A stretch of DNA of 64,000 nucleotides, from positions 124,001 through 188,000 of the IMG/VR virus record IMGVR_UViG_3300026538_000054; one strand, given 5' to 3'. Position numbers and translations under genes: made by a program. The stretch comes from a virus. Positions 1 to 64,000 of this stretch are shown piece after piece (the first letter of the stretch is position 1; each line of letters opens with the position of its first letter). The notes below the pieces were generated by a model. It ran no database searches and was not told the origin of the DNA. It saw only the letters and a list, made by a program, of their open reading frames with translations.

Positions 1-1
1 C

Positions 2-1555
2 GACGAGGTTGGCTTCTGGAAGAGGGTGCTCACCAGTCAGGAGCGCGCGGACCTCTACGCCGGCGGCGCAGGCCTTGCCTACCCCTTCAGCGCCAGCTCC
101 TTCACTCTGACCGCCTCGACCGGCTCCTTCGCCCTGGCTGGCCAGGCCGTAACCCTCAAGGCCGCCCGGCAGCTTACGTCATCTACTGGTGCTTTCTCCC
201 TCGCCGGTCAGCCCGCTGCGCTTCGGAGCACACGCCAACTCACGTCATCTACTGGTGCTTTCTCCCTCGCCGGTCAGGCTGCTTCGCTCAGGGCCGCTAG
301 GCAGCTCACGTCATCTGCTGGTGCTTTCTCTCTTGTTGGTCAGGCAGCAGGGCTCAGGGCCACTCGGCAACTCACGTCATCCACGGGCGTGTTCAGTCTT
401 ACTGGTCAGCCCGCTGCGCTTCGGAGCACACGCCAACTCACGGCCTCTACCGGCGTGCTCGGCCTGACGGGCCAGTCGGCCAATCTGGTACACGGCTCTG
501 TCGGCGCGTTCACCCTGTCCTCGAACGTGGGCACGTTCACCCTGGCAGGGCAGGCGGCCTTGCTGTCCAGGGGCCGCAGCCTGGCTTGCTCGAGCAGGTC
601 CTTCATCCTGGCGGGGCAGGCGGCCTCATTTTTCAGGGGACGTAAACTCACGTCCTCCAGGGGCGTTTTCATCCTGACAGGCTACTCCACGGCGCCGTTG
701 ACGGCGCTGGCGGCCCTGCCAGGGCCGGCCTTCCAGCGCGTCAACGTCGACTACATGATCCTGGGCGAGACGCGCGTTACCTGGGTGTTCGAGCGGCACT
801 TCAAGGACCCTGACCCCGATACCTGGGTCTATCAACTCCAGGCCGGCGCGCACGGCAGGATGCCCAGCTACAAGACGGCGGGGTCGCCCGAGCGCATTGA
901 CGACTGGGTTGATGTCGGTGCGCCCGTCATCAACGCGGCTGCTCTTTTCGACACGGCGCACCGAGCCTTTGGAAAGACCCTGACCATCGCCTACAGGGTC
1001 AAGCTCACGACCCCGAAGGGTTACTACCTATCGCCGCCCGGTACTTCTCTGGGCCTTCTTGACAAGCACGACTGGCTCAAGGCGCGCGAGATCGTGAGGC
1101 GAGAGCTTCTTCTTCATCGAAAATACGCCTCTCAATCCGGATTTCTTTTCCGGAAAAGACGAGATGGTGACCCCTGCACCAAGTGCCTGGACCCCGCCAC
1201 CGGGGACGTCACCCTCTCGCAGTGCGATATCTGCAAGGGCACGCGATTCGTTGACGGCTACTTCGCTCCCGTGCCCATGACCTTCGCCTCGCTGAGCAAC
1301 AAGTCAACAAGAGAGATGCGCGAACAGACGATGCGCGGGCCGATCAAGGAGGACGTGGTCGAAGGCCGGGTGGTGGCCGTGCCGGGCATGGAGAGCCAGG
1401 ACGTCTGGGCCGACGGAGCGAGCGACTTGCGCTACCGAGTGCAAAAGGTAACGCAGGCCGCCCACGTCAAGAACGTCCCTGTGATCCTGTCTCTGGAGCT
1501 GCGGCAGGAGCCCTTGAGCGATGTGATCTACACCCTGGCTCTTACGGGCGGTTGA
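2..1555 (+). CDS. Virion structural protein, 5' end outside window (LamG end + repeats + Cys-motif domain)
   Basis: The frame is open to the left edge, so the gene is 5'-truncated; the GTG at 26 is probably internal. The first ~28 residues (DEVGFWKRVLTSQERADLY...) look like the last strand of a LamG/concanavalin-A-like jellyroll. About 200 residues of 22-residue repeats around LTSSTGAFSLAGQ follow. The C-terminal ~290 residues form a separate domain with two CxxC pairs (CTKC and CDIC), suggesting a zinc-binding knuckle of the kind seen in some phage neck or baseplate proteins. The gene starts the tail operon. A virion role is inferred from composition and neighbours; the exact function is unknown. 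Confidence 0.6.
   Translation, partial: DEVGFWKRVLTSQERADLYAGGAGLAYPFSASSFTLTASTGSFALAGQAVTLKAARQLTSSTGAFSLAGQPAALRSTRQLTSSTGAFSLAGQAASLRAARQLTSSAGAFSLVGQAAGLRATRQLTSSTGVFSLTGQPAALRSTRQLTASTGVLGLTGQSANLVHGSVGAFTLSSNVGTFTLAGQAALLSRGRSLACSSRSFILAGQAASFFRGRKLTSSRGVFILTGYSTAPLTALAALPGPAFQRVNVDYMILGETRVTWVFERHFKDPDPDTWVYQLQAGAHGRMPSYKTAGSPERIDDWVDVGAPVINAAALFDTAHRAFGKTLTIAYRVKLTTPKGYYLSPPGTSLGLLDKHDWLKAREIVRRELLLHRKYASQSGFLFRKRRDGDPCTKCLDPATGDVTLSQCDICKGTRFVDGYFAPVPMTFASLSNKSTREMREQTMRGPIKEDVVEGRVVAVPGMESQDVWADGASDLRYRVQKVTQAAHVKNVPVILSLELRQEPLSDVIYTLALTGG
107..505 (+). repeat. Imperfect 66-bp coding tandem repeat
   Basis: The motif beginning acgtcat recurs at about 176, 242, 308 and 374, with a diverged unit at about 440. 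This gives an exact 66-bp period, or 22 codons. Units are near-identical at DNA level in places, which suggests recent slippage or recombination. Each encodes one LTSSTGxFSLxGQxAxLRxxRQ unit of the structural protein. Confidence 0.8.
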
Positions 1556-1600
1556 CGTCTCGAGCTTATAATCGGCTCGCCGTGGCACGGGGAGAGCGAC

Positions 1601-1780
1601 ATGGACGAGAAGGACGAGGAAGAAACGCGACCGGAGAGTGGGTCGCCAGGGGAGAGCGATCCTGAAAAGGAGCGTGAGGGCCTTCTCTCGCCGGTCGCGT
1701 TTCTCCCTCGTATCTCGTTGGCGACCTGGCTGCCTGACCCCGGCCTGATCCAGCGGTCCCTATACGGCAAGGAGCGCTGA
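1601..1780 (+). CDS. Small hypothetical protein (59 aa)
   Basis: ATG at 1601 follows a purine-rich GGGGAGAGCGAC leader, and the TGA at 1778-1780 abuts the GTG of the next gene. The first half is very acidic and charged (MDEKDEEETRPESGSPGES). The second half is apolar and contains WLPDPGLIQRSLYGKER. No family recognised. Its tight fit between two structural genes supports it being real. It could be a small neck or chaperone-type component, but nothing in the sequence shows this. Confidence 0.55.
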   Translation: MDEKDEEETRPESGSPGESDPEKEREGLLSPVAFLPRISLATWLPDPGLIQRSLYGKER

Positions 1781-2404
1781 GTGGCCCAACTCTCCACCCC
1801 GCATGTGTCCAGTTATCCGGGGCCTTCGCGGCTGCGGATAACGGGCGCCCTGGTGCAGTGGCTCAGGGCCCACTTCCAGGACCCCAACAACCTGGAGGAC
1901 CAGGACCTGGCGAAGGCCGGCACCGAGATGGTCTGGTCGCCGGACCGGGCGACCAAGCTCGTGATCGAGAGCATCACCCGCTACGACCCGAAGCAGATCG
2001 AGCAACGGCCCGCCCTGATCGCGAAGCCCAACGCCTGGATGACGTCGCGCCTCTCCATAGGTAACAGGCTTCAAGGCTTTACCTCGTCATCGGGGACGGT
2101 CTATCGCGTGCGCATGGTGGAGGGCTCTCACACGGTCTTCTGCCTGGCGGGAGAGGGCGGCGAGTGTGAGAAGCTGGCGGACGAAACGCATCGAGAGCTC
2201 GAGCAGTTCGCCGACGTGGTACGAGAACACCTGGGGCTTGTTCGCCTCGAGGCCCCGGAGCTGGGCGACATGGCCCTTATCGAGGAAGCGAGCCAGCGGT
2301 ACGTGATACCGATCCCGCTGGTCTATGCGTTCGAGAGGGCCTGGAAGGTCACGCCGCGGTCGGCGGTCAGGCTGCAAACGATCAACTGGGAATGGAAGGC
2401 CTGA
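1781..2404 (+). CDS. Putative neck / tail-completion protein
   Basis: The 207-residue product starts at GTG 1781, directly after the previous stop. It lies immediately upstream of the tail sheath gene, where contractile phages commonly encode tail-terminator or neck proteins. Residues ~165-207 contain YVIPIPLVYAFERAWKV, resembling the mixed beta pattern of such proteins. No signal peptide or membrane segment is seen. The role is inferred from position and size, and the homology is not certain. Confidence 0.45.
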   Translation: MAQLSTPHVSSYPGPSRLRITGALVQWLRAHFQDPNNLEDQDLAKAGTEMVWSPDRATKLVIESITRYDPKQIEQRPALIAKPNAWMTSRLSIGNRLQGFTSSSGTVYRVRMVEGSHTVFCLAGEGGECEKLADETHRELEQFADVVREHLGLVRLEAPELGDMALIEEASQRYVIPIPLVYAFERAWKVTPRSAVRLQTINWEWKA

Positions 2405-2428
2405 GGACCAAGGGGGAGATCCACAGTC

Positions 2429-5400
2429 ATGTCCGACGCCTTCGACCAGGCCCAGGCTCAGGCCGGCGCGACCGCCATGAGCTCCACGGAGACCATGGAC
2501 GCGCTCAGGCCCGTGATCGTAGGGCCGCAAGCCGCTCTCTTCCGGAGAAACAACGCCACGGAGAAGGCCCTAAGCGCGCTGGGGCCTTATGTCTCCGGCT
2601 CCGACACCAACTACGACTGGCCCAACAAGCCTGCTGGCGCGGTAGTCGACCTGGCCACTGCGCGGCTCCACGTGGACAACGCGCTACTGCGATACTTCTC
2701 CGACTCCATCGGCGCAGGGGACACCATCGCGCCCGTGGCCAGCCAGGTCTCGCGGGTCAGGGCCGTCGCCACCAGGTGGAAGACCGCCAACGGCTTCACG
2801 CGCACGGCCTCCCTGCTGGACCGTGACGTCAAGGTCGGCGACGCCGTCTATCTCTCTGACGGCTCGAACTCGCTATCTACCAGGGTGCATGACTTCGTGC
2901 CGGAAGTGATCGCCGCGAGCATCGCCGCCGCCACGGCCGACGCGGGCAACTCCGGTACGCAGGGCTCAAGCTCTTCCATCTCGCAGACCTCCGGGACGGT
3001 CAACGACGTTGTCGCTACGCGGTCCATCGCCGCCTACTCGGGGCTCAAGGACGGCGCGATCAACGAGACGTACACCATCATCGTCATCCAGGCCCCGACC
3101 ACGCCGGGCGACGCCACGACGGCCCGTCTCTCCGTCACCAGCTCTTCCGGCCTTGATAATCAGGCGAGCGTCACGCCGGCCCTCTACGGCCGGCCCACGC
3201 CGATCGGCACCCGAGGCGCCACGGTCACCTTCTCGCACACGTCCAGCGACTTCGTGCTCGGGCAGACGTGGTCCTTCGTCATCGCCCAGGCCTTCACGGC
3301 GGTGACCGGCGCCTCGTCCGGGACGTATACGGGCGAGCAAAGTCTCTCGTACATCATCACGGTGACGCGCGGCGGTTACACCAACGCCGCCAGCTCTCCC
3401 ATCGCCAACCCGACCACGCAGGCGACCGTTGCCGTCACGGGCGGCGGCTCTTCGGGAGGCACGCTGCCTGCCGGGGCCTACTTCGTCAGCTACACCTTCA
3501 AGACCACGGAAGGAGAGACCACGGCGGGCACGTCGGAATCGGCGACGTTCACCGTTGCCAGCGGGAACATCCCGCGGGTCACCGTCCCTGCGCTGCCCAA
3601 CGGCGCGGTGTCGATCAATATCTACCTCACCAACACCGCCGGCGGCACGGGCACGGAGAAGCTATACCGCCGGGACATCACCTCTACCACGGTCGACCTG
3701 ACGGACAACGCCTGGGACGGCGGTACGTTCGCCAACAGCACGGCCCCGCCCGGCGCCAGCACCGCTCTGGTCGTGGCTCCGCAGGTGACGGCCGTGGACA
3801 GTACGGGCGTGGACGCCTCCGGCCCGACCGTGGTGCCCCTTTCAGGGGCGGTCTCCATCGGCTCCTTTGGCGTCGTGCTCACCTTCGCCCAGACCAAGAT
3901 GCGCAAGGGCGACATCTTCCACGCCAACGCCACGGCGCAGACGCAAGGGGCCGTGCAGACCCTGGTGCTCGAGGACGCCTTGAGCACGGCCATGCAGGGC
4001 GCTTCGGACCTGACGATCAAGCTCTACATCAAGAAGGACTTCTTCGTCCCCGAGCAAAGGGCTGAGGCCGCGCCGGCCGTCAACTGGTCGGTAAGCGCCA
4101 CGCAAGTCACCGCCAAGGGCGTCATGACGGCCTTCGACTCCTCCTGGACGTCGGGCGGCTCGCAGGCGGCCTTGCCGGTCGAGAGCGGCGACCTTTTCGT
4201 GCAGTACCGGGCCTGGGTGGCTGACAACGCGGGTCAGGTGACGACGGTCAGCACTTCCACGGACCTTCTGGCCAAGCTCGGGACTTACGCCCCGGACAAC
4301 CCTCTCTGCTACGCCGCGGCCAAGTGCCTTCTCAACGCCAACAACACGCCGGTACGGTTCCTCGCCGTCGGCGACCCGAGCATCAAGGCCAACTGGGACG
4401 AGGCCCTGACGATCCTGGACCGGCTCCGAGGCGCTTACGGGATTGTTCCTCTCACCAGGGACCCGGCCGTCCTCACCGCCTTCCGGTCCCACGTGATCGC
4501 CCAGTCGGAGGAAGATGTCCAGTGCTGGCGAACCTGCTGGTGGTCGCCGGCGCAGCAGGTGACCGCCCTTGTCGTGGACGCGACGGTCACCAGCGATAAC
4601 CAGCCGGCCCTGGCCACCCTGGCCGATAACCCGGGCGCCGCCGGCACGCAGTACACGCTCCTCACCTGCACCACGGGAAACGCTAAGTTCGTGACCAATG
4701 GCGTGCGTGCGGGCGATACGGTTCGCTACCTGTTCAGTGTGGACGGCTTCGGCAACAGCTCCTGGAAAGAGTTTCTGGTGGCGAGCGTGGTCAACGAGGA
4801 CCAGCTCATCCTGGACGCGGGCCACACGTCCGCCGTGACCACGGCCCAGAGAGTGGAGATCTGGCGAGACCGAACCAGGACCGAGATCGCCCAGGCCATC
4901 GCCACGCAGATCAGGGCCCAGGCGCATGCCCGCTGGCTGCCCGTCTGGCCGGACGCTCTTCTCGACGGCAACACGAGGGTGGACGGCTTCTTCCTCGCCG
5001 CGGCCCTGGCCGGCCTTGTAGGGGGCGTGCCGCCGCATCAGTCGCTGCTCAACCTCACGGTGGCCGGCTTCACCAAGGAGGCCGGGGGCTTCAACAACGG
5101 CCAGCTCAACGCTCTGGAGGCCGCCGGCTGCTTTACCCTGGTCCCGGATGAGTTCGGCGTTCTGTATCTTCGCAAGGCCCGGACCAGCGATCAGACGAGC
5201 GTGGATACCGGCGAAGAGTCGAACGTGCGCTCTCTGGACGCCATCAAGCTGTTCTTCCAGAACCGGCTCTCGGCGCTCTACGGCAAGACCAACATCGTCG
5301 GCACGGACGTCAGCATCGGGGCCTCGGCCATGGTCAAGACCGAGCTGGCCAGGGCCGTCAGCCACTGCCGCAACGTGGCCAGAGTGGACCGTCTGGGGCC

Positions 5401-5530
5401 GTTGGTGATTGACGGAGACGTCACCTTCGTCACGCCCGACCCGGTCTTCAAGAACAAACTGAACGTGACCATGACCCTTACCAGGCCGTTCGCGCTGGGC
5501 AAGGTCACGATCACCCTCACCGCGGGTTGA
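2429..5530 (+). CDS. Contractile tail sheath protein
   Basis: This 1033-residue protein is long for a sheath. The C-terminal ~350 residues carry typical features: an Arg/Asp-rich helix (RVEIWRDRTRTEIAQAIATQI), a conserved AGLVGGVPPHQS loop, and a final barrel ending in NKLNVTMTLTRPFALGKVTI. The middle (residues ~180-520) is Ser/Thr/Gly-rich beta sequence and probably forms surface domains inserted in the sheath. A short gap carrying AGGGGGAGA precedes the ATG at 2429. The tube gene follows after 16 bases, which is the classic sheath-tube order. It would form the contractile outer cylinder around the tube. Confidence 0.85.
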   Translation: MSDAFDQAQAQAGATAMSSTETMDALRPVIVGPQAALFRRNNATEKALSALGPYVSGSDTNYDWPNKPAGAVVDLATARLHVDNALLRYFSDSIGAGDTIAPVASQVSRVRAVATRWKTANGFTRTASLLDRDVKVGDAVYLSDGSNSLSTRVHDFVPEVIAASIAAATADAGNSGTQGSSSSISQTSGTVNDVVATRSIAAYSGLKDGAINETYTIIVIQAPTTPGDATTARLSVTSSSGLDNQASVTPALYGRPTPIGTRGATVTFSHTSSDFVLGQTWSFVIAQAFTAVTGASSGTYTGEQSLSYIITVTRGGYTNAASSPIANPTTQATVAVTGGGSSGGTLPAGAYFVSYTFKTTEGETTAGTSESATFTVASGNIPRVTVPALPNGAVSINIYLTNTAGGTGTEKLYRRDITSTTVDLTDNAWDGGTFANSTAPPGASTALVVAPQVTAVDSTGVDASGPTVVPLSGAVSIGSFGVVLTFAQTKMRKGDIFHANATAQTQGAVQTLVLEDALSTAMQGASDLTIKLYIKKDFFVPEQRAEAAPAVNWSVSATQVTAKGVMTAFDSSWTSGGSQAALPVESGDLFVQYRAWVADNAGQVTTVSTSTDLLAKLGTYAPDNPLCYAAAKCLLNANNTPVRFLAVGDPSIKANWDEALTILDRLRGAYGIVPLTRDPAVLTAFRSHVIAQSEEDVQCWRTCWWSPAQQVTALVVDATVTSDNQPALATLADNPGAAGTQYTLLTCTTGNAKFVTNGVRAGDTVRYLFSVDGFGNSSWKEFLVASVVNEDQLILDAGHTSAVTTAQRVEIWRDRTRTEIAQAIATQIRAQAHARWLPVWPDALLDGNTRVDGFFLAAALAGLVGGVPPHQSLLNLTVAGFTKEAGGFNNGQLNALEAAGCFTLVPDEFGVLYLRKARTSDQTSVDTGEESNVRSLDAIKLFFQNRLSALYGKTNIVGTDVSIGASAMVKTELARAVSHCRNVARVDRLGPLVIDGDVTFVTPDPVFKNKLNVTMTLTRPFALGKVTITLTAG

Positions 5531-5546
5531 TAGGGAGGCCTGAAAC

Positions 5547-6167
5547 ATGGCGGCCATCGACGCTTTCGGGCGCTCTCCTATGGCGGTCGGCTCGGCCATG
5601 GCCGCCGACAGCGCCGTGGTCCTTTTGGGCGGCGCCGGGCTCCCGGCCGGGCCGGGCCTGCTGGTCCAGCAACTGCAGACGCAGTACCAGCAGCCGATCA
5701 ACCGCATCTACGAGCTGGGCTCCAACCTCGTCTACTACGTGGCGGGCCGGCAGCAAGGCAACGGCTCAATCTCCCGGGTGATAGGCCCCGTGCCCGTCAC
5801 CGTGGCCTTCTACGCGATCTACGGCAACGTCTGCAACGCCGGCGAGAACAACCTTTTCGTCCTGGCCGCCGGGGCATGCTTCACCAACCCCGCGGGTCGC
5901 TTCTCGGCCGCCGCGGAGGCCTTGCGCCAGGGCTCGGCGGTGGGCATGTTGTTTACCGGCGTGGTGCTCAACACGATCGGCATGAGCATCCGCTCCGAGG
6001 ACATGCTGATCGGCGAGCAGTTGGGCCTCATGTTCGTGGCCGAGCAACTGGTCACGGGCGACCTCGGCGAGCTCGGCGCCGCCGTGTCCGCCCTGGCCAA
6101 CTTTGATGATTTCGCGGAGGGCGGCGGCGACTTCGGCAATGATGATGGCGGTGGAGGCAGCTTCTAA
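5547..6167 (+). CDS. Tail tube protein
   Basis: This 206-residue product directly follows the sheath gene. QQPINRIYELGSNLVYYVAG at residues ~51-70 resembles the N-terminal strand region of myovirus tube proteins, which often start with a segment linking to a named 'identity' strand. The C-terminus is a flexible acidic Gly-rich tail (GGGDFGNDDGGGGSF). AGGGAGG precedes the ATG at 5547. It would polymerise into the inner tail tube. The assignment rests on position, size and motif. Confidence 0.75.
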   Translation: MAAIDAFGRSPMAVGSAMAADSAVVLLGGAGLPAGPGLLVQQLQTQYQQPINRIYELGSNLVYYVAGRQQGNGSISRVIGPVPVTVAFYAIYGNVCNAGENNLFVLAAGACFTNPAGRFSAAAEALRQGSAVGMLFTGVVLNTIGMSIRSEDMLIGEQLGLMFVAEQLVTGDLGELGAAVSALANFDDFAEGGGDFGNDDGGGGSF

Positions 6168-6173
6168 TGGTTG

Positions 6174-6195
6174 CAGCCGGTCCCTGGGCCGGCTG
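6174..6195 (+). terminator. Hairpin after the tube gene
   Basis: A perfect 7-bp stem (CAGCCGG/CCGGCTG) with an 8-nt loop lies in the 45-nt gap between tube and spike genes. There is no clear U-tract, so it may be an attenuator or mRNA-stabilising hairpin that sets high tube versus low spike expression, rather than a full terminator. Confidence 0.35.
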
Positions 6196-6212
6196 TTGGT
6201 TGAAACAAACTA

Positions 6213-8864
6213 ATGCTCCGCGCCGACGAACTCAGGGCCTATCTCCTTGAGCAACGCCTGGATGAGACGTCGCCCTCTGGTGGCGACCCTCTGCCCGTGT
6301 CCGACCATCAGCTCTCCCGCACAGGGGCCATCCTTCGTCAGGGCAAGGGCCTTCGCGTCCTGATCGGCTACGTGGTGGACACGATCGCCTACGCCCAGGT
6401 CTACAAGGTGATCCTCGAAGGCCTGGCAGGCGTCGTGCCCGCCACGCCCCTGGCGATGACAGGCCTTCAACTCTTTGGCGCGAGACAGACCAACACCTAC
6501 GCCCCTGGGCAAGGGGTGATCTGCGCCTGGAGGCCCGGCGCCGACGAGTGCTTCATCCTGGGTGCCTACCCCGAGGCGGGCGCTGACGCCCGGCTTTCTC
6601 TCTCTGACGTGATCGTCGCCGGGGCCAATGCCGGCTGGAAGGTGGACCCCTACGCGCAAGGGGCGTTTCTCAACCCCATAGAGATCGACGAAGGGCTGAC
6701 GAAAGCGGCCCCTGACTGGTCCTCTCACCGGCCGCTTGACGGCCTCACCGGTGGAGAGCAAGGGGCGATCACGGAGACGGGGACGGCCTTTCACCTGGAC
6801 AGCTTCATAGCCTACATGCGGGCCAGCGAGGAGACAGGTGTTTTTGCCTTCTTCCAGGACGAGCTCTTGCGCCTCACAGGCAGGAACCTGCAACTGGTGT
6901 CGGCCTGCGCAGAGCGCGAGGACGCCGATGACCAGGGGATGGTCTTCTCCGAGGAGGGCTTCGCGGACTTCGCCCGAGAGGCCATGGGCGTCGCCGACAA
7001 CGAAGAAGAGGCCTTGCGAGAGCTCACCGCGGAAGAGGCGCAGCTTCTCACGCCCTGGTACTACGCCCGAGAGCCGGCCTTTGACGATCAGCACGCGCTT
7101 TACCGCTGGCGCAAGTGGCGAGGCTGGCTGGCGGGCGGTGAGAAGGCCTTGCTTCAGGCGATCAGGAACAGGCTCGAAGGCCCCCAACGGTTGTCGGAAG
7201 ACGCCGTGCTCCCAGGCCTCTTTGACAGCCATGTTCTCCAGTCTGGCCGGTTCATTCAGCGCTCCGCCAAGGGCTGGATCATCGCGAAAACGCCCAGGGT
7301 CGTCTCTCCCAAGAGAAGGAGGCCCGTCCACTGTGACCAGAAGAGGGACGAATCGCCGCCCGCCCTGGCGGCGCAGCTGGAGGCCCCTGTATCCACCGAG
7401 GCGATCGGTGTTCACGCAGCAGCCTCCGTCCTGGATCAACTGGTCTACTCGGCCAACTACGAAGGCCTCAAGGGCTTTCTAGAGCTGCCCTCGTCCTGGT
7501 ACGTCCCCGAGGAGTCGGAGCTGGACTACGCCGAGCCCGCGCTCGCGCCTCTCTTCGCTGGTCTGGCCGAAAACCAGTATCTGCCGGTCCCCGATCCTTT
7601 CACCATTGACCTGGATGAGAGATACGGCGACGCCGGCACCGCGAAGTACTGGCCCAACAACGCCTTCATCTCTGCTCTCGACGATGGTGGGATTGTCATC
7701 CAGGACGCCTGGGGCTCGGAGATCCGTATGACGCAGGGCCACATCTTCTTCCAGGCGGCGGGAGATATTTGGGCCCAGGCGGCCCGAAACGTCAACCTCT
7801 GGGCCGGGCATGATCTCATCGCCAAGGCCAACAAGTCCATGGACCTCACCGCCTCCCATCGAGACGTCAGGGTCAAGGCCCAGAGGAACATCATGATCCT
7901 GGGCGGCAACGAGACTTGCGGCGGCGTCCTCATCGAGTCCAGGGGCCCTGCTCCCGCCTGGCGATTTGAAGAAAGAGTGGGAGAAGACGCCGTTGTTGGC
8001 GGGATTGTTCTCCTCGCCAGGGCCTCGCAGATCGTTCAGACCGCCCAGGACGTGGTCTTCTCGGCCGACTGCTACACCTTCACGCCGGCCGTGCGGTCCC
8101 CTGACGACGCGGAGGCCCTGTCCGACCTGGTAATTGACCTGGGAGAAGGCAAGACCATCTGGCGAGGCCGGGGCTTTGATCGGCGATTTATCGGCCCGGC
8201 GGCCTGCGCCGTGGACGCCTTTGCCCTGAATGCCGCAGGCGATACCTTCCGAGCGAACGAGTATGCTCTGGACAGGACTAATTTCCACTCAAACGTGTAT
8301 ATCGACCAGGGCCTGTTGGTGCAAGATTGTGTTGCCGCCGGCGGCTCTATCTTCTCCCTGGACGGCACGGTCGGCCCGCCGGGAGAAGAGGCCAGGGTCG
8401 AGCTGGAGGCCGCCCTAGACGGGCAGTCCGCCAGACTTGAAGAGGTAGCGGAGTTCCTGGCCTCGTCCCTTGAAGAGGGCTGGTCGGGCTATGTTGATCG
8501 CGCCTCGGGTGACGTGTCTCAGGCGGAGTTCAGCCTGCGCACGGTGGAACAGTACGCCACGACGGACTTCCTGATCTACGAAGCGCGATGGCAGCAGCAA
8601 GCCCGCCTTGCCGGGCAGGAGATGCCCACCTGGAGCGAGCCGATCGTTGACACGGCCATCGCCGGGCCGACGAGGCCCTATCCAGGCCAGGGCGTGTGGG
8701 ACACGGCCTTATCCGGGCGTACGGTGGACAATCAGCTCTACGATGAGGAAGCGGGCATGGCTGCGGACAGGGAAGACGCAGCCTACCTTGAAAGCGAGAC
8801 CGCCGAGCCCGAGACCTACGAGTTGGAGGGGGGCTACACGGTGGTCATTGACGTAACAGCGTGA
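6213..8864 (+). CDS. Baseplate central spike / gp5-VgrG-like protein
   Basis: The 883-residue product starts at ATG 6213. Residues ~85-140 (GLQLFGARQTNTYAPGQGVICAWRPG...) look like the OB-fold of spike proteins. Residues ~490-590 contain short repeats (EIRMTQGHIFFQAAGDIW, NVNLWAGHDLIAKA, DVRVKAQRNIMILGG) typical of a trimeric beta-helix as in VgrG/gp5. The C-terminus is acidic and helical. It would form the membrane-piercing tip at the hub. No lysozyme catalytic motif was recognised. Position after sheath and tube fits. The fold call is moderately secure, the details less so. Confidence 0.65.
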   Translation: MLRADELRAYLLEQRLDETSPSGGDPLPVSDHQLSRTGAILRQGKGLRVLIGYVVDTIAYAQVYKVILEGLAGVVPATPLAMTGLQLFGARQTNTYAPGQGVICAWRPGADECFILGAYPEAGADARLSLSDVIVAGANAGWKVDPYAQGAFLNPIEIDEGLTKAAPDWSSHRPLDGLTGGEQGAITETGTAFHLDSFIAYMRASEETGVFAFFQDELLRLTGRNLQLVSACAEREDADDQGMVFSEEGFADFAREAMGVADNEEEALRELTAEEAQLLTPWYYAREPAFDDQHALYRWRKWRGWLAGGEKALLQAIRNRLEGPQRLSEDAVLPGLFDSHVLQSGRFIQRSAKGWIIAKTPRVVSPKRRRPVHCDQKRDESPPALAAQLEAPVSTEAIGVHAAASVLDQLVYSANYEGLKGFLELPSSWYVPEESELDYAEPALAPLFAGLAENQYLPVPDPFTIDLDERYGDAGTAKYWPNNAFISALDDGGIVIQDAWGSEIRMTQGHIFFQAAGDIWAQAARNVNLWAGHDLIAKANKSMDLTASHRDVRVKAQRNIMILGGNETCGGVLIESRGPAPAWRFEERVGEDAVVGGIVLLARASQIVQTAQDVVFSADCYTFTPAVRSPDDAEALSDLVIDLGEGKTIWRGRGFDRRFIGPAACAVDAFALNAAGDTFRANEYALDRTNFHSNVYIDQGLLVQDCVAAGGSIFSLDGTVGPPGEEARVELEAALDGQSARLEEVAEFLASSLEEGWSGYVDRASGDVSQAEFSLRTVEQYATTDFLIYEARWQQQARLAGQEMPTWSEPIVDTAIAGPTRPYPGQGVWDTALSGRTVDNQLYDEEAGMAADREDAAYLESETAEPETYELEGGYTVVIDVTA

Positions 8865-8873
8865 GGTAGAAGC

Positions 8874-9077
8874 ATGGCTAACCTTGAATCAGGCCGGTTG
8901 CGCGACGAAGAACCGCGGTTGAAGAGAATCGTGCCGCCCAAACTGGACGACGACCCGGCCGCGTACACCATCCCTGGCGTGGAGCTTGTGCCGGACAGAC
9001 ACATCTTCGGCCCGAGAAAGCGCCTGGAGACCGACAAGGACGGACAACTGGTGTTCGTCCCCTGCCCGGAGGAATGA
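8874..9077 (+). CDS. Small hypothetical protein (67 aa)
   Basis: ATG at 8874 lies 10 bases after the spike stop, with a GAGGTAGA ribosome site. The product is charged and proline-rich (IVPPKLDDDPAAYTIPGVEL...RHIFGPRKRLETDKDGQLVF) with no membrane segment. It overlaps the next gene by ATGA. No family recognised. Position suggests a small tail or spike accessory, but this is only context. Confidence 0.55.
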   Translation: MANLESGRLRDEEPRLKRIVPPKLDDDPAAYTIPGVELVPDRHIFGPRKRLETDKDGQLVFVPCPEE

Positions 9078-9310
9078 GCATGGCAAGCCCTGAGAGTGAT
9101 TACTGCTCACCGCCGGCGGAGAAGAAGATGCCGACGCTCGTCGATCAACGCGTTCTTACCACCGAGGAGCTTATATACCTTTTCGCCGACGGCAAAGGTC
9201 GTGCTTATCCCTTCAGCACTAGCTCGTCAGCCGAACAACCGCGGGCGGACGGTATCCAGGACGAGCGAAGCGTCGTGGATGACCCACCCCCCGGCGAACT
9301 TCTCCAATAA
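9074..9310 (+). CDS. Small protein with a stray LamG-end motif (78 aa)
   Basis: The start overlaps the preceding stop (ATGA at 9074). Residues ~26-50 read RVLTTEELIYLFADGKGRAYPF, closely matching the left-edge gene (RVLTSQERADLYAGGAGLAYPF), both in sequence and in the Ser-rich continuation. That segment is normally the last strand of a LamG jellyroll, but no jellyroll precedes it here. It may be a recombination remnant still translated, or a small binding peptide. The C-terminal half is unremarkable. Confidence 0.5.
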   Translation: MSMASPESDYCSPPAEKKMPTLVDQRVLTTEELIYLFADGKGRAYPFSTSSSAEQPRADGIQDERSVVDDPPPGELLQ

Positions 9311-9339
9311 CTCAGAGAACCATTGGCAAAGGAATAAAC

Positions 9340-10221
9340 GTGCCCGAAGACACCAAGGGCCAGGGCGGGGCCTTCCCTTTCCCCGAGAGCGCTTCCCTTC
9401 TCTCCGAGGACGAACTACGTCTTCTGCGTCAGCGCGCCGGGCAGGCCGCCACCCCCAAGAAAGGCCCGGCGGGCAAGTCCGTCGAGCCGCCGGCACCCGT
9501 GGATGTTTCTTCTCTCTCGCCCGAAAAGCAGCAGGAGCTGGCCTCCATCAGCGAGGCGCTCAAGGCCGTTCAAGGCCCCGGATTGTCGGCCTTTCTCAAG
9601 GGGCAAGCGCCCGCCGAAGACAAGTCGGCCGACGCTGCCAAGGACGCACCGCCCGAGCAAGCGTCGCAGACGGGCGCCCTGAACGAGCGGTGTCGTCGCT
9701 GCGGCTGGCATGGCCCTTACGCCATCGAGGCGACGGAGCAGGACAAGCTGGCGTTCGTGGCGGCCGTCTGCGGCGAGGGGCGATTCATCAAGGCCTTCGA
9801 GGCCTACGGCGGCAAGCTCGTCATCTCGTTTCGCACCCTGGAGACGGACGAGGCCGACTGGTGCTCGCGCAGGGCCTACAAAGACGTCAAGGATGGCCTG
9901 GCCGTAACCTATGAAGACTTCGGCATGCGCTTCGTGGACTACAAGATGGCCCTGTCCCTCGAGCGCGTCGTCCCCTCGGGCGGGCCGCCCTTGCTCCTGG
10001 GCAAGGAGACGGACGACTTTCTGGAGAAGAACGCGACGGGCATAGGCGAGCCGGAGATCGCCGTCTTCAACCGGCTGGCGCAGATCAAGAAGAAGGCCCC
10101 TCTCAACAAGGAGAACGTCTGGCGAGTCGCGCGCAAGCTCTTCGATCGGTTTCTGGGCCTCACAGGACTTCTCGAGGAGAGGAGCGAAGACCCTGATTTT
10201 TTCTCACCGGCAGCCGACTGA
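9340..10221 (+). CDS. Tail assembly chaperone, short form (gpG-like)
   Basis: GTG at 9340; 293 residues. The N-terminal ~100 residues are disordered and charged, followed by a CRRCGWHG motif and an alpha-rich domain (LAFVAAVCGEGRFIKAFEAYGGKLVISFRTL). It lies just upstream of the tape-measure-like gene, the standard place for tail assembly chaperones. A slippery heptamer T_TTT_TTC sits in frame at 10197-10203, and the -1 frame continues to 10610 without a stop. The short form ends 18 nt past the slip site. This matches the gpG/gpGT arrangement of many tailed phages. Function is inferred from architecture, not from sequence similarity. Confidence 0.6.
   Translation: MPEDTKGQGGAFPFPESASLLSEDELRLLRQRAGQAATPKKGPAGKSVEPPAPVDVSSLSPEKQQELASISEALKAVQGPGLSAFLKGQAPAEDKSADAAKDAPPEQASQTGALNERCRRCGWHGPYAIEATEQDKLAFVAAVCGEGRFIKAFEAYGGKLVISFRTLETDEADWCSRRAYKDVKDGLAVTYEDFGMRFVDYKMALSLERVVPSGGPPLLLGKETDDFLEKNATGIGEPEIAVFNRLAQIKKKAPLNKENVWRVARKLFDRFLGLTGLLEERSEDPDFFSPAAD
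10197..10203 (+). other. Probable -1 programmed ribosomal frameshift site
   Basis: TTTTTTC is phased exactly as X_XXY_YYZ (T|TTT|TTC) relative to the GTG at 9340. After a -1 slip the next codons are CTC ACC GGC AGC, in the frame that runs without interruption into 10230-10610. Expected products are ~293 and ~423 residues. Confidence 0.7.
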
Positions 10222-10610
10222 GCGCCCTGGTGCGGCTGGCCTGGCGACAGGGCGGGCTTGGCAAGGAGCGTGGCCGCTGGCGCTACAAGAGGCTGCGCTG
10301 GCTGGTCGAGTGCGAGGAGAGGGACGTCATGGCCTCGTCCGTGAAAATGCGCCATGAGCTTTTGTGCGCGCTCTTCGCCGGCGCAGATGGTCAGCAACGA
10401 AAGAAGCTCCTGGAGGAGGCGCAGAGGACCAAGAACCACTGGCTTGATCTGGCCCTGCCCGCCCTGGCGAAGGAGGCGCGAGAGGCGCAGGCGAAGGAGC
10501 AGAAGGGCATGCGCGATCAGTGGGCCGCCGTCTTCGGCGACCCGAAGGACCCGAAGGTCCAGGCCGGCATCAAGGCCCTTTACAAGGCCGCTATCGGCGG
10601 AAAGGCGTAG
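10203..10610 (+). CDS. Frameshift extension of tail assembly chaperone (gpT-like part)
   Basis: This reading frame has no good ribosome site of its own. Its first possible starts are GTG at 10230 and internal codons. It would be made as the C-terminal ~135 residues of the -1 frameshift product. The sequence is basic then helical and charged (LAWRQGGLGKERGRWRYKRLRWLVECEERDVM...), ending two bases before the tape-measure ATG. In other phages the gpT part contacts tail-tube subunits and tape measure. That role is inferred from family logic. Confidence 0.6.
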   Translation, partial: LTGSRLSALVRLAWRQGGLGKERGRWRYKRLRWLVECEERDVMASSVKMRHELLCALFAGADGQQRKKLLEEAQRTKNHWLDLALPALAKEAREAQAKEQKGMRDQWAAVFGDPKDPKVQAGIKALYKAAIGGKA

Positions 10611-10612
10611 TT

Positions 10613-13243
10613 ATGGCGGAGCCGGGCCTTTTCCAGTACGCCCGAGAGCAGGCCGCTCAGGGGCCGGGGCAAGGCTACGTACCGGCCCTTCATGGCCAGT
10701 TGGACCTCTCCCACTTCCTGGGGAGAGGCCAGATGGGCCAGACGGCCAACCTGGTCGCCCTCCCCTTCATCAACAACTGGCTGGCCTCTCAGGGCTATCA
10801 ACCGGGGCCTTTCCTTCCCTCTCAGAACCTCCTGGACCAGGAAATGGCCAGGAGGTACATGCTGACCCAGAGCGCCGCGCAGCAGGTTGCCGGGCAAGCG
10901 GACAGAGAGCGCCTTGAGACGGTCATGCGCGGGGCCTTCTCCCTTGTTCAGCAAGGGCCCCTGACGACCGACCAGCTGGGCATGGTGAGACAGCTCTCCG
11001 GCGCCGCCATGCAGGCCTTGCCGACCCTGTCCATGATGGCCCCGCGGACCGTGGACGAGCTGTTCGGCCTTCGAGGCTCAGCGCACCTCTTCGGGCTGGG
11101 CGCTGGGCAGGCGTCCAGGTTCATGGTTGGGCAAGGGGGCGTGACGGGACTATCAGCCGAAGCCGCCGCGGCCATGGCCGAGGGCGTGCAAGGCCGTCTT
11201 TTCGGGCCGGGGCAAGACCTATCGAGGATGCGCGGTTTCGGCGGGGCCTCCGCCGGGCAGATGTTCAGCGAGATGGCCGCCCGCGGGCTGCTCAGTGATC
11301 CCTTCGCCTCGCAGGGGGGAGGCGACCTGGCCGATCTTGCCAGGGCCTTTCCGGGCGGCCAGGGCGCGACGCGTAAGCTGCAAGCTAACCGGATCGGCGA
11401 TCAGATCAAGGACATGGCCGGCGCTCTCTCGGCGGTCAGAGACCTCTTTGGCGACATGGGCCGCGCCGACGCTCCCATCCCGGAGCTCTTCGCCGCCCTT
11501 GACGCGCTGACCCAGGGCGGCACGGCCCGGTGGTCCAAGCCTCAACTTGAGATGCTGGTGAGGCGAACGCAGCAGACCGCCAAGCTCACCGGTACGAGCA
11601 TGGACCAGGTCATGGCCATGCAGGCCCAGATGGCGAGCGAGTTGTCAGCGGCCGGCCTCTCCAGAGGATTTGCCCCCGGCATTGTCAACGCCGGTATGCA
11701 GTTCGGGGCTGCCTTCTCGCAGCTCTCCTCGCCTTTTGCCGGGCAAGGCGCTCTCTCCTCCCGTGAGGCGCAGGCCATGGACATGAGGCTCAGGGCCCAG
11801 GCCGCCGAGAGCCAACTGGGGAACCAGCTAGGCGCGGTCATGCGGCTAGGCGATCAGGGCCTTCTTTCAGGAAGGGCCCTGACGCTCTACAACCAGTTGA
11901 AAGTGAAGGACTACTCAGGCGTCAGCATCATGTCGCCGGCCGAGTTCACGGACATGGTGGGAGGAGCGCTCGGCTCCAGGGCCGCGGCCAGCCTGGCGCT
12001 TGGTCACACCGAAGGCAATCGGCAGGCGATCGAGAGGTACAACCTCCAGGACGCGGTGAGAAACCAGCAGGGTGTCGAGCTTCAGGGGAGGATGAGGGCC
12101 TTCGCCGAGGGAGGTCTTTCTTCTCTCGAGATGTTCGCAGGCAAGAGAGGCCTGGCCGCCGAGGCGGCGCAGATCATGGCCCGAGAGTCGTTTAACCTCT
12201 CGGCCGCTGAAAGAATCGACCCTGTGAAGCGCAAGGCGTTCTTCCGGAGAAAGCTCCAGGACGCGCTGGGTGGCAGGGCGGCGGGGCTGAACCTGGACTT
12301 GCTGGCCGAAACGGCCTGGAACCAGATGGAGGCCGGGGCCGTCGGCTTCGGCCCCTATCAAAGCCTGGTCGGCGCCTTGAGCCTGCATGATCGCGAGGTG
12401 CTCGGCAGACAGAGGCAGGTCCAGGCCCAGGCGGACACCAGGGCCGATATCGCCAGCGCCCTTTCTCCCTTCAGCCAGGGCGGCCCTCTGCGCCGGATCA
12501 TTGACGACCTGACCCGCGGCGACGCGGATTTTTCCAGCCTGGGGGCCGCGCTCCTGGGCGGGCAAAGGCTGGCCGCCGCGCCAGGGGCGCGTGATGCCTT
12601 GACAGGGATGGCGGCCAACGTCGCCAGGGCCACGCAGGACCTGGAGCAGGTAAGCCGGGAGATGGAGGTCTTGTCGGCCGATACGTCTCTTCCGCCTGAT
12701 GTCATGGCCTCGCGACTGGCCGGCTTGAGAAGCCGCTTCAACGTGCTCAAAGCCAGGCTTCACGAAGGGACGTTTGGCGGCGGGCAAAGCTCTATACAGC
12801 TCAAGGAGTTGGCCAGGCACTACAGGACGACCGTACCGGAGTTGCTGCGCGGCAGAAGAGACTCAGGCGGCAACTTTGAGGCAGGGGCCGTCAACATGGC
12901 CCAGGCGCTTGCCAGTATCAACGACTTGCAACAGGCCTACGGCGGTCGGCCACTGCCGCAAAGGGGCGATCCTGAAGAAGGCAGCTCGCCCTTCGCCGCG
13001 ATGATCGGCGAGGCGGGCGCCGCCGCCTACCAAGCGGCGCAAGAGCTCGGGTCGACGCAGGCCAGCACGCGTCGGCGCTGGGGGCCCTTCTCGATGGACT
13101 TGCCCGATGAGCTCTTTGACCAGACGACGGCTCGTGCCCCTCGATCAACGGGCCAGGGTGAATTGCGCATCCGCGGCGAGGTGCTGGTGAGGCAGGACGG
13201 ACGAGGTACGCTTACCGGCACGGGCGCCTTCAGCCCCGCTTGA
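10613..13243 (+). CDS. Putative tail tape-measure / tail-lumen protein
   Basis: ATG at 10613 follows the chaperone stop by two bases; a longer in-frame GTG start at 10520 would overlap the chaperone and is less likely. The 876 residues are Ala/Gln/Gly-rich and mostly helical, with many long amphipathic stretches (e.g. QQVAGQADRERLETVMRGAF, LEQVSREMEVLSADTSLPPD). No clear hydrolase motif or strong membrane segment was seen. Position directly after the chaperone pair and its size suit a tape measure. It is short if the tail is long, so an internal virion protein is an alternative. Confidence 0.55.
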   Translation: MAEPGLFQYAREQAAQGPGQGYVPALHGQLDLSHFLGRGQMGQTANLVALPFINNWLASQGYQPGPFLPSQNLLDQEMARRYMLTQSAAQQVAGQADRERLETVMRGAFSLVQQGPLTTDQLGMVRQLSGAAMQALPTLSMMAPRTVDELFGLRGSAHLFGLGAGQASRFMVGQGGVTGLSAEAAAAMAEGVQGRLFGPGQDLSRMRGFGGASAGQMFSEMAARGLLSDPFASQGGGDLADLARAFPGGQGATRKLQANRIGDQIKDMAGALSAVRDLFGDMGRADAPIPELFAALDALTQGGTARWSKPQLEMLVRRTQQTAKLTGTSMDQVMAMQAQMASELSAAGLSRGFAPGIVNAGMQFGAAFSQLSSPFAGQGALSSREAQAMDMRLRAQAAESQLGNQLGAVMRLGDQGLLSGRALTLYNQLKVKDYSGVSIMSPAEFTDMVGGALGSRAAASLALGHTEGNRQAIERYNLQDAVRNQQGVELQGRMRAFAEGGLSSLEMFAGKRGLAAEAAQIMARESFNLSAAERIDPVKRKAFFRRKLQDALGGRAAGLNLDLLAETAWNQMEAGAVGFGPYQSLVGALSLHDREVLGRQRQVQAQADTRADIASALSPFSQGGPLRRIIDDLTRGDADFSSLGAALLGGQRLAAAPGARDALTGMAANVARATQDLEQVSREMEVLSADTSLPPDVMASRLAGLRSRFNVLKARLHEGTFGGGQSSIQLKELARHYRTTVPELLRGRRDSGGNFEAGAVNMAQALASINDLQQAYGGRPLPQRGDPEEGSSPFAAMIGEAGAAAYQAAQELGSTQASTRRRWGPFSMDLPDELFDQTTARAPRSTGQGELRIRGEVLVRQDGRGTLTGTGAFSPA

Positions 13244-13257
13244 TGGGAGGGTGCTTC

Positions 13258-13770
13258 TTGGCCGCCACCGATTTCTTCAGCACTCCCGGCGGCGTGGCGG
13301 TCATCACAGGCTCCGCGCTGCCGGTCTTGAGCCTGAGCTTCCAGGACTGGGGCGGCTACGGCAACTATCGAGCCGTGATCACTTCTCTGTCCGTGCAGTT
13401 CGAGGGCGGCCGTCAGTTTCTTCACACCCTGGAAGACATGATCTTCCTCTACGTCTTCGGCGAGCGCATGGGGGAGATGACCATCTCAGGGGTGTGCTTT
13501 TCCGATGTCTGCGCCGGGGCGACGCCGGGGGAGCTGGGCCGCGTCGGCCACGGAGCGGAGCGCGTCCTGGGCCACTATGTCGGCCACCGCGTCACGTTCC
13601 GGGCCGAGCCCGTCCTGGTGGCCTTCGGCGTCGACACGGCCTTTGAGTGCTTTCTCACGGGCGTCGGCGTCGCGATCAACGATCCGGAGAAGGGGCTGGG
13701 CCAGTTCACCTATCGGTTATCGGTCGTGCCGCCGGCGACGTTCGACGTCGAGGCCGTTATCTTGACTTGA
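13258..13770 (+). CDS. Tail/baseplate structural protein (unknown)
   Basis: The chosen start is TTG 13258, because GGGAGG lies seven bases upstream. Alternatives are ATG 13243 (overlapping the previous stop) and TTG 13240, which lack a site. The product is about 170 residues, beta-rich, with FSTPGGVAVITGSALPVLSL and a GVGVAINDPEKGLGQFTYRL end resembling tail-tube or baseplate folds. Position between tape measure and hub suggests a distal-tail or baseplate component. No family is named. Confidence 0.5.
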   Translation: MAATDFFSTPGGVAVITGSALPVLSLSFQDWGGYGNYRAVITSLSVQFEGGRQFLHTLEDMIFLYVFGERMGEMTISGVCFSDVCAGATPGELGRVGHGAERVLGHYVGHRVTFRAEPVLVAFGVDTAFECFLTGVGVAINDPEKGLGQFTYRLSVVPPATFDVEAVILT

Positions 13771-13772
13771 CC

Positions 13773-14543
13773 ATGTTGAACCACGTTCGCACTCTGATTC
13801 TGAACACCGACTCGACGCAGGCCTATCCTCCCGACTACCCCGGAGAGGAACACTGCCCGCCGGGCTACGCGAAAAAGTCGCTTCGCGGCCCTCTTGGCCG
13901 CTTCCGTGTTCTTCTTTTCGGCTCGATACCAGATAGGGCCCTTCTTAACCTGCGACTGCTTCAGTTCATGACCCTGCTTCACGGGAGCGAGCTAGCCGGC
14001 ACTCTGGTCCTGGACGACGCGCGCATCACCTATTTGCCCCTGGACGATGATTCATTCGTCAACCTCTGGCTGGCCGGGCCGAGGGTCACGCGCCTCACCG
14101 GGACGGCGGAAGGGATAGCTTCACGACAGGGAGACTTTCGTAGAGACGACAAGCTCTCCTGGTCCTGGCGGTTGACGGCCGATTCCGGTACGCAGGCGAC
14201 CATCAAGTGGGCGGACGAGACCGGCGCGGAAACGACGAAGGTACTGACCTACTCGGCGTCCTCTCTGACAGGCCCCGTGCTCCTGCCCGGCTCGACGACG
14301 GCCTTCACCTTCGTCTCCACGACGGGCGCCTCCTGGCTGATAGAAGACCTCGCCCGCCCTGCTTCCGGGCTGGCTGATATTGCGCGAAGGACCGATGACA
14401 TCTCGGCGGAGATGGAAGAAGAGCTTTTCGCGGGCGGCCTCGACGACGCGAACCTGCGAAGCAGACACAAAGACCACCCCGAGCTCCTGGAGAGGCTGGC
14501 CGCCAGGCTCATGGCGCTGGCCCGAAGAACGGCGGAGGCTTGA
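13773..14543 (+). CDS. Baseplate-region structural protein (unknown)
   Basis: ATG 13773 lies two bases after the preceding stop, and the end overlaps the next ATG as TGATG. The 256 residues comprise an N-terminal alpha/beta part (LLFGSIPDRALLNLRLLQFMTLLHG), a beta domain with WSWRLTADSGTQATIKWADE, and a C-terminal charged helix (ELLERLAARLMALARRTAEA). Context suggests a hub-associated protein. Longer upstream starts are disfavoured because they overlap the previous gene heavily. Confidence 0.45.
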   Translation: MLNHVRTLILNTDSTQAYPPDYPGEEHCPPGYAKKSLRGPLGRFRVLLFGSIPDRALLNLRLLQFMTLLHGSELAGTLVLDDARITYLPLDDDSFVNLWLAGPRVTRLTGTAEGIASRQGDFRRDDKLSWSWRLTADSGTQATIKWADETGAETTKVLTYSASSLTGPVLLPGSTTAFTFVSTTGASWLIEDLARPASGLADIARRTDDISAEMEEELFAGGLDDANLRSRHKDHPELLERLAARLMALARRTAEA

Positions 14544-16249
14544 TGAGCACGGTTGGTTGGCGCTCGACGCAGTTCAAGGCCTGGGCGAACGTGGACGTCA
14601 CGAGGCCGGGAGGCCCTGTCACGGTCTACCGGGCCCCTGTTGTTTCCTTCCAGGCCAACTTCGACCTGAATGCTATACCGACGGCCGTATTGCAGCTCGG
14701 CGTCGGCAGAAACGTCCGAAGCACAAAGACCATCTCCGCCGCCCACCCGCTGCTTGACTCCTTGAAGTTGCTATCGCCCATCAGGGTCTGGCTCCAGGCC
14801 TTTGACCGGGCCTTTTCACCGGACGGTGAGGCGCCTCTAGGCCAAGAATGGCCAGACGTACCCTTCGTGCTCTTTGACGGCTACGTGGCCGGCGTCGGCA
14901 GTGACACCGGGGCGGGCAGAGCGGGCATAACGCTGCACTGCATCCACTGGCTTGCCGACATGAGCTTCTCGAGCGCCATCAGCCGGTCTTCCATGCCAAG
15001 CAATACTACGGCCCTGTCCTACGGCGCCGGCTTCAGGGGCAGGACCGACGACGGCCAGACGCCTTTCCCGACCGGCAACCCGCAGAAGTTTATGAACCAG
15101 GCCAACGTTCTGACTGACCTCTGGGGCCAAAGCATTGCGCCCTGGTTCGACTCGTTGTGCTCTCAGGACCGCTTCGACATCGCCGACCTGCCCGTGGAGA
15201 AGACCGGGCCGCTGTCCAAGAACTACGAGGCCTTGCGTGCCCTCCTTCGCTTCGAGGGCTATCCGGGCGGGCTGCTTAACCGATACGCGCCGACCATGCC
15301 CCTGGACAACGGCCTCCTGGGCGCTGAGAGACTTCCTGACGCGCTCAGTGGTCTATGCACCCACCAGGGCCACGAGTCCATGGCGACGACCACGCTCTGG
15401 GACAAGCTCGTCGGCGACCTGGGAGCGCAGCTTCTTTTCTCCGTGGTCCCCATGATCGATCGGGCCCTGGTCGTCCCTTTCATCCCCGGCCTGCGAAGGG
15501 CCAGGACGCAAATCACCGCCTCGGAATATGAGGCCATAGGCAGCCAGAGCGCCCTGAGCCGGCCTCTTCGCGCCGTCTGCCTGGCCGGAGGCGCCGGCTC
15601 CGCTACCGGCGGGCAACGGCCCGCTTTGCCCAACGAGTCGTACGTCCCTCAAGGCATCGGCGGCGTATGGCCGCGACCGAGCGACCCGGTCCACGACGCC
15701 GAGCCGGACCTGAGGGCCGGCCTGGTCCTGGTCCGCCAGTTGCCTTTGTGGCTGGGACAGATCATGACCGTCCCGTTATTCGGCCGATCGTCCGCCCCTC
15801 CGGACGACGTCTCGGGAGGAGCCGCCTTTCCTCGTGCAGGCGCGGCGCCAGTCGCCGCTCTTCCCGGCGCGATCCGGCCGGCGGTCATCTCTTTCTGGGA
15901 CCGCTTCGCTCGCGCGCTCTACCTGGTCGAAAGGCTCAAGGGAAGGCAGCTCAGCCTCAGGACCAACTTCCGGCTGGACCTGTCGCCCGGCTCCACGGTG
16001 ACGGTGGTCTCTTCCAGGGACCGCTTCATCGAGGCGGTGGTTGGCAAACAAGCCGACGTTCTCTGGGCGCATGTCTCGAGGGTCACCTTGGTGCTCGACG
16101 CCGAGGGCCGCCAGGCGCATACGCTTTTGCAGCTCAGTCATCTCCGAACGGCCAGGGAGAACGCGCTTGCCACCACGGGGACCGATAATCACCCTCTATG
16201 GAAGACCGTCTTTCTCGGAGCGCCCCTGACCAGCGCGATGGGAGACTAG
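14543..16249 (+). CDS. Putative baseplate hub protein (gp27/late-control-like)
   Basis: ATG at 14543 overlaps the previous stop; 568 residues. N-terminal segments such as SPIRVWLQAFDRAF, FDGYVAGVGSDTGAGRAGITLHCIHWLADM and a later VKRL-type strand set (SLRTNFRLDLSPGSTVTVVS) resemble the beta-barrel domains of tail hub proteins, which describe a trajectory or frame for the spike. The sequence has a Pro/Ser-rich linker around residue 410. It would form the central ring to which the spike binds. Similarity is by pattern and position. Confidence 0.5.
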   Translation: MSTVGWRSTQFKAWANVDVTRPGGPVTVYRAPVVSFQANFDLNAIPTAVLQLGVGRNVRSTKTISAAHPLLDSLKLLSPIRVWLQAFDRAFSPDGEAPLGQEWPDVPFVLFDGYVAGVGSDTGAGRAGITLHCIHWLADMSFSSAISRSSMPSNTTALSYGAGFRGRTDDGQTPFPTGNPQKFMNQANVLTDLWGQSIAPWFDSLCSQDRFDIADLPVEKTGPLSKNYEALRALLRFEGYPGGLLNRYAPTMPLDNGLLGAERLPDALSGLCTHQGHESMATTTLWDKLVGDLGAQLLFSVVPMIDRALVVPFIPGLRRARTQITASEYEAIGSQSALSRPLRAVCLAGGAGSATGGQRPALPNESYVPQGIGGVWPRPSDPVHDAEPDLRAGLVLVRQLPLWLGQIMTVPLFGRSSAPPDDVSGGAAFPRAGAAPVAALPGAIRPAVISFWDRFARALYLVERLKGRQLSLRTNFRLDLSPGSTVTVVSSRDRFIEAVVGKQADVLWAHVSRVTLVLDAEGRQAHTLLQLSHLRTARENALATTGTDNHPLWKTVFLGAPLTSAMGD

Positions 16250-16253
16250 CACC

Positions 16254-16982
16254 ATGCCCTCGGCGATTGAAGCGGAGTACGAGCCCTACTACAGGCGCTG
16301 GAAAGAAGAAGGGACGCCCGAGGCCAAAGGCGAGTTGCTTCGCCGTCTGGCCCCGGTCCTCAACGCCGCCATTCGCACCTACGCCGGCGACGCTTCTCCC
16401 GCCATCCAGGGACGGGCCAAGCTCCTGGCGCTCGAGGCCGTCGGGCGCTACGACCCGAAAAGGGGACCTTTGCGCTCGCACCTCATGAGTCACCTGCGCG
16501 GCCTGTATCGCCACGCCGCCAGGCAGTCGCAGGTGATCAAGCTGCCTGAAAGGGCGGCCCTCGCCATCGGCAAGCTCAAAGCGGCCGAGAACGAGCTGGA
16601 AGACACTCTGGGCCGACCGCCCAGCACGGCGGAGCTGGCCGATCACACAGGCCTGTCCCCCGAGCGCATCGCCAGGGTGAGGCTGGCCCGGCCGGGCCTC
16701 ACCGAGGGCCAGACGACGATCGAGACCGATGAAGGAGAGTCGGCCATCTCACCCGCGGTGAGATCACGAGCGGGCATCGAGGCCTGGCAAAACTTCGTGT
16801 ATCACGACCTGCATCCCCATGACCAGCTCATCATGGAGCACGCGCTTGGCCTTCACGGAGCTCCTGTTCTGCCCAAGAACCAGATCGCCGGGAAGCTGGG
16901 GATCAGCCCGGCGGCGGTCACTCAAAGGGCCAAGAAGATCCAGGATCGCCTGGACTCTCCCGGCGGCGAAGAACTGTTCTGA
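16254..16982 (+). CDS. RNA polymerase sigma-70 family factor
   Basis: 242 residues. Residues ~34-95 look like region 2 (AKLLALEAVGRYDPKRGPLRSHL followed by basic helices), ~113-140 like region 3 (LGRPPSTAELADHTGLSPERIARV), and ~190-235 like region 4 with a helix-turn-helix (IAGKLGISPAAVTQRAKKIQDRL). It would redirect host RNA polymerase, plausibly to phage late promoters. It is encoded in the middle of the baseplate operon, four bases after the hub gene. Region 1 is absent, as usual for alternative sigmas. The region 2 core is diverged, so promoter recognition may be unusual. Confidence 0.75.
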   Translation: MPSAIEAEYEPYYRRWKEEGTPEAKGELLRRLAPVLNAAIRTYAGDASPAIQGRAKLLALEAVGRYDPKRGPLRSHLMSHLRGLYRHAARQSQVIKLPERAALAIGKLKAAENELEDTLGRPPSTAELADHTGLSPERIARVRLARPGLTEGQTTIETDEGESAISPAVRSRAGIEAWQNFVYHDLHPHDQLIMEHALGLHGAPVLPKNQIAGKLGISPAAVTQRAKKIQDRLDSPGGEELF

Positions 16983-16990
16983 GGCTCAAG

Positions 16991-17536
16991 ATGGCCGTAC
17001 TGCACTACGACGATATTTTTCACCTGCGCCTGTTGCACCTGGCGAACCACTCCGGCAACCAGGCGGAGATGCACGCGCCCGGCGGGGCCTCGGAGTGGTA
17101 TGCACCGCTTGCTCCTGAACAGCTCGAGGCGCCCCTCCCCACCGAGGTGGACCAGTGGCAGGAGGCCTTCGCAAGAGACCAGATCAACGAAGCCTACAGG
17201 GAGGCGGTGACCACGGAGGAGGGCACGCTCGGCGACTGCTCGGCCCTCACCGTGCAGGGGGACTACCTGGCGATGGCGGAGAGGGCCTTCAGGCTGCGCT
17301 GCGCCTCGCGAGTGAGAAGGTCGGCCCACGCCTCCGCGAGGAGAAACGGCCTCGCTTCTCCAGGAGGGGCCTTTGAGCGAGTGGCCGGCCTGGTACAGGA
17401 CCGCCTGGCTGCGGGGGCGACCGACCAGTTACCGCCGGCGGACGGGCCCCTGCTCACGGAGGACGGCCCGGCCACCGTGCAGGAGCTGGCCCTCGAAGAG
17501 CTCTTGCTGCGAGACGAGCGTCTGTCCAACGAGTGA
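16991..17536 (+). CDS. Hypothetical protein (181 aa)
   Basis: ATG 16991 lies eight bases after the sigma stop with a GAGG site. The product is largely helical and charged, with residues ~90-125 Arg-rich (FRLRCASRVRRSAHASARRN) and a C-terminal Leu/Glu helix (VQELALEELLLRDERLSNE). No family recognised. It overlaps the gp25-like gene by GTGA, so it is probably co-translated with baseplate genes. A baseplate chaperone or sigma-linked regulator are both possible, and neither is shown. Confidence 0.5.
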   Translation: MAVLHYDDIFHLRLLHLANHSGNQAEMHAPGGASEWYAPLAPEQLEAPLPTEVDQWQEAFARDQINEAYREAVTTEEGTLGDCSALTVQGDYLAMAERAFRLRCASRVRRSAHASARRNGLASPGGAFERVAGLVQDRLAAGATDQLPPADGPLLTEDGPATVQELALEELLLRDERLSNE

Positions 17537-17943
17537 GGGCTGAAACGGCAATGGCTGGCACACGAAGCGATGTCATGGTCCTGGGCGACGGCAGGCTCCA
17601 GGCGGGGACGGCCAAGCTGGCCCAGCGCGCCGTGATCGAGCTCCTGACCGAGCCTGGCTCGGTCAGGGGAGACCCGACGCGAGGTACGGTCTTCGCCTCC
17701 TTGACCAGGCCAGGACGGGTGGCGACGGAGGCCGATATCTTCGCGGCCTTTTCTCTCTCTTTGCCCGGCCTGGCCAGGGCCCTCGCTCGCGGCGAGACCA
17801 CCGCGACGCCGCTGGAAGAGAGGTACAAAAGCGCCAGGCTCGACAAAGTGGTGTTAACGCCGGGTCAGTTGGTGCTCACCGTCAGCGTGGTGTCACAAGC
17901 AGGCGGGCCGGCCCTGGTTTCTTTCTCCATCACCTACGGTTAG
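17533..17943 (+). CDS. Baseplate wedge protein, gp25/W-like
   Basis: About 136 residues from GTG 17533; ATG 17551 is an equally plausible start. LQAGTAKLAQRAVIELLTEPGSVRGDPTRGTVFASLTRPG matches the strand-helix pattern of the gp25-like wedge family (self-assembly onto hub, often xTxxGExxxxPxxG). A C-terminal beta section ends in LVSFSITYG. It lies directly before the J-like wedge gene, which is the usual order. It would link sheath initiation to the wedge. Confidence 0.65.
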   Translation: MRAETAMAGTRSDVMVLGDGRLQAGTAKLAQRAVIELLTEPGSVRGDPTRGTVFASLTRPGRVATEADIFAAFSLSLPGLARALARGETTATPLEERYKSARLDKVVLTPGQLVLTVSVVSQAGGPALVSFSITYG

Positions 17944-17952
17944 GGGCGACTC

Positions 17953-19569
17953 ATGGACTTCGTCTACGACCTGGCCGCCCTGGACCAGACCGAGCTGGAT
18001 GCCACCAGACAGGCGATCCTCTCCGCCCTGGAGGACTACGCTCCTACGGCGGACGTGAGACAGGGCGCGATTCACGACCTGGTGCTCGAGCTCAACGCCG
18101 TCCTTGCGCAACTGATCCAGGAGCAAGTCAACAAGGCCGAGAGCGCCCTGGGCGTGCTGGCCCTTGATGATGCGTCAACGGCCGACCCTGCTGCCGTTGA
18201 CGCCGTTCTTGCCGACTACGGCGTGAAAAGACGAGTCGCCACGCCCGCCGCCGGGAGCGCGCAGGTGGTCTTGAGCGCCTTCATGCCCGTCACCATCCAG
18301 GCAGGGGCCGTCTTCACGGCCGGCGGGCAAAGCTACCAGTCGGTATCAACCTTTCAGGCCAGGACCTCCCCTTCGTTGGTCAGCCTGCCGACGGACCGGC
18401 TGATCACCCAGCTCTCCTCGACGCGCTGGGTGTTTACCATCGACCTCGTCTGCGCCGTAACGGGCTCGGCAGGCGCTCTACCCGCCGGCGCGCAGCTAAC
18501 ACCAGCCTCCCCGCCTGCCAATTTCGTCGAGTGCTACTCCAGGGAGAGCTTCTCGGGCGGCCAGGACCAGGAGACCAATGCTTCTCTTGTCGCCAGGCTG
18601 CAAGCGGGCGCGGCCGTCAAGTCGCCCGGAAATAGAACGTCCCTTGAAGGGATGGTGAGGACCTTCATCCCCGAAGCGCTTCACGTCTCCGCCACGGGGG
18701 CCGGCGACGCCGCCATGCTCAGGGACAAGCACGGTCTCTTCCCTGGTGCTACAGGCGGCAAGTGCGACCTCTACCTGCGCTACCAGGGCGCCTATGAAGA
18801 GTCGACCCTGACCGTCACGGCCACGCTCAACTCCAAGGTCGGGGCGGTGGGGACCTGGCAGGTCGGCCTGACGCGAGACCAGGCCGCCGGTCTCTACGAA
18901 GTCAAGAAGGCCCTTCTTCCCACTCAGGCCTTTTCGGCGACGGGCTTTGCCATCAGCTACGACGCAAGGGGCGTGGACGTCTCCGGGGAGAGCTGGCCGC
19001 CTGACCTGGCGAGCCCGCTCGAAGCGACGTACTCGAGCTACCAGACGGTCGTGGTGCGCTTCGCCGACACGATCACGGACGTGACGAGCGTCTCAACCGG
19101 AGCGACGGCGAGTTATGTCCTTGTGCTGCGAAGAATGCCCAAAATCAAGGAGCTTCAGGCCTGGTTCTCGGCCGCCGAGAGGCGACCCCTGGCCTCCGAC
19201 CTCCTGATCAAGTCGCCCGTGCCCGTTTTCTCGGCGGTCTCCTTTGATCTGGTGCTGCCCGTCTCTGCACCTACGCCCGACGCGAGCGCCGTCAAGGCGG
19301 CGGTGGCGAGCGCCGTTGCTGGACAGGGCTTTTCCGCTCGGTTGTCTGCAAGCCTTGTCGCCTCGGGCGCGCGAGCCGTTAGCCCACTGGCCGCCGTGGA
19401 TAACGTCGCCCTCTCCGGCAGGCTCCGGAAGCCGGACGGCACGAACGTCTCTCTGTCAGGCTCGCAGTCCCTGGCCATCACCCCTGACGCCGCCAATATG
19501 ACCACCGCCGACACCGTGATTTTCTTTCTTGTCTCTGCGGACGTGACCTACACCCTCGTCCGCGTATAG
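17953..19569 (+). CDS. Baseplate J-like wedge protein
   Basis: 538 residues from ATG 17953. The N-terminal helices (ALSAL..., RQGAIHDLVLELNAVLAQLIQEQ) and a central domain (VTIQAGAVFTAGGQSYQSVSTFQART..., LPAGAQLTPASPPANFVE) match the gpJ/gp6 wedge family. TNASLVARLQAGAAVKSPGN followed by the GMV helix is characteristic, as in EEARELR-type J proteins. It would form the wedge arms of the baseplate. It follows the gp25-like gene by ten bases and ends the tail-assembly cluster proper. Confidence 0.75.
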   Translation: MDFVYDLAALDQTELDATRQAILSALEDYAPTADVRQGAIHDLVLELNAVLAQLIQEQVNKAESALGVLALDDASTADPAAVDAVLADYGVKRRVATPAAGSAQVVLSAFMPVTIQAGAVFTAGGQSYQSVSTFQARTSPSLVSLPTDRLITQLSSTRWVFTIDLVCAVTGSAGALPAGAQLTPASPPANFVECYSRESFSGGQDQETNASLVARLQAGAAVKSPGNRTSLEGMVRTFIPEALHVSATGAGDAAMLRDKHGLFPGATGGKCDLYLRYQGAYEESTLTVTATLNSKVGAVGTWQVGLTRDQAAGLYEVKKALLPTQAFSATGFAISYDARGVDVSGESWPPDLASPLEATYSSYQTVVVRFADTITDVTSVSTGATASYVLVLRRMPKIKELQAWFSAAERRPLASDLLIKSPVPVFSAVSFDLVLPVSAPTPDASAVKAAVASAVAGQGFSARLSASLVASGARAVSPLAAVDNVALSGRLRKPDGTNVSLSGSQSLAITPDAANMTTADTVIFFLVSADVTYTLVRV

Positions 19570-19595
19570 GCCGTGGTATCCTGCAAAAGCTATCC

Positions 19596-19615
19596 ATTCT
19601 TTTCCGGAAAAGAAT
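19596..19615. promoter_or_regulatory. Perfect 20-bp CCGG-centred palindrome
   Basis: ATTCTTTTCCGGAAAAGAAT is a perfect inverted repeat in the gap after the J-like gene. Related sites occur at 1144, 34597, 48258, 57128 and 59405. Its AT-rich arms stand out in a GC-rich genome. It may be an operator for a phage regulator. Confidence 0.5.
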
Positions 19616-19621
19616 TGCGAT

Positions 19622-19651
19622 AAGCCCTGGCGCGGAGGGCTTTTACCGCGC
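19622..19651 (+). promoter_or_regulatory. Two-stem (pseudoknot-like) leader element, copy 1
   Basis: Stem 1 AAGCCC/GGGCTT encloses the 5' strand of stem 2 (GCGCGG), whose partner CCGCGC lies three nt downstream of stem 1. This is an H-type pseudoknot layout. It ends 24 nt before the ATG at 19676. Confidence 0.55.
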
Positions 19652-19675
19652 GGAAACACCAGAAAGGGCCAGCTC

Positions 19676-20167
19676 ATGTGGGAGTTGCTTGGCGATGCCG
19701 TATCCCTCGACGCCGCGTGGGAGCTCTGCGAGAGCGTACCGGGCTGGGCCTGGGCCGCCTCCGTCGTCGTTGCGCCCTTGGCGGGCAGGTCGATCTGGCG
19801 AACGAGCAGGGCCGCCTGGCGGTTGACCAGGGGACTGCTTGTCACCACGCCGGGAGAGCTGTGCGAAGAGATCAACAAGCAGCTCAAGAGCGCCTCACTG
19901 CTGGAGGGCGACATCGGGCTCAAGACCGCCCGGTGCTGTGTGCAGGGCAACCTGGAGCACAAGTCCTTCAAGGTCGAGCTTCTGGACACGGCCGGCAAGT
20001 GCTTCAAGGACGTCACGGAGCTCTTGACGCCGGGGGAGCAGCGGCTCCTGGAGAGGGCCCTCCAGGCCGGGATCGAGGACCGCAAGAGGAAGCGTACCGA
20101 GAAGAAGAGGGCCCTGGCGAGCCACTTCCTGACCGGGGAAGGGAACGAGAAAGTAACGGAGATCTGA
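19676..20167 (+). CDS. Hypothetical protein with N-terminal membrane segment (163 aa)
   Basis: ATG 19676. Residues ~22-40 (GWAWAASVVVAPLAGRSIW) are apolar enough for one membrane helix. The rest is soluble, with the pair CC near residue 83 and a basic C-terminal helix (DRKRKRTEKKRALA). A promoter or leader region with the palindrome and a pseudoknot-like element precedes it, marking a new transcription unit. It overlaps the next gene by TGATG. No family recognised. Confidence 0.5.
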   Translation: MWELLGDAVSLDAAWELCESVPGWAWAASVVVAPLAGRSIWRTSRAAWRLTRGLLVTTPGELCEEINKQLKSASLLEGDIGLKTARCCVQGNLEHKSFKVELLDTAGKCFKDVTELLTPGEQRLLERALQAGIEDRKRKRTEKKRALASHFLTGEGNEKVTEI

Positions 20168-20622
20168 TGTTCCACGAGATGAACAAGATGATGGGCGGTG
20201 CTGTACCGCAGACCAGCCCCGGCCCAATCGGCCGGGGTTACCAGCACGGCAAAGCGCAGGGCGATGCACTGGCCGAAAAACTGCTCGAGGCCTTCAAAGA
20301 GGCGCTGGAGCGACAATCGGGCGTCACGGAGACAAAGGACTGCGAGGACAACTGTGAGGGCGGTTATCCCTCGTGCGAACCTCGCTCAAGCTGTTCGGCC
20401 GGCACGGGCATGCCGGCCGAAAGCGGCCGGCCGATCATGCTGGGCGACGTGGTTCGCCTCAAGTCGGGCGGCCCTTCGATGACCGTGATGTCCATCGTCA
20501 GGGGCCCGGCCAACCGTAGCGGGCTGGACGTGGCCATTACGACCTGGTTCGCCGACGCAGCGCGCCAGAGCGTCGGCGACTTCCCTAGCTGTTGTCTGGA
20601 GCTTGTCCCGCGCAGCATTTAG
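20167..20622 (+). CDS. DUF2158 / YodC-like domain protein
   Basis: 151 residues. Residues ~93-148 (GDVVRLKSGGPSMTVMSIVRG ... TTWF ... VGDFPSCCLELVP) match the short DUF2158/YodC-like barrel, which is usually a 60-residue stand-alone protein. The N-terminal half (residues 1-90) is Gly/Cys-rich and unique, including DCEDNCEGGYPSCEPRSSCS. The family function is unknown. Its stop codon lies in the left arm of an 18-bp inverted repeat that includes the next leader element. Confidence 0.65.
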   Translation: MFHEMNKMMGGAVPQTSPGPIGRGYQHGKAQGDALAEKLLEAFKEALERQSGVTETKDCEDNCEGGYPSCEPRSSCSAGTGMPAESGRPIMLGDVVRLKSGGPSMTVMSIVRGPANRSGLDVAITTWFADAARQSVGDFPSCCLELVPRSI

Positions 20623-20670
20623 CCCGCTACCTAGTGTGACAAAGCCCTCCGCAGCGGGCTAAGTGCTGCG
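20611..20670 (+). promoter_or_regulatory. Leader element copy 2 (pseudoknot-like) within a long inverted repeat
   Basis: The core at 20643-20670 has stem 1 AGCCC/GGGCT and stem 2 CGCAGC/GCTGCG, separated by AAGT. In addition, 20611-20628 and 20653-20670 form an 18-bp inverted repeat with one mismatch, so the RNA has an alternative long hairpin. The element ends 18 nt before the ATG at 20689, and the upstream arm includes the stop codon of the previous gene. Confidence 0.55.
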
Positions 20671-20688
20671 ACAGAGTAGACAAGCCAG

Positions 20689-21963
20689 ATGCCGTACGAG
20701 TTCCCAAACGGCGTGATCGACTCTCCGGCCGGCATGGCCGCGCTGCTAGGCACGTTCTGGGCGGCCCGGTTCCCCCACCGGGCCGATCTCTACGCCCTGA
20801 TGGCTGCAAGAAGAGCGCCGGCGGCCAAGGCGGCGCTTCTTATTGACCAGCTCATGGCCGGGCTGTCGGCCGCGAGCGCTCCTCTGGAGAAGCGAGATCC
20901 GCTCTTTCTCTTCGACGCCGTCTACTCCGCCTCAGCGCCCGCACCAACGGGCGGGCAGGCCTCCAGCCCCCGGTCCAACAGGTCCTACCCGCCACCTTCT
21001 TCTCAATTCCAGGGCGCTTCCCTTCTGTTCGACAGCCCGATCTCTCCTGCACGAGCCTTGTGTCGCGGCGCGGACTTCACGGTCGGCCCTGACGGGGAGA
21101 TCATCTTCCTCGACGACCCGACAGACGGGCTGGAGGAGAAGAGCTGGCTTGTTGACGCTCAACTGAGCAACAACTGGTCGAAGACCGTCGCCGTCCGAGC
21201 CAGCGTCACGGGCCAAGTGTCTCAAGGACTGCAGCGGCTGGCCCTGGCCATCCTCAAGGCCGACTACGGCGGGCCGTCGATTTTTTGCCTTCACGAGGCC
21301 CTGGCTGCCATCGCCGACGCGCCCGTGTGTCAGGAAGACGGCGAGGTCTTTCAGTACCAGGCCACGGATAGAAAGGGCCTTCTGCTCGTCACGGACAAGC
21401 GCGTGTATCGCGCTAACTCACTGGCGACCCTCACCGTCAGCGAGGGGCAGGTCCTCAAGCAGGGAGAGTTTCTCACCGACACCGTACGCGTTCTCGCTCC
21501 GAGGTCCTCTCCACCAGCCTGGCTTACCTCTCTGCAACTTCCGGCCGAGTGGTTGTGGCCCTCTCTGGGCGGCGTGCTCACCTTCGAGAACGCGCAAAAG
21601 GCCCTGACGGTCACCTTGAGCGTTTCAGGGCTCACCAAGGTGATCTGGCCGATGCCGGATGATTCTGGAAGGGTGACCGCCTTCTTCAACCTGCTTCATG
21701 CTCAGGGAGTGGCCCAGGGCAAGTCCCTGGCCAACTACCTGGACCTGCGCCCGCAGCCGCAGGCGACTCAGCCGACGTCCGCGTCGTTGCCTGCGAGCAT
21801 CAACCCCATGAGCTTGTTACTCGGCACGGTGTTTTCGTCCAACGTCCGAGTGGCGGTCTTGAAGCAAAGCGCCTTTGGCCCGCTGGCCCTTGGCACGAGT
21901 TATCTTGCATTTCTCAGGCGCTTGCTCCCGCCGGGGGCCGGCGTACTTCCCGTTCTTGTCTGA
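20689..21963 (+). CDS. Virion structural protein (unknown, 424 aa)
   Basis: ATG 20689 lacks a clear ribosome site and lies just after a pseudoknot-like leader, so its initiation may be leader-controlled. The N-terminus is helical (GMAALLGTFWAARFPHRADLYALMAARR). A Pro/Ser-rich linker at ~85-105 is followed by beta-rich sequence (SLLFDSPISPARALCRGADFTVGPDGEIIFLDDPT). The pattern suits a baseplate or tail-fibre-attachment protein. It lies downstream of the J-like gene, where I-type or fibre-connecting proteins often occur. No family named. Confidence 0.45.
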   Translation: MPYEFPNGVIDSPAGMAALLGTFWAARFPHRADLYALMAARRAPAAKAALLIDQLMAGLSAASAPLEKRDPLFLFDAVYSASAPAPTGGQASSPRSNRSYPPPSSQFQGASLLFDSPISPARALCRGADFTVGPDGEIIFLDDPTDGLEEKSWLVDAQLSNNWSKTVAVRASVTGQVSQGLQRLALAILKADYGGPSIFCLHEALAAIADAPVCQEDGEVFQYQATDRKGLLLVTDKRVYRANSLATLTVSEGQVLKQGEFLTDTVRVLAPRSSPPAWLTSLQLPAEWLWPSLGGVLTFENAQKALTVTLSVSGLTKVIWPMPDDSGRVTAFFNLLHAQGVAQGKSLANYLDLRPQPQATQPTSASLPASINPMSLLLGTVFSSNVRVAVLKQSAFGPLALGTSYLAFLRRLLPPGAGVLPVLV

Positions 21964-21980
21964 CCGCTGAGCGCTCTCGC

Positions 21981-23162
21981 ATGGCACTGCCGCCGGACGA
22001 AGAAGACTGCCCGGAGATGACGGCGACGCCGCCTCTGAGCTTCCTCCCTGCGGGGGCCGGCTGGTTCTGCCCCGAGAGCGGCATGGGCTCAGGGTCGGGG
22101 CCCGATACGGACTCGTTCTACCTCTACCGCGAAGACTGCGTAGAAGGCGTCAAACGTGAGCACCGGGCCAAGATGACCATCATCGCAGGCGCGGTGAGCC
22201 AGGGCCCGTGGGAGTACGTACGAAATAACGGCTGCTGCGACTGTCCGGGCGGAGGCAGCGGTCCGGGCGGAGGTGGGGGAGGCGTGCTCACCCAGTGCTG
22301 CAAGGAGGTGGTCGGTACGCCTTTGCCGCTAACGATCACCCCTAACCCGTCGGCCTGTCCAGGTGATGGGCCGGTCACGCTTATGGTGCCTTTTGAAGGT
22401 GCCGGCAACGGCTTTCGGATCAACTATGAGTCAAGCGACGGGCAAGTACGGGTCTCGGGGAACATCGTATGCAGTAACAAGGGGTTCGGCGTAACACGCC
22501 CGGAGACGGACCCGCCTTGCACGCCACCGCCTGGCCCGCCAGGATCGCCTGAGCCTGGCGGTTGGTTTGGCTTCAACGGGAACTGGAAGTGCGGTGCGCT
22601 TTCCGGAGGGCTCTTGCCCTGTGAAACCTTTATCCAGCACATCGAAGAATCGACGTGCCAGCCAACGTGCGTACGAATCGTGATTGCTCCAGGGGAGGGA
22701 GGCGGGCTGATCACGCTGGAGCTTGGCTGTGGAGGCGGCGGTGGAGGCGGCGGTGGAGGCGGCGGTGGAGGCGGCGGTGGCGGTGGAGGCACCGTATGCG
22801 GCGGCAGCTTGCCAGGCCATGTCACGTTCACGATCGCGGGGGTGAGCAACGGCGCGGCCAACGGGACGTTCAACCTTCCACTGAGTACATCCGGCTGTCC
22901 GGGTTGCTCGGCCTGCAACTGCTATCGGTCCGGTGACCTGGGAGGCTACGAGTGGGTAGTACAAGCCAACCCCAATGGGGCCGGGCCGCCGCTCTTGTAC
23001 GCGTTTTTCTATCAGCTGTCCGGTGGCTCAATTCAGGCGCTTTACGCCGTTAGTGGGTCCATCGGTACGCCATGGGACTGTACTTTCCCCAAGACCTTAG
23101 ACCTGGCGGAGCTATCGGTTGGCACTGGCTGGCCCGCCTCTTTCGACGTGTCGGGGGCCTGA
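21981..23162 (+). CDS. Cys- and Gly-rich putative tail-fibre / surface protein
   Basis: 393 residues. The protein is rich in Cys and in Gly/Pro linkers: CCDCPGGGSGPGGGGGG near residue 90 and an uninterrupted ~21-Gly stretch near residue 255, encoded by a 12-bp tandem repeat. Between them are beta-type segments with paired cysteines (CNCYRS, CPGCSACNC). No signal peptide is seen. The pattern suggests a fibre or adsorption protein with flexible joints and possibly disulfide-stabilised domains. It sits between structural and glycan genes. Confidence 0.45.
   Translation: MALPPDEEDCPEMTATPPLSFLPAGAGWFCPESGMGSGSGPDTDSFYLYREDCVEGVKREHRAKMTIIAGAVSQGPWEYVRNNGCCDCPGGGSGPGGGGGGVLTQCCKEVVGTPLPLTITPNPSACPGDGPVTLMVPFEGAGNGFRINYESSDGQVRVSGNIVCSNKGFGVTRPETDPPCTPPPGPPGSPEPGGWFGFNGNWKCGALSGGLLPCETFIQHIEESTCQPTCVRIVIAPGEGGGLITLELGCGGGGGGGGGGGGGGGGGGGGTVCGGSLPGHVTFTIAGVSNGAANGTFNLPLSTSGCPGCSACNCYRSGDLGGYEWVVQANPNGAGPPLLYAFFYQLSGGSIQALYAVSGSIGTPWDCTFPKTLDLAELSVGTGWPASFDVSGA
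22729..22792 (+). repeat. Short GC tandem repeat (GGAGGCGGCGGT) coding poly-Gly
   Basis: The 12-bp unit GGAGGCGGCGGT is repeated about four to five times, with slight changes at the 3' end, giving a poly-glycine linker. Slippage could change linker length between phage isolates. Confidence 0.8.
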
Positions 23163-23163
23163 A

Positions 23164-24201
23164 ATGAACGTCGACGAATTGCACGCGCGGATCGCAACCC
23201 TGGCGTCGACTCGCCCTCCCTGCCGCCATCTGGGCTCGCCGACCGGCGAGTCGAGGCCTTGCCCGAGTTGCACCGGTACGCTGCAGGTCCACCTGCGCAC
23301 CTGTGTCATCCACGGGCAATGCACGGAGAGCAAGCTACTCTCGGGCGTCGAGTGCTGCAGTATTTGTAATGATCGCTCCCCGATAGACACGCCCGTACCG
23401 ATCTCAGCGAGGGAAGTGGTCGAGCCAGCCTCTCTGGTCGCCCGTTTCGACGAGAAGAATATAGCCCCCGACGTGCCGGGAAAACGGTTCAACGGCAGCA
23501 TCCTGGCCTACCAGGATGACTACCTGTTCGCCTTCAGAAACGGCTGGGCAGGCTCGGAGATCTATCTGATCCGGCTGGACAAGGACTTCAAGCCGTACGG
23601 ATCGGCCTGGAAGCTGGAGCTGCACCACAGGGAGGCCAACTACGGGCGAGAGGACCCGAGGCTCTTCATGCACCAGGGCAAGGTGCATGTCTCCTTCATC
23701 GGCGTGGTAGGCGGTCGACGCATCAGGCATACCAGTCAGCTCTACGCCAGGCTTGGCGACGACCTGCGCGTGGAGAGGGTGTTCTACCCGCACTACGAGA
23801 AGCGTAACGGGTGGGAGAAGAACTTCGGGTTCTTCTCCTTTGAAGATCAGCTTTATGCGTCTTACTCCACCACCCCGCACCAGGTCTTGAAGATTGATGG
23901 TGACAGGGCGGAGATGGTCTACAACACCCCGTTTCCTGCGCCGTGGAGCGGGGGAGAGATGAGAGGTGGTGCAGCTCCCGTCCGCGTCGGCGACGAATTC
24001 TGGTGTTTCGGTCACGACCGTATACAGAAAAACGGCGTGTGGACCTACCGTGCGCTCCTGTGGACGTTCCAGGCACGACCACCCTTTAGGATCTCCCGCT
24101 ACGTCCCCTACGCGCTCTTGACGGCCGACGTGAGTACGAAACCGGCGTCGCAGTACGCGAGTGTGATCTTCCCGTGTGGCGCCGTGCTACTAAAGGGCTA
24201 G
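23164..24201 (+). CDS. Zinc-ribbon + GH130-like beta-propeller, 5' half of a split gene
   Basis: ATG 23164. Residues ~20-70 contain many Cys (CRHLGSPTGESRPCPSC ... CVIHGQC ... CCSIC), a planctomycete-type zinc ribbon. Residues ~75-345 carry propeller blades of glycoside phosphorylase/hydrolase 130 type: FNGSILAYQDDYLFAFRNGW, REDPRLFMHQGKVHVSFIG, GGAAPVRVGDEFWCFGH. It ends prematurely at FPCGAVLLKG. The usual continuation (W-VSxGIHD) is found only after 25333, beyond an inserted endonuclease gene. The two stop codons share the sequence CTAG at 24198-24201. It likely acts on or binds glycans. Confidence 0.65.
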   Translation: MNVDELHARIATLASTRPPCRHLGSPTGESRPCPSCTGTLQVHLRTCVIHGQCTESKLLSGVECCSICNDRSPIDTPVPISAREVVEPASLVARFDEKNIAPDVPGKRFNGSILAYQDDYLFAFRNGWAGSEIYLIRLDKDFKPYGSAWKLELHHREANYGREDPRLFMHQGKVHVSFIGVVGGRRIRHTSQLYARLGDDLRVERVFYPHYEKRNGWEKNFGFFSFEDQLYASYSTTPHQVLKIDGDRAEMVYNTPFPAPWSGGEMRGGAAPVRVGDEFWCFGHDRIQKNGVWTYRALLWTFQARPPFRISRYVPYALLTADVSTKPASQYASVIFPCGAVLLKG

Positions 24202-25268
24202 AGCAGATGCTTCCAGCGACTACCACGAACGACGTGCCCAACCGCGCCTTTCCGGACGCCAAGTCGGCGGCATATTTCCGTCTGCCGAACTCCAGTCGCA
24301 GCAAGGGCCCTGATCTCTCGTACCTGCGTCTCGGTGAGCGTGGCCGTCCCGTTACGCTCGCCCTTGGCGGCACCGACGACGGTTCGTGGCCCTCCGACGT
24401 GCTTCCAGGACCGCCCGTTCGCAATCAACTGCACGAGCGAGTCGCTGACGCCGAAGGCCTCGGCAACGTCGTCATGCGTCTCGCCTGCCGCCACGCGCTC
24501 CCTGATCTCGACCACTTGCGACTCGACGAGTTTGGCGTTCCCACCTCGCTCCCCTCGCGCGGTTCTCCCGTGTGTCGCCCGATCGGCGGCGTTCTCCGCT
24601 GCCGTGCCGTAGTAGAGGTTTTCCAGACGGTTGTTCGTCTTGTTTCCGTCGCGGTGGCAGCATTGCTTGTCGGGCGGGCGAGGTCCGACAAATACGCGCA
24701 GGATGATCGCGTGGACGCTGTCGGTTACTTGTCTGCTGTGGCGACACAGGCCTATCCGCTTGTAGCCCTTGCTGTTCGCTTCCCGCAGTCGTCGCCATCC
24801 GTCCTGCCCGTGAGAAGACCAGATAGTCCCGTTGTCCCCGGCAAGATATCCCGGAAAGTCGGGTACGGGCCGATAGGTTACGCTCGGGTCGAGTCGTTCC
24901 TGCTGCCGCTGCTTTCGCTTTTTGCGGCGGGGCTGTCGTCTGGTAGCAACCTGTTTGTCGCATGCGTTCTGTTTCGGCGTGCCGTAGGAGAGGTTGGACA
25001 GGTCGTTATTGCTTCTGTCTGCGTCGGCGTGTCGAACCTCCTGCCCGGCCGGACAAGGCCCCACAAAGGTACGCATGACAAGACGGTGTACGAGGTAACC
25101 GCGACCGGACAGCTTGACCTGTCGGTAGTTGTGGCTGTCTTTCGGCGGGTGCAGTTGTCGCCAATGACCTCGCATGCGGCTCGACCATACGCTGCCGTCG
25201 CTACCAGCCATGTACCCAGGCTCGTCCGGTACGTCTCTGTATTCAACCGTCGCGTCAAACTCAGGCAT
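24198..25268 (-). CDS. HNH homing endonuclease with duplicated NUMOD4-HNH modules
   Basis: 356 residues from the start at 25268 (GGAGG 11 bases upstream); an upstream ATG at 25289 is possible. Module 1 has YRDVPDEPGYMAGSDGSVWS (NUMOD4) and VHRLVMRTFVG...VRHADADRSNNDLSNL (HNH). Module 2 has YRPVPDFPGYLAGDNGTIWS and VHAIILRVFVG...CHRDGNKTNNRLENL. Two small helix-turn-helix repeats follow (VAEAFGVSDSLVQLI and RRLGVRKGAVGHVV). Such proteins cleave intronless or insertion-less sites and drive mobility. It is on the strand opposite to the glycan gene it interrupts. Confidence 0.85.
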   Translation of the reverse strand: MPEFDATVEYRDVPDEPGYMAGSDGSVWSSRMRGHWRQLHPPKDSHNYRQVKLSGRGYLVHRLVMRTFVGPCPAGQEVRHADADRSNNDLSNLSYGTPKQNACDKQVATRRQPRRKKRKQRQQERLDPSVTYRPVPDFPGYLAGDNGTIWSSHGQDGWRRLREANSKGYKRIGLCRHSRQVTDSVHAIILRVFVGPRPPDKQCCHRDGNKTNNRLENLYYGTAAENAADRATHGRTARGERGGNAKLVESQVVEIRERVAAGETHDDVAEAFGVSDSLVQLIANGRSWKHVGGPRTVVGAAKGERNGTATLTETQVREIRALAATGVRQTEICRRLGVRKGAVGHVVRGSRWKHLL

Positions 25269-25349
25269 GGCTGTAGCGCCTCCAGTCATTGAGCAGAGTA
25301 GTTACCTTATTAGAACTGTAGGAGGCTTGTCTATGCCGGTTGAACAGGG
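24198..25349. mobile_element. HNH insertion splitting the glycan gene
   Basis: Removing 1,152 nt from 24198 to 25349 joins AAGGG to TTCCTGG and restores one frame reading VLLKG-SWVVSAGIHD, matching the expected GH130-type continuation. The insertion supplies a stop to the upstream half and, at its right end, GGAGG plus ATG (25333) to the downstream half. There is little room for a ribozyme outside the endonuclease, so a split-gene insertion is more likely than a spliced intron. Confidence 0.6.
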
Positions 25350-33031: not shown

Positions 33032-33424
33032 ATGGAGAGCTGGAGAACGGTGTTTCGCGACGGCTTCGCGCCGATCGCTCCGAAGAAAGGCCTCGAGGCC
33101 GTGCGCATGGCCTTGTTAACGGGAGACCACGCTCTGGTCCGCAACGCGACGACCGTGCCGCCGTCATTGTGGGGCGATAAGAACTGTCCTGTCGAGGCCG
33201 CCTGCCTGGTGGGGCTGTGCTACTGGCGTGGCGAAGACCTGCACACGGTCGGCGAGACTGACGAGGCGTTCAGTCATGCGTGCTACCAGATCGACCAAAA
33301 GCTGCAAGAACCAGCCGCCTGCCGATGGCTACTCGATTGGTTTGACAAAGCCCCATGGGACGAGGTCGTTGACGGGTTACTGGAAGAGATCGACAGGGAG
33401 TTGAAGCGCAGGGCCGCCGGATGA
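33032..33424 (+). CDS. Hypothetical protein (130 aa)
   Basis: ATG 33032 with GGGGAAAGG upstream, chosen over TTG 33023. Contains several Trp/Cys positions (ACLVGLCYWRGEDLHTVG, ACRWLLDWFDKAPWDE) and an acidic basic C-terminal helix. It overlaps the next gene by ATGA. It may be a partner of its upstream planctomycete-type neighbour. Function unknown. Confidence 0.45.
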   Translation: MESWRTVFRDGFAPIAPKKGLEAVRMALLTGDHALVRNATTVPPSLWGDKNCPVEAACLVGLCYWRGEDLHTVGETDEAFSHACYQIDQKLQEPAACRWLLDWFDKAPWDEVVDGLLEEIDRELKRRAAG

Positions 33425-33756
33425 ACGACCTCCAGACCATCCTGGCTCTGCTCGCAGGCGCGATGCGCGAGGACCCCGTAGCGGCCAAGGCCCTTGCCGA
33501 TTTCTGTCTCGAGCAGGGGATGGAAGACCTGGCCGTCAAGGTGCAGGATCGCTTCGTCGCTGTTGGGCTGGGCTTCTACTGCGCCGACTGCGATGTCCCA
33601 GGGGAACCGGCCGAGCGCTACGCCGTCACGGTCTGTCTGAGGTCCCTGGTCCACGTCGCCGCCGTCAAGGCCAGCAGGAACAAGGACCACACCTGCGAGC
33701 TGGCGATGGGCTCGGTCTTCGCCAAGAGGATCACGACCAACACAGAGAAGAAATAG
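33421..33756 (+). CDS. TIGR02996-like N-terminal module protein (111 aa)
   Basis: Start overlaps the previous stop (ATGA). MNDLQTILALLAGAMREDPVAAKALADFCLEQGMEDLA resembles the TIGR02996-type helix pair but lacks the YADW core. The rest has a Cys pair (FYCADCDVPG) that may bind metal. No enzyme call. It belongs to the same loose paralogue set as 30825 and 56411. Confidence 0.4.
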   Translation: MNDLQTILALLAGAMREDPVAAKALADFCLEQGMEDLAVKVQDRFVAVGLGFYCADCDVPGEPAERYAVTVCLRSLVHVAAVKASRNKDHTCELAMGSVFAKRITTNTEKK

Positions 33757-33767
33757 GAAAGGCAGCA

Positions 33768-34031
33768 GTGGTGAATATGAAGAAATGGGTCGTCGAGTTG
33801 TTGGATAGCAACCAGGACGTCGGCGAGTGCTTCGTACGCGTGCCCGATCGAGCTGGGCCGTTGGTGATCGAGGTGGTCGTGGACGATGACGTGGAGAATG
33901 CCGACGGACGCGTCATCGCCGTCTACGAGACGGGTTTGTATGCCGGCAGCCCCAGCGAGGCGCGTCTGGCTGTCGCCTCGCCACTGGCTGAGGCAATCTG
34001 TCTGCAGGGCGTGATCTGCGAGGTGCGCTGA
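33768..34031 (+). CDS. Small hypothetical protein (87 aa)
   Basis: GTG 33768 (or GTG 33771) is preceded by AGGAAAGG. Small mixed alpha/beta protein (KKWVVELLDSNQDVGECFVRV..., VIEVVVDDDVENADGRVIAVYE), ending one base into the next start. No family recognised. Confidence 0.45.
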   Translation: MVNMKKWVVELLDSNQDVGECFVRVPDRAGPLVIEVVVDDDVENADGRVIAVYETGLYAGSPSEARLAVASPLAEAICLQGVICEVR

Positions 34032-34513
34032 TGGCCGAAGCGAACAGTTTGCCCAACTATGTACAGGTTCAGGCGCTTGTCGCGCGCACTCAGCAAGCGC
34101 TGACGCGGCGGGCCCATGAGTGCATAAAAGAGAACGAGGCCGCCAAGGTGGCCCTGGAAGCGAAAGAGAGACTCAGGCAGTCCTTGCGGGCCGACCTCGG
34201 TCCTGCCGTCGATCTCTTGCTCGAGGCACTTGGTCCGCTGGACGGCCTCCAGTCAAGTCAGGGGAAGCTCGCGTTTCAGCACGAGATATACGACTTGGGG
34301 CACGACGACACGGACCGAGGCCTGTACGCGATCAGGCGCGTGAGGATCGTCGCCCTTGTCCTGGATAAATACCGGGCCACGTTGGCGGATATTCACGTCA
34401 CCGCCACCGAGCGCTGCGGGCTGTACTACGTCGTAAATAGCAAACGACTGAGCCTGGACGAGGCCTGCGCGACGGTGCTCGCCTCTGTCGTTCCTCAGAT
34501 CAGTTTCGACTAG
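34031..34513 (+). CDS. Helical hypothetical protein (160 aa)
   Basis: ATG 34031 shares a base with the previous stop. The N-terminal ~50 residues form a coiled-coil-like helix (ALTRRAHECIKENEAAKVALEAKERLRQSL). The C-terminal half has beta segments (LYAIRRVRIVALVLDKYRATLADIHVTA) and an acidic end. No family. It is the last gene before a terminator-like hairpin and the Ycf46-type operon. Confidence 0.45.
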   Translation: MAEANSLPNYVQVQALVARTQQALTRRAHECIKENEAAKVALEAKERLRQSLRADLGPAVDLLLEALGPLDGLQSSQGKLAFQHEIYDLGHDDTDRGLYAIRRVRIVALVLDKYRATLADIHVTATERCGLYYVVNSKRLSLDEACATVLASVVPQISFD

Positions 34514-34565
34514 CCATCTCTTTCCAGCCGCCCGAATCAACACCACCAGCGCGTTACCATTCTGA

Positions 34566-34589
34566 GACGGTCTGGCTAGCCAGGCCGTC
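34566..34589 (+). terminator. Terminator-like hairpin before the AAA+ gene
   Basis: An 11-bp stem with a G-U pair (GACGGTCTGGC/GCCAGGCCGTC) and a 2-nt loop, followed by GTTACAATTCTTTT. The T-rich stretch overlaps the palindrome at 34597, so termination and regulation may be combined. Confidence 0.5.
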
Positions 34590-34596
34590 GTTACAA

Positions 34597-34614
34597 TTCT
34601 TTTCCGGAAAAGAA
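34597..34614. promoter_or_regulatory. CCGG-centred palindrome at the AAA+ start
   Basis: TTCTTTTCCGGAAAAGAA is a perfect 18-bp inverted repeat four bases before the ATG at 34619. Its right arm (GGAAAAGAA) is also the only purine-rich stretch available as a ribosome site, so a bound protein would block initiation directly. Confidence 0.55.
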
Positions 34615-34618
34615 CAAA

Positions 34619-36880
34619 ATGAGCAAGAAGCAGTTCAGAGAGCAGTTATCCGACCTGATCAAGTCGGGCACCCAGTTGATCCAGGTCCGGACCGTGGAGG
34701 AGCAGCGCGCCCTTTTGGACATTCAGCAGGTCGTCCAGGGCCTGAGGCGAAAGGACGGCCCGCCCTGGCGCTTGACGGCGTGGAACTACGTCACGGGCTA
34801 CTCCGATGCCCGCAACCCTGCTGAGGCCTTCGCCCAGAACCCGTCCGGGGCCGTCCTGGCCGTGCCGACGACGCGATTCGGCGAGTGTCAGGGGCAGCCG
34901 GTTATTAGCTCCTATTCCGGCATGGTCAGGAGCGTCCGGAGGGACTCGGAGGGCGTGGTGATCAACGTGGACGAGGAGATCATCACCCTCGCCCAGGACA
35001 TCGGCCCTCTGGTCGGCCCTGGCGACAAGGTGAAAGTGGGCCAGCAGGTCGGGCTGCCCTACGGGAAGGACGCCGTGATCGTCTTCCTGGACTCGGCAAT
35101 GTTCTTCGGCTCGAGCGAAGGTTTTCAGTGCCGCCGGGCCCTGCGGAACCTGGTGGAGGCGCAGGCCCTGAGCAACGCCGCTCACATGCGGCCGATCATC
35201 TTCCTGGGGGCCGCGGCGGTAAAGAGCCCGGAGATCGACTACGCCATCGTCAACCTGCGCTACGAGCTCCCGGATGAGGAAGAGCTCAAGAAGGACGTCA
35301 CCTACATCGAGGCCGGCTTGCCACCTTACCGTCGCGTGGCCGAGCCGCACTTCCGTACGGAGCTGGCCCGCGCCGTCCTGGGCTCCTCCCAACATGAGGC
35401 CAGGCAGATCCTCGCCACCGCCGCCTACGCCTCGGGCGGTCTTCACCAGAAAGGTGACGACAAGCGCAAGGTGCTTGACGCCTTGTTCGAGCTGCAAAGA
35501 GGCAACTGGGCCGACGACGAGGTCCTGGAGCTGGTCGACCTCGCAGGGGCCCCGACGTTCGACGACATCGGCGGCTACCAGAACCTGAAGGACTGGCTGG
35601 CCTCTCAGGCCTGCGCCTTCACGGACCTGGCAAGCTCTCTCAAGGATGAGCCGCCGGTGGAGGCCCCCAAAGGCATCGTCCTGGGCGGCGTGCCCGGCTG
35701 CCTGCACGCCGACACCCCCATCCACGACCCGACGGATAACACCACGCGCAGCGTGAAGGAGCGCTGGGAAACGGCCAAGCCGTTTCATGTCACGGCCCTG
35801 GACCAAAGGTCGCAAAAGCTCGTGACCGCCTGGGCCATGGCGCCTCATATCTATCCGGCCTGCCGGCTTCTGCGTTTCGTCTGCGACGACGGTTCGCAGA
35901 TCACGGTCACTCCTGGCCATCTCTTCTGGGACGGCTCCGACTACGTGCCGGCCGCCAACGTGGCCGGTCGCATCGAGGCGAAAGGTACTTACGGCCTGCC
36001 ACGGTACGCGCCTGGCAAGGAGGGCGCCCTGAGGGACGTTGTCCTTTACAAGGTCGAGACCTTGCCTCCCGAGCCCTACTACGACTTCCACGTCCCGGTC
36101 CACGAGAACTACCTGGCGTGCGGCCTGATCAACCACAACACCGGCAAGTCCTACTCCGTCCTGGCCATCGCTCGCGCGTTGGCCTTGCCTCTCATCCGCT
36201 TCAAGTTCGCCAGGGCCTTCGGCTCTCTGGTGGGCGCCACCGAGGAGAGGGTGGACCGGGCCCTGTCCCGCGTGAGCGGCAAGGGGCGTTGTGTGCTTCA
36301 ACTCGACGAGATCGACAAGGCCCTGGCCGGTACGCAGGGCGGTGGAGAGTCCGACGGCGGCGTGGGCAAGCGCGCCCTGGGGCAGCTCCTCACCTGGATG
36401 GTGGAGAACAACAAGGGCTGCTTCGTGGTCGCCACCCTGAACGATCCGGATCACCTGCCGCCCGAGCTACTTCGCAAGGGTAGGTTCTCCGAGAACTTCT
36501 TCGTGAACTTGCCCGAGGACGAGGAGAGGCAGGCCATCCTGGAGATCCATACGCGCAAGCGCGGTATCGATGTTTCGACCTGGCGCTCGGGAGAGATGGC
36601 CACGTTCATCGAGAACACGCGCGAGTTCTCCGGCTCGGACATCGAGGAGTGCGTGAAGGCAGCCAGGCTCCGTCGGCTGGCCGCCACCGGCTCGACGGCC
36701 AGGGCCACGTACGACGACATCATGGCGGTGGTTCGCGGCACCAAGCCCTCCGGCAGGGTGAACCAGGCCAAGACCCTGGCCATGCAGGAACGATTCGCCG
36801 CCTTCGCCACGCCTGTCTCCCGCCCTGTCGTGAAGGCCGGGAGACACCAGCAAGCGAGGCGGCTGGAGCTGGGAGACTGA
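34619..36880 (+). CDS. ycf46: Ycf46-like AAA+ ATPase interrupted by a P-loop mini-intein
   Basis: 753 residues; without the intein 606. Residues 1-300 form the N-terminal Ycf46-type domain (ending DLAGAPTFDDIGGYQNLKDWL). The Walker A motif is split: GVPG ends at residue 360 and TGKS resumes at 508 after the intein. Walker B CVLQLDEIDK is near 558-567, sensor ATLND near 605, and ELLRKGRF near 617. Such ATPases remodel proteins; Ycf46 pairs genetically with Ycf35 (DUF1257) and DUF2997 in cyanobacteria and planctomycetes, and both occur downstream. Activity requires protein splicing, because the intein destroys the P-loop. Confidence 0.8.
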   Translation: MSKKQFREQLSDLIKSGTQLIQVRTVEEQRALLDIQQVVQGLRRKDGPPWRLTAWNYVTGYSDARNPAEAFAQNPSGAVLAVPTTRFGECQGQPVISSYSGMVRSVRRDSEGVVINVDEEIITLAQDIGPLVGPGDKVKVGQQVGLPYGKDAVIVFLDSAMFFGSSEGFQCRRALRNLVEAQALSNAAHMRPIIFLGAAAVKSPEIDYAIVNLRYELPDEEELKKDVTYIEAGLPPYRRVAEPHFRTELARAVLGSSQHEARQILATAAYASGGLHQKGDDKRKVLDALFELQRGNWADDEVLELVDLAGAPTFDDIGGYQNLKDWLASQACAFTDLASSLKDEPPVEAPKGIVLGGVPGCLHADTPIHDPTDNTTRSVKERWETAKPFHVTALDQRSQKLVTAWAMAPHIYPACRLLRFVCDDGSQITVTPGHLFWDGSDYVPAANVAGRIEAKGTYGLPRYAPGKEGALRDVVLYKVETLPPEPYYDFHVPVHENYLACGLINHNTGKSYSVLAIARALALPLIRFKFARAFGSLVGATEERVDRALSRVSGKGRCVLQLDEIDKALAGTQGGGESDGGVGKRALGQLLTWMVENNKGCFVVATLNDPDHLPPELLRKGRFSENFFVNLPEDEERQAILEIHTRKRGIDVSTWRSGEMATFIENTREFSGSDIEECVKAARLRRLAATGSTARATYDDIMAVVRGTKPSGRVNQAKTLAMQERFAAFATPVSRPVVKAGRHQQARRLELGD
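35699..36139 (+). mobile_element. Mini-intein inserted in the AAA+ P-loop
   Basis: 147 residues (361-507 of the precursor). It begins with Cys (CLHADTPIHD), has block B ITVTPGHLFW near 425-435 with the conserved His, and a C-terminal block ending HN before Thr of the extein. No endonuclease domain is present, so it is splicing-only. Insertion between Gly and Thr of GVPGTGKS is a typical conserved-site choice. Confidence 0.85.
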
Positions 36881-37140
36881 TGGCTGTTGAAAAGACGCTG
36901 GTTGACCTCATGGAGTCGCAGGTCGGCCTCCACTGCCCTACCTGTTTAGGGCGCCTGAATGCGGAATTGTATGAATACGGCCGTTGTAGCCGCTGTCATA
37001 CGTCGGTCGCGAGTATGACCGTCGCCGAGCTACCGGTGTTCACGGTCGAGACGGACAAGGGCTCGGTCAGTTTTCACGCCGATAACGCCCAGCTAGCCCG
37101 CGAGCTGTGTCGAAAGAACGGCCTTTGTCCGCTTGATTAA
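36880..37140 (+). CDS. Small zinc-ribbon protein (86 aa)
   Basis: ATG 36880 overlaps the ATPase stop. Two CxxC pairs (LHCPTCLGRL, GRCSRCHTSV) form a classic zinc ribbon in residues ~15-45. The second half resembles a short acidic-amphipathic tail. The ribbon sequence CPTCLGxL also starts the primase-like protein at 46041, so the two may share ancestry. Partner of the ATPase by overlap; role unknown. Confidence 0.6.
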   Translation: MAVEKTLVDLMESQVGLHCPTCLGRLNAELYEYGRCSRCHTSVASMTVAELPVFTVETDKGSVSFHADNAQLARELCRKNGLCPLD

Positions 37141-37151
37141 GAGGGATACTT

Positions 37152-37619
37152 ATGTACATATACGTGGCCTCCAGTTGGCGAAACGGCTACCACGAGGGCG
37201 TGGTCCAGGCCCTGAGGGACCAGGGCCTGTCGGTCTATGACTTCCGCCATCCCGACGAGAACGACCCCGGCTTCTCCTGGAGAGACATCGCCGCGGAATG
37301 GAAGGACTGGTGCCCCGCCGAATGGCGTGAGGGCCTCAAGCACCCGATCGCGCAGGCCGGCTTCACCAGCGACAAGAACGCCCTGGACAAGGCCGACTGC
37401 GTGGTACTGGTCCTGCCTTGCGGTCGAAGCGCCCATCTCGAGGCCGGCTACGCGGCCGGCCTGAACAAGCCCGTCTTTACGCTGGCCCTGGACCAGTGTG
37501 AGCCTGAGCTAATGGTTTTGCTTTTGGGCCCGGCCGACAACCTCTGCACGAGCCTCGATGAGCTCATCGCCAGGCTCCGCTCGATCACGCCTGCGACCCT
37601 CGCGCAGGGTGGTTCCTGA
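37152..37619 (+). CDS. Nucleoside 2-deoxyribosyltransferase-like protein
   Basis: ATG 37152 with GAGGGA upstream; 155 residues, the usual size. MYIYVASSWRNGYHEGVVQALRDQGLSVYDFRHP matches the N-terminal Rossmann-like part, and CGRSAHLEAGYAAGLNKPVF carries the conserved Glu used for catalysis in the family. Such enzymes exchange or hydrolyse the sugar of nucleotides. Members in phages may salvage nucleotides or handle signalling or NAD-type nucleotides. Substrate not readable from sequence. It overlaps the next gene by ATGA-type junction. Confidence 0.65.
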   Translation: MYIYVASSWRNGYHEGVVQALRDQGLSVYDFRHPDENDPGFSWRDIAAEWKDWCPAEWREGLKHPIAQAGFTSDKNALDKADCVVLVLPCGRSAHLEAGYAAGLNKPVFTLALDQCEPELMVLLLGPADNLCTSLDELIARLRSITPATLAQGGS

Positions 37620-37864
37620 TGCCTCCCTACTGCGTGACCGAGACCACGGACGCCTGTGGACCTCGCCGCGACGTGATCTTCGAGGGCGGCCTACCCGCCT
37701 ATGAGTTTCCCGCCATGGTTCTCTCGTTTCGCGGGGCCGGCTGGTGCCTGACCAACTGTACAGGGCCTTTGGCGCACCTGGTAAATGACCGACTCGTCTA
37801 CGGCGTGTCGGTCACCTTCCGAAGAATAGCCGAGGAGAAGCACAATGAGCCACAGCGCTCCTGA
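37619..37864 (+). CDS. Small hypothetical protein (81 aa)
   Basis: ATG 37619 overlaps the previous stop. Contains GGLPAYEFPAMVLSFRGAGW and a beta-type C-terminal half with several Arg. It overlaps the next gene by 20 bases. No family recognised; co-translation with its neighbours is likely. Confidence 0.45.
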   Translation: MPPYCVTETTDACGPRRDVIFEGGLPAYEFPAMVLSFRGAGWCLTNCTGPLAHLVNDRLVYGVSVTFRRIAEEKHNEPQRS

Positions 37865-38891
37865 GAACAACAAGGGCGTCGAGACCGTGGAGGGTTATCG
37901 CCGCCTGGTGGACCAACTGGGGAAAGAGATCTGCCTGTGCCGCGTGCGCGTCCGACGCTGGAGGGGCAGGGTCAGCCTGAATGGCGCCGAGGTCAAAGCG
38001 GGCGAGCTGAGCTTCACGGCCGGCGAGGACGATGTCAGCACGCCCAGCTTCTACATCTTGCCTCAGAGCTGGGGCAAGCAGTTCGACAGCGTCGAAGGGG
38101 CCTTGCGCAGGGCCCTGGACCGAAAGACCGTCAGGGCCCAGGTCACGGCGAAGATGACCCTGGCCGACGGCTCGATCTCCACCCTTGCTGATGTCCTCTC
38201 CGATGACGCGATCGTCCCGCGTGCTTCCGTGGAGAGCGTCAGGCAAGAGATCAACGCCATCATCCAGGAGCGCTGGGCCCCCTTGGTCAACTCGCTGGTC
38301 GGCGCCTGGGGCGGGATCATCGAGGAGCTCAAGGAGAAGAAGCCCGCCATCTATGAGAAGTTCTCTGGCAGGTTGCCGGCGAATGCCGACGCCCTCCGGC
38401 CGGCGTTCAAGGTCGTCTTCCTGGAGTTGCCACTGGGCCTGTCGGCCGACTCCCTGACCGTGGAGGCGCTGCGAAAGGGCGCCGGGGAGTACCTGGACGC
38501 TATCTGGGGCTCGATCATCGGCCAGAACGTGGAAAGGGTGCGAGAGGTCGCCAAGACCATGCTCGCGCGCATCCAGGCCGGCGGCGGCCTGCGAACGGAC
38601 ACCCTGACCAGCTTCGTCGAGGCGGTGAGCGCCTTCAAGAGCTTCGCCGGGGCCATGAGCGCCGGTGATGCGCTCCCTGTGCTTGAGCAAGCCGAGGCCC
38701 TGCTCAAGGAGACCGGCGTCAAGGAGATCAACGCCGACGCCAAGCAGGGCGCTTCGGGAGTGGCCCAGCAGATCGCCCAGGTCATGGACGGCGTGCTCAA
38801 GGTCATGGACCAGAAGGTGGCCCAGGCCATCCAGAACAAGCACCAGAGGCGCATCCTGTTCGACGAGGAGGAAGACGGTGCCGCCGCTTGA
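37845..38891 (+). CDS. Hypothetical protein, weak DUF3150 resemblance (348 aa)
   Basis: ATG 37845. N-terminal strands (ICLCRVRVRRWRGRVSLNG) and a long helical central part with ERWAPLVNSLVGAWGGIIEELKEKK recall DUF3150, a phage protein family of unknown function. The C-terminal ~120 residues are helical with coiled-coil features. It overlaps the preceding gene. This resemblance is weak and unverified. Confidence 0.4.
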   Translation: MSHSAPENNKGVETVEGYRRLVDQLGKEICLCRVRVRRWRGRVSLNGAEVKAGELSFTAGEDDVSTPSFYILPQSWGKQFDSVEGALRRALDRKTVRAQVTAKMTLADGSISTLADVLSDDAIVPRASVESVRQEINAIIQERWAPLVNSLVGAWGGIIEELKEKKPAIYEKFSGRLPANADALRPAFKVVFLELPLGLSADSLTVEALRKGAGEYLDAIWGSIIGQNVERVREVAKTMLARIQAGGGLRTDTLTSFVEAVSAFKSFAGAMSAGDALPVLEQAEALLKETGVKEINADAKQGASGVAQQIAQVMDGVLKVMDQKVAQAIQNKHQRRILFDEEEDGAAA

Positions 38892-39453
38892 CAAGGACGG
38901 TCGCGATGCGTTGTACGAGCGGGTGATGGTCGCCATGCGCGAGGAGCTGGGCGAAGCGAACCTGCCTCTTGGCCACTGCCTGGACATCGCCTGGTGCGGG
39001 CTGGAGGAAATCAGGGCCCTACCTCAAGCGCCGCGAGTGCTCATCCAGGCGGGAAGCGCCTTCTGGCTGCGCGTGCCGGCGGAGATCGCCATGGACGACC
39101 CCGCCGCGCATTTCGGCTACGAATGGGACGAGCGCTCCGAGGTCGCCCAGCTCTGGCGACGCGGCATGGCCCCTGTGATCACACGGGCCGGCAACCGACT
39201 GGTCCTGAGCCTGCCGGAGGTCCATGTTTGGCTGGCCCTCCCTGACGACAAGGTGATCATCGACCTCTCCACCGGCCGCTTGCCAGCCGCCTGCAAGACG
39301 ATCCTCGGCATGGAGTGGCTGGCCCCGCCGCCTCCCGCTTACCTGTGGGGCACGGCCGAAGATATGCCGTTTGGCGCCATGTATCAGGCGTCCAGGAGCG
39401 CCATCGACTGCGTCGTCGCGATCTTGAGGATGCAAGAACGACGCTACCCCTGA
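38878..39453 (+). CDS. Hypothetical protein (191 aa)
   Basis: GTG 38878 with GAGGAGGAAGAC upstream; overlaps the previous gene by 14 bases. Alpha/beta sequence (GHCLDIAWCGLEEIRALPQAPRVLIQAGSAFWLRVPAE) with Trp-rich segments and IIDLSTGRLPAACKTILGMEW. It ends before a strong terminator. It appears to belong to the ATPase operon; function unknown. Confidence 0.5.
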   Translation: MPPLDKDGRDALYERVMVAMREELGEANLPLGHCLDIAWCGLEEIRALPQAPRVLIQAGSAFWLRVPAEIAMDDPAAHFGYEWDERSEVAQLWRRGMAPVITRAGNRLVLSLPEVHVWLALPDDKVIIDLSTGRLPAACKTILGMEWLAPPPPAYLWGTAEDMPFGAMYQASRSAIDCVVAILRMQERRYP

Positions 39454-39468
39454 GGCGCGACGGCAGCA

Positions 39469-39498
39469 AGAGGCCGTCCATGATCGGCCTCTTTTTTT
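39469..39498 (+). terminator. Rho-independent terminator
   Basis: An 8-bp GC stem (AGAGGCCG/CGGCCTCT) with an 8-nt loop is followed by seven T. It ends the 34619-39453 transcription unit. Confidence 0.9.
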
Positions 39499-39526
39499 CC
39501 TTTCGGCTACTTCAAGAAAATGAGGT

Positions 39527-39548
39527 GTACAATTTCACACGTTTGTAC
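39527..39548. promoter_or_regulatory. GTACAA/TTGTAC inverted repeat before Ycf35
   Basis: Perfect 6-bp arms separated by ten bases lie between the terminator and the ATG at 39556. The spacing suits a dimeric repressor site overlapping a promoter. No sigma-box consensus is certain here. Confidence 0.45.
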
Positions 39549-39555
39549 GGTGGAA

Positions 39556-40026
39556 ATGAAGCTGCAAGACTCCGACCTGCCGGCCATCCGGGCCGCCTGC
39601 GAGGAGCTGGGGCTGGAGCTCCGAGAGAACCAGAAGACCTGGAAGTGGTGGGGCTCCTGGGCGAACGACTACCACGCCGACAACGCCGCCTACCGTCAGG
39701 GCATCAAGCCCGAAGACTACGGCAAGTGCGAGCACGCCATCGGCGTCCCTGGAAACCAGCACGCCTACGAGGTGGGCCTCTGCAGGGACCAGGACGGCAA
39801 CCTACGCCTGGCCTTTGACTTCTACGCCGGCGGCCGTGGGCTGTGCGATTTCGTTGGCGACAAGGGCGAGAAGCTCTTCCAGGCGGTGGGCAAGCACAAG
39901 GCCATCGCCGACTGCAAGGCGGCGGGCTGGCAGGTGCAAGGCGTGGAGACCACCGCCGACGGCAAGGTCAAGATCACGGCGTCGCCGGCGTTTGTCACGG
40001 CTGGCGTGGTCGGCAGGAAATTCTAA
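39556..40026 (+). CDS. ycf35: Ycf35 / DUF1257 protein
   Basis: 156 residues. The alpha/beta pattern matches DUF1257: helix (LPAIRAACEELGLELRENQK), then CEHAIG...AYEVGLCRDQDGNLRLAFDFYAGG and GEKLFQAVGKHKAIADCKAAGWQV. In cyanobacteria and planctomycetes this protein occurs with the Ycf46 AAA+ ATPase and DUF2997; here DUF2997 follows directly and the ATPase lies upstream. Activity unknown. The inverted repeat ahead of it suggests separate regulation. Confidence 0.75.
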   Translation: MKLQDSDLPAIRAACEELGLELRENQKTWKWWGSWANDYHADNAAYRQGIKPEDYGKCEHAIGVPGNQHAYEVGLCRDQDGNLRLAFDFYAGGRGLCDFVGDKGEKLFQAVGKHKAIADCKAAGWQVQGVETTADGKVKITASPAFVTAGVVGRKF

Positions 40027-40037
40027 GGGGGATCACC

Positions 40038-40235
40038 ATGCAAGGACCGACGGTCGAGATCCTGGTGGACCAAGAAGGGAAGATCACCTTCGAGGTCCAG
40101 GGCGTCAAGGGCGGCTCCTGTACGGAGCTCACCCGCGAGCTGCAAGCGCGAATGGGCGTGGTCACCGAGCAGAAGCTCAAGCCCGAGCACTTTGAGAGGC
40201 CGCCCGACGCCCGACTGACGACGTCTCAGCTATAA
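40038..40235 (+). CDS. DUF2997 protein (65 aa)
   Basis: ATG 40038 with GGGGATCA upstream. GPTVEILVDQEGKITFEVQGVKGGSCTELTRELQARMG is the typical DUF2997 strand-strand-helix. It follows Ycf35 by 11 bases, as elsewhere. Its last codons and stop (SQL, TAA) lie inside a repeated sequence shared with 41246, so the C-terminus may have been altered by recombination. Confidence 0.75.
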   Translation: MQGPTVEILVDQEGKITFEVQGVKGGSCTELTRELQARMGVVTEQKLKPEHFERPPDARLTTSQL

Positions 40236-40305
40236 GGCCGCTGAGAAGGCCTTCATCTCTGATGGTAGACAACAGGTCAAGAGAGCGCAATAGCATGTTC
40301 GACTG
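40224..40305 (+). repeat. Direct repeat, copy 1 (gene end + terminator-like + leader)
   Basis: About 80 bases nearly identical to 41246-41327: up to the ATG only three differences in 73 positions, no gaps. It contains CTCAGC, AAGGCC, GCTGAG and GGCCTT in interlocking order, an H-type pseudoknot layout, then a ribosome site before an ATG. Confidence 0.85.
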
Positions 40306-40348
40306 GCGTGACGATCTATCCTGCCAGAGGTCGACCAGAGGAGGCTGA
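40295..40348 (+). CDS. Possible 17-residue leader peptide
   Basis: ATG 40295 lies at the end of direct repeat 1 with GAGAG 8 bases upstream. The peptide MFDWRDDLSCQRSTRGG stops three bases before the GTG of the next gene. It may couple or sense translation, or simply be a remnant of a replaced gene. Confidence 0.3.
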   Translation: MFDWRDDLSCQRSTRGG

Positions 40349-40350
40349 GG

Positions 40351-40701
40351 GTGGAGAAGACCGTGCTCATCATCGACGAGCAGGGCCGCGCGCTTTACTT
40401 GGAGGGCCCCGGCGCGGGCCCTCCCCCTCCCGTTAAGAGCGTGTTCAAGCTCTCAAGACGGGCGGGCCGAGTGGAGCCGGTCAAGCTCTGGAAGCGACTG
40501 GCCTTCAGGGCCTTGCGTCTCCTCCTTGGAGACAAGGGCCGCATAGCCAGCTGGACCAGGTCCTGGAAAGGCCCCTGGCGCGCTGACTTGCGCCTCTCGG
40601 GCGGCCCGGTGCTTCACGAAGCAGCCACCAGGGAAGAGGCCGTGCGCATGGAGGTGCGCTGGCTGATCGATCACGACTTTGGAGACGATGTAGCAACATG
40701 A
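40351..40701 (+). CDS. Hypothetical protein (116 aa)
   Basis: GTG 40351 with GAGGAGG upstream. Beta hairpin (VLIIDEQGRALYLEGPG), a Pro-rich loop and an Arg/Lys/Trp-rich basic middle (LWKRLAFRALRLLLGDKGRIASWTRSWKG), possibly nucleic-acid binding or membrane-associated. Overlaps the next gene (ATGA). No family. Confidence 0.45.
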   Translation: MEKTVLIIDEQGRALYLEGPGAGPPPPVKSVFKLSRRAGRVEPVKLWKRLAFRALRLLLGDKGRIASWTRSWKGPWRADLRLSGGPVLHEAATREEAVRMEVRWLIDHDFGDDVAT

Positions 40702-40997
40702 ACGCCGAAGAAGCGGCCAAGCTAATCGATAACGGCTGGAAGATCCTAATCTTCAAAGACGGACTGGGAACCTTCTCTGCCCTGGCCGTGGAAGAGCATC
40801 GAAGCGTTGACAAGGCCATGAGGGCCTGGCGCAACTACGAAGCACCGGAAGGTGCTACGCCTGACGAGATGGTCTTTGGCGGCCCTCACCGTCTGTGCGG
40901 CTGCGGCTTCACGGTGGCCGAGGCCCTGCACAGCCTGGTGGAGAAGGTGCTGTTTCGACGGCTGCCAGCGAAAGAAGAGAAGGAGGGAGGGGGATGA
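40698..40997 (+). CDS. Hypothetical protein (99 aa)
   Basis: ATG 40698 overlapping previous stop. Alpha/beta small protein (AKLIDNGWKILIFKDGLGTFSALAVEE ... CGCGFTVAEALHSLVEKVLF). Overlaps the next gene. No family recognised; the CGCG motif could bind metal. Confidence 0.45.
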   Translation: MNAEEAAKLIDNGWKILIFKDGLGTFSALAVEEHRSVDKAMRAWRNYEAPEGATPDEMVFGGPHRLCGCGFTVAEALHSLVEKVLFRRLPAKEEKEGGG

Positions 40998-41257
40998 TCC
41001 TTGGTTTTACGGGAACTAGGCGGGGCATGACTCCCGCCCAGCGAGAGTCCGTGTCCTGGCTCCTGGCTGGTCGTGACCTTGCTCATGTGCATCACGGCGG
41101 GGCGATCGGCGCGGACGCCGACTTCCATCGGCTGATCCTGGCGAATCGCCCTGACCTGGTCGGGACCATTCATCCCTGCGACATCGAGTCGCAGCGCGAG
41201 GACTTCACCGTTGACGAGCTTCGCGGCCAGAACGGTCCAGCCGCTTCTCAGCTATAA
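40994..41257 (+). CDS. Truncated SLOG-like protein (87 aa)
   Basis: ATG 40994 with GGAGGGAGG. MILGFTGTRRGMTPAQRESVSWLL ... HVHHGGAIGADADFHRLIL ... IHPCDIE is the N-terminal half of a SLOG (Rossmann, nucleotide/ligand-binding) protein, normally ~140 residues. It ends early and its last residues (SQL, stop) come from the second copy of the direct repeat, so recombination has replaced its 3' end. Probably non-functional or altered. Confidence 0.6.
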   Translation: MILGFTGTRRGMTPAQRESVSWLLAGRDLAHVHHGGAIGADADFHRLILANRPDLVGTIHPCDIESQREDFTVDELRGQNGPAASQL

Positions 41258-41327
41258 GGCCGCTGAGGAGGCCTTCATCTCTGATGGTAGACAACAAGTC
41301 AAGGGAGCGCAATAGCATGGTCGTCTG
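41246..41327 (+). repeat. Direct repeat, copy 2
   Basis: See copy 1. It carries the stop codon of the truncated SLOG gene, the interlocking-stem segment, a ribosome site AAGGGAG and ATG 41317. Identity ends shortly after the ATG. It marks a recombination end. Confidence 0.85.
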
Positions 41328-41376
41328 CGACCGTTGCGGCAGGGAGCCACGGGCCAGCCATTCCACGGCCACATGA
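41317..41376 (+). CDS. 19-residue zinc-knuckle-like peptide (possible remnant)
   Basis: ATG 41317 at the end of direct repeat 2. MVVCDRCGREPRASHSTAT has one CxxC pair and looks like the start of a zinc-ribbon protein cut short. It ends 53 bases before the IS element's left end. Confidence 0.3.
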   Translation: MVVCDRCGREPRASHSTAT

Positions 41377-41516
41377 GGGGTCGCACATATCATCTACAAG
41401 GAAGACCGGTCTAGTAACCTATAAAGTGGGAGGCCCGTCAGGTAAGCCGGCAAGGCAATCGAGAGAGGAGCTCCGGCGTTGACTGCTGCCTGGGGGGTCT
41501 TGAAATCGCAATCGCG

Positions 41517-42893
41517 TTATTCACCTTGGCGGCGTTTCGCCAATATCTTGGCGGTCGAGACATGGGGGTGCTTGGGATCGTATTGGCGTGGCGTCTTTGG
41601 CTTCTTCGGCTTCGTGGGGGCTTTGCGATATTTTGACAAATCGACCTGGCGTGCCAATTCGAGCAATACCTTCGCCAATTCCGCGGCATTCATGTCCCCC
41701 AACGGCAGCCATTGCATCGGAGGAATGGCAATCATCATGCCGGTGTGCGTCCGCCGAATCTCACTGGTGATGTGATGCAGCGAGACTTCCTTCTCCACCT
41801 TGTCCGTCCCATGGACCACACGCAACGCCGCCTTGATTACCGACAAGAGGTTATAGGCCAGCACCGTGACGCAAAACGCGAACAACGCCGCCTTGGGATA
41901 CCCCAGACGCGGATGCTCGCCTTGCAGCACATCGGTCAACACTTGGAACACGGTCTCGATTTTCCACCGCTTGAGATAGAGACGCGCCAAGGTCAAGGCA
42001 CAGGCCTGCTCGACCGTCAGGTCGCACAGCAAGGCCACCTCCGTCTCTCCGTCCCGAGTCGGCTGGTCCAACTTGATGAGCACTCGCCGCAGTTCGAGCA
42101 GCCTGCCATCGTCGGCGGTGATCGTCACCTTCTGCTCCCAGACAGAGCCCGTCTCCACTCGGCCGACCAGACGCAGGTCGTCCCCCTTGGTCCAGGGCAA
42201 GTTCTTGTGCTCGCGCACCAACACGTGGGCCTTGCGGCGGAGGACCACGCCGCACAACCAGCCCACCGTGCAGAAGTTGCGATCTTCGATCCACAGTTCG
42301 CCCTCGAGCACGCTGTCCAACACCGGGCCCAACAGGGCGCGTTCCTGGGCGTGGCCGTCCTCACACGGGAAGACGTCGATAACCAATCCCAACTGCGGGT
42401 CGAACACGTTCAAGGTCTTGCCAGGCAAAGGAGCGGCGGCGATCTCGCGCAGCTCTTTGATGCGGTGTTGCGTGCCCGCCAGGCAGTTGCCGTCGAGGAT
42501 CTTGACTCGGAAGCCGGGCAGCAGCGCCGGCAGGGAGCCGCCCAGCGCCTCGACGACTTCGGTCAGGCGCGCCGCGTTGTCGCGGACCAGTTGTTGCATC
42601 ACCGGCAGTTCGACACCCTTGAGCTTTTCGTAAACATTGGTCAGCTCAACGGGAAAGAGGTCCCGGTGGTTCACGTAAACGGCGTGCGGGGATTTGTGGA
42701 TACCACAGACGACCAACCCCATCATATCAACCAGCGTGGAGAACAGCAGCTTCTCCGTGTATTGAGTCGTGGCCGTCCGCTCGAACAGTTCATCAATCGG
42801 CCCTGGCTGCAAGGCATGCTCCATCAGCCCCCGAGCCATTACCGTGATCGGGCTCTCATTCACGAATCGATCGAATACCGCTTCCAGAAGCAT
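41517..42893 (-). CDS. IS4-family DDE transposase (458 aa)
   Basis: Full-length protein. Catalytic acidic residues occur in KILDGNCLAG (first D), WIEDRNFCT (second D) and the IS4 signature YLKRWKIETVFQ (Y..R..E, third E). A basic C-terminus rich in Lys/Pro suits DNA binding. The start at 42893 is the first ATG after a region with a 10-bp inverted repeat. Proteins of this type cut and paste the element. Likely of host origin. Confidence 0.9.
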   Translation of the reverse strand: MLLEAVFDRFVNESPITVMARGLMEHALQPGPIDELFERTATTQYTEKLLFSTLVDMMGLVVCGIHKSPHAVYVNHRDLFPVELTNVYEKLKGVELPVMQQLVRDNAARLTEVVEALGGSLPALLPGFRVKILDGNCLAGTQHRIKELREIAAAPLPGKTLNVFDPQLGLVIDVFPCEDGHAQERALLGPVLDSVLEGELWIEDRNFCTVGWLCGVVLRRKAHVLVREHKNLPWTKGDDLRLVGRVETGSVWEQKVTITADDGRLLELRRVLIKLDQPTRDGETEVALLCDLTVEQACALTLARLYLKRWKIETVFQVLTDVLQGEHPRLGYPKAALFAFCVTVLAYNLLSVIKAALRVVHGTDKVEKEVSLHHITSEIRRTHTGMMIAIPPMQWLPLGDMNAAELAKVLLELARQVDLSKYRKAPTKPKKPKTPRQYDPKHPHVSTAKILAKRRQGE

Positions 42894-42924
42894 GGCAAAT
42901 GGCTCCAGGTTCCCCAGGATCTTC

Positions 42925-42964
42925 CCCTGTTCAGCTTATACACGCCAACCGCTACTGAACAGGG
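42925..42964. repeat. Inverted repeat upstream of transposase start
   Basis: CCCTGTTCAG and CTGAACAGGG (10 bp perfect arms, 20-nt spacer) lie just before the transposase start. It might be the transposase promoter or operator, or a stem that blocks read-through. The opposite copy was not found at the other element end. Confidence 0.5.
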
Positions 42965-43073
42965 CTGCAATAGCTCCCAATCGCACATGTGTTCTTTTGT
43001 CCCCTGCTCCACCACCGTGAAATGGCTGGAGCCACGGGCCTCTATCGTTTCAAAGTTCAGTCAAGGATGAGTG

Positions 43074-43376
43074 ATGCGACAGACGCCAAGAAAACGGGCG
43101 GTTGAGTCCCTGAGGAAGTTGCTTGCCGACTGCGGCCTGACCGAGGGGGACAACTACTACGCCGTGTCCTTGCAGATGACCCTGGAGGAATTGGAGGCCG
43201 ACACCAAAAGGCTGGGCTGTGAACAGGCCTGGCTGGTGCGACGGTTGGTGGAGCAGGTAGTCCACCGCCTGGTCGGTCACGACGGGCTGACACCAAACCA
43301 CGAAGCGTGCGCGAAGGCCCGGCGACTTTGCGCCGGGCCGCCCGAGGGTAACAAAGAGGGACCGCCATGTCTGTGA
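43074..43376 (+). CDS. Hypothetical protein (100 aa)
   Basis: ATG 43074 with AAGGA nearby; GTG 43071 is equally possible. Helical, charged, with RRLVEQVVHRLV near the middle. It begins shortly after the IS right end and shows no sign of truncation. No family recognised. Confidence 0.45.
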   Translation: MRQTPRKRAVESLRKLLADCGLTEGDNYYAVSLQMTLEELEADTKRLGCEQAWLVRRLVEQVVHRLVGHDGLTPNHEACAKARRLCAGPPEGNKEGPPCL

Positions 43377-43411
43377 GCTACTTCGCCCATGTCGTAGGCG
43401 GCGTGGGCGTT

Positions 43412-43440
43412 GCGGCATTTAGCCAGCCGCAGAGGGCTTT
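43412..43440 (-). promoter_or_regulatory. Leader-type element, copy 6 (inverted orientation)
   Basis: Read on the - strand: AGCC(C)/GGCT and GCGGC/GCCGC in the same interlocking order as copies 2-5; read on + the layout is also two interlocking stems. It precedes the ATG at 43475 by 34 bases. Confidence 0.45.
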
Positions 43441-43474
43441 GATGCAGTTGTCATACTAGCAAAGGCAAGCCGTC

Positions 43475-44221
43475 ATGACCGAGGCGGAATGGGAGGTCTC
43501 AGACGACCCGGTGCGAATGCTCCTCTTCTTGACAGGTGGTTACGAACGGGAGGTGCCCGCCGGGGGCTGTGAGCGCTTTCCCGGAACGCGCAAGCTGCGA
43601 TTGTTTACCTACGCCTGCGTCTTGCAGGTTAAGGGCCTGATCAAGTACACAAGGACTCTTGAGGCCTTGGAGGCGGCCCCGCTAATCGCCGACGGCGTGC
43701 TACGCCAGAAAAAGACCCAAGACCTGCGTCGGGGCACGTCGGAGCTCCTTGTCGAGCTGACCCAGGTTGGCATGGCCGGGACCGACGAAATGAGAGCCGT
43801 AGAAGAGGCGGACGATCTGGTCATGTCCGACTCCGTACGGGCGGCCCTTCACTTACTCGAAGGATCGACTCTGCGGCCGAGTCGCTGGGAGGCTGACTGC
43901 CTGCGGGAGATTGTTGGCGACCCTTACAGGCAGTATGTTTGGACCGCCAATCCGTCACCTCGAAAGGCGAGCTACCGCGAGATCAACAACCCCGATATGA
44001 GGGACCTGGTCCTTCTGCGCCGAAGCTGGCTGACGGAGGACGCCCTTCGTATCGCGAAGACGGCCTACGACAAGCGGGACTTTTCTCTCTTGCCCGTTCT
44101 GGGCGACGCCCTGGAAGAGGCAGGGTGCGATTTCGCGCCATTGCTCTACCATCTGCGCAAAGACTGTTCATGCCACGCCCTTGGGTGTTGGGCGCTGGAC
44201 CTGGTTCTGGATAAACGCTGA
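43475..44221 (+). CDS. Planctomycete MTEAEW/RKLRLF family protein (248 aa)
   Basis: ATG 43475. MTEAEWEVSDDPVRMLLFLTG ... GTRKLRLFTYACVLQVKGLI and IAKTAYDKRDFSLLPVLGDALEEAGCDFAPLLYHLRKD match the N- and C-terminal parts of the planctomycete family. No catalytic motif. A companion of 32340; a broken copy is at 49983-50275. Confidence 0.65.
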   Translation: MTEAEWEVSDDPVRMLLFLTGGYEREVPAGGCERFPGTRKLRLFTYACVLQVKGLIKYTRTLEALEAAPLIADGVLRQKKTQDLRRGTSELLVELTQVGMAGTDEMRAVEEADDLVMSDSVRAALHLLEGSTLRPSRWEADCLREIVGDPYRQYVWTANPSPRKASYREINNPDMRDLVLLRRSWLTEDALRIAKTAYDKRDFSLLPVLGDALEEAGCDFAPLLYHLRKDCSCHALGCWALDLVLDKR

Positions 44222-44234
44222 CTGGAGCACGTAG

Positions 44235-44465
44235 GTGCCTAAATACCGAATGTTGTGCAAGGCGTTCGCCTTTTTTGACGTGGTGACCGAGGACGACGAA
44301 GAGGCCATACGAAAGGCCGAGAAGCTCAAGGTCGAGATCGCCAACGGCCTGGACCTGCCAAAGGGCGCGATGGTCGAAGGACTGCCGTTCGACCCCGAGG
44401 GCGACCTGAACATCATGGTCTACCTCGGGGCCATCAGTCCGCCCAAGATCGTCACGAAGGACTGA
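44235..44465 (+). CDS. Small hypothetical protein (76 aa)
   Basis: GTG 44235 is 14 bases after the previous stop. Alpha/beta small protein (YRMLCKAFAFFDVVTEDDEEAIRKAEKLKVEIAN), possibly ACT- or ferredoxin-like in pattern. No family recognised. Confidence 0.4.
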   Translation: MPKYRMLCKAFAFFDVVTEDDEEAIRKAEKLKVEIANGLDLPKGAMVEGLPFDPEGDLNIMVYLGAISPPKIVTKD

Positions 44466-44476
44466 CAGGGGAAACG

Positions 44477-44860
44477 ATGAACGCGGAAACGACAGTGCTG
44501 CACCAGTTCTTGAAAGAGCTAGCCCAGTCGCCAGAGAACTGGGGCCTGCGCGGCATAGTGGCCGATTGGTACGAAGACAACCAAGAGGTGCACCGCGCCG
44601 AGTGTCTGCGCTGGATGATCCAGCAGAGGAAGCGGCCGTACACGAGGGCCGACAAGCAGGCGACGTGGTTCAACGCGGATCGGATCTCGCCGGGGCTTGG
44701 CGACCCGGAGTCAGACATTCCCGAGGCTATCTTCAAGCAGTTGGAAGGAGGCAAGCCAGCGGCGAATCACATAACGTTCGGCAACTTCCCCGAGGCGGAA
44801 GAGGCGATCCAGAAGGCCTGGGCGAAGGCCAGGGCCGGAGGTTGGTCCCCGCATGGCTAA
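44477..44860 (+). CDS. TIGR02996-like module protein (127 aa)
   Basis: ATG 44477 with AGGGGAAACG. FLKELAQSPENWGLRGIVADWYEDNQEVHRAECLRWMIQQ matches TIGR02996 (ADWxED core). The C-terminal half is unique. It is convergent with the next - strand gene, with no gap. Confidence 0.6.
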   Translation: MNAETTVLHQFLKELAQSPENWGLRGIVADWYEDNQEVHRAECLRWMIQQRKRPYTRADKQATWFNADRISPGLGDPESDIPEAIFKQLEGGKPAANHITFGNFPEAEEAIQKAWAKARAGGWSPHG

Positions 44861-46042
44861 CTAGGCCTTGCCGGCCATCGCCCGTCGGAAGAGCGCCACG
44901 TGCTCGTCCACGACCTCCCTGGCGGCGCGCAGGGATGGCTGTACGCCGTTCTCCTGACAGAGGACGTCAAAGAGCGCGGCGTCTTCTTCCGGCATCCCGG
45001 GAAGGACGCTCGCCGCCTTCTCGGCGTCCACCATGACGCCGTCCCTGGTGAGCTCGCTGGCGTACTTTTCTCCGAGGCCCTCTCTGATCTCTCGCACGCG
45101 CAGCCTGGTCAGTTCATGGGCCTTGTAGAGGTTGCCGGTCCTGGTCTCGATGTGGCCCTCCACCAGCCTAGCAACGGCCTGCTTGGTGACGCCGAAAAGG
45201 ACGTCCTCGGGCAGGCCCAGGCCCGTTTGGTAGTGCCCCTTCAGCCGATAGGACTCGTCGAAGCCGTCCACGACTTCGGCCAGTTGCAACATGGCCTCCC
45301 TGTTCCGGGCCTTCTCGGGCCGTTCGAGTACTTCCTTCGCCAGTTTCAGCATGGCCTCCTGGAGAGGGGAGTAGGCCCCCGGTCCGCCGCGCGAGAGGAC
45401 CACGCGGTCAAAGAGGAGCCTCGCCGCGTCTTCAGCGGAACACGCGCCTCTTCCCGCGGCCCTTGAGAGCTCGTCCTCGCCAGGGAGATACGCGCCGACC
45501 GCGGCCGCCTTCTCCAGCACCTTCTCGGCGAAAAGCCTTCTCAGGGGGAATGGCGCGCTCGCCCTGAACTTCAGGTAGTGTTCGCCGGCGGCCTTGATCT
45601 CCGGGGAGGACCGCAGCGGGTAGCGCCTGACTTTTCTCCCGCCTTCGTCCTCGTAGACCAGGGCGAAGTCGTCATCGGGCAGCTCTCTCTCGTCCGGCAA
45701 CTGCCTGAAGCTCTCGATCTTGCTTCTGGCCTCTTTCACCCCGAGCGAGATACCATGAAAGGCCGCCATCTTCTCCAGCCGGTCGCTGATGAAGGCGTAG
45801 ACGTCTTTGGAGAGGGCTGGTCTCTGCTCATGGAAGTAGGCGCTCGAGAGCCAGCAGGCGGCCTTCGTGTGGCAAGGAAGAAGCCCCCTGGCCGGGTCGG
45901 CGAAGATATCCGGCCCGGCGCCCCTGGGCGGTACGAGGTCTTCCTCGCTCGCCTTCTTGACGAAGTCGGGCAGGCCGGCCACAAGGCCCAACCGGTGCAA
46001 AAGCCGCCCATCAATGTCGGTAGCGTAATCCAGGTACTCCAT
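44861..46042 (-). CDS. Hypothetical protein (393 aa) on the - strand
   Basis: Almost all helical, charged and rich in Lys/Glu/Arg (e.g. RLFAEKVLEKAAAVGAYLPG, AREVVDEHVALFRRAM). The start ATG is part of the palindrome CATG shared with the divergent ATG at 46041, so the two genes overlap at their first bases. No homology recognised; virion scaffold or packaging roles are possible, none shown. Confidence 0.5.
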   Translation of the reverse strand: MEYLDYATDIDGRLLHRLGLVAGLPDFVKKASEEDLVPPRGAGPDIFADPARGLLPCHTKAACWLSSAYFHEQRPALSKDVYAFISDRLEKMAAFHGISLGVKEARSKIESFRQLPDERELPDDDFALVYEDEGGRKVRRYPLRSSPEIKAAGEHYLKFRASAPFPLRRLFAEKVLEKAAAVGAYLPGEDELSRAAGRGACSAEDAARLLFDRVVLSRGGPGAYSPLQEAMLKLAKEVLERPEKARNREAMLQLAEVVDGFDESYRLKGHYQTGLGLPEDVLFGVTKQAVARLVEGHIETRTGNLYKAHELTRLRVREIREGLGEKYASELTRDGVMVDAEKAASVLPGMPEEDAALFDVLCQENGVQPSLRAAREVVDEHVALFRRAMAGKA

Positions 46043-48584
46043 GCCGGGCCCCTCTTCCCCTTACCTCAAACTGGACGAGCTTCTCTCCGCCAGGGCCTTC
46101 CTGGAGCGGTCGGGCCACGGGCTCGTCTGCCCGACCTGTCTCGGCCCTCTTGCGGTCTCTGACGATACCACTCTGGGGGGCGATGCGGCGCATTGCTCCT
46201 TGTGCGACCGCGCCATGAAGGCCTGCGAGCTGGCCTCCCTGGTCTGGTCCATGAGCCTGGAAAAGGCCCTGGTGAAACTATGTGCTCTGCTTGAGATCAG
46301 GCCAGGGCCGCGAGAGCTTGCGCGCTACTTGCAAGTAGTGCGCTTCCGACAGGCGTGCGAACACCTCTGGGCGACCAGGCGGCCGGCAGGGCGCTCACAA
46401 GCCATGAGGTCCCTGCGCGTCTCCCTGGGTGACGAGAGACCGCCAGGCTGGCCGAGCGCCGGCGGCCCCTTCCTGGGAGAGCACCCCGCAGAGAACATCA
46501 AGCCTGTTCTGGGCGCCGTCTTCGCGGGCGACTGGGAAGACGCCCTTCTCGTCAGGATCAGTGACATGCCGGGAAGGACCTCGGGCCTCTGGCTCCTTAC
46601 CGGCAACAGAGAGGAGAACAAGGCCAGGGCCTTCTCCGCGTTGCAAAGAGGGGGACCGATCACCGGAGTGGTGCTTCCATCAGGGCTGAGACAACCGCCT
46701 GACCGTCGACGCGGTGATCAGGCCCTGGTCCTTCTGGACGTCCGCGCCTCGTTGAGGCTGCATGCGCTGGCAGGCGGCCTCTTGCCGATCGCAGGCGCTC
46801 AGGAAGAATGGTCGCCGCCGGCGCTTCTTCTCCCTGGCGGCAGGCCGCTGACCATCTGGGCGAAGAGGCCGTCTCCCGGCGCTTTTCGTTGGGCCTGTTC
46901 CACAGGTGCCGGTCTCTGCGTGTCGCCGGCCAGAGACGAGCTGATCTGGCAACTGAAGGACTATCTGCCTGAAGAGTGGCTGGAGAAGTGCCTGAGGGAG
47001 GCGCTTCCGCCGGAGCTCCAGTTGGAAAGGGCCTTGCTCGCCATGCCTGCCCAGGAGGTAGGCCCCTTCCTTGACCAGGCCGGCGTCACGGGCACGGCCC
47101 TGTCCGTCTTCCTCCTGGGCAGCAGGGACAAGACCAGGGAGAGAGTAAGCACGCTGGCCGCTTCTCTCGCAAAACGCGTGGAGCTGGGCGGAGACCACGT
47201 GCTTGAGAAGAACGGCCGCTGGCTTCGGGACGACAAGAAGCAAGGTCTGATCACGGACGCCGTGCTGCGCCTAGACGAGATCGTCCGACTGCGAACGGGA
47301 GGTGAGACGTTCTACCAGGGCGCTGTTCTTTCGCAGGGCGCGGTCCTGCCCTTCTGCGCTCCTTGCTCGGAGCTGGATAAATCGGCCCTCCCGCTCATGG
47401 AGGAGCTTTTGCAAACGGCCGGGATGACGCTCTTGGCCGATGCCGCCTGGTCGAAAAAGATCACCGCCCTGGCCAGGCGGTTCTCTCCTCCCAGGCTCCG
47501 AGAGGTGGACGACGTCTTCGGCTGGAGACAGGCCCGACGAGCGTTTGCTTTTCCGTTTATGAGCATTGACCCCGAGGAGAAGTGCGTCAAGGGCCCCCTG
47601 GAGAGCTTCCCCTCACAGGCCTACTGCCCTTTTTCGCCCACGGAGACCAGACCGCCCGACCAGCCGCCTTCGCCACGGACAGCGGCCCTGGCGGCGCTGC
47701 TCGTTATCAACTTCCTGGCCGATTGCTACGGGCAAGAGAAGGTGCCCGCGGTGCTTGTCACGCGGCGGCCGCTTAACGACATGGAAGAGCTGAAGAGAGC
47801 TGGGTTCAGACCGGCGCAGCCGTCTGAAGAAGGAGATAGCAACGCGTGGCAGGCCCGGCTGGAGCGGTTCAATCTGCCTGTTATCCACTTCGCTCCTCTT
47901 GACGAGCTGCCCTGTGTACTCGGCCCCCTGGCACTACCAGTCCTGCCTGTCCATGAGGCGGCAGGGCTTTGTTTCAGCGGAGGGCCAAGGCTCATTCTCG
48001 ATCTGGATGGCGAGCTGGACGGTGCCGCGCTCTCCGGCCTTGTTGCCGGCTACCTGGCCACGGAGGCCGGCCGCCTGGCTGACTGGCAGGTGAACGGCGC
48101 GGACATCAGGAGCGTCTTCAAGGACATGGCCCGGTGGCTGCGCGGGCTTTACGGCAGACCACCGGCGGCCCTGGCCGTCCTGGACCTGGAAGAGAGACTG
48201 TCTCGCGTGGCCTGTCTGGCCAGGGCCTTTCTCCTGGGTGCTGCCAGACTGGCACGCTTTTCCGGAAAACAAATTGTCCGGATCGAACACAAGCGCATTG
48301 ATGTGGTACTACGAAGACTAGCGAAGCGGCCGGGCTGCGATGCAGAAGAAGTCGTACAGGCCCTGGTGAAGACAGGGGCGGCCGTAGCGGACGAAAACAC
48401 GCTGGTGCTGAATCAAGACGGGACGGAGCGCCTGCTGCGCGGTACAGCAGGCCTGACGAACCAAGAGACACAGGTGAGAAAAAGCCATGAGCCAGAAGAC
48501 CAACAACGGCGCCAAGAAGCCGGAGCCGGAGGTCAAGAAGTTGTCCAAGCGAGGCAGCCTGGTGATCAACTTCCGGGCGGATGA
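46041..48584 (+). CDS. CHC2-zinc-finger protein, possibly a DNA primase-like enzyme (847 aa)
   Basis: ATG 46041 overlaps the divergent start. Residues ~28-75 (LVCPTCLGPL ... HCSLCDRAMKACELASLVWSM...) look like the CHC2-type zinc finger of primases, with the usual following helix. Residues ~180-270 (LLVRISDMPGRTSGLWLLTG..., QALVLLDVRASLRLHALAGG) suggest an alpha/beta nucleotide-binding part. No P-loop motif was found, and polymerase or helicase catalytic residues cannot be assigned. Ends overlapping the next gene by ~98 bases, with a probably non-functional tail. Confidence 0.5.
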   Translation: MPGPSSPYLKLDELLSARAFLERSGHGLVCPTCLGPLAVSDDTTLGGDAAHCSLCDRAMKACELASLVWSMSLEKALVKLCALLEIRPGPRELARYLQVVRFRQACEHLWATRRPAGRSQAMRSLRVSLGDERPPGWPSAGGPFLGEHPAENIKPVLGAVFAGDWEDALLVRISDMPGRTSGLWLLTGNREENKARAFSALQRGGPITGVVLPSGLRQPPDRRRGDQALVLLDVRASLRLHALAGGLLPIAGAQEEWSPPALLLPGGRPLTIWAKRPSPGAFRWACSTGAGLCVSPARDELIWQLKDYLPEEWLEKCLREALPPELQLERALLAMPAQEVGPFLDQAGVTGTALSVFLLGSRDKTRERVSTLAASLAKRVELGGDHVLEKNGRWLRDDKKQGLITDAVLRLDEIVRLRTGGETFYQGAVLSQGAVLPFCAPCSELDKSALPLMEELLQTAGMTLLADAAWSKKITALARRFSPPRLREVDDVFGWRQARRAFAFPFMSIDPEEKCVKGPLESFPSQAYCPFSPTETRPPDQPPSPRTAALAALLVINFLADCYGQEKVPAVLVTRRPLNDMEELKRAGFRPAQPSEEGDSNAWQARLERFNLPVIHFAPLDELPCVLGPLALPVLPVHEAAGLCFSGGPRLILDLDGELDGAALSGLVAGYLATEAGRLADWQVNGADIRSVFKDMARWLRGLYGRPPAALAVLDLEERLSRVACLARAFLLGAARLARFSGKQIVRIEHKRIDVVLRRLAKRPGCDAEEVVQALVKTGAAVADENTLVLNQDGTERLLRGTAGLTNQETQVRKSHEPEDQQRRQEAGAGGQEVVQARQPGDQLPGG

Positions 48585-48747
48585 GGACGTCAAGACCTCC
48601 GACATCACGGCCCTGGCCGACTACCTGCTGGGCCGCAAGGCGCTCAACGACAAGCAGAAGGCCAGGTTGGACAAGATCAAGTTCATGAAGTCCGACCTGA
48701 TAAAGAACTTAACGGAGCCGGCCGCGCCCGTTACGACCGAGGTCTGA
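48487..48747 (+). CDS. Small hypothetical protein (86 aa)
   Basis: ATG 48487, overlapping the previous frame. Basic N-terminus (SQKTNNGAKKPEPEVKKLSKRGS) then an acidic/basic helical part (ITALADYLLGRKALNDKQKARLDK). Resembles a small DNA-binding or accessory protein by charge only. It lies in a different frame from its neighbour. Confidence 0.5.
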   Translation: MSQKTNNGAKKPEPEVKKLSKRGSLVINFRADEDVKTSDITALADYLLGRKALNDKQKARLDKIKFMKSDLIKNLTEPAAPVTTEV

Positions 48748-48775
48748 CCGACTACCTACTGGGTTGGCTGCAGCG

Positions 48776-48807
48776 ACGGCGGCATTTCACGACTTTGAGG
48801 CCGCCGT
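48776..48807 (+). promoter_or_regulatory. Hairpin in the thyX leader
   Basis: An 8-bp GC stem (ACGGCGGC/GCCGCCGT) with a 16-nt loop. It sits upstream of the 35-bp inverted repeat at 48827. Confidence 0.4.
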
Positions 48808-48826
48808 GTAGGCCTTTCTGTGAACC

Positions 48827-48861
48827 TTACCATTACGCTGGTGCCACCAGCGTAATGGTAA
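48827..48861. promoter_or_regulatory. 35-bp near-perfect inverted repeat upstream of thyX
   Basis: Arms of 17 bp (TTACCATTACGCTGGTG and its exact complement) around one central C. There is no T-tract. It may be an operator, attenuator hairpin or resolution-type site. It lies 45 bases before the ATG at 48907. Confidence 0.6.
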
Positions 48862-48906
48862 ACAGGAAATCTGTCAACTACTCGTTTCACCAGGAGAAGT
48901 ACGTTC

Positions 48907-49986
48907 ATGTTCAATTGCAAGGTCCTGAAGCACAGCCGTCCGCCGGAAGGGCTGGATTTGATCAGCATCGAGTGGGACACGCCGCGCGTGGTCCTGGCGG
49001 AGGCCGTGACGCACAGACGGTCCTCGGACGTCTTCGGCGATTTCGAGCTCGTCTACGCCGAGCGGACCACCACCCAGGGGATGTCCAAGAACAGCGCCAG
49101 CTCCAGGGCCATCCCGCTCTGGAAGATCATCAAGAAGGCCATGGACGATACGTACGTCCCTCAGCGATTCTCCTCGGCCGGCAAGGGCATGCAGGGTGCC
49201 GGCTGGCTGGAGGGCAAGGACCACGAGATCGCCGTCAAGAACTGGCTGCGCCTCAGGGACCAGGCCGTGGTGGCGGCGCTCTCCCTGCTCAACGGGAAGG
49301 ACTGCGCGGAGACCATCCAGAAGGCCGGCCTACACCTGAGGTTCATTCGAGAGCTCGAAGGCCTGCCGGCGCCCGATGTGTCCGTTCACAAGCAGGACGT
49401 GAACCGGTGTCTGGAGCCCTGGCTTTGGGTCACGCAAGCGGTGACGGCGACCATGGACCACTGGTCGAACTTCTTCCATCTGCGATGCCACAGGGCCGCG
49501 CACCCCGCCCTGCGAAAGCTGGCCCGGATGGCCTTCCTGGCGATCAGGGGTAGCAAGCCGCAACAACTGGCCCGCTACCAGTGGCACCTGCCCTACGACG
49601 ATGGTGAGGCCCCGTTCTGGGCCCCGAACCTGGCGACCATCTGGCCGGGCGTCGCCCTGGATGACATTCATCCGCGCGTCAGGGCCAGCGCTGCGCGATG
49701 TGCCTGGGTAAGTTACGAAAATCCCGACAAGGAGGCGACCCAGGAGGCCTGCGACAACACGTTCACCAAGCTGGTCGGTTCTTCACCACTGCACGCCAGT
49801 CCACAAGAACATCAGGCCTGCCCGCCACCGCCGAGCCTCTTCCAGGCCATGCCGCAATACCAAAGCAATCTCACCGGCTGGCTGCAGGCCAGGAAGCTGT
49901 TGCCGCGGGAGGCCGTCAAGGAGTACAGCCCCTCCGACGAACTGGTCGCCTCCTGGGGGCCGGACCTGATGGAAGACGGCCTGTGA
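48907..49986 (+). CDS. thyX: Flavin-dependent thymidylate synthase (ThyX)
   Basis: 359 residues. Conserved pieces: RVVLAEAVTHR, then MSKNSASSRAIP, the substrate-binding core of the ThyX motif, and later VHKQDVNRCLEPWLWVTQAVTATMDHWSNFFHLRCHRAAHPAL, which is typical of phage ThyX. It makes dTMP from dUMP using FAD. The HR of THR and the SxN part of the signature are separated by about 20 extra residues (RSSDVFGDFELVYAERTTTQG), which is unusual and may be a loop insertion. GGAG lies upstream. Confidence 0.8.
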   Translation: MFNCKVLKHSRPPEGLDLISIEWDTPRVVLAEAVTHRRSSDVFGDFELVYAERTTTQGMSKNSASSRAIPLWKIIKKAMDDTYVPQRFSSAGKGMQGAGWLEGKDHEIAVKNWLRLRDQAVVAALSLLNGKDCAETIQKAGLHLRFIRELEGLPAPDVSVHKQDVNRCLEPWLWVTQAVTATMDHWSNFFHLRCHRAAHPALRKLARMAFLAIRGSKPQQLARYQWHLPYDDGEAPFWAPNLATIWPGVALDDIHPRVRASAARCAWVSYENPDKEATQEACDNTFTKLVGSSPLHASPQEHQACPPPPSLFQAMPQYQSNLTGWLQARKLLPREAVKEYSPSDELVASWGPDLMEDGL

Positions 49987-50275
49987 CCGAATCAGAATGG
50001 ATAGCGTGCAGCGACCCGCCGGAGATGCTGAGACACCTCGGCAAACAGCACAGCCTGCGTTTGCGGCAATAAGCCCGCCGCAGAGGGCTTTGATACGAGT
50101 GCCATACTAACATGCGCAGCGGCAAGGCGTTTCAACTCACTACGCGCTGGCGACGAGGAGAGACACCCTGAGACAGGCGAGCTGGACTTCGCCAGGCTCG
50201 CCATCCTCGCCGACGCCGTTGAAGAAGCGGGCTGCAACTGGATGCTCTGTAGATCACCAGCGAGGACGACGAATG
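49983..50275 (+). pseudogene. Broken MTEAEW-family gene
   Basis: GTG 49983 begins MTESEWIACSDPPEMLRHLG but stops at 50072 (29 residues). After leader-type copy 7, a short frame resembles the C-terminal end of the family (FARLAILADAVEEAGCNWMLC, near 50180-50250). The two parts match the ends of the 43475 gene, so most of the gene is lost. The remnant is bounded by thyX and a small gene. Confidence 0.55.
50063..50089 (-). promoter_or_regulatory. Leader-type element, copy 7 (inverted orientation)
   Basis: On the - strand AGCCC/GGGCT (stem 1) and GCGGC/GCCGC (stem 2) with loops TCT and TTAT. It shares TATCAAAGCCCTCTGC with copy 3 almost exactly. It sits inside the broken gene. Confidence 0.5.
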
Positions 50276-50617
50276 AAAGAGAGCACCGTGAGCGAAAAGA
50301 AACAAAGGCCGTGGTCGAGGTTGATTGCTGTCGCCCGCAAGGCGCAGGCGGTCATCCAGGCCGCTAATACCAACCCAATGCACGACGAGTGGGACGACGT
50401 TGAGGCGAAGCAGGCGTTCGAGGACATCGAGTGCGCTCTCGCGGACATCGAGAAAACAGGGCTGAAGACTGACGAGCTGCCCGCCCTGGTGGAGGCGTGC
50501 CAAGCGGGCATCAAGGACTACGAGACGTACATGGACGGCAAGGAGACGTACCCCGAGTACCACCACGCCGCGATCAACCGGATCAGTCGCGCGCTCGACA
50601 AGGTCACTCAACCATAG
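50273..50617 (+). CDS. Hypothetical protein (114 aa)
   Basis: ATG 50273 with GCGAGG upstream; GTG 50288 is an alternative. Helical, charged (RLIAVARKAQAVIQAANTNP; DIECALADIEKTGLKTDELPALVEACQAGI). It is convergent with the terminase gene and overlaps its 3' end by ten bases. No family recognised. Confidence 0.45.
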   Translation: MKESTVSEKKQRPWSRLIAVARKAQAVIQAANTNPMHDEWDDVEAKQAFEDIECALADIEKTGLKTDELPALVEACQAGIKDYETYMDGKETYPEYHHAAINRISRALDKVTQP

Positions 50618-53600
50618 ATCGCGGCGTCGCCGTCGCGCCAGTCAGCCCCTGGTTCATCAGCGCCGCTATGCTGCTCGTTGGCCATGTAGCGACGAGCCGA
50701 GGCCAGGTCAGGCCAGCGGCCCGTGCTCTGCCAGAGAGCGCAGCAACCGATGTTCACCGCCTGGGCGAAATCATCCGGGAACATCGGGCTTCGGATGATC
50801 GTGTAGATGTCCGAGCCGGCGGCGGTAGGCGTCTTGTTCTCGGTGAGCGACAGGAAGTCATGGAGCAGGCCGGGGTCGTCCTTGCTCTTGAAGTCGTACT
50901 TGAAGAACCGCAGGATGCCCAGCTTGATGCAGGCGCAGGTAAGGCCCAGAGACTTCGTCTTGTCCACCTGCCAGTAGGCCCTGGGCCTTTCCGGCGTGGC
51001 CGGCTTGTAGGTCATCGTGTGCTGCCGGGCGGCGCCGATGTAGGCCACGGGGATTACGACGTCGGCGTCCAGCCCCGCCTGGATCAGGAAGGTCTCCCTG
51101 AGGGCCCCTGCGCCCGTGTAGTCGTGGACGAGCAACCTGCAGCCGAACTGCCGCCAGACATCCAGGACGGCCTCGGCCTCTCGCAGGTGGTCATGAGGCG
51201 TTAACAGCCTCTTGCCGTAGATCACGTCGATCTGACCCGACGGCTTGATGCCCATGACGGCCAGCGTGGTGAAGCTGACCCTGTCTTCGCCGCCTCCGCC
51301 CCAGTCCACGGTCAGGATGAGCAGGTCGTAGTTTCTGGCGTGGCGCAGGACCACGGGCGACGGCTCACTGGAGTTTTCCCACTCCAGGCACCCGGCGCGG
51401 ACCAGGTCCGTGATGTTCACGAGCTTGGTGCCCTGGTCGTAGCTCTCGCCCAAACACTCGTTGTAGAACTTGGCCGTGGTGGTGTTGCCGTAGCCGTTCA
51501 TCTTGGCCACGAGGCTAGCCCAGTGGGCCTCGCGGGCGTAGTGAATAGGCAGGATGATTTGCGGTACGTGGTAGCCGGGAAATCGCTTGGCCAGTCTCTC
51601 CACCTTGTGGACCCATCGCCCCAGCCTGGGGTTGACCGGGCGCCCGCACTTCGAGTTGGCGCAGATGATGCCTGGGCTTTCTTCCGAGATGTCATCTCTG
51701 ACCGGTCCAATCATGCGCTCCAGGTCGTAGCCCGCCGCCGGGACGTTGATCTTGTGGCAGACCAGGCACGGGATGCACCACTCCGCCTGGGAACTGCTGG
51801 TCCAGGCCCAGTGCAGGGTGGTGTCCAGGGTCTTGGGCGTCCCGGAGTAGATCTTCGCTCGCCAGGTGCTAGCGGAAATGGTCTCGTTAACGACGGCGAG
51901 AAGACCTGGATCAAAGTTCTGGCAGTTAGACACCCCGATGCCATTCGCCACGAAGGTGTGCGTGCCTTCAACCTCGATGTCGAAGACGTCGTGGACCCCT
52001 ACGTCTTCGATCCGGACGAGGTCGGCCACAGCGAGGCCGTCAGCCGGGTGAACTCGTCCGAGAAGGTCGCTCTCTTCTCCTCGGAAAGGTTGTCTCTCTT
52101 GAGCATCATCCGCAGATAGCTCAGCCGCACCAGCATGACCGCCCGCTTCGGCTTGCAGTCCTGGCAGGACCACTCGGTCGCGCGCGGCAAGCCTGTCTTC
52201 TTGGCCCGGTAGGTGGCCTGGTAAGCCTTGAGCTTCTCTGGGTTCTTCTTGTTCCACGCCGCCTGTTTCGCCCTGACTGCTTCGCGATCGACGGGCCTCG
52301 CCTTTTTCTTCGCTCGCGCGGCCTCCTGCCGTTCCTTGGCTAGAGGATGGGCCTTTTCGTTCGCGTACCAGAGGCGACGTCTGGCGATCAGACAGGAGTC
52401 GCTGCCGCAGCACCAGTAACGGATCTTTTTCTTCCACACCGCCTGGTGGCCCTTTGACGGGAAGTTCTTGCCGCAGAAGTGGCAGTCGGCCGTCTCCACT
52501 CTGCCAGACGTGTCCAGCTTGTAGTACATCGACGGAGGCGTGAAGTCCTCCAGGATGCGCATCAGTCGAACGGCGGAGGACGTTTTGAACATCACCTGGG
52601 GGTAGGTCTTTTCCTTGACCTTGGCCGCGTACGTCGAACACGTGAAACCGTTCGTGAAGATCCGGAGGCCCGGCGTGCAGCCGAGCTTCGTGTGGGAGCC
52701 GTCGTCGGCCACCCACCACGCCAGGGCCTGGAGCAGGTTGGTCTCGTCGATGGCCTTCAGCCACGCCTCCGTGACCGTCTTCACGCCCCCTGGGTAGCAC
52801 AGCTCGCGCCAGTATTTGAGCTCCGAGGTGACGACAGTCCAGAACCTGACCGACCTGTGCCCGAGTTTGTTCTTCTTCGAGAGCGATGGTACGCCAACTA
52901 CGAGCTCGGACAAGCAGATGTACTTGGTCCAGAGGTACTCGGCCTGCTTGGGGCTGTGGTTGATGGCGAAGTAGCCTTCCGGGCTGATGTACCCGTCGCC
53001 CAGCAGCGTCCCCAGAAGCAGGGCCTTCTGCTCCATGTCCAACGGCCTCTTCTTGGCGATCTCGATCTCGGCCAGTCTCGTCTTGCGCTCGTCGGGAGGC
53101 AGCTTCGACGATCTGGGAAACACGAAGCCATCCGGCACTCGTGGCCACGAAAGAGTCTGAAGTAAGGTCAACGTAGGTCCCCTGGGAGGTGTGAAGTCGG
53201 TAGCATCGTCGACGACCGTGCCATGATGATTCCACCACTCGTCGGTAGACGATACGGCCGTCCGGATCGAAAGATTCCACCTGGTCGCCGACAACGACGT
53301 CCCGAATCAAGAGGCGGCCCCTGGAAGTCATGACCCAGGTCGTGTCGCCTCTGGCGCTTTCGTCTATCCCAATTAGCTCAGATGGGATACCGCGGATTCG
53401 CTCAGCGTCGGTGAACGCGTAGGAGCAGAAGATCCTTGAGAAATTGCAGAAGCTGCGCTGGAGGACCGAGTTCTCGGTGTCAGGGCCCACCCAGGCCGAG
53501 CGCAAGGGGCTCGTCTCGATGAAGGGCCTGAGATACTGCGTCGAAAAGCGCCTGATCTGCTCGAAGAGGGGCGTGATGTACAGGACCGAGAAGTGAGGCA

Positions 53601-53874
53601 CCGTGGCGCAGATCAGAAGGCCCTTGGCGGCCAGGGCGTTTGACTTGCCGCATTGCCTGCCGGTCTTCAACACCGTTTCGGGAGGTACGTCCAGGTCGAA
53701 GAACGGCTCGAAAGGAAAATGGTCGTCCAGGCCGTAGGGCTTTCCCTTCAGTCTGAGAAACAGCGGTAGAAAGGGAGCGAAGTTTCCTTCGCCTCCCTGT
53801 GACATGAGGCCTTGGATCTTCTCCATCAGGGCGCTCGCGTCGCCCTGTTCGTTGCTCTGGACCGGATAACTCAT
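50608..53874 (-). CDS. terL: Terminase large subunit interrupted by an intein
   Basis: The precursor is 1088 residues; the terminase alone is ~610, a normal size. Walker A TGRQCGKS is at 71-78. Walker B (LIGIDE) ends at residue 172, then the intein (173-650), then CQNFDPGLL. The C-terminal nuclease half has LLILTVDWGGGGEDRVSF and LLVHDYTGAGALRETF with conserved acidic residues. It would cut concatemers and pump DNA into capsids. The intein interrupts the ATPase site, so splicing is needed. Its start overlaps the divergent gene at CATG. No small subunit gene was recognised. Confidence 0.85.
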   Translation of the reverse strand: MSYPVQSNEQGDASALMEKIQGLMSQGGEGNFAPFLPLFLRLKGKPYGLDDHFPFEPFFDLDVPPETVLKTGRQCGKSNALAAKGLLICATVPHFSVLYITPLFEQIRRFSTQYLRPFIETSPLRSAWVGPDTENSVLQRSFCNFSRIFCSYAFTDAERIRGIPSELIGIDESARGDTTWVMTSRGRLLIRDVVVGDQVESFDPDGRIVYRRVVESSWHGRRRCYRLHTSQGTYVDLTSDSFVATSAGWLRVSQIVEAASRRAQDETGRDRDRQEEAVGHGAEGPASGDAAGRRVHQPGRLLRHQPQPQAGRVPLDQVHLLVRARSWRTIALEEEQTRAQVGQVLDCRHLGAQILARAVLPRGREDGHGGVAEGHRRDQPAPGPGVVGGRRRLPHEARLHAGPPDLHERFHVFDVRGQGQGKDLPPGDVQNVLRRSTDAHPGGLHASVDVLQAGHVWQSGDGRLPLLRQELPVKGPPGGVEEKDPLLVLRQRLLSDRQTSPLVRERKGPSSSQGTAGGRASEEKGEARRSRSSQGETGGVEQEEPREAQGLPGHLPGQEDRLAARDRVVLPGLQAEAGGHAGAAELSADDAQERQPFRGEESDLLGRVHPADGLAVADLVRIEDVGVHDVFDIEVEGTHTFVANGIGVSNCQNFDPGLLAVVNETISASTWRAKIYSGTPKTLDTTLHWAWTSSSQAEWCIPCLVCHKINVPAAGYDLERMIGPVRDDISEESPGIICANSKCGRPVNPRLGRWVHKVERLAKRFPGYHVPQIILPIHYAREAHWASLVAKMNGYGNTTTAKFYNECLGESYDQGTKLVNITDLVRAGCLEWENSSEPSPVVLRHARNYDLLILTVDWGGGGEDRVSFTTLAVMGIKPSGQIDVIYGKRLLTPHDHLREAEAVLDVWRQFGCRLLVHDYTGAGALRETFLIQAGLDADVVIPVAYIGAARQHTMTYKPATPERPRAYWQVDKTKSLGLTCACIKLGILRFFKYDFKSKDDPGLLHDFLSLTENKTPTAAGSDIYTIIRSPMFPDDFAQAVNIGCCALWQSTGRWPDLASARRYMANEQHSGADEPGADWRDGDAAIYG
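51925..53358 (-). mobile_element. Terminase intein with an out-of-frame endonuclease domain
   Basis: 1,434 nt inserted after the Walker B GIDE. The 5' part in the terminase frame begins SARGDTTWVMTSRGR (block A) and continues to TSDSFVATSAGWLRVSQIV (block B). The 3' part, also in frame, has RIEDVGVHDVFDIEVEGTHTF and ends GVSN before Cys (block F/G). The LAGLIDADG domain between them (51999-53036) reads in the +1 frame. Start Ser, end Asn + Cys fit a Ser-initiated intein. Confidence 0.8.
51999..53036 (-). CDS. LAGLIDADG homing endonuclease in a shifted frame inside the intein
   Basis: Frame is +1 relative to the terminase. Residues MEQKALLLGTLLGDGYISPEG show the LAGLIDADG-type motif, and WWVADDGSHTKLG later is a second active-site-like motif. 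Zinc-type Cys pairs (CHFCGKN and CCGSDSC) follow. Nearly all codons end in G or C here, so this frame is truly coding. The ATG at 53036 has GAAGAGG about nine bases upstream; the frame is open further upstream to 53294. It could be a free-standing endonuclease translated within the terminase mRNA, or the domain of an intein split by two frame changes. Confidence 0.7.
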   Translation of the reverse strand: MEQKALLLGTLLGDGYISPEGYFAINHSPKQAEYLWTKYICLSELVVGVPSLSKKNKLGHRSVRFWTVVTSELKYWRELCYPGGVKTVTEAWLKAIDETNLLQALAWWVADDGSHTKLGCTPGLRIFTNGFTCSTYAAKVKEKTYPQVMFKTSSAVRLMRILEDFTPPSMYYKLDTSGRVETADCHFCGKNFPSKGHQAVWKKKIRYWCCGSDSCLIARRRLWYANEKAHPLAKERQEAARAKKKARPVDREAVRAKQAAWNKKNPEKLKAYQATYRAKKTGLPRATEWSCQDCKPKRAVMLVRLSYLRMMLKRDNLSEEKRATFSDEFTRLTASLWPTSSGSKT

Positions 53875-54022
53875 GGCTCATCCCAATAGCGACTTCAGCC
53901 TCGGCTTCGTAGCCGAGCTGCTCGAAGCGCTTTTCTGCGTGCTTGCGCTCTTCTGCGCGTGTTCCATTCGCGTCGTCTGCGGCCTGCTGGGGCTTCTCCT
54001 TCAGGCCGTCTTCGGCGACTGA
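53873..54022 (+). CDS. Small membrane protein (49 aa)
   Basis: ATG 53873 overlaps the divergent terminase start. Very hydrophobic: FVAELLEALFCVLALFCACSIRVVCGLLGLLLQAVFGD spans one or two membrane helices. No family; it might be a holin-type or phage membrane protein. Too short to be in most gene calls. Confidence 0.45.
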   Translation: MAHPNSDFSLGFVAELLEALFCVLALFCACSIRVVCGLLGLLLQAVFGD

Positions 54023-54053
54023 TCCCTGCTAATCTCAGGTTCGCCCTTCCCCG

Positions 54054-54080
54054 GCCCTGCGCGGCGGGCGTAATGCCGCG
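54054..54080 (+). promoter_or_regulatory. Leader element copy 8 (pseudoknot-like)
   Basis: Stem 1 GCCC/GGGC; stem 2 CGCGGC/GCCGCG with GTAAT between. It ends 14 bases before ATG 54095. Confidence 0.5.
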
Positions 54081-54094
54081 AAGAGAAAAACACC

Positions 54095-54310
54095 ATGTCA
54101 GGCAACTGCCGAGTGTACCTGGAGCGCGTCGGTATCCGTCCGACGATACACCAGTTCCGAAGGCCCGTTCTTTCACCGGGCCGCAATATTGTGATGCGCT
54201 CGCCGGCGATCCTGACGCCCGAGCAACAACTGATCAACCAGGACCTCAACGGGCCGGATAGGGCCGGCGGGACCGAGCCCTGGCCGGACGAGAAAGTGGT
54301 GAGCTCTTGA
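54095..54310 (+). CDS. Small hypothetical protein (71 aa)
   Basis: ATG 54095 follows a pseudoknot-like leader. Mixed sequence (CRVYLERVGIRPTIHQFRRPVL ... MRSPAILTPEQQLINQDLNG), no membrane segment. Overlaps the next gene by TTGA. No family recognised. Confidence 0.45.
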   Translation: MSGNCRVYLERVGIRPTIHQFRRPVLSPGRNIVMRSPAILTPEQQLINQDLNGPDRAGGTEPWPDEKVVSS

Positions 54311-54474
54311 AGGAGTTGGACTCGTGGGCCGGTCTTTTCGCCATGTTCGTCGCGATCCTTGTGGGCTGGGGCCTGTACACGGGTGACCTGCCCTGCTGCG
54401 CGCTTCTGCCCATCGCCCTGGTCGTCCTTGTCGTGTTCAAGCTCCTGGGCGCGGTATACGGGCCAAAAAAGTAA
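54307..54474 (+). CDS. Small two-helix membrane protein (55 aa)
   Basis: TTG 54307 (or TTG 54316). Two hydrophobic segments: WAGLFAMFVAILVGWGLY and CCALLPIALVVLVVFKLLGAV separated by TGDLPCC, with a basic end (YGPKK). Layout resembles small phage holins, but nothing confirms it. Confidence 0.45.
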   Translation: MKELDSWAGLFAMFVAILVGWGLYTGDLPCCALLPIALVVLVVFKLLGAVYGPKK

Positions 54475-54484
54475 GAGGAAGAAC

Positions 54485-55030
54485 ATGGTCGCAAAGGCCG
54501 GCAGGACGGAGAATCAGCTACTGCCAATGCGCGTTCACATCCGCTGGATGCTCCGGCGCGACATGAACGAAATCTTGCGCATCGAGCAGGACAGTTTCGA
54601 GCTCCCTTGGACAGAGGAGGACTTTTTGAACTGTCTGCGCTCGAGAAATTGCATTGGCATGTCGGCCGAGCAGGGCGAGCGTGTCGTCGCCTTCATGATC
54701 TACGAGCTGCACAAGAGGAAGCTGGACATCCTGAACTTTGCCGTCCAGCCGGACTTCCGACGAGCAAGAGTGGGCGCGCAGATGGTGTCCAAGCTTATCA
54801 GCAAGTTGTCGGGCCACCGAAGGACGCACATCACCGCTGTCGTGCGAGAGACGAACCTGCAGGCCCAGTTGTTCTTCAGGGCCGTGAATTTCACGGCCCT
54901 CCGTGTTCTACGAGACCATTTCGACGACACGGGCGAGAGCGCCTACCTGATGCGCTACCGCTTACCAATGTCGGAGTGGGCGCGCGAGAACCTCGAAGAG
55001 GAAGAAGCTGGTGAACCAGCCGACGAATGA
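54485..55030 (+). CDS. RimI-like GNAT acetyltransferase (181 aa)
   Basis: ATG 54485 with AGAGGAAG upstream. GNAT features: IRWMLRRDMNEILRIEQDSF (strand 1), VAFMIYELHKRKLDILNFAVQPDFRRARVGAQMV (the R/G-x-x-G/A acetyl-CoA loop of strand 4), and VVRETNLQAQLFFRAVNFTALRVLRD (strand 5). Likely acetylates protein N-termini or amines. C-terminal acidic tail. Common in planctomycetes; could act on host ribosomes or phage proteins. Confidence 0.75.
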   Translation: MVAKAGRTENQLLPMRVHIRWMLRRDMNEILRIEQDSFELPWTEEDFLNCLRSRNCIGMSAEQGERVVAFMIYELHKRKLDILNFAVQPDFRRARVGAQMVSKLISKLSGHRRTHITAVVRETNLQAQLFFRAVNFTALRVLRDHFDDTGESAYLMRYRLPMSEWARENLEEEEAGEPADE

Positions 55031-55045
55031 AGGCGGTGGCAGGAC

Positions 55046-55762
55046 ATGACCGACGGTGACGTGATCCTCCGCGCGGTCCTCGCCAGTCCGGGGGACGACC
55101 TGACACGCCTGGCTTACGCGGACTGGCTGGAAGAGAGCGGCGAGCTGCCGCGGGCGGAGCTCATTCGCGTGCAGTTGGAAGAGGCGAGATTGCACGTTTG
55201 TGACTGCGCACCGTCGCTGTTTGTCCAGCCTGGTTGTGCAACCTGTGCCGTGGTGAAACCGCTGCGACGTAAAGCGCACAAACTGTTGCTGGGCCTGACC
55301 CACCACTTCAGGCCGCTGACGGGCTACTCCTGGTCCGTGCTCGGTCGCATGCCTGACGGTGACACGCCTGGCAGCCACGTTCGTCGCGGCTGCGTCGAAT
55401 CCGTCCGCCTGTCCTGCGACGAGTTTCTCAGCCACGCCGAGGCCATATTCGGGCAGCACCCGGTTACGAAGGTGTTGCTGTCAGATTTGAGTCCCCTCTA
55501 TAACGTCTGCGGCCTTTGGCCGGCCGGCTACATAGACCCTTCGGATGCGGATCGGGCTGGATGGCTGTTGCGCAAGGGGACGAGGGATGAGTTCTCCTTG
55601 CCAGCCGTCCTGTTTGACTTGCTGCCGCCCGCGCCGCTTGTTTCCTCCCCGGGGTGCTGGGCGTGCAGCGAAGAGGCTGACGCTCTTACCGCCCTCTCCA
55701 TCGCCTGCATCCGCTACGGCCGAGGAATTGTCGGCCTGCCGCCCTTGGAGCTTGAAGCATGA
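55046..55762 (+). CDS. TIGR02996 domain protein (238 aa)
   Basis: ATG 55046. MTDGDVILRAVLASPGDDLTRLAYADWLEESGELPRAELIRVQLEEARL is a clear TIGR02996 (YADWLEE core). Residues ~50-75 contain a Cys cluster (HVCDCAPSLFVQPGCATC). The rest is unique. Strongest single marker for a Gemmata-type host in this window. Its activity is unknown. Confidence 0.75.
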   Translation: MTDGDVILRAVLASPGDDLTRLAYADWLEESGELPRAELIRVQLEEARLHVCDCAPSLFVQPGCATCAVVKPLRRKAHKLLLGLTHHFRPLTGYSWSVLGRMPDGDTPGSHVRRGCVESVRLSCDEFLSHAEAIFGQHPVTKVLLSDLSPLYNVCGLWPAGYIDPSDADRAGWLLRKGTRDEFSLPAVLFDLLPPAPLVSSPGCWACSEEADALTALSIACIRYGRGIVGLPPLELEA

Positions 55763-56160
55763 CCACGACCCCTGACGACATGGACCGTTCTCCCGAGGCC
55801 GGCCAGTCGCCCGAGAAAGACGGCAAGAACAAGTACTCGGCATGGCCCTTCCTGATCAGCCTGGCCCGCGACGGCGACAGGGTGCATTTCGAGATCACGG
55901 ACTACTACGGCAACCCTGTGGCGAGCTACGACAGCGACGACCACTCATTCACGGTGAGCCCGGAAGAGGCGATGGCCAACGCCAGGTTGCTCCTCCTGGC
56001 CCCGCGGACGGCCGAACGGCTCAGACAACTGACCGCCGTCGCCGACAAACTCATGACCCTGGCTGTTGACCTCGACGTCACGGAAGAGGAGATGGTGGCG
56101 ATTACCTCGACCATCGCCCAGGCGAGGGACCACCTGAAAGAACTGCCAGAGGCAGTATAG
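55759..56160 (+). CDS. Hypothetical protein (133 aa)
   Basis: ATG 55759 overlaps the previous stop. Disordered N-terminus, then a small beta sheet (FLISLARDGDRVHFEITDYYGNPVASYDS) and a helical C-terminal half (ARLLLLAPRTAERLRQLTAVADKLM). No family recognised. Confidence 0.45.
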   Translation: MTTTPDDMDRSPEAGQSPEKDGKNKYSAWPFLISLARDGDRVHFEITDYYGNPVASYDSDDHSFTVSPEEAMANARLLLLAPRTAERLRQLTAVADKLMTLAVDLDVTEEEMVAITSTIAQARDHLKELPEAV

Positions 56161-56168
56161 GACTAATC

Positions 56169-56414
56169 GTGGCTGACATCACCGTACGTAAACTGGAGCT
56201 TCTGGTTAGAGGGCTCAAGCACGCTATCAAGAAAAAGCGCCAGGTGGGCGAGCGTTTTCGCAACCACTCGCTCGACTGGTCGCGCGCCCGAAAGTCCCAC
56301 TTGGACGCAGACACAGAGATCGAGAAGGCCGAGGAAAATCTCCTGGCTGTCTGCCGCGGCCTGGTAAGTGGCGGTCTGAGCGTCAGCCACGTCACCGAGG
56401 ACGAAAAAACATGA
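56169..56414 (+). CDS. Small helical protein (81 aa)
   Basis: GTG 56169. Basic, helical (LELLVRGLKHAIKKKRQVGERFRNHSLDWSRARKSHL), overlapping the next gene by four bases. Possibly nucleic-acid binding by charge; no family. Confidence 0.45.
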   Translation: MADITVRKLELLVRGLKHAIKKKRQVGERFRNHSLDWSRARKSHLDADTEIEKAEENLLAVCRGLVSGGLSVSHVTEDEKT

Positions 56415-56854
56415 ATGCCGCCGACGTTCTTGCGACGGTGAGGTCGTTGCTCCTCACGAACGACGATGTCGCTCGCCAGGCCCTGGCCGATATGTTCGAG
56501 GAGCTGAAGGACGAGGAGATGGTCAACCTGCTCCGAAAGGGCCTGGAGGTCTGTGTCGTCTGGGGCGAGGACGACTCGATCCTTGACTACGCGCCGACCC
56601 TTGACCAGGGCCTGGAACGCATCGAGACCTATCTGTTTCACAGTCTTGAGGCAAAGCGCGCGTTCGAGACGGCCCTCATGGAGCACGACGGTTGGACCGA
56701 CTGCTCCACCGGCACCGAGGAAGAGGTCGAGGAGTACGTCCGCTCCCTGTACGACGAGGACGAGTCGTTGCACGACGAGGACGAGTCGTTGCTCGCCGAG
56801 GCAGATGATGAACTGTCCGACAACGACGTCGCTCGCGGGGGCCAGCTCACTTGA
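56411..56854 (+). CDS. TIGR02996-like N-terminal module protein with acidic repeats (147 aa)
   Basis: ATG 56411. VLATVRSLLLTNDDVARQALADMFEELKDEEMV resembles the diverged module of 30825. C-terminal region has a tandem repeat of DEDESLxDEDESLL and is strongly acidic. Overlaps the next gene. Function unknown. Confidence 0.45.
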   Translation: MNAADVLATVRSLLLTNDDVARQALADMFEELKDEEMVNLLRKGLEVCVVWGEDDSILDYAPTLDQGLERIETYLFHSLEAKRAFETALMEHDGWTDCSTGTEEEVEEYVRSLYDEDESLHDEDESLLAEADDELSDNDVARGGQLT

Positions 56855-57195
56855 CTCTCGAGCACGTCCTGATCGTCGGTCTGGCCGCCCATGCCATCTC
56901 TCGTGTCTGGTTCGACGGCTCTCTCTTTCAGGACAAGAGGGCCAGGCTTCAGGCCGCGCCCGACTCCTTTCTGCGAACCTTGCTCCTCTGTCGGCTGTGC
57001 TTCTCCATGCAGGCTGCGTGCCTTCTGGCGCTTCTCTGGGCCCTCTTTTCCCTGGCTGGTGAGAACACGGCCTTCTGGCTGCAACTGCCTGTCTGCGTCC
57101 TGGCCGCCGCCGCGGTGGCAAGCCTGATTTGTTTTCAGGAAAACAAACTCGCCCCTGTCGAGGTGACTTACAAGGAGGAAACGAAGGGGCCGTAG
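56851..57195 (+). CDS. DUF1360-like membrane protein (114 aa)
   Basis: TTG 56851 overlapping the previous stop. Two hydrophobic segments: the N-terminal GLAAHAISRVWF and ACLLALLWALFSLAG, then LQLPVCVLAAAAVASLICF. The pattern LCRLCFSMQ matches DUF1360-type proteins. A CCGG/CAGG palindrome lies within its coding end (57128). Role unknown. Confidence 0.5.
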   Translation: MTLEHVLIVGLAAHAISRVWFDGSLFQDKRARLQAAPDSFLRTLLLCRLCFSMQAACLLALLWALFSLAGENTAFWLQLPVCVLAAAAVASLICFQENKLAPVEVTYKEETKGP

Positions 57196-57388
57196 CAGGC
57201 CCTTATGGTCCTGAGAGGACCGGCCACCGCACCTGGGCGCTAACTCCGTCATAATGCGTTTCGACCGCCGCGCGACCTGCCTGGGCGGCGGTAAAAAGGA
57301 GCACTTCAGCCCGCCGAGGCTAACCAAGCGCCTCGACTTGTTCTTGCTTTCCCGATATCCGGGCTCGTTCATTCGTTAGGGCATCGCC
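57196..57388 (+). other. Intergenic leader of the reductase gene
   Basis: 193 bases. Contains hairpins GGTCCT/AGGACC (~57209) and CGAGGC/GCCTCG (~57316-57338) and a CGGTAAAAAGGAGC stretch. No cobalamin-box consensus or tRNA was recognised. The start ATG 57389 has no strong ribosome site. Confidence 0.35.
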
Positions 57389-59341
57389 ATGTTCATCTCA
57401 GCCGATGGCGGCGCGTCAGGCGCCGCTTCGGGCCTTTGCGTCGATAGCGGCCACGACCCGTTCGTGACGCCGCTTCAGAAGTTCCAATTCATCGACAAGT
57501 ACGCCCGTTGGCGGGAAGACCTGGGCCGACGGGAGACCTGGCCCGAGTGCTGTAACAGGGTGATCTCCTGGTTCCGCAAGCACCATCACCTGAGGGCCGT
57601 GGATGAAGCGACCTGGAGAGAGCTCCACCAGGGGATGTTCGAGCTGGAGGCGTCTCCCGCTATGCGGGTGGTCCAGATGGCCGGGCCGGCGTTGGATCGG
57701 TGCAATATTGGCTCCTATAACTGCAGTGCCGCCAACGTGGACTGCCTGGAGGTGTTTCCCGAGGCCCTGTACATCCTGATGCAGGGCTCTGGCTTCGGGT
57801 TCAGTGTCGAGAAAGAGCTGGTTGACCAGTTGCCCGTGGTCAAGAAGCAGCAGGGCGGCCCCAAGGAGCTCTTCGTCGTCCCGGACACCACGGAGGGTTG
57901 GTGCAACGCCCTGAAGTACGGGCTGGAGCTTTGGTTCAGCGGACGGGACATCGAGTACGACTTCTCCTTGATCAGACCGGCTGGCTCCAAGCTCAAAACC
58001 AAGGGTGGTACGGCGTCGGGCCCCGGTCCTTTGCGCAAAATGCTGCGCTTCGTCCGACAGATCGTCCTCTCCAGACAGGGAGAGAAACTCAGGCCGATCG
58101 ACTGCCACGACATGCTGTGCATGATCGGCAAGATCGTTCAGGTGGGGGGCGTGCGACGCGCTAGTGAGCTCTCCCTGTCAGACCCTGATGACGCAGAGAT
58201 GCGCAACGCCAAGACCGGGGCCTGGTGGGAGCACGCCCCCTGGCGCGACATGGCGAATATCAGCGCTGCCTATGAAGGAACGCCGAGCAGAGAGGAGTTC
58301 GACAGGGAGTGGGACGCACTCAGGCGGTCGGGGTCGGGCGAGAGAGGCATCTTCAACCGGAAGGCGGCACGGATGCTTGCGCCGGCCAGAAGGTTAATAG
58401 TTAAGTTTATCCTTAACCCGTGTGCTGAGATTCTGTTAAGAAGTTTAGGTTTGTGCAACTTGAGCATAACCGTTGCGCGACACAGAGATAACTATACCAG
58501 CCTCCGGCGCAAGGTACGACTCGCGGCCATCTTCGGCACCATCCAGGCCACCTTCACGAAGTTCCGCTACGTGAGAGACGGCTGGCGCATCAACGCGACG
58601 GAGGAGGCCCTGATTGGCGTAGACGTGACCGGTCAGATGGACTGCCCTCTTCTCAGGCCGGGTGCGCCAGGACGGACCGAATTGGTCAAAGACCTCAAGG
58701 AAGAGGTCCTCAGGGTCAACGAGACGTGGGCGAGGAAGCTGGGCATCAACCGAGCGGCGGCGGCCACCTGCGTCAAGCCGTCAGGCAATTCGGCGGCCTT
58801 CTTCAACTGCCGCTCAGGCATCCATGTCGGCTTCGCCAAACACCAGCTCAGGCGCGTGCGCGTCGCCAAGGTCAACCCGGTCGGCAAGCTCCTGGTCGCG
58901 CAGGGAGTGCCCTACGCCGAGGACCCGCTCAACGACTCTCTCTGGGTCTTCGACTTCGTGCCGCCGCCCCTCCCCGAAGGCACGCCGGACCGGAACGCCA
59001 TGACGGCCGTCGAGCAGTTCCACAACTGGCTGTTCTGGCGTGAGACGTGGGCTGAACACTCGGTGAGTTGTACGATCTATGTCGGCGAGGAAGAGTGGGG
59101 GCCTCTGGGCGAGGAGGTCTACAAGCACTTCGACAAGGTGACGGGGCTGAGCTTCCTTCCCAGGTCCAACGGGTCCTACAAGCTCGCGCCTAACGAGGAG
59201 ATCTCCCAGGAGGAGCACGAGCGCCTCACCAGGGAGTTCCCGGTCATCGACTGGTCGCAGTTGTCCCTCTACGAGAAAGAGGACAACACCACGAGCGCGC
59301 AGGAGCTCGCCTGCACGGCCAACGGATGTGATCTGTTCTGA
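57389..59341 (+). CDS. Class II (B12-dependent) ribonucleoside-triphosphate reductase
   Basis: 650 residues. NPCAEI at 343-348 carries the catalytic cysteine, with CNLS nearby; NCSAAN at 111-116 carries the first Cys; the C-terminus has a paired Cys (ACTANGCDLF) for re-reduction. RPAGSKLKTKGGTASGPGPL and GVRRASELSLSDPDDAEM match the monomeric RTPR type. It converts NTPs to dNTPs using adenosylcobalamin and would work with ThyX. About 78 bases over the NPCAEI region (58393-58470) are markedly AT-richer than the rest. Confidence 0.85.
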   Translation: MFISADGGASGAASGLCVDSGHDPFVTPLQKFQFIDKYARWREDLGRRETWPECCNRVISWFRKHHHLRAVDEATWRELHQGMFELEASPAMRVVQMAGPALDRCNIGSYNCSAANVDCLEVFPEALYILMQGSGFGFSVEKELVDQLPVVKKQQGGPKELFVVPDTTEGWCNALKYGLELWFSGRDIEYDFSLIRPAGSKLKTKGGTASGPGPLRKMLRFVRQIVLSRQGEKLRPIDCHDMLCMIGKIVQVGGVRRASELSLSDPDDAEMRNAKTGAWWEHAPWRDMANISAAYEGTPSREEFDREWDALRRSGSGERGIFNRKAARMLAPARRLIVKFILNPCAEILLRSLGLCNLSITVARHRDNYTSLRRKVRLAAIFGTIQATFTKFRYVRDGWRINATEEALIGVDVTGQMDCPLLRPGAPGRTELVKDLKEEVLRVNETWARKLGINRAAAATCVKPSGNSAAFFNCRSGIHVGFAKHQLRRVRVAKVNPVGKLLVAQGVPYAEDPLNDSLWVFDFVPPPLPEGTPDRNAMTAVEQFHNWLFWRETWAEHSVSCTIYVGEEEWGPLGEEVYKHFDKVTGLSFLPRSNGSYKLAPNEEISQEEHERLTREFPVIDWSQLSLYEKEDNTTSAQELACTANGCDLF

Positions 59342-59365
59342 CTAACGCGATCTTGTGCGCGTTAG
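59342..59365 (+). terminator. 8-bp inverted repeat after the reductase
   Basis: CTAACGCG and CGCGTTAG form a perfect 8-bp stem right after the stop codon, with an 8-nt loop. It may act with the terminator below to end the message. Confidence 0.5.
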
Positions 59366-59369
59366 GATT

Positions 59370-59410
59370 ACGGGCACCGGTGGAACTTCCACCGGTGCCC
59401 GTACTGTTTT
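59370..59410 (+). terminator. Strong rho-independent terminator
   Basis: A perfect 15-bp stem (ACGGGCACCGGTGGA with its complement) with a 3-nt loop, followed by ACTGTTTT. It closes the reductase unit. Confidence 0.85.
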
Positions 59411-59420
59411 CAGGAAAACA
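59405..59420. promoter_or_regulatory. CAGG-centred palindrome variant before 59424
   Basis: TGTTTTC/GAAAACA arms with central AG, four bases before the ATG at 59424. The placement mirrors the copy before the AAA+ gene. Confidence 0.5.
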
Positions 59421-59423
59421 AAA

Positions 59424-59591
59424 ATGAGCAACCCTATGAGTCTGGATGACATGCACCCAGGCGTCTACGTCACCGTGAGCAGGTGGCACGACAACGCCGG
59501 CGCGACCCACGCCTCGATGCGGTCCCGGAATGGCTGGAGCCGCCCCTCGACCCAGAGGTTGTACAGCCTCGGGCGGCTGTGGGCGGGGTGA
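59424..59591 (+). CDS. Chimeric small reading frame (phage start, then host-like DNA)
   Basis: ATG 59424. Residues 1-23 (MSNPMSLDDMHPGVYVTVSRWHD) look like a normal small phage gene start. After about 59488 the + frame has no coding look, while the opposite strand becomes coding-like. So the true gene was probably cut by an insertion, and the translated tail is not natural. Confidence 0.4.
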   Translation: MSNPMSLDDMHPGVYVTVSRWHDNAGATHASMRSRNGWSRPSTQRLYSLGRLWAG

Positions 59592-59676
59592 TTGGCGTAG
59601 CGGTGCCTTTGCTTCTCCACCCAGTCAGGCGTGAAGACAAGGGGCGGGGGGGGGTGTTCAGACCGGCGGTCGTCAT
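59465..59676 (-). pseudogene. Truncated host-like gene with a homopolymer frameshift
   Basis: On the - strand ATG 59676 (MTTAGLNTP...) and, after the nine-C run, a coding-like frame LVFTPDWVEKQRHRYANHPAHSRPRLYNLWVEGRLQPFRDRIEAWV. The two parts are in different frames unless the run has a different length. The gene also lacks its 3' end at the phage junction (~59488). Family not recognised; style is planctomycete chromosomal. Confidence 0.4.
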
Positions 59677-60203
59677 GGAGCGGCCCTCAAACCTGGGGGA
59701 TGCGCGGGCGGAGCAGCACCCAACAAAGACGGCTCGGCGGTGTCAGCGGTTCGCGTCGCCTGGCAGCCCTCCCGATGGTCAGCGTACCAGCGCCTGCCGC
59801 GGCGCCAACGGCCACTCCGGACAGCCTCCTGGGGCTTCCCCGGGCGGGCCTGTCGGTCCGCGCGCCCGCTTGCGGATAATGCCCTTTGGCGGGCCTGCCG
59901 GCATCCGCCCGGCCGGCCGGCGAGGGTGTAGGGGACGCTCGCGCCGGCCCCCGTTTTGCGCGCACAGGGGGAGGGGTGGGCCAGGGGGACGGCGGCAGCG
60001 TTCATGATCGAGGCCGGCCGCCAGAGGGCAAGGCGCAAAGGGAAGGCCGGCCAGTCCGTCTATAAGCATTATCCGCAGGACAACATTCCGCCGCTGCGCA
60101 TGACCACTCGCCCCAGCCGCCTCTCGGTTGCCGTGCGGTCGCTCCGCCTTTACAATCCCGACTGGTAGCGAGCGGGATGTGGCCCGCTTGGAGCGAGTGG
60201 TCG
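59677..60203. other. Non-coding-looking GC-rich stretch before purE
   Basis: About 500 bases without a convincing gene, in contrast to the packed phage regions. Short open stretches lack coding bias. It suggests a host-derived segment containing purE. Nothing else was recognised. Confidence 0.45.
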
Positions 60204-61211
60204 ATGTTGGAGGCGACAGTGGAAGAGATTGCGGCGGAGACGGACAATCGGGTCGTCGGCCTCGTCATGGGGAGCGACTCCGACTTAAAGACCATGCGCC
60301 ACGCCGCCGACGCCCTGAAGGACCTCGGGGTCAAATGCGATGTGCAAGTCCGCTCCGCGCACCGCAGCCCCGATTACTTGTTCGAGTATGCCAACGAGGC
60401 GGAAGGGAAAGGCCTGGCCTTGATCATCGCCGGTGCCGGCGGGGCGGCTCACCTGCCGGGGATGACGGCGTCGAAGACAATCGTGCCCGTCATCGGCGTG
60501 CCCGTGGTCGCTACCCCGCTGCGCGGCGTGGACGCCCTGCTGTCTATCATGCAGATGCCCGCCGAGGTCGGAGTCGCGACGGTAGGCATCGGGCCTGCCG
60601 GCGCCGACCGCGCCGCGCGCTTTGCCGCCTCGATCCTCGCCCTTGAGAACGACGCCTTGCGCGCCCGTCTGGCCGCCGGCCGGCCGGACCTCCCGCCTGG
60701 GCGGCCGGGAAAGAACCAGTTTCGAGCCAGGAAGGTGGTTGTGCTTGCCGAGAGGGGGCCGCAGCACGAGGTTCTTCGGCACGCATCGGGTCACTTTGAA
60801 AAGCTCGGGGTGCTTCACGACTTTCGCGTAGTTGGGGAGACGGTCACGGATCTCGAACTGTCGCGCGCCGTGGCGAAGGACGAGGACGAAGGGGCGGCGG
60901 CCTTCATCGCGGGGTCGGATCAAGGGATCGGCCTGGCCTGCAGGGTGGCCCGCGCGACGCTACTGCCCGTCCTCGCCGTTCCCATCGTGACCGGGCAAGT
61001 CGCCTCGATCGACCGATTCGTGCAGCCGTTCATGGAGATGCCGCCGGGGGTTGCGACTTTCGCGATCGGCCGGCCTGGCGCGATCAACGCCGCCCTGTTC
61101 GCCGCGACCTTCCTGTCGCCGCCCGTGTCCCCGCTCAGGGACAGCCTCAAGAAAATGCGCGAGGAGCAGGAACGGCGGGTCCGCGCCATGAATGAACATC
61201 TGCCGCGGTAA
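60204..61211 (+). CDS. purE: PurE-like protein with tandem domains (AIR/N5-CAIR mutase family)
   Basis: ATG 60204 (ATG 60177 is alternative); 335 residues. Domain 1 has MGSDSDLKTMRHAADAL, SAHRSPDYLFEYA, and the catalytic-site GAGGAAHLPGM. Domain 2 (~175-335) repeats the fold in diverged form (LAERGPQHEVLRHASGHFEKLG; IAGSDQGIGLACRVARAT) and lacks the HRSP motif. It would catalyse a step of purine synthesis; the second half may be structural or regulatory. The stop overlaps the next start (TAATG). Confidence 0.8.
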   Translation: MLEATVEEIAAETDNRVVGLVMGSDSDLKTMRHAADALKDLGVKCDVQVRSAHRSPDYLFEYANEAEGKGLALIIAGAGGAAHLPGMTASKTIVPVIGVPVVATPLRGVDALLSIMQMPAEVGVATVGIGPAGADRAARFAASILALENDALRARLAAGRPDLPPGRPGKNQFRARKVVVLAERGPQHEVLRHASGHFEKLGVLHDFRVVGETVTDLELSRAVAKDEDEGAAAFIAGSDQGIGLACRVARATLLPVLAVPIVTGQVASIDRFVQPFMEMPPGVATFAIGRPGAINAALFAATFLSPPVSPLRDSLKKMREEQERRVRAMNEHLPR

Positions 61212-61363
61212 TGATGAGGGTCCGCGTGTTTGCCGCGATCATCCTGGAGCGCGAGGCCGACCGCGCGAAGAGAAACGCTCGCGCTCTTTCTAGCGCGCTG
61301 GGGAAGTGGCCTGGTGACGAGACGGACGAGGAGATCAACAAGGCACTCGAAGACATCAGTTAA
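61211..61363 (+). CDS. Small hypothetical protein (50 aa)
   Basis: ATG 61211 (or 61214) shares bases with the purE stop. Short helical peptide (RVRVFAAIILEREADRAKRNARALSSALG ... DETDEEINKALEDIS). No family. Coupled with purE by overlap. Confidence 0.5.
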   Translation: MMRVRVFAAIILEREADRAKRNARALSSALGKWPGDETDEEINKALEDIS

Positions 61364-61425
61364 CTTGGACGTCCTTGCTAGGATGACGGTTTGCGCCCGC
61401 ACTTGCACGCCAAAGAGCGACAACC

Positions 61426-61848
61426 GTGATCCTCGTTCTCGATATCGACAGAGATGACTCTGACGAGGGCGTCGCCTGCGTCGTCCTTAGTCTCAAAGGG
61501 CCGCACGCCGCCGATGTCCTGGCCAGGCTCAAGAGCTACAGGGCATTCCTTGATTCCCGACAGGACGCCTCCGAGGTCGTCTTCACGGAGCCTGTGGACA
61601 GATTGAAGTTCCTGAGGCGCGCGCCTCAGGGCCTGAGACCACTACCAGGCGTCAAGCCGGAGTCCGGCGTCAGGCAACTGGCTGACCCCGTCAGGCCCTC
61701 TGAAGGCGACCGCGTGCTCGTCTACGAGGCCTCAATGGTCATCAGTGAAGAAGGCGCCTTCTGGCGAGGCTACGTGAAGACAGGAATGGTGGAGAGCGCG
61801 CCTTTGCCGATAGCTATCGTCGTCGGTCTGGTCAAGGCCGCCGGCTAA
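61426..61848 (+). CDS. Hypothetical protein (140 aa)
   Basis: GTG 61426. Alpha/beta pattern (ILVLDIDRDDSDEGVACVVLSLKGPHAADVLARLKSY) and a C-terminal beta segment; could be a small nucleotide-binding fold but no motif is diagnostic. The stop is followed by a run of seven T. No family recognised. Confidence 0.45.
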   Translation: MILVLDIDRDDSDEGVACVVLSLKGPHAADVLARLKSYRAFLDSRQDASEVVFTEPVDRLKFLRRAPQGLRPLPGVKPESGVRQLADPVRPSEGDRVLVYEASMVISEEGAFWRGYVKTGMVESAPLPIAIVVGLVKAAG

Positions 61849-61891
61849 CGTTTTTTTAACAAAAGACAACCCTGAAAAGGGACCGCGAGAG

Positions 61892-62620
61892 ATGCCGTTC
61901 GCTCTCCCGCTTGCGGCCAGGGTACGGCCGCGTGAAGAAGACCATGGCGACATACAACACGGGAACACGAAACTAGGAAAGAAGGACATCCTCTGGGTGT
62001 GGGACCTGCCGGCGGTGACCACTTGTCCAGGCAGGAGCAAGCTCTGCGAAGAGCTGTGCTACGCCAACTCCGGCTTCTTCCGGATGCCGAGCGTGACCAT
62101 GGGCCTGGCCCGAAACCTGCGATACAGCCACGGGGCCGACTTTGAAGACTGGCTTGTGTCCGTCCTCAAGAAGCGCGCGGTGCAGGTATTGCGCGTACAC
62201 GGCTCGGGCGATTTCTACTCTCAGGCCTACGCCATCTCCTGCTGGCGCATCTTCAGGCGGCTGCCTCACACGGCCTTCTACTTCTACACGCGCTCCTGGC
62301 GAGACAGGGAGATAATGCCCGTCCTCGCCGGCATGGCCCTTGAGCCCAACGTCGAGGCCTGGTTTTCCACGGACAAGGAAACAGGGCCACCGGAATGTGC
62401 GCTTCCGCGCGTGAAGATCGCCTACATGCTCACGGCGGGCGAGACGGCCCCGGCCTTCCCGGTTGACCTAGTGTTCCGGGATGAAGGCCACTTACCAGGC
62501 GAGAGAGTCAAGCGCGCAGGGGGCGCGCTTGTTTGCCCTTACGAGCAAGGCCCTGGCCTGAACGTCACCTGCGCCAAGTGCAAGATCTGTTTTCGAGAAG
62601 CGTTGCGAGGACGACCATGA
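61892..62620 (+). CDS. GP88-like phage protein (242 aa)
   Basis: ATG 61892. HGNTKLGKKDILWVWDLPAVTTCPGRSKLCEELCYANSGFF with several Cys matches the GP88-type family of tailed phages, as do ARNLRYSHGADFEDWLV and LRVHGSGDFYSQAYAISCWRIF. The C-terminal CPYEQGPGLNVTCAKCKICF adds more Cys, so metal binding is likely. Family function is not established. It precedes the GHKL ATPase gene with a 4-base overlap. Confidence 0.7.
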   Translation: MPFALPLAARVRPREEDHGDIQHGNTKLGKKDILWVWDLPAVTTCPGRSKLCEELCYANSGFFRMPSVTMGLARNLRYSHGADFEDWLVSVLKKRAVQVLRVHGSGDFYSQAYAISCWRIFRRLPHTAFYFYTRSWRDREIMPVLAGMALEPNVEAWFSTDKETGPPECALPRVKIAYMLTAGETAPAFPVDLVFRDEGHLPGERVKRAGGALVCPYEQGPGLNVTCAKCKICFREALRGRP

Positions 62621-64000
62621 CGAACACGAACGGCGAGCTGCGCAAGTTCCGCGCCCACGAAGAGTTACTGGCCAAGGTCATCAGGGACCAGACCGGCGGC
62701 GTGGACCGGGCCATCCTGGAGGCCGTGCAGAACTCCATCGACGCCGGCGCCCCTGAGGTCTACATCACCACGTCCCTCTCGCGGCTGAGCATCGCCGACC
62801 CGGGCAAGGGCTTCGCGAGCAGAGAGGAGATCGTCAACAACTTCGAGACCTTCGGCAGGCCGCATGAGGCCAGGGAGGCCAAGCAGTTCGGCGCTTTTCG
62901 CATGGGCCGCGGGCAGCTCATGCCGCACGGCGCCTGCTCCTGGACGAGCAACCGGTGGAAGATGTCCGTGGACCTGGACAAGGACGGCCTGGCCTATCGC
63001 CTCGAAGAGCTCGAGGAGGCCCAGCCCGGCTGCACGGTCAAGGTGGACCTCTACAGGCCGCTCTCCAACTACGACCTGACCAGGCTGCGCGCCGACCTCA
63101 AGCGCGACGTCAAGTACGTGGAGACCAAGGTCTTCCTGGACAACGAGAGGATCTCTCAGGGCGCTCGCGAGGGTAAGTGGTCGGTAGATGGCGATTGGTT
63201 CGTGGGGCACTTCAACCTCACGGGCGATCTTCACCTCTACAACGTCGGCGTTCACGTCGCCACCTGGCCCAACTCCAAGTACGGCGTGGGCGGCACGGTG
63301 GTCACGAACCTGGCCATGCGCCTGAACACGGCGAGAAACGACCCCAAGGACGACTGCCCGGTCTGGACCGAGGCGAAGGAGGCCATGCTGAAAGAGAGGG
63401 CTCGCCTTCTCGAAGAGATACAGGCCGCGGGCAGGCCCAAGAAGAAAAGCTCTTCGGGCAAGAAGACGAGCACACGCAAACACCTCTACGTGGAGGAGAG
63501 AGAACGGCGAATACGGAAGATATTCGCCGGTGACGTCGGGGTGGAGAGTGACGACCTCTCAGAGCCCTATTTCTATGCGCCCACGGATAATCGCAAGTGG
63601 GTCAGCGCTCTCTGGCTTCACAAGGCCTGCTCGAAGCATTGTGAAGCGCTACGCGTGGTGGTGGCCCCTCGCAGACACGATCTAGCGGTCAAGGCCAACC
63701 AGTTCAAGCTCTTCTATTTGATAGACCATCGGAACTGCTCGCGCACGAACACCGAACCAGAGGCCCTGGTAAACGGCCTCAACCGATTCTTCGGCTCTTA
63801 CCACGCGCGGCTGTTCAAGTTCTTGAGCCACGCGGAGGCCCTGGAGACCGTGGCCAGGCACGTAGAGGTCCTGGAGCGCAGGAAGCTCACCGCTCAGGAA
63901 GAGGTCCTTGGCACTGCGCTCACAGAACATCTGCCCTTGAGTTTCTACGAGAAGAGCCATGGCTACCTGGGTACGCGTTACCACGTCGGGGTGTTTGACA
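62617..64000 (+). CDS. HSP90-like (GHKL) ATPase, 3' end outside window
   Basis: ATG 62617; 461 codons read here with no stop. N-box AILEAVQNSIDAGA, G1-like IADPGKGF and the lid-region FGAFRMGRGQLM match GHKL ATPases. The remainder (IFAGDVGVE..., LRVVVAPRRHDL...) resembles an MLH/MORC-like middle part. T4 rIIA and other phage proteins belong to this superfamily; they affect lysis or membrane and defence functions. Length in the window already exceeds the ATPase domain, so extra C-terminal domains are expected. Confidence 0.75.
   Translation, partial: MTNTNGELRKFRAHEELLAKVIRDQTGGVDRAILEAVQNSIDAGAPEVYITTSLSRLSIADPGKGFASREEIVNNFETFGRPHEAREAKQFGAFRMGRGQLMPHGACSWTSNRWKMSVDLDKDGLAYRLEELEEAQPGCTVKVDLYRPLSNYDLTRLRADLKRDVKYVETKVFLDNERISQGAREGKWSVDGDWFVGHFNLTGDLHLYNVGVHVATWPNSKYGVGGTVVTNLAMRLNTARNDPKDDCPVWTEAKEAMLKERARLLEEIQAAGRPKKKSSSGKKTSTRKHLYVEERERRIRKIFAGDVGVESDDLSEPYFYAPTDNRKWVSALWLHKACSKHCEALRVVVAPRRHDLAVKANQFKLFYLIDHRNCSRTNTEPEALVNGLNRFFGSYHARLFKFLSHAEALETVARHVEVLERRKLTAQEEVLGTALTEHLPLSFYEKSHGYLGTRYHVGVFD

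Follow-up and report, generated by a model that had tools for sequence, protein, structure and literature searches.

The terminase gene and its intein

The window (the whole 64-kb stretch of DNA analysed here, from the IMG/VR record IMGVR_UViG_3300026538_000054) carries on its minus strand a terminase (TerL) open reading frame of 1088 aa, at 50608-53874, identified by its match to phrog_675 (E 5.6e-39). The gene contains an intein of 478 aa, which runs from 53358 down to 51925 (residues 173-650) and is inserted in the conserved Walker B motif at DE^CQ (the caret marks the junction), the two junctions reading GIDE^SARGD...GIGVSN^CQNFDP. A first-pass annotation, made from the sequence alone, had placed an intein at 51925-53358. 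Here, the boundaries were set using empty-site homologues, which are about 50% identical to the window TerL, with the N-extein aligned to 12 intein-less TerL loci; the borders proposed earlier prove to be exact (Table 1).

The exteins and both splicing halves are in the terminase frame (frame 0), and so are the matches to Hint, Intein_splicing and intein_Cterm. The first two of these are weak; intein_Cterm (TIGR01443) scores 29.5 bits against a cut-off of 15.6. There is no frame-0 stop anywhere in the intein. The splicing nucleophiles Ser1 and Cys+1 and the terminal Asn478 can be read from the sequence. The block B TxxH and the penultimate His are absent, the window intein having TSDS and SN, and alignment shows the block B change also in two other phage loci, L189 and L194. 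Both features are known to vary in some inteins, and we have not treated these departures as excluding the element from the inteins. With Ser for the block B His and Ser-Asn for His-Asn, its capacity to splice is not assured. The inteins of the window (53160-53358), L189 and L194 form a clade with Ser1, TxxS in place of TxxH, and S, P or A as the penultimate residue, and the L189 intein ends in Gln ahead of Cys+1. The splicing chemistry of this clade appears atypical.

Table 1. Features of the window terminase locus, and two split inteins from other phages. Positions are those of the window unless a locus is named.
Feature	Position	Strand	Basis or remark
N-extein of TerL, up to Walker B 'GIDE'	53359..53874	-	PF05876/PF03237 weak; phrog_675, phrog_2
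Intein, 478 aa in frame 0	51925..53358	-	empty-site homologues; intein_Cterm; AlphaFold Hint halves
N-terminal splicing half, blocks A and B, frame 0	53089..53358	-	pLDDT; homology to L015, L189, L194
Frame-0 filler, open, without recognisable domain	52027..53088	-	pLDDT ~30; between-phage identity
C-terminal splicing half, blocks F and G, frame 0	51925..52026	-	TIGR01443; pLDDT of last 28 residues
C-extein of TerL, nuclease part and stop	50608..51924	-	phrog_675; 46-56% identity to intein-less IMG/VR relatives
LAGLIDADG_2 homing endonuclease gene, +1 frame, 390 aa	51999..53171	-	PF03161; model; TTG 53171 is the inferred start; stop 51999-52001
Endonuclease core, motifs LLGTLLGDG and AWWVADDGS intact	52404..53039	-	alignments; invariant Asp in both
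ATG, possible internal start, AGAGG 9 nt upstream	53034..53036	-	sequence; less likely main start
AGGGG, weak candidate ribosome site, 7 nt before TTG 53171	53179..53183	-	sequence; not above background in scan
Split helicase intein with overlapping LAGLIDADG_2, Ymer	L138 2183-3085		
Split helicase intein with overlapping LAGLIDADG_2, AN_ECEAS	L227 2477-3352		

Elsewhere in the window there are phage-encoded genes for thymidylate synthase (48907-49986), ribonucleotide reductase (57389-59341) and a PurE-like AIR carboxylase (60177-61211, E 2.8e-72), and a DDE transposase (PF01609, 41517-42893) lies within the phage record. A TIGR02996 domain at 55046-55762 (57.7 bits), named for Gemmata obscuriglobus, hints at a planctomycete host.

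An endonuclease in the +1 frame

The match to the LAGLIDADG_2 family (PF03161; E 1.8e-16, 61.0 bits, cut-off 25) is found only in the +1 frame, in an ORF that is open from 51999 to 53294. The domain matches therefore divide by frame, as the first-pass annotation had described, with the splicing blocks in the terminase frame, the LAGLIDADG domain in the +1 frame, and the terminase frame open across the ~1.4 kb. Two intact coding frames overlap here. It had also been observed that almost all +1 codons in the middle region end in G or C, and a per-frame analysis of codon bias bears this out: GC3 is ~0.9 for frame 0 in most of the exteins, the high frame becomes +1 (~0.85-0.95) from ~53080 to ~52040, and it then returns to frame 0. 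GC by codon position in the endonuclease (0.52/0.47/0.86) is close to that in the C-extein (0.58/0.47/0.86).

The AlphaFold model of the +1 endonuclease has a pLDDT of 83.1, with residues 11-150 mostly near 95. The nearest solved folds identified by Foldseek are I-WcaI and I-SceI (6x1j and 1r7m, E ~1e-6), so that the model has the I-SceI-like fold of a LAGLIDADG_2 enzyme. For the frame-0 intein, AlphaFold predicts two Hint halves (pLDDT ~67-92 for residues 1-90 and 73-87 for the last 28 residues), flanking a filler of pLDDT ~30, and the ends of the model match the gp41-1 intein (Foldseek E 9e-6) and other inteins. The model is suggestive of a disordered filler, at a low alignment depth (7 sequences).

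Endonucleases of the PF03161 family are also found in introns (MarsHill), and the element could be imagined as a self-splicing RNA intron that carries an endonuclease gene and is open in frame 0 by accident. Searches against Rfam found no catalytic intron RNA in the window stretch at E<=1, nor any match at the gathering score in eight related loci, and the element is not assigned to the group I or II introns. Since the Hint halves are encoded in frame 0 on both flanks, we regard an RNA intron as extremely improbable.

The same arrangement in other phages

The arrangement is found in 11 further phage intein loci, each with an endonuclease in another frame and the frame of the host gene open. 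Ten of these are TerL genes with the endonuclease in +1 (L015, L123, L125, L128, L131, L189, L194, L196, L197 and L200). The eleventh is the helicase of the cultured Xanthomonas phage FoX3 (MT161383), with the endonuclease in +2; the offset is +1 in the remaining 11 of the 12 loci. The GC content of these loci ranges from 34 to 59%. The FoX3 endonuclease and the two ends of its intein all exceed their curated cut-offs, and the frame of the endonuclease differs from that of the intein ends. The RefSeq copy of this helicase (L099 1896-4262, NC_055837) is labelled 'head morphogenesis', and its nested endonuclease is unannotated.

The TerL of L015 is 35% identical to that of the window and comes from a much more AT-rich phage, and it carries a homologous intein at the same site. 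Its LAGLIDADG stretch, again in +1, is cut to 92 aa, with frame 0 open. The insertion site of the window intein is also that of L189 and L194, while L131 and L200 have theirs at others. Two of the genes hold a second intein. In L015 this lies at Walker A (2868-3914, GRQVAK^C...THN^S) with an endonuclease apparently in frame, so that one TerL has an in-frame endonuclease at Walker A and an out-of-frame one at Walker B. In L200, the intein at ~3130-3900 is apparently in frame and that at ~4300-5350 has the out-of-frame endonuclease. In L014, around 5228, the TerL lacks ~38 codons and the frame shifts from one matched stretch to the next, possibly an assembly error or a broken gene.

A direct search of IMG/VR with the window endonuclease alone returned no relatives, and profiles were required. 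Profile scans for TerL and the intein C-terminus recovered just one more intein at the window's insertion site, that of L015; the other nine nested TerL loci, and FoX3, came from scans with endonuclease profiles. A profile of the L123, L125 and L128 endonucleases found no match in bacterial and archaeal genomes; an alignment of all the endonuclease types was too diverse for genome scanning.

Because the window comes from an IMG/VR record, an error in sequencing or in assembly of the metagenomic contig has to be considered, and the first-pass annotation had named two indel errors in assembly as what would refute its reading. However, the same layout recurs in independent assemblies (L131, L132 and L133 are identical, and L125 and L126 are 99.98% identical), in divergent phages and in the cultured FoX3, and the codon bias tracks the frames. 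An error of this kind is excluded for practical purposes, its likelihood being negligible.

Selection on the two frames

Synonymous codons were permuted within each endonuclease, keeping its protein sequence and codon usage, and the resulting stops in the host frame were counted. Over the 12 loci ~134 stops are expected and none is observed. For the window alone the expectation is 5.4 (P ~0.001), and for the others it is 12.2 (L189), 15.0 (L194), 3.8 (L015), 27.4 (L131), 12.2 (L123), 10.8 (L125), 11.5 (L128), 14.6 (L196), 4.8 (L197), 13.1 (L200) and 3.3 (FoX3). The third frame of the same loci has the expected number of stops, and freestanding relatives of the endonuclease (n=21) have at least 6 stops in each off-frame. 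The clear conclusion is that the open host frame is maintained by selection.

What the filler encodes is a different matter. In the interior of the overlap, the host-frame identity between relatives is about what conservation of the endonuclease forces, and the most variable codon positions of the endonuclease are its own third positions. Host-frame identity exceeds this level where the endonuclease overlaps the splicing halves, as in the first 40 residues of window/L189 (0.41 vs 0.25) and the last part of L123/L128 (0.37 vs 0.20); some of the locus pairs compared lack this excess at the ends. On these alignments, the sequence content of the filler is mostly not maintained by selection.

These results bear on the two explanations offered by the first-pass annotation, namely a pair of compensating frame changes or a separate, overprinted gene. 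Under the former, the intein was once of the usual in-frame type, and two indels threw its endonuclease out of frame, as a dead remnant, and restored the terminase frame. In-frame inteins with the same endonuclease family do exist (L100, L142, L201 and L221), and the L015 endonuclease has decayed to its present length with frame 0 still open. However, the window endonuclease frame is intact, with phage-typical codon use and both catalytic motifs; the enzyme is conserved across genomes of widely different GC content, varying most at its own third positions; and in most loci its ORF becomes open only at the start of the gene itself. Such features would not persist in a relic, and we consider the indel explanation unsupported and very unlikely. 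The separate gene is favoured by the eleven further loci, the avoidance of stops, the predicted fold and the occurrence in a cultured phage.

Initiation of the nested endonucleases

In the window, the first-pass annotation took ATG 53036, with a ribosome site of its own, as the start of the endonuclease. This codon stands as a possible internal start but is probably not the main one, because homologues share ~45 more N-terminal residues of +1 frame ahead of it. The start is probably upstream, at TTG 53171 or a codon near it, since the +1 stretch that precedes ATG 53036 is conserved (window SWPRVPDGFVFPRSSKLPPDE, L189 TWPQIPDAFEYRNSSKLPPE, L194 GWAQPPDVLEFPRSSKLSPT) and is modelled confidently by AlphaFold. 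Ribosome-site support in the window is weak for both candidates.

More generally, ribosome sites are strong in L123, L125 and L128, moderate in L189 and L194, and weak in the window, and the scan found none in L015, L196 and L200. The signal is uneven between loci and is given little weight here. The three loci that lack a site, together with the predominance of the +1 relation, could be taken to indicate programmed ribosomal frameshifting that joins the N-half of the intein to the endonuclease, with one shift in and perhaps one out. Against this, the offset in FoX3 is +2, and the endonuclease has a start codon, often a strong ribosome site, and its own stop. Furthermore, the endonuclease frame has a stop within ~51 nt before the start in 10 of the 12 loci, which favours internal initiation. 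We therefore think frameshifting unlikely.

Mobility and origin

FoX1, FoX2, FoX5, Murka and M29 lack 942 bp that FoX3 carries at GATGA(A/G)^TGT. The insertion is clean, and the matched sequences on its two sides are 97-99.5% identical between FoX3 and these relatives. This fits a recent homing event.

The helicase intein is split in five Pectobacterium phages (Ymer, Koroua, Abuela, Sabo and Amona) and in the Escherichia phages AN_ECEAS and ES. A stop ends the N-half, a new start opens the C-half without a change of frame, and both halves are overlapped by a PF03161 gene that is read in a different frame. Ymer and AN_ECEAS were examined closely for this layout; the other five phages were recognised by tblastn match only. 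The split inteins look like nested loci in which the filler frame is no longer open, a change that we read as running from nested to split.

In a tree of 52 endonucleases the out-of-frame members are scattered, requiring 6 changes, with weak deep branches. A single clade of out-of-frame endonucleases gives an AU p of 0.015, and one origin is disfavoured, subject to the same weakness of the deep branches. Besides the tree, the fact that the elements occupy two host genes, at several sites, and use two frames points to repeated origin, and it is likely that a freestanding endonuclease gene invaded a mini-intein more than once. A preference for +1 would follow because the first base of the host codon is then the wobble base of the enzyme, and stops can be purged silently. 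Whether all of this amounts to a recurrent class, in which freestanding LAGLIDADG_2 genes invaded mini-inteins out of frame, mostly in +1, and loss of the filler frame then produced split inteins, is a proposal on which we are evenly balanced. If true, the steps by which a mini-intein becomes mobile and then split would be open to direct observation.

Proposed function

We consider it highly probable that the window holds a TerL intein together with a homing endonuclease encoded by a gene of its own, overprinted in +1. We infer that the element is expressed, splices, initiates internally, cleaves and homes in the following way. Reading of frame 0 through the whole locus would give a TerL-intein precursor, in which the two Hint halves would meet around a disordered, throw-away linker and excise, leaving functional TerL. 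Reading of +1 from an internal start would give a free I-SceI-like LAGLIDADG endonuclease, which would cleave terminase alleles without the intein at DE^(C/V)Q; repair of the cut allele would copy in the entire element. The wobble bases of the endonuclease are selected to keep frame 0 free of stops, and the filler need only be stop-free because the intein removes it.

A protein-splicing element can in this way shelter an overlapping gene, of up to ~420 codons, almost free of cost for an essential protein, because the nonsense peptide read through the second gene is cut out with the intein. The acquisition of endonucleases by inteins and the origin of split inteins have long been debated, mostly on the evidence of in-frame fusions. 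An intein and endonuclease that are united in the genome and apart in the protein look like a stage in a recent or repeated assembly. Nested endonucleases are probably under-counted, since standard annotation hides them, as in FoX3. This cultured phage, with near-identical sister phages that have no intein, opens both homing and dual coding to testing.

Comparison with known systems

Split inteins are known from fractured phage genes in which a freestanding endonuclease separates the two halves, and the Pectobacterium and Escherichia phages above show this kind of arrangement with an overlapping PF03161 gene. As in these, the endonuclease here is encoded apart from the splicing halves; unlike these, the window host frame is unbroken, and splicing would consequently be in cis. 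The window element resembles the canonical large inteins (PI-SceI, and here L142, L201 and L221) in having Hint halves around a LAGLIDADG domain and in its insertion in a conserved motif. It is not a canonical intein-endonuclease fusion, its endonuclease being the product of the +1 frame rather than that of the splicing halves, and so lying outside the spliced-out polypeptide. The freestanding LAGLIDADG_2 enzyme PVPSE1 gp17 belongs to the same Pfam family and, like several of the nested ones, has only a few residues ahead of its first LAGLIDADG motif. Genes of this type are not nested and their off-frames are filled with stops, whereas the window endonuclease is nested and frame 0 is open.

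The closest parallel in the literature is the ShiLan element, in which a phage methylase gene harbours an HNH gene out of frame and splicing domains are lacking (PMC11855218), beside which phage Applejack has also been named (PMC12613952). The authors of the ShiLan study found neither intein splicing motifs nor an intron; the insert is thought to be retained in the protein, and it lies in a non-essential gene (PMC11855218). In the ShiLan and window elements alike, the host gene is interrupted yet open in its own frame, the endonuclease gene is nested in a different one, and both appear to spread in the manner of a homing element. In contrast to ShiLan, the window insert is an intein in an essential gene and its enzyme is of the LAGLIDADG_2 type; with Hint halves present and a LAGLIDADG enzyme, it is not placed among the ShiLan-type inserts. 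In the literature searched here, nothing beyond ShiLan describes such an arrangement. On overlapping frames in actinophages the ShiLan paper refers to Gosselin et al. 2025 (PMC11855218), and that work (10.1101/2025.01.02.630785) may contain an earlier report of out-of-frame intein endonucleases. Conditional on Gosselin et al. 2025 and on Gorbalenya 1998 as regards its novelty, the arrangement described here is a new architectural variant of inteins, one that is real, selected and recurrent.
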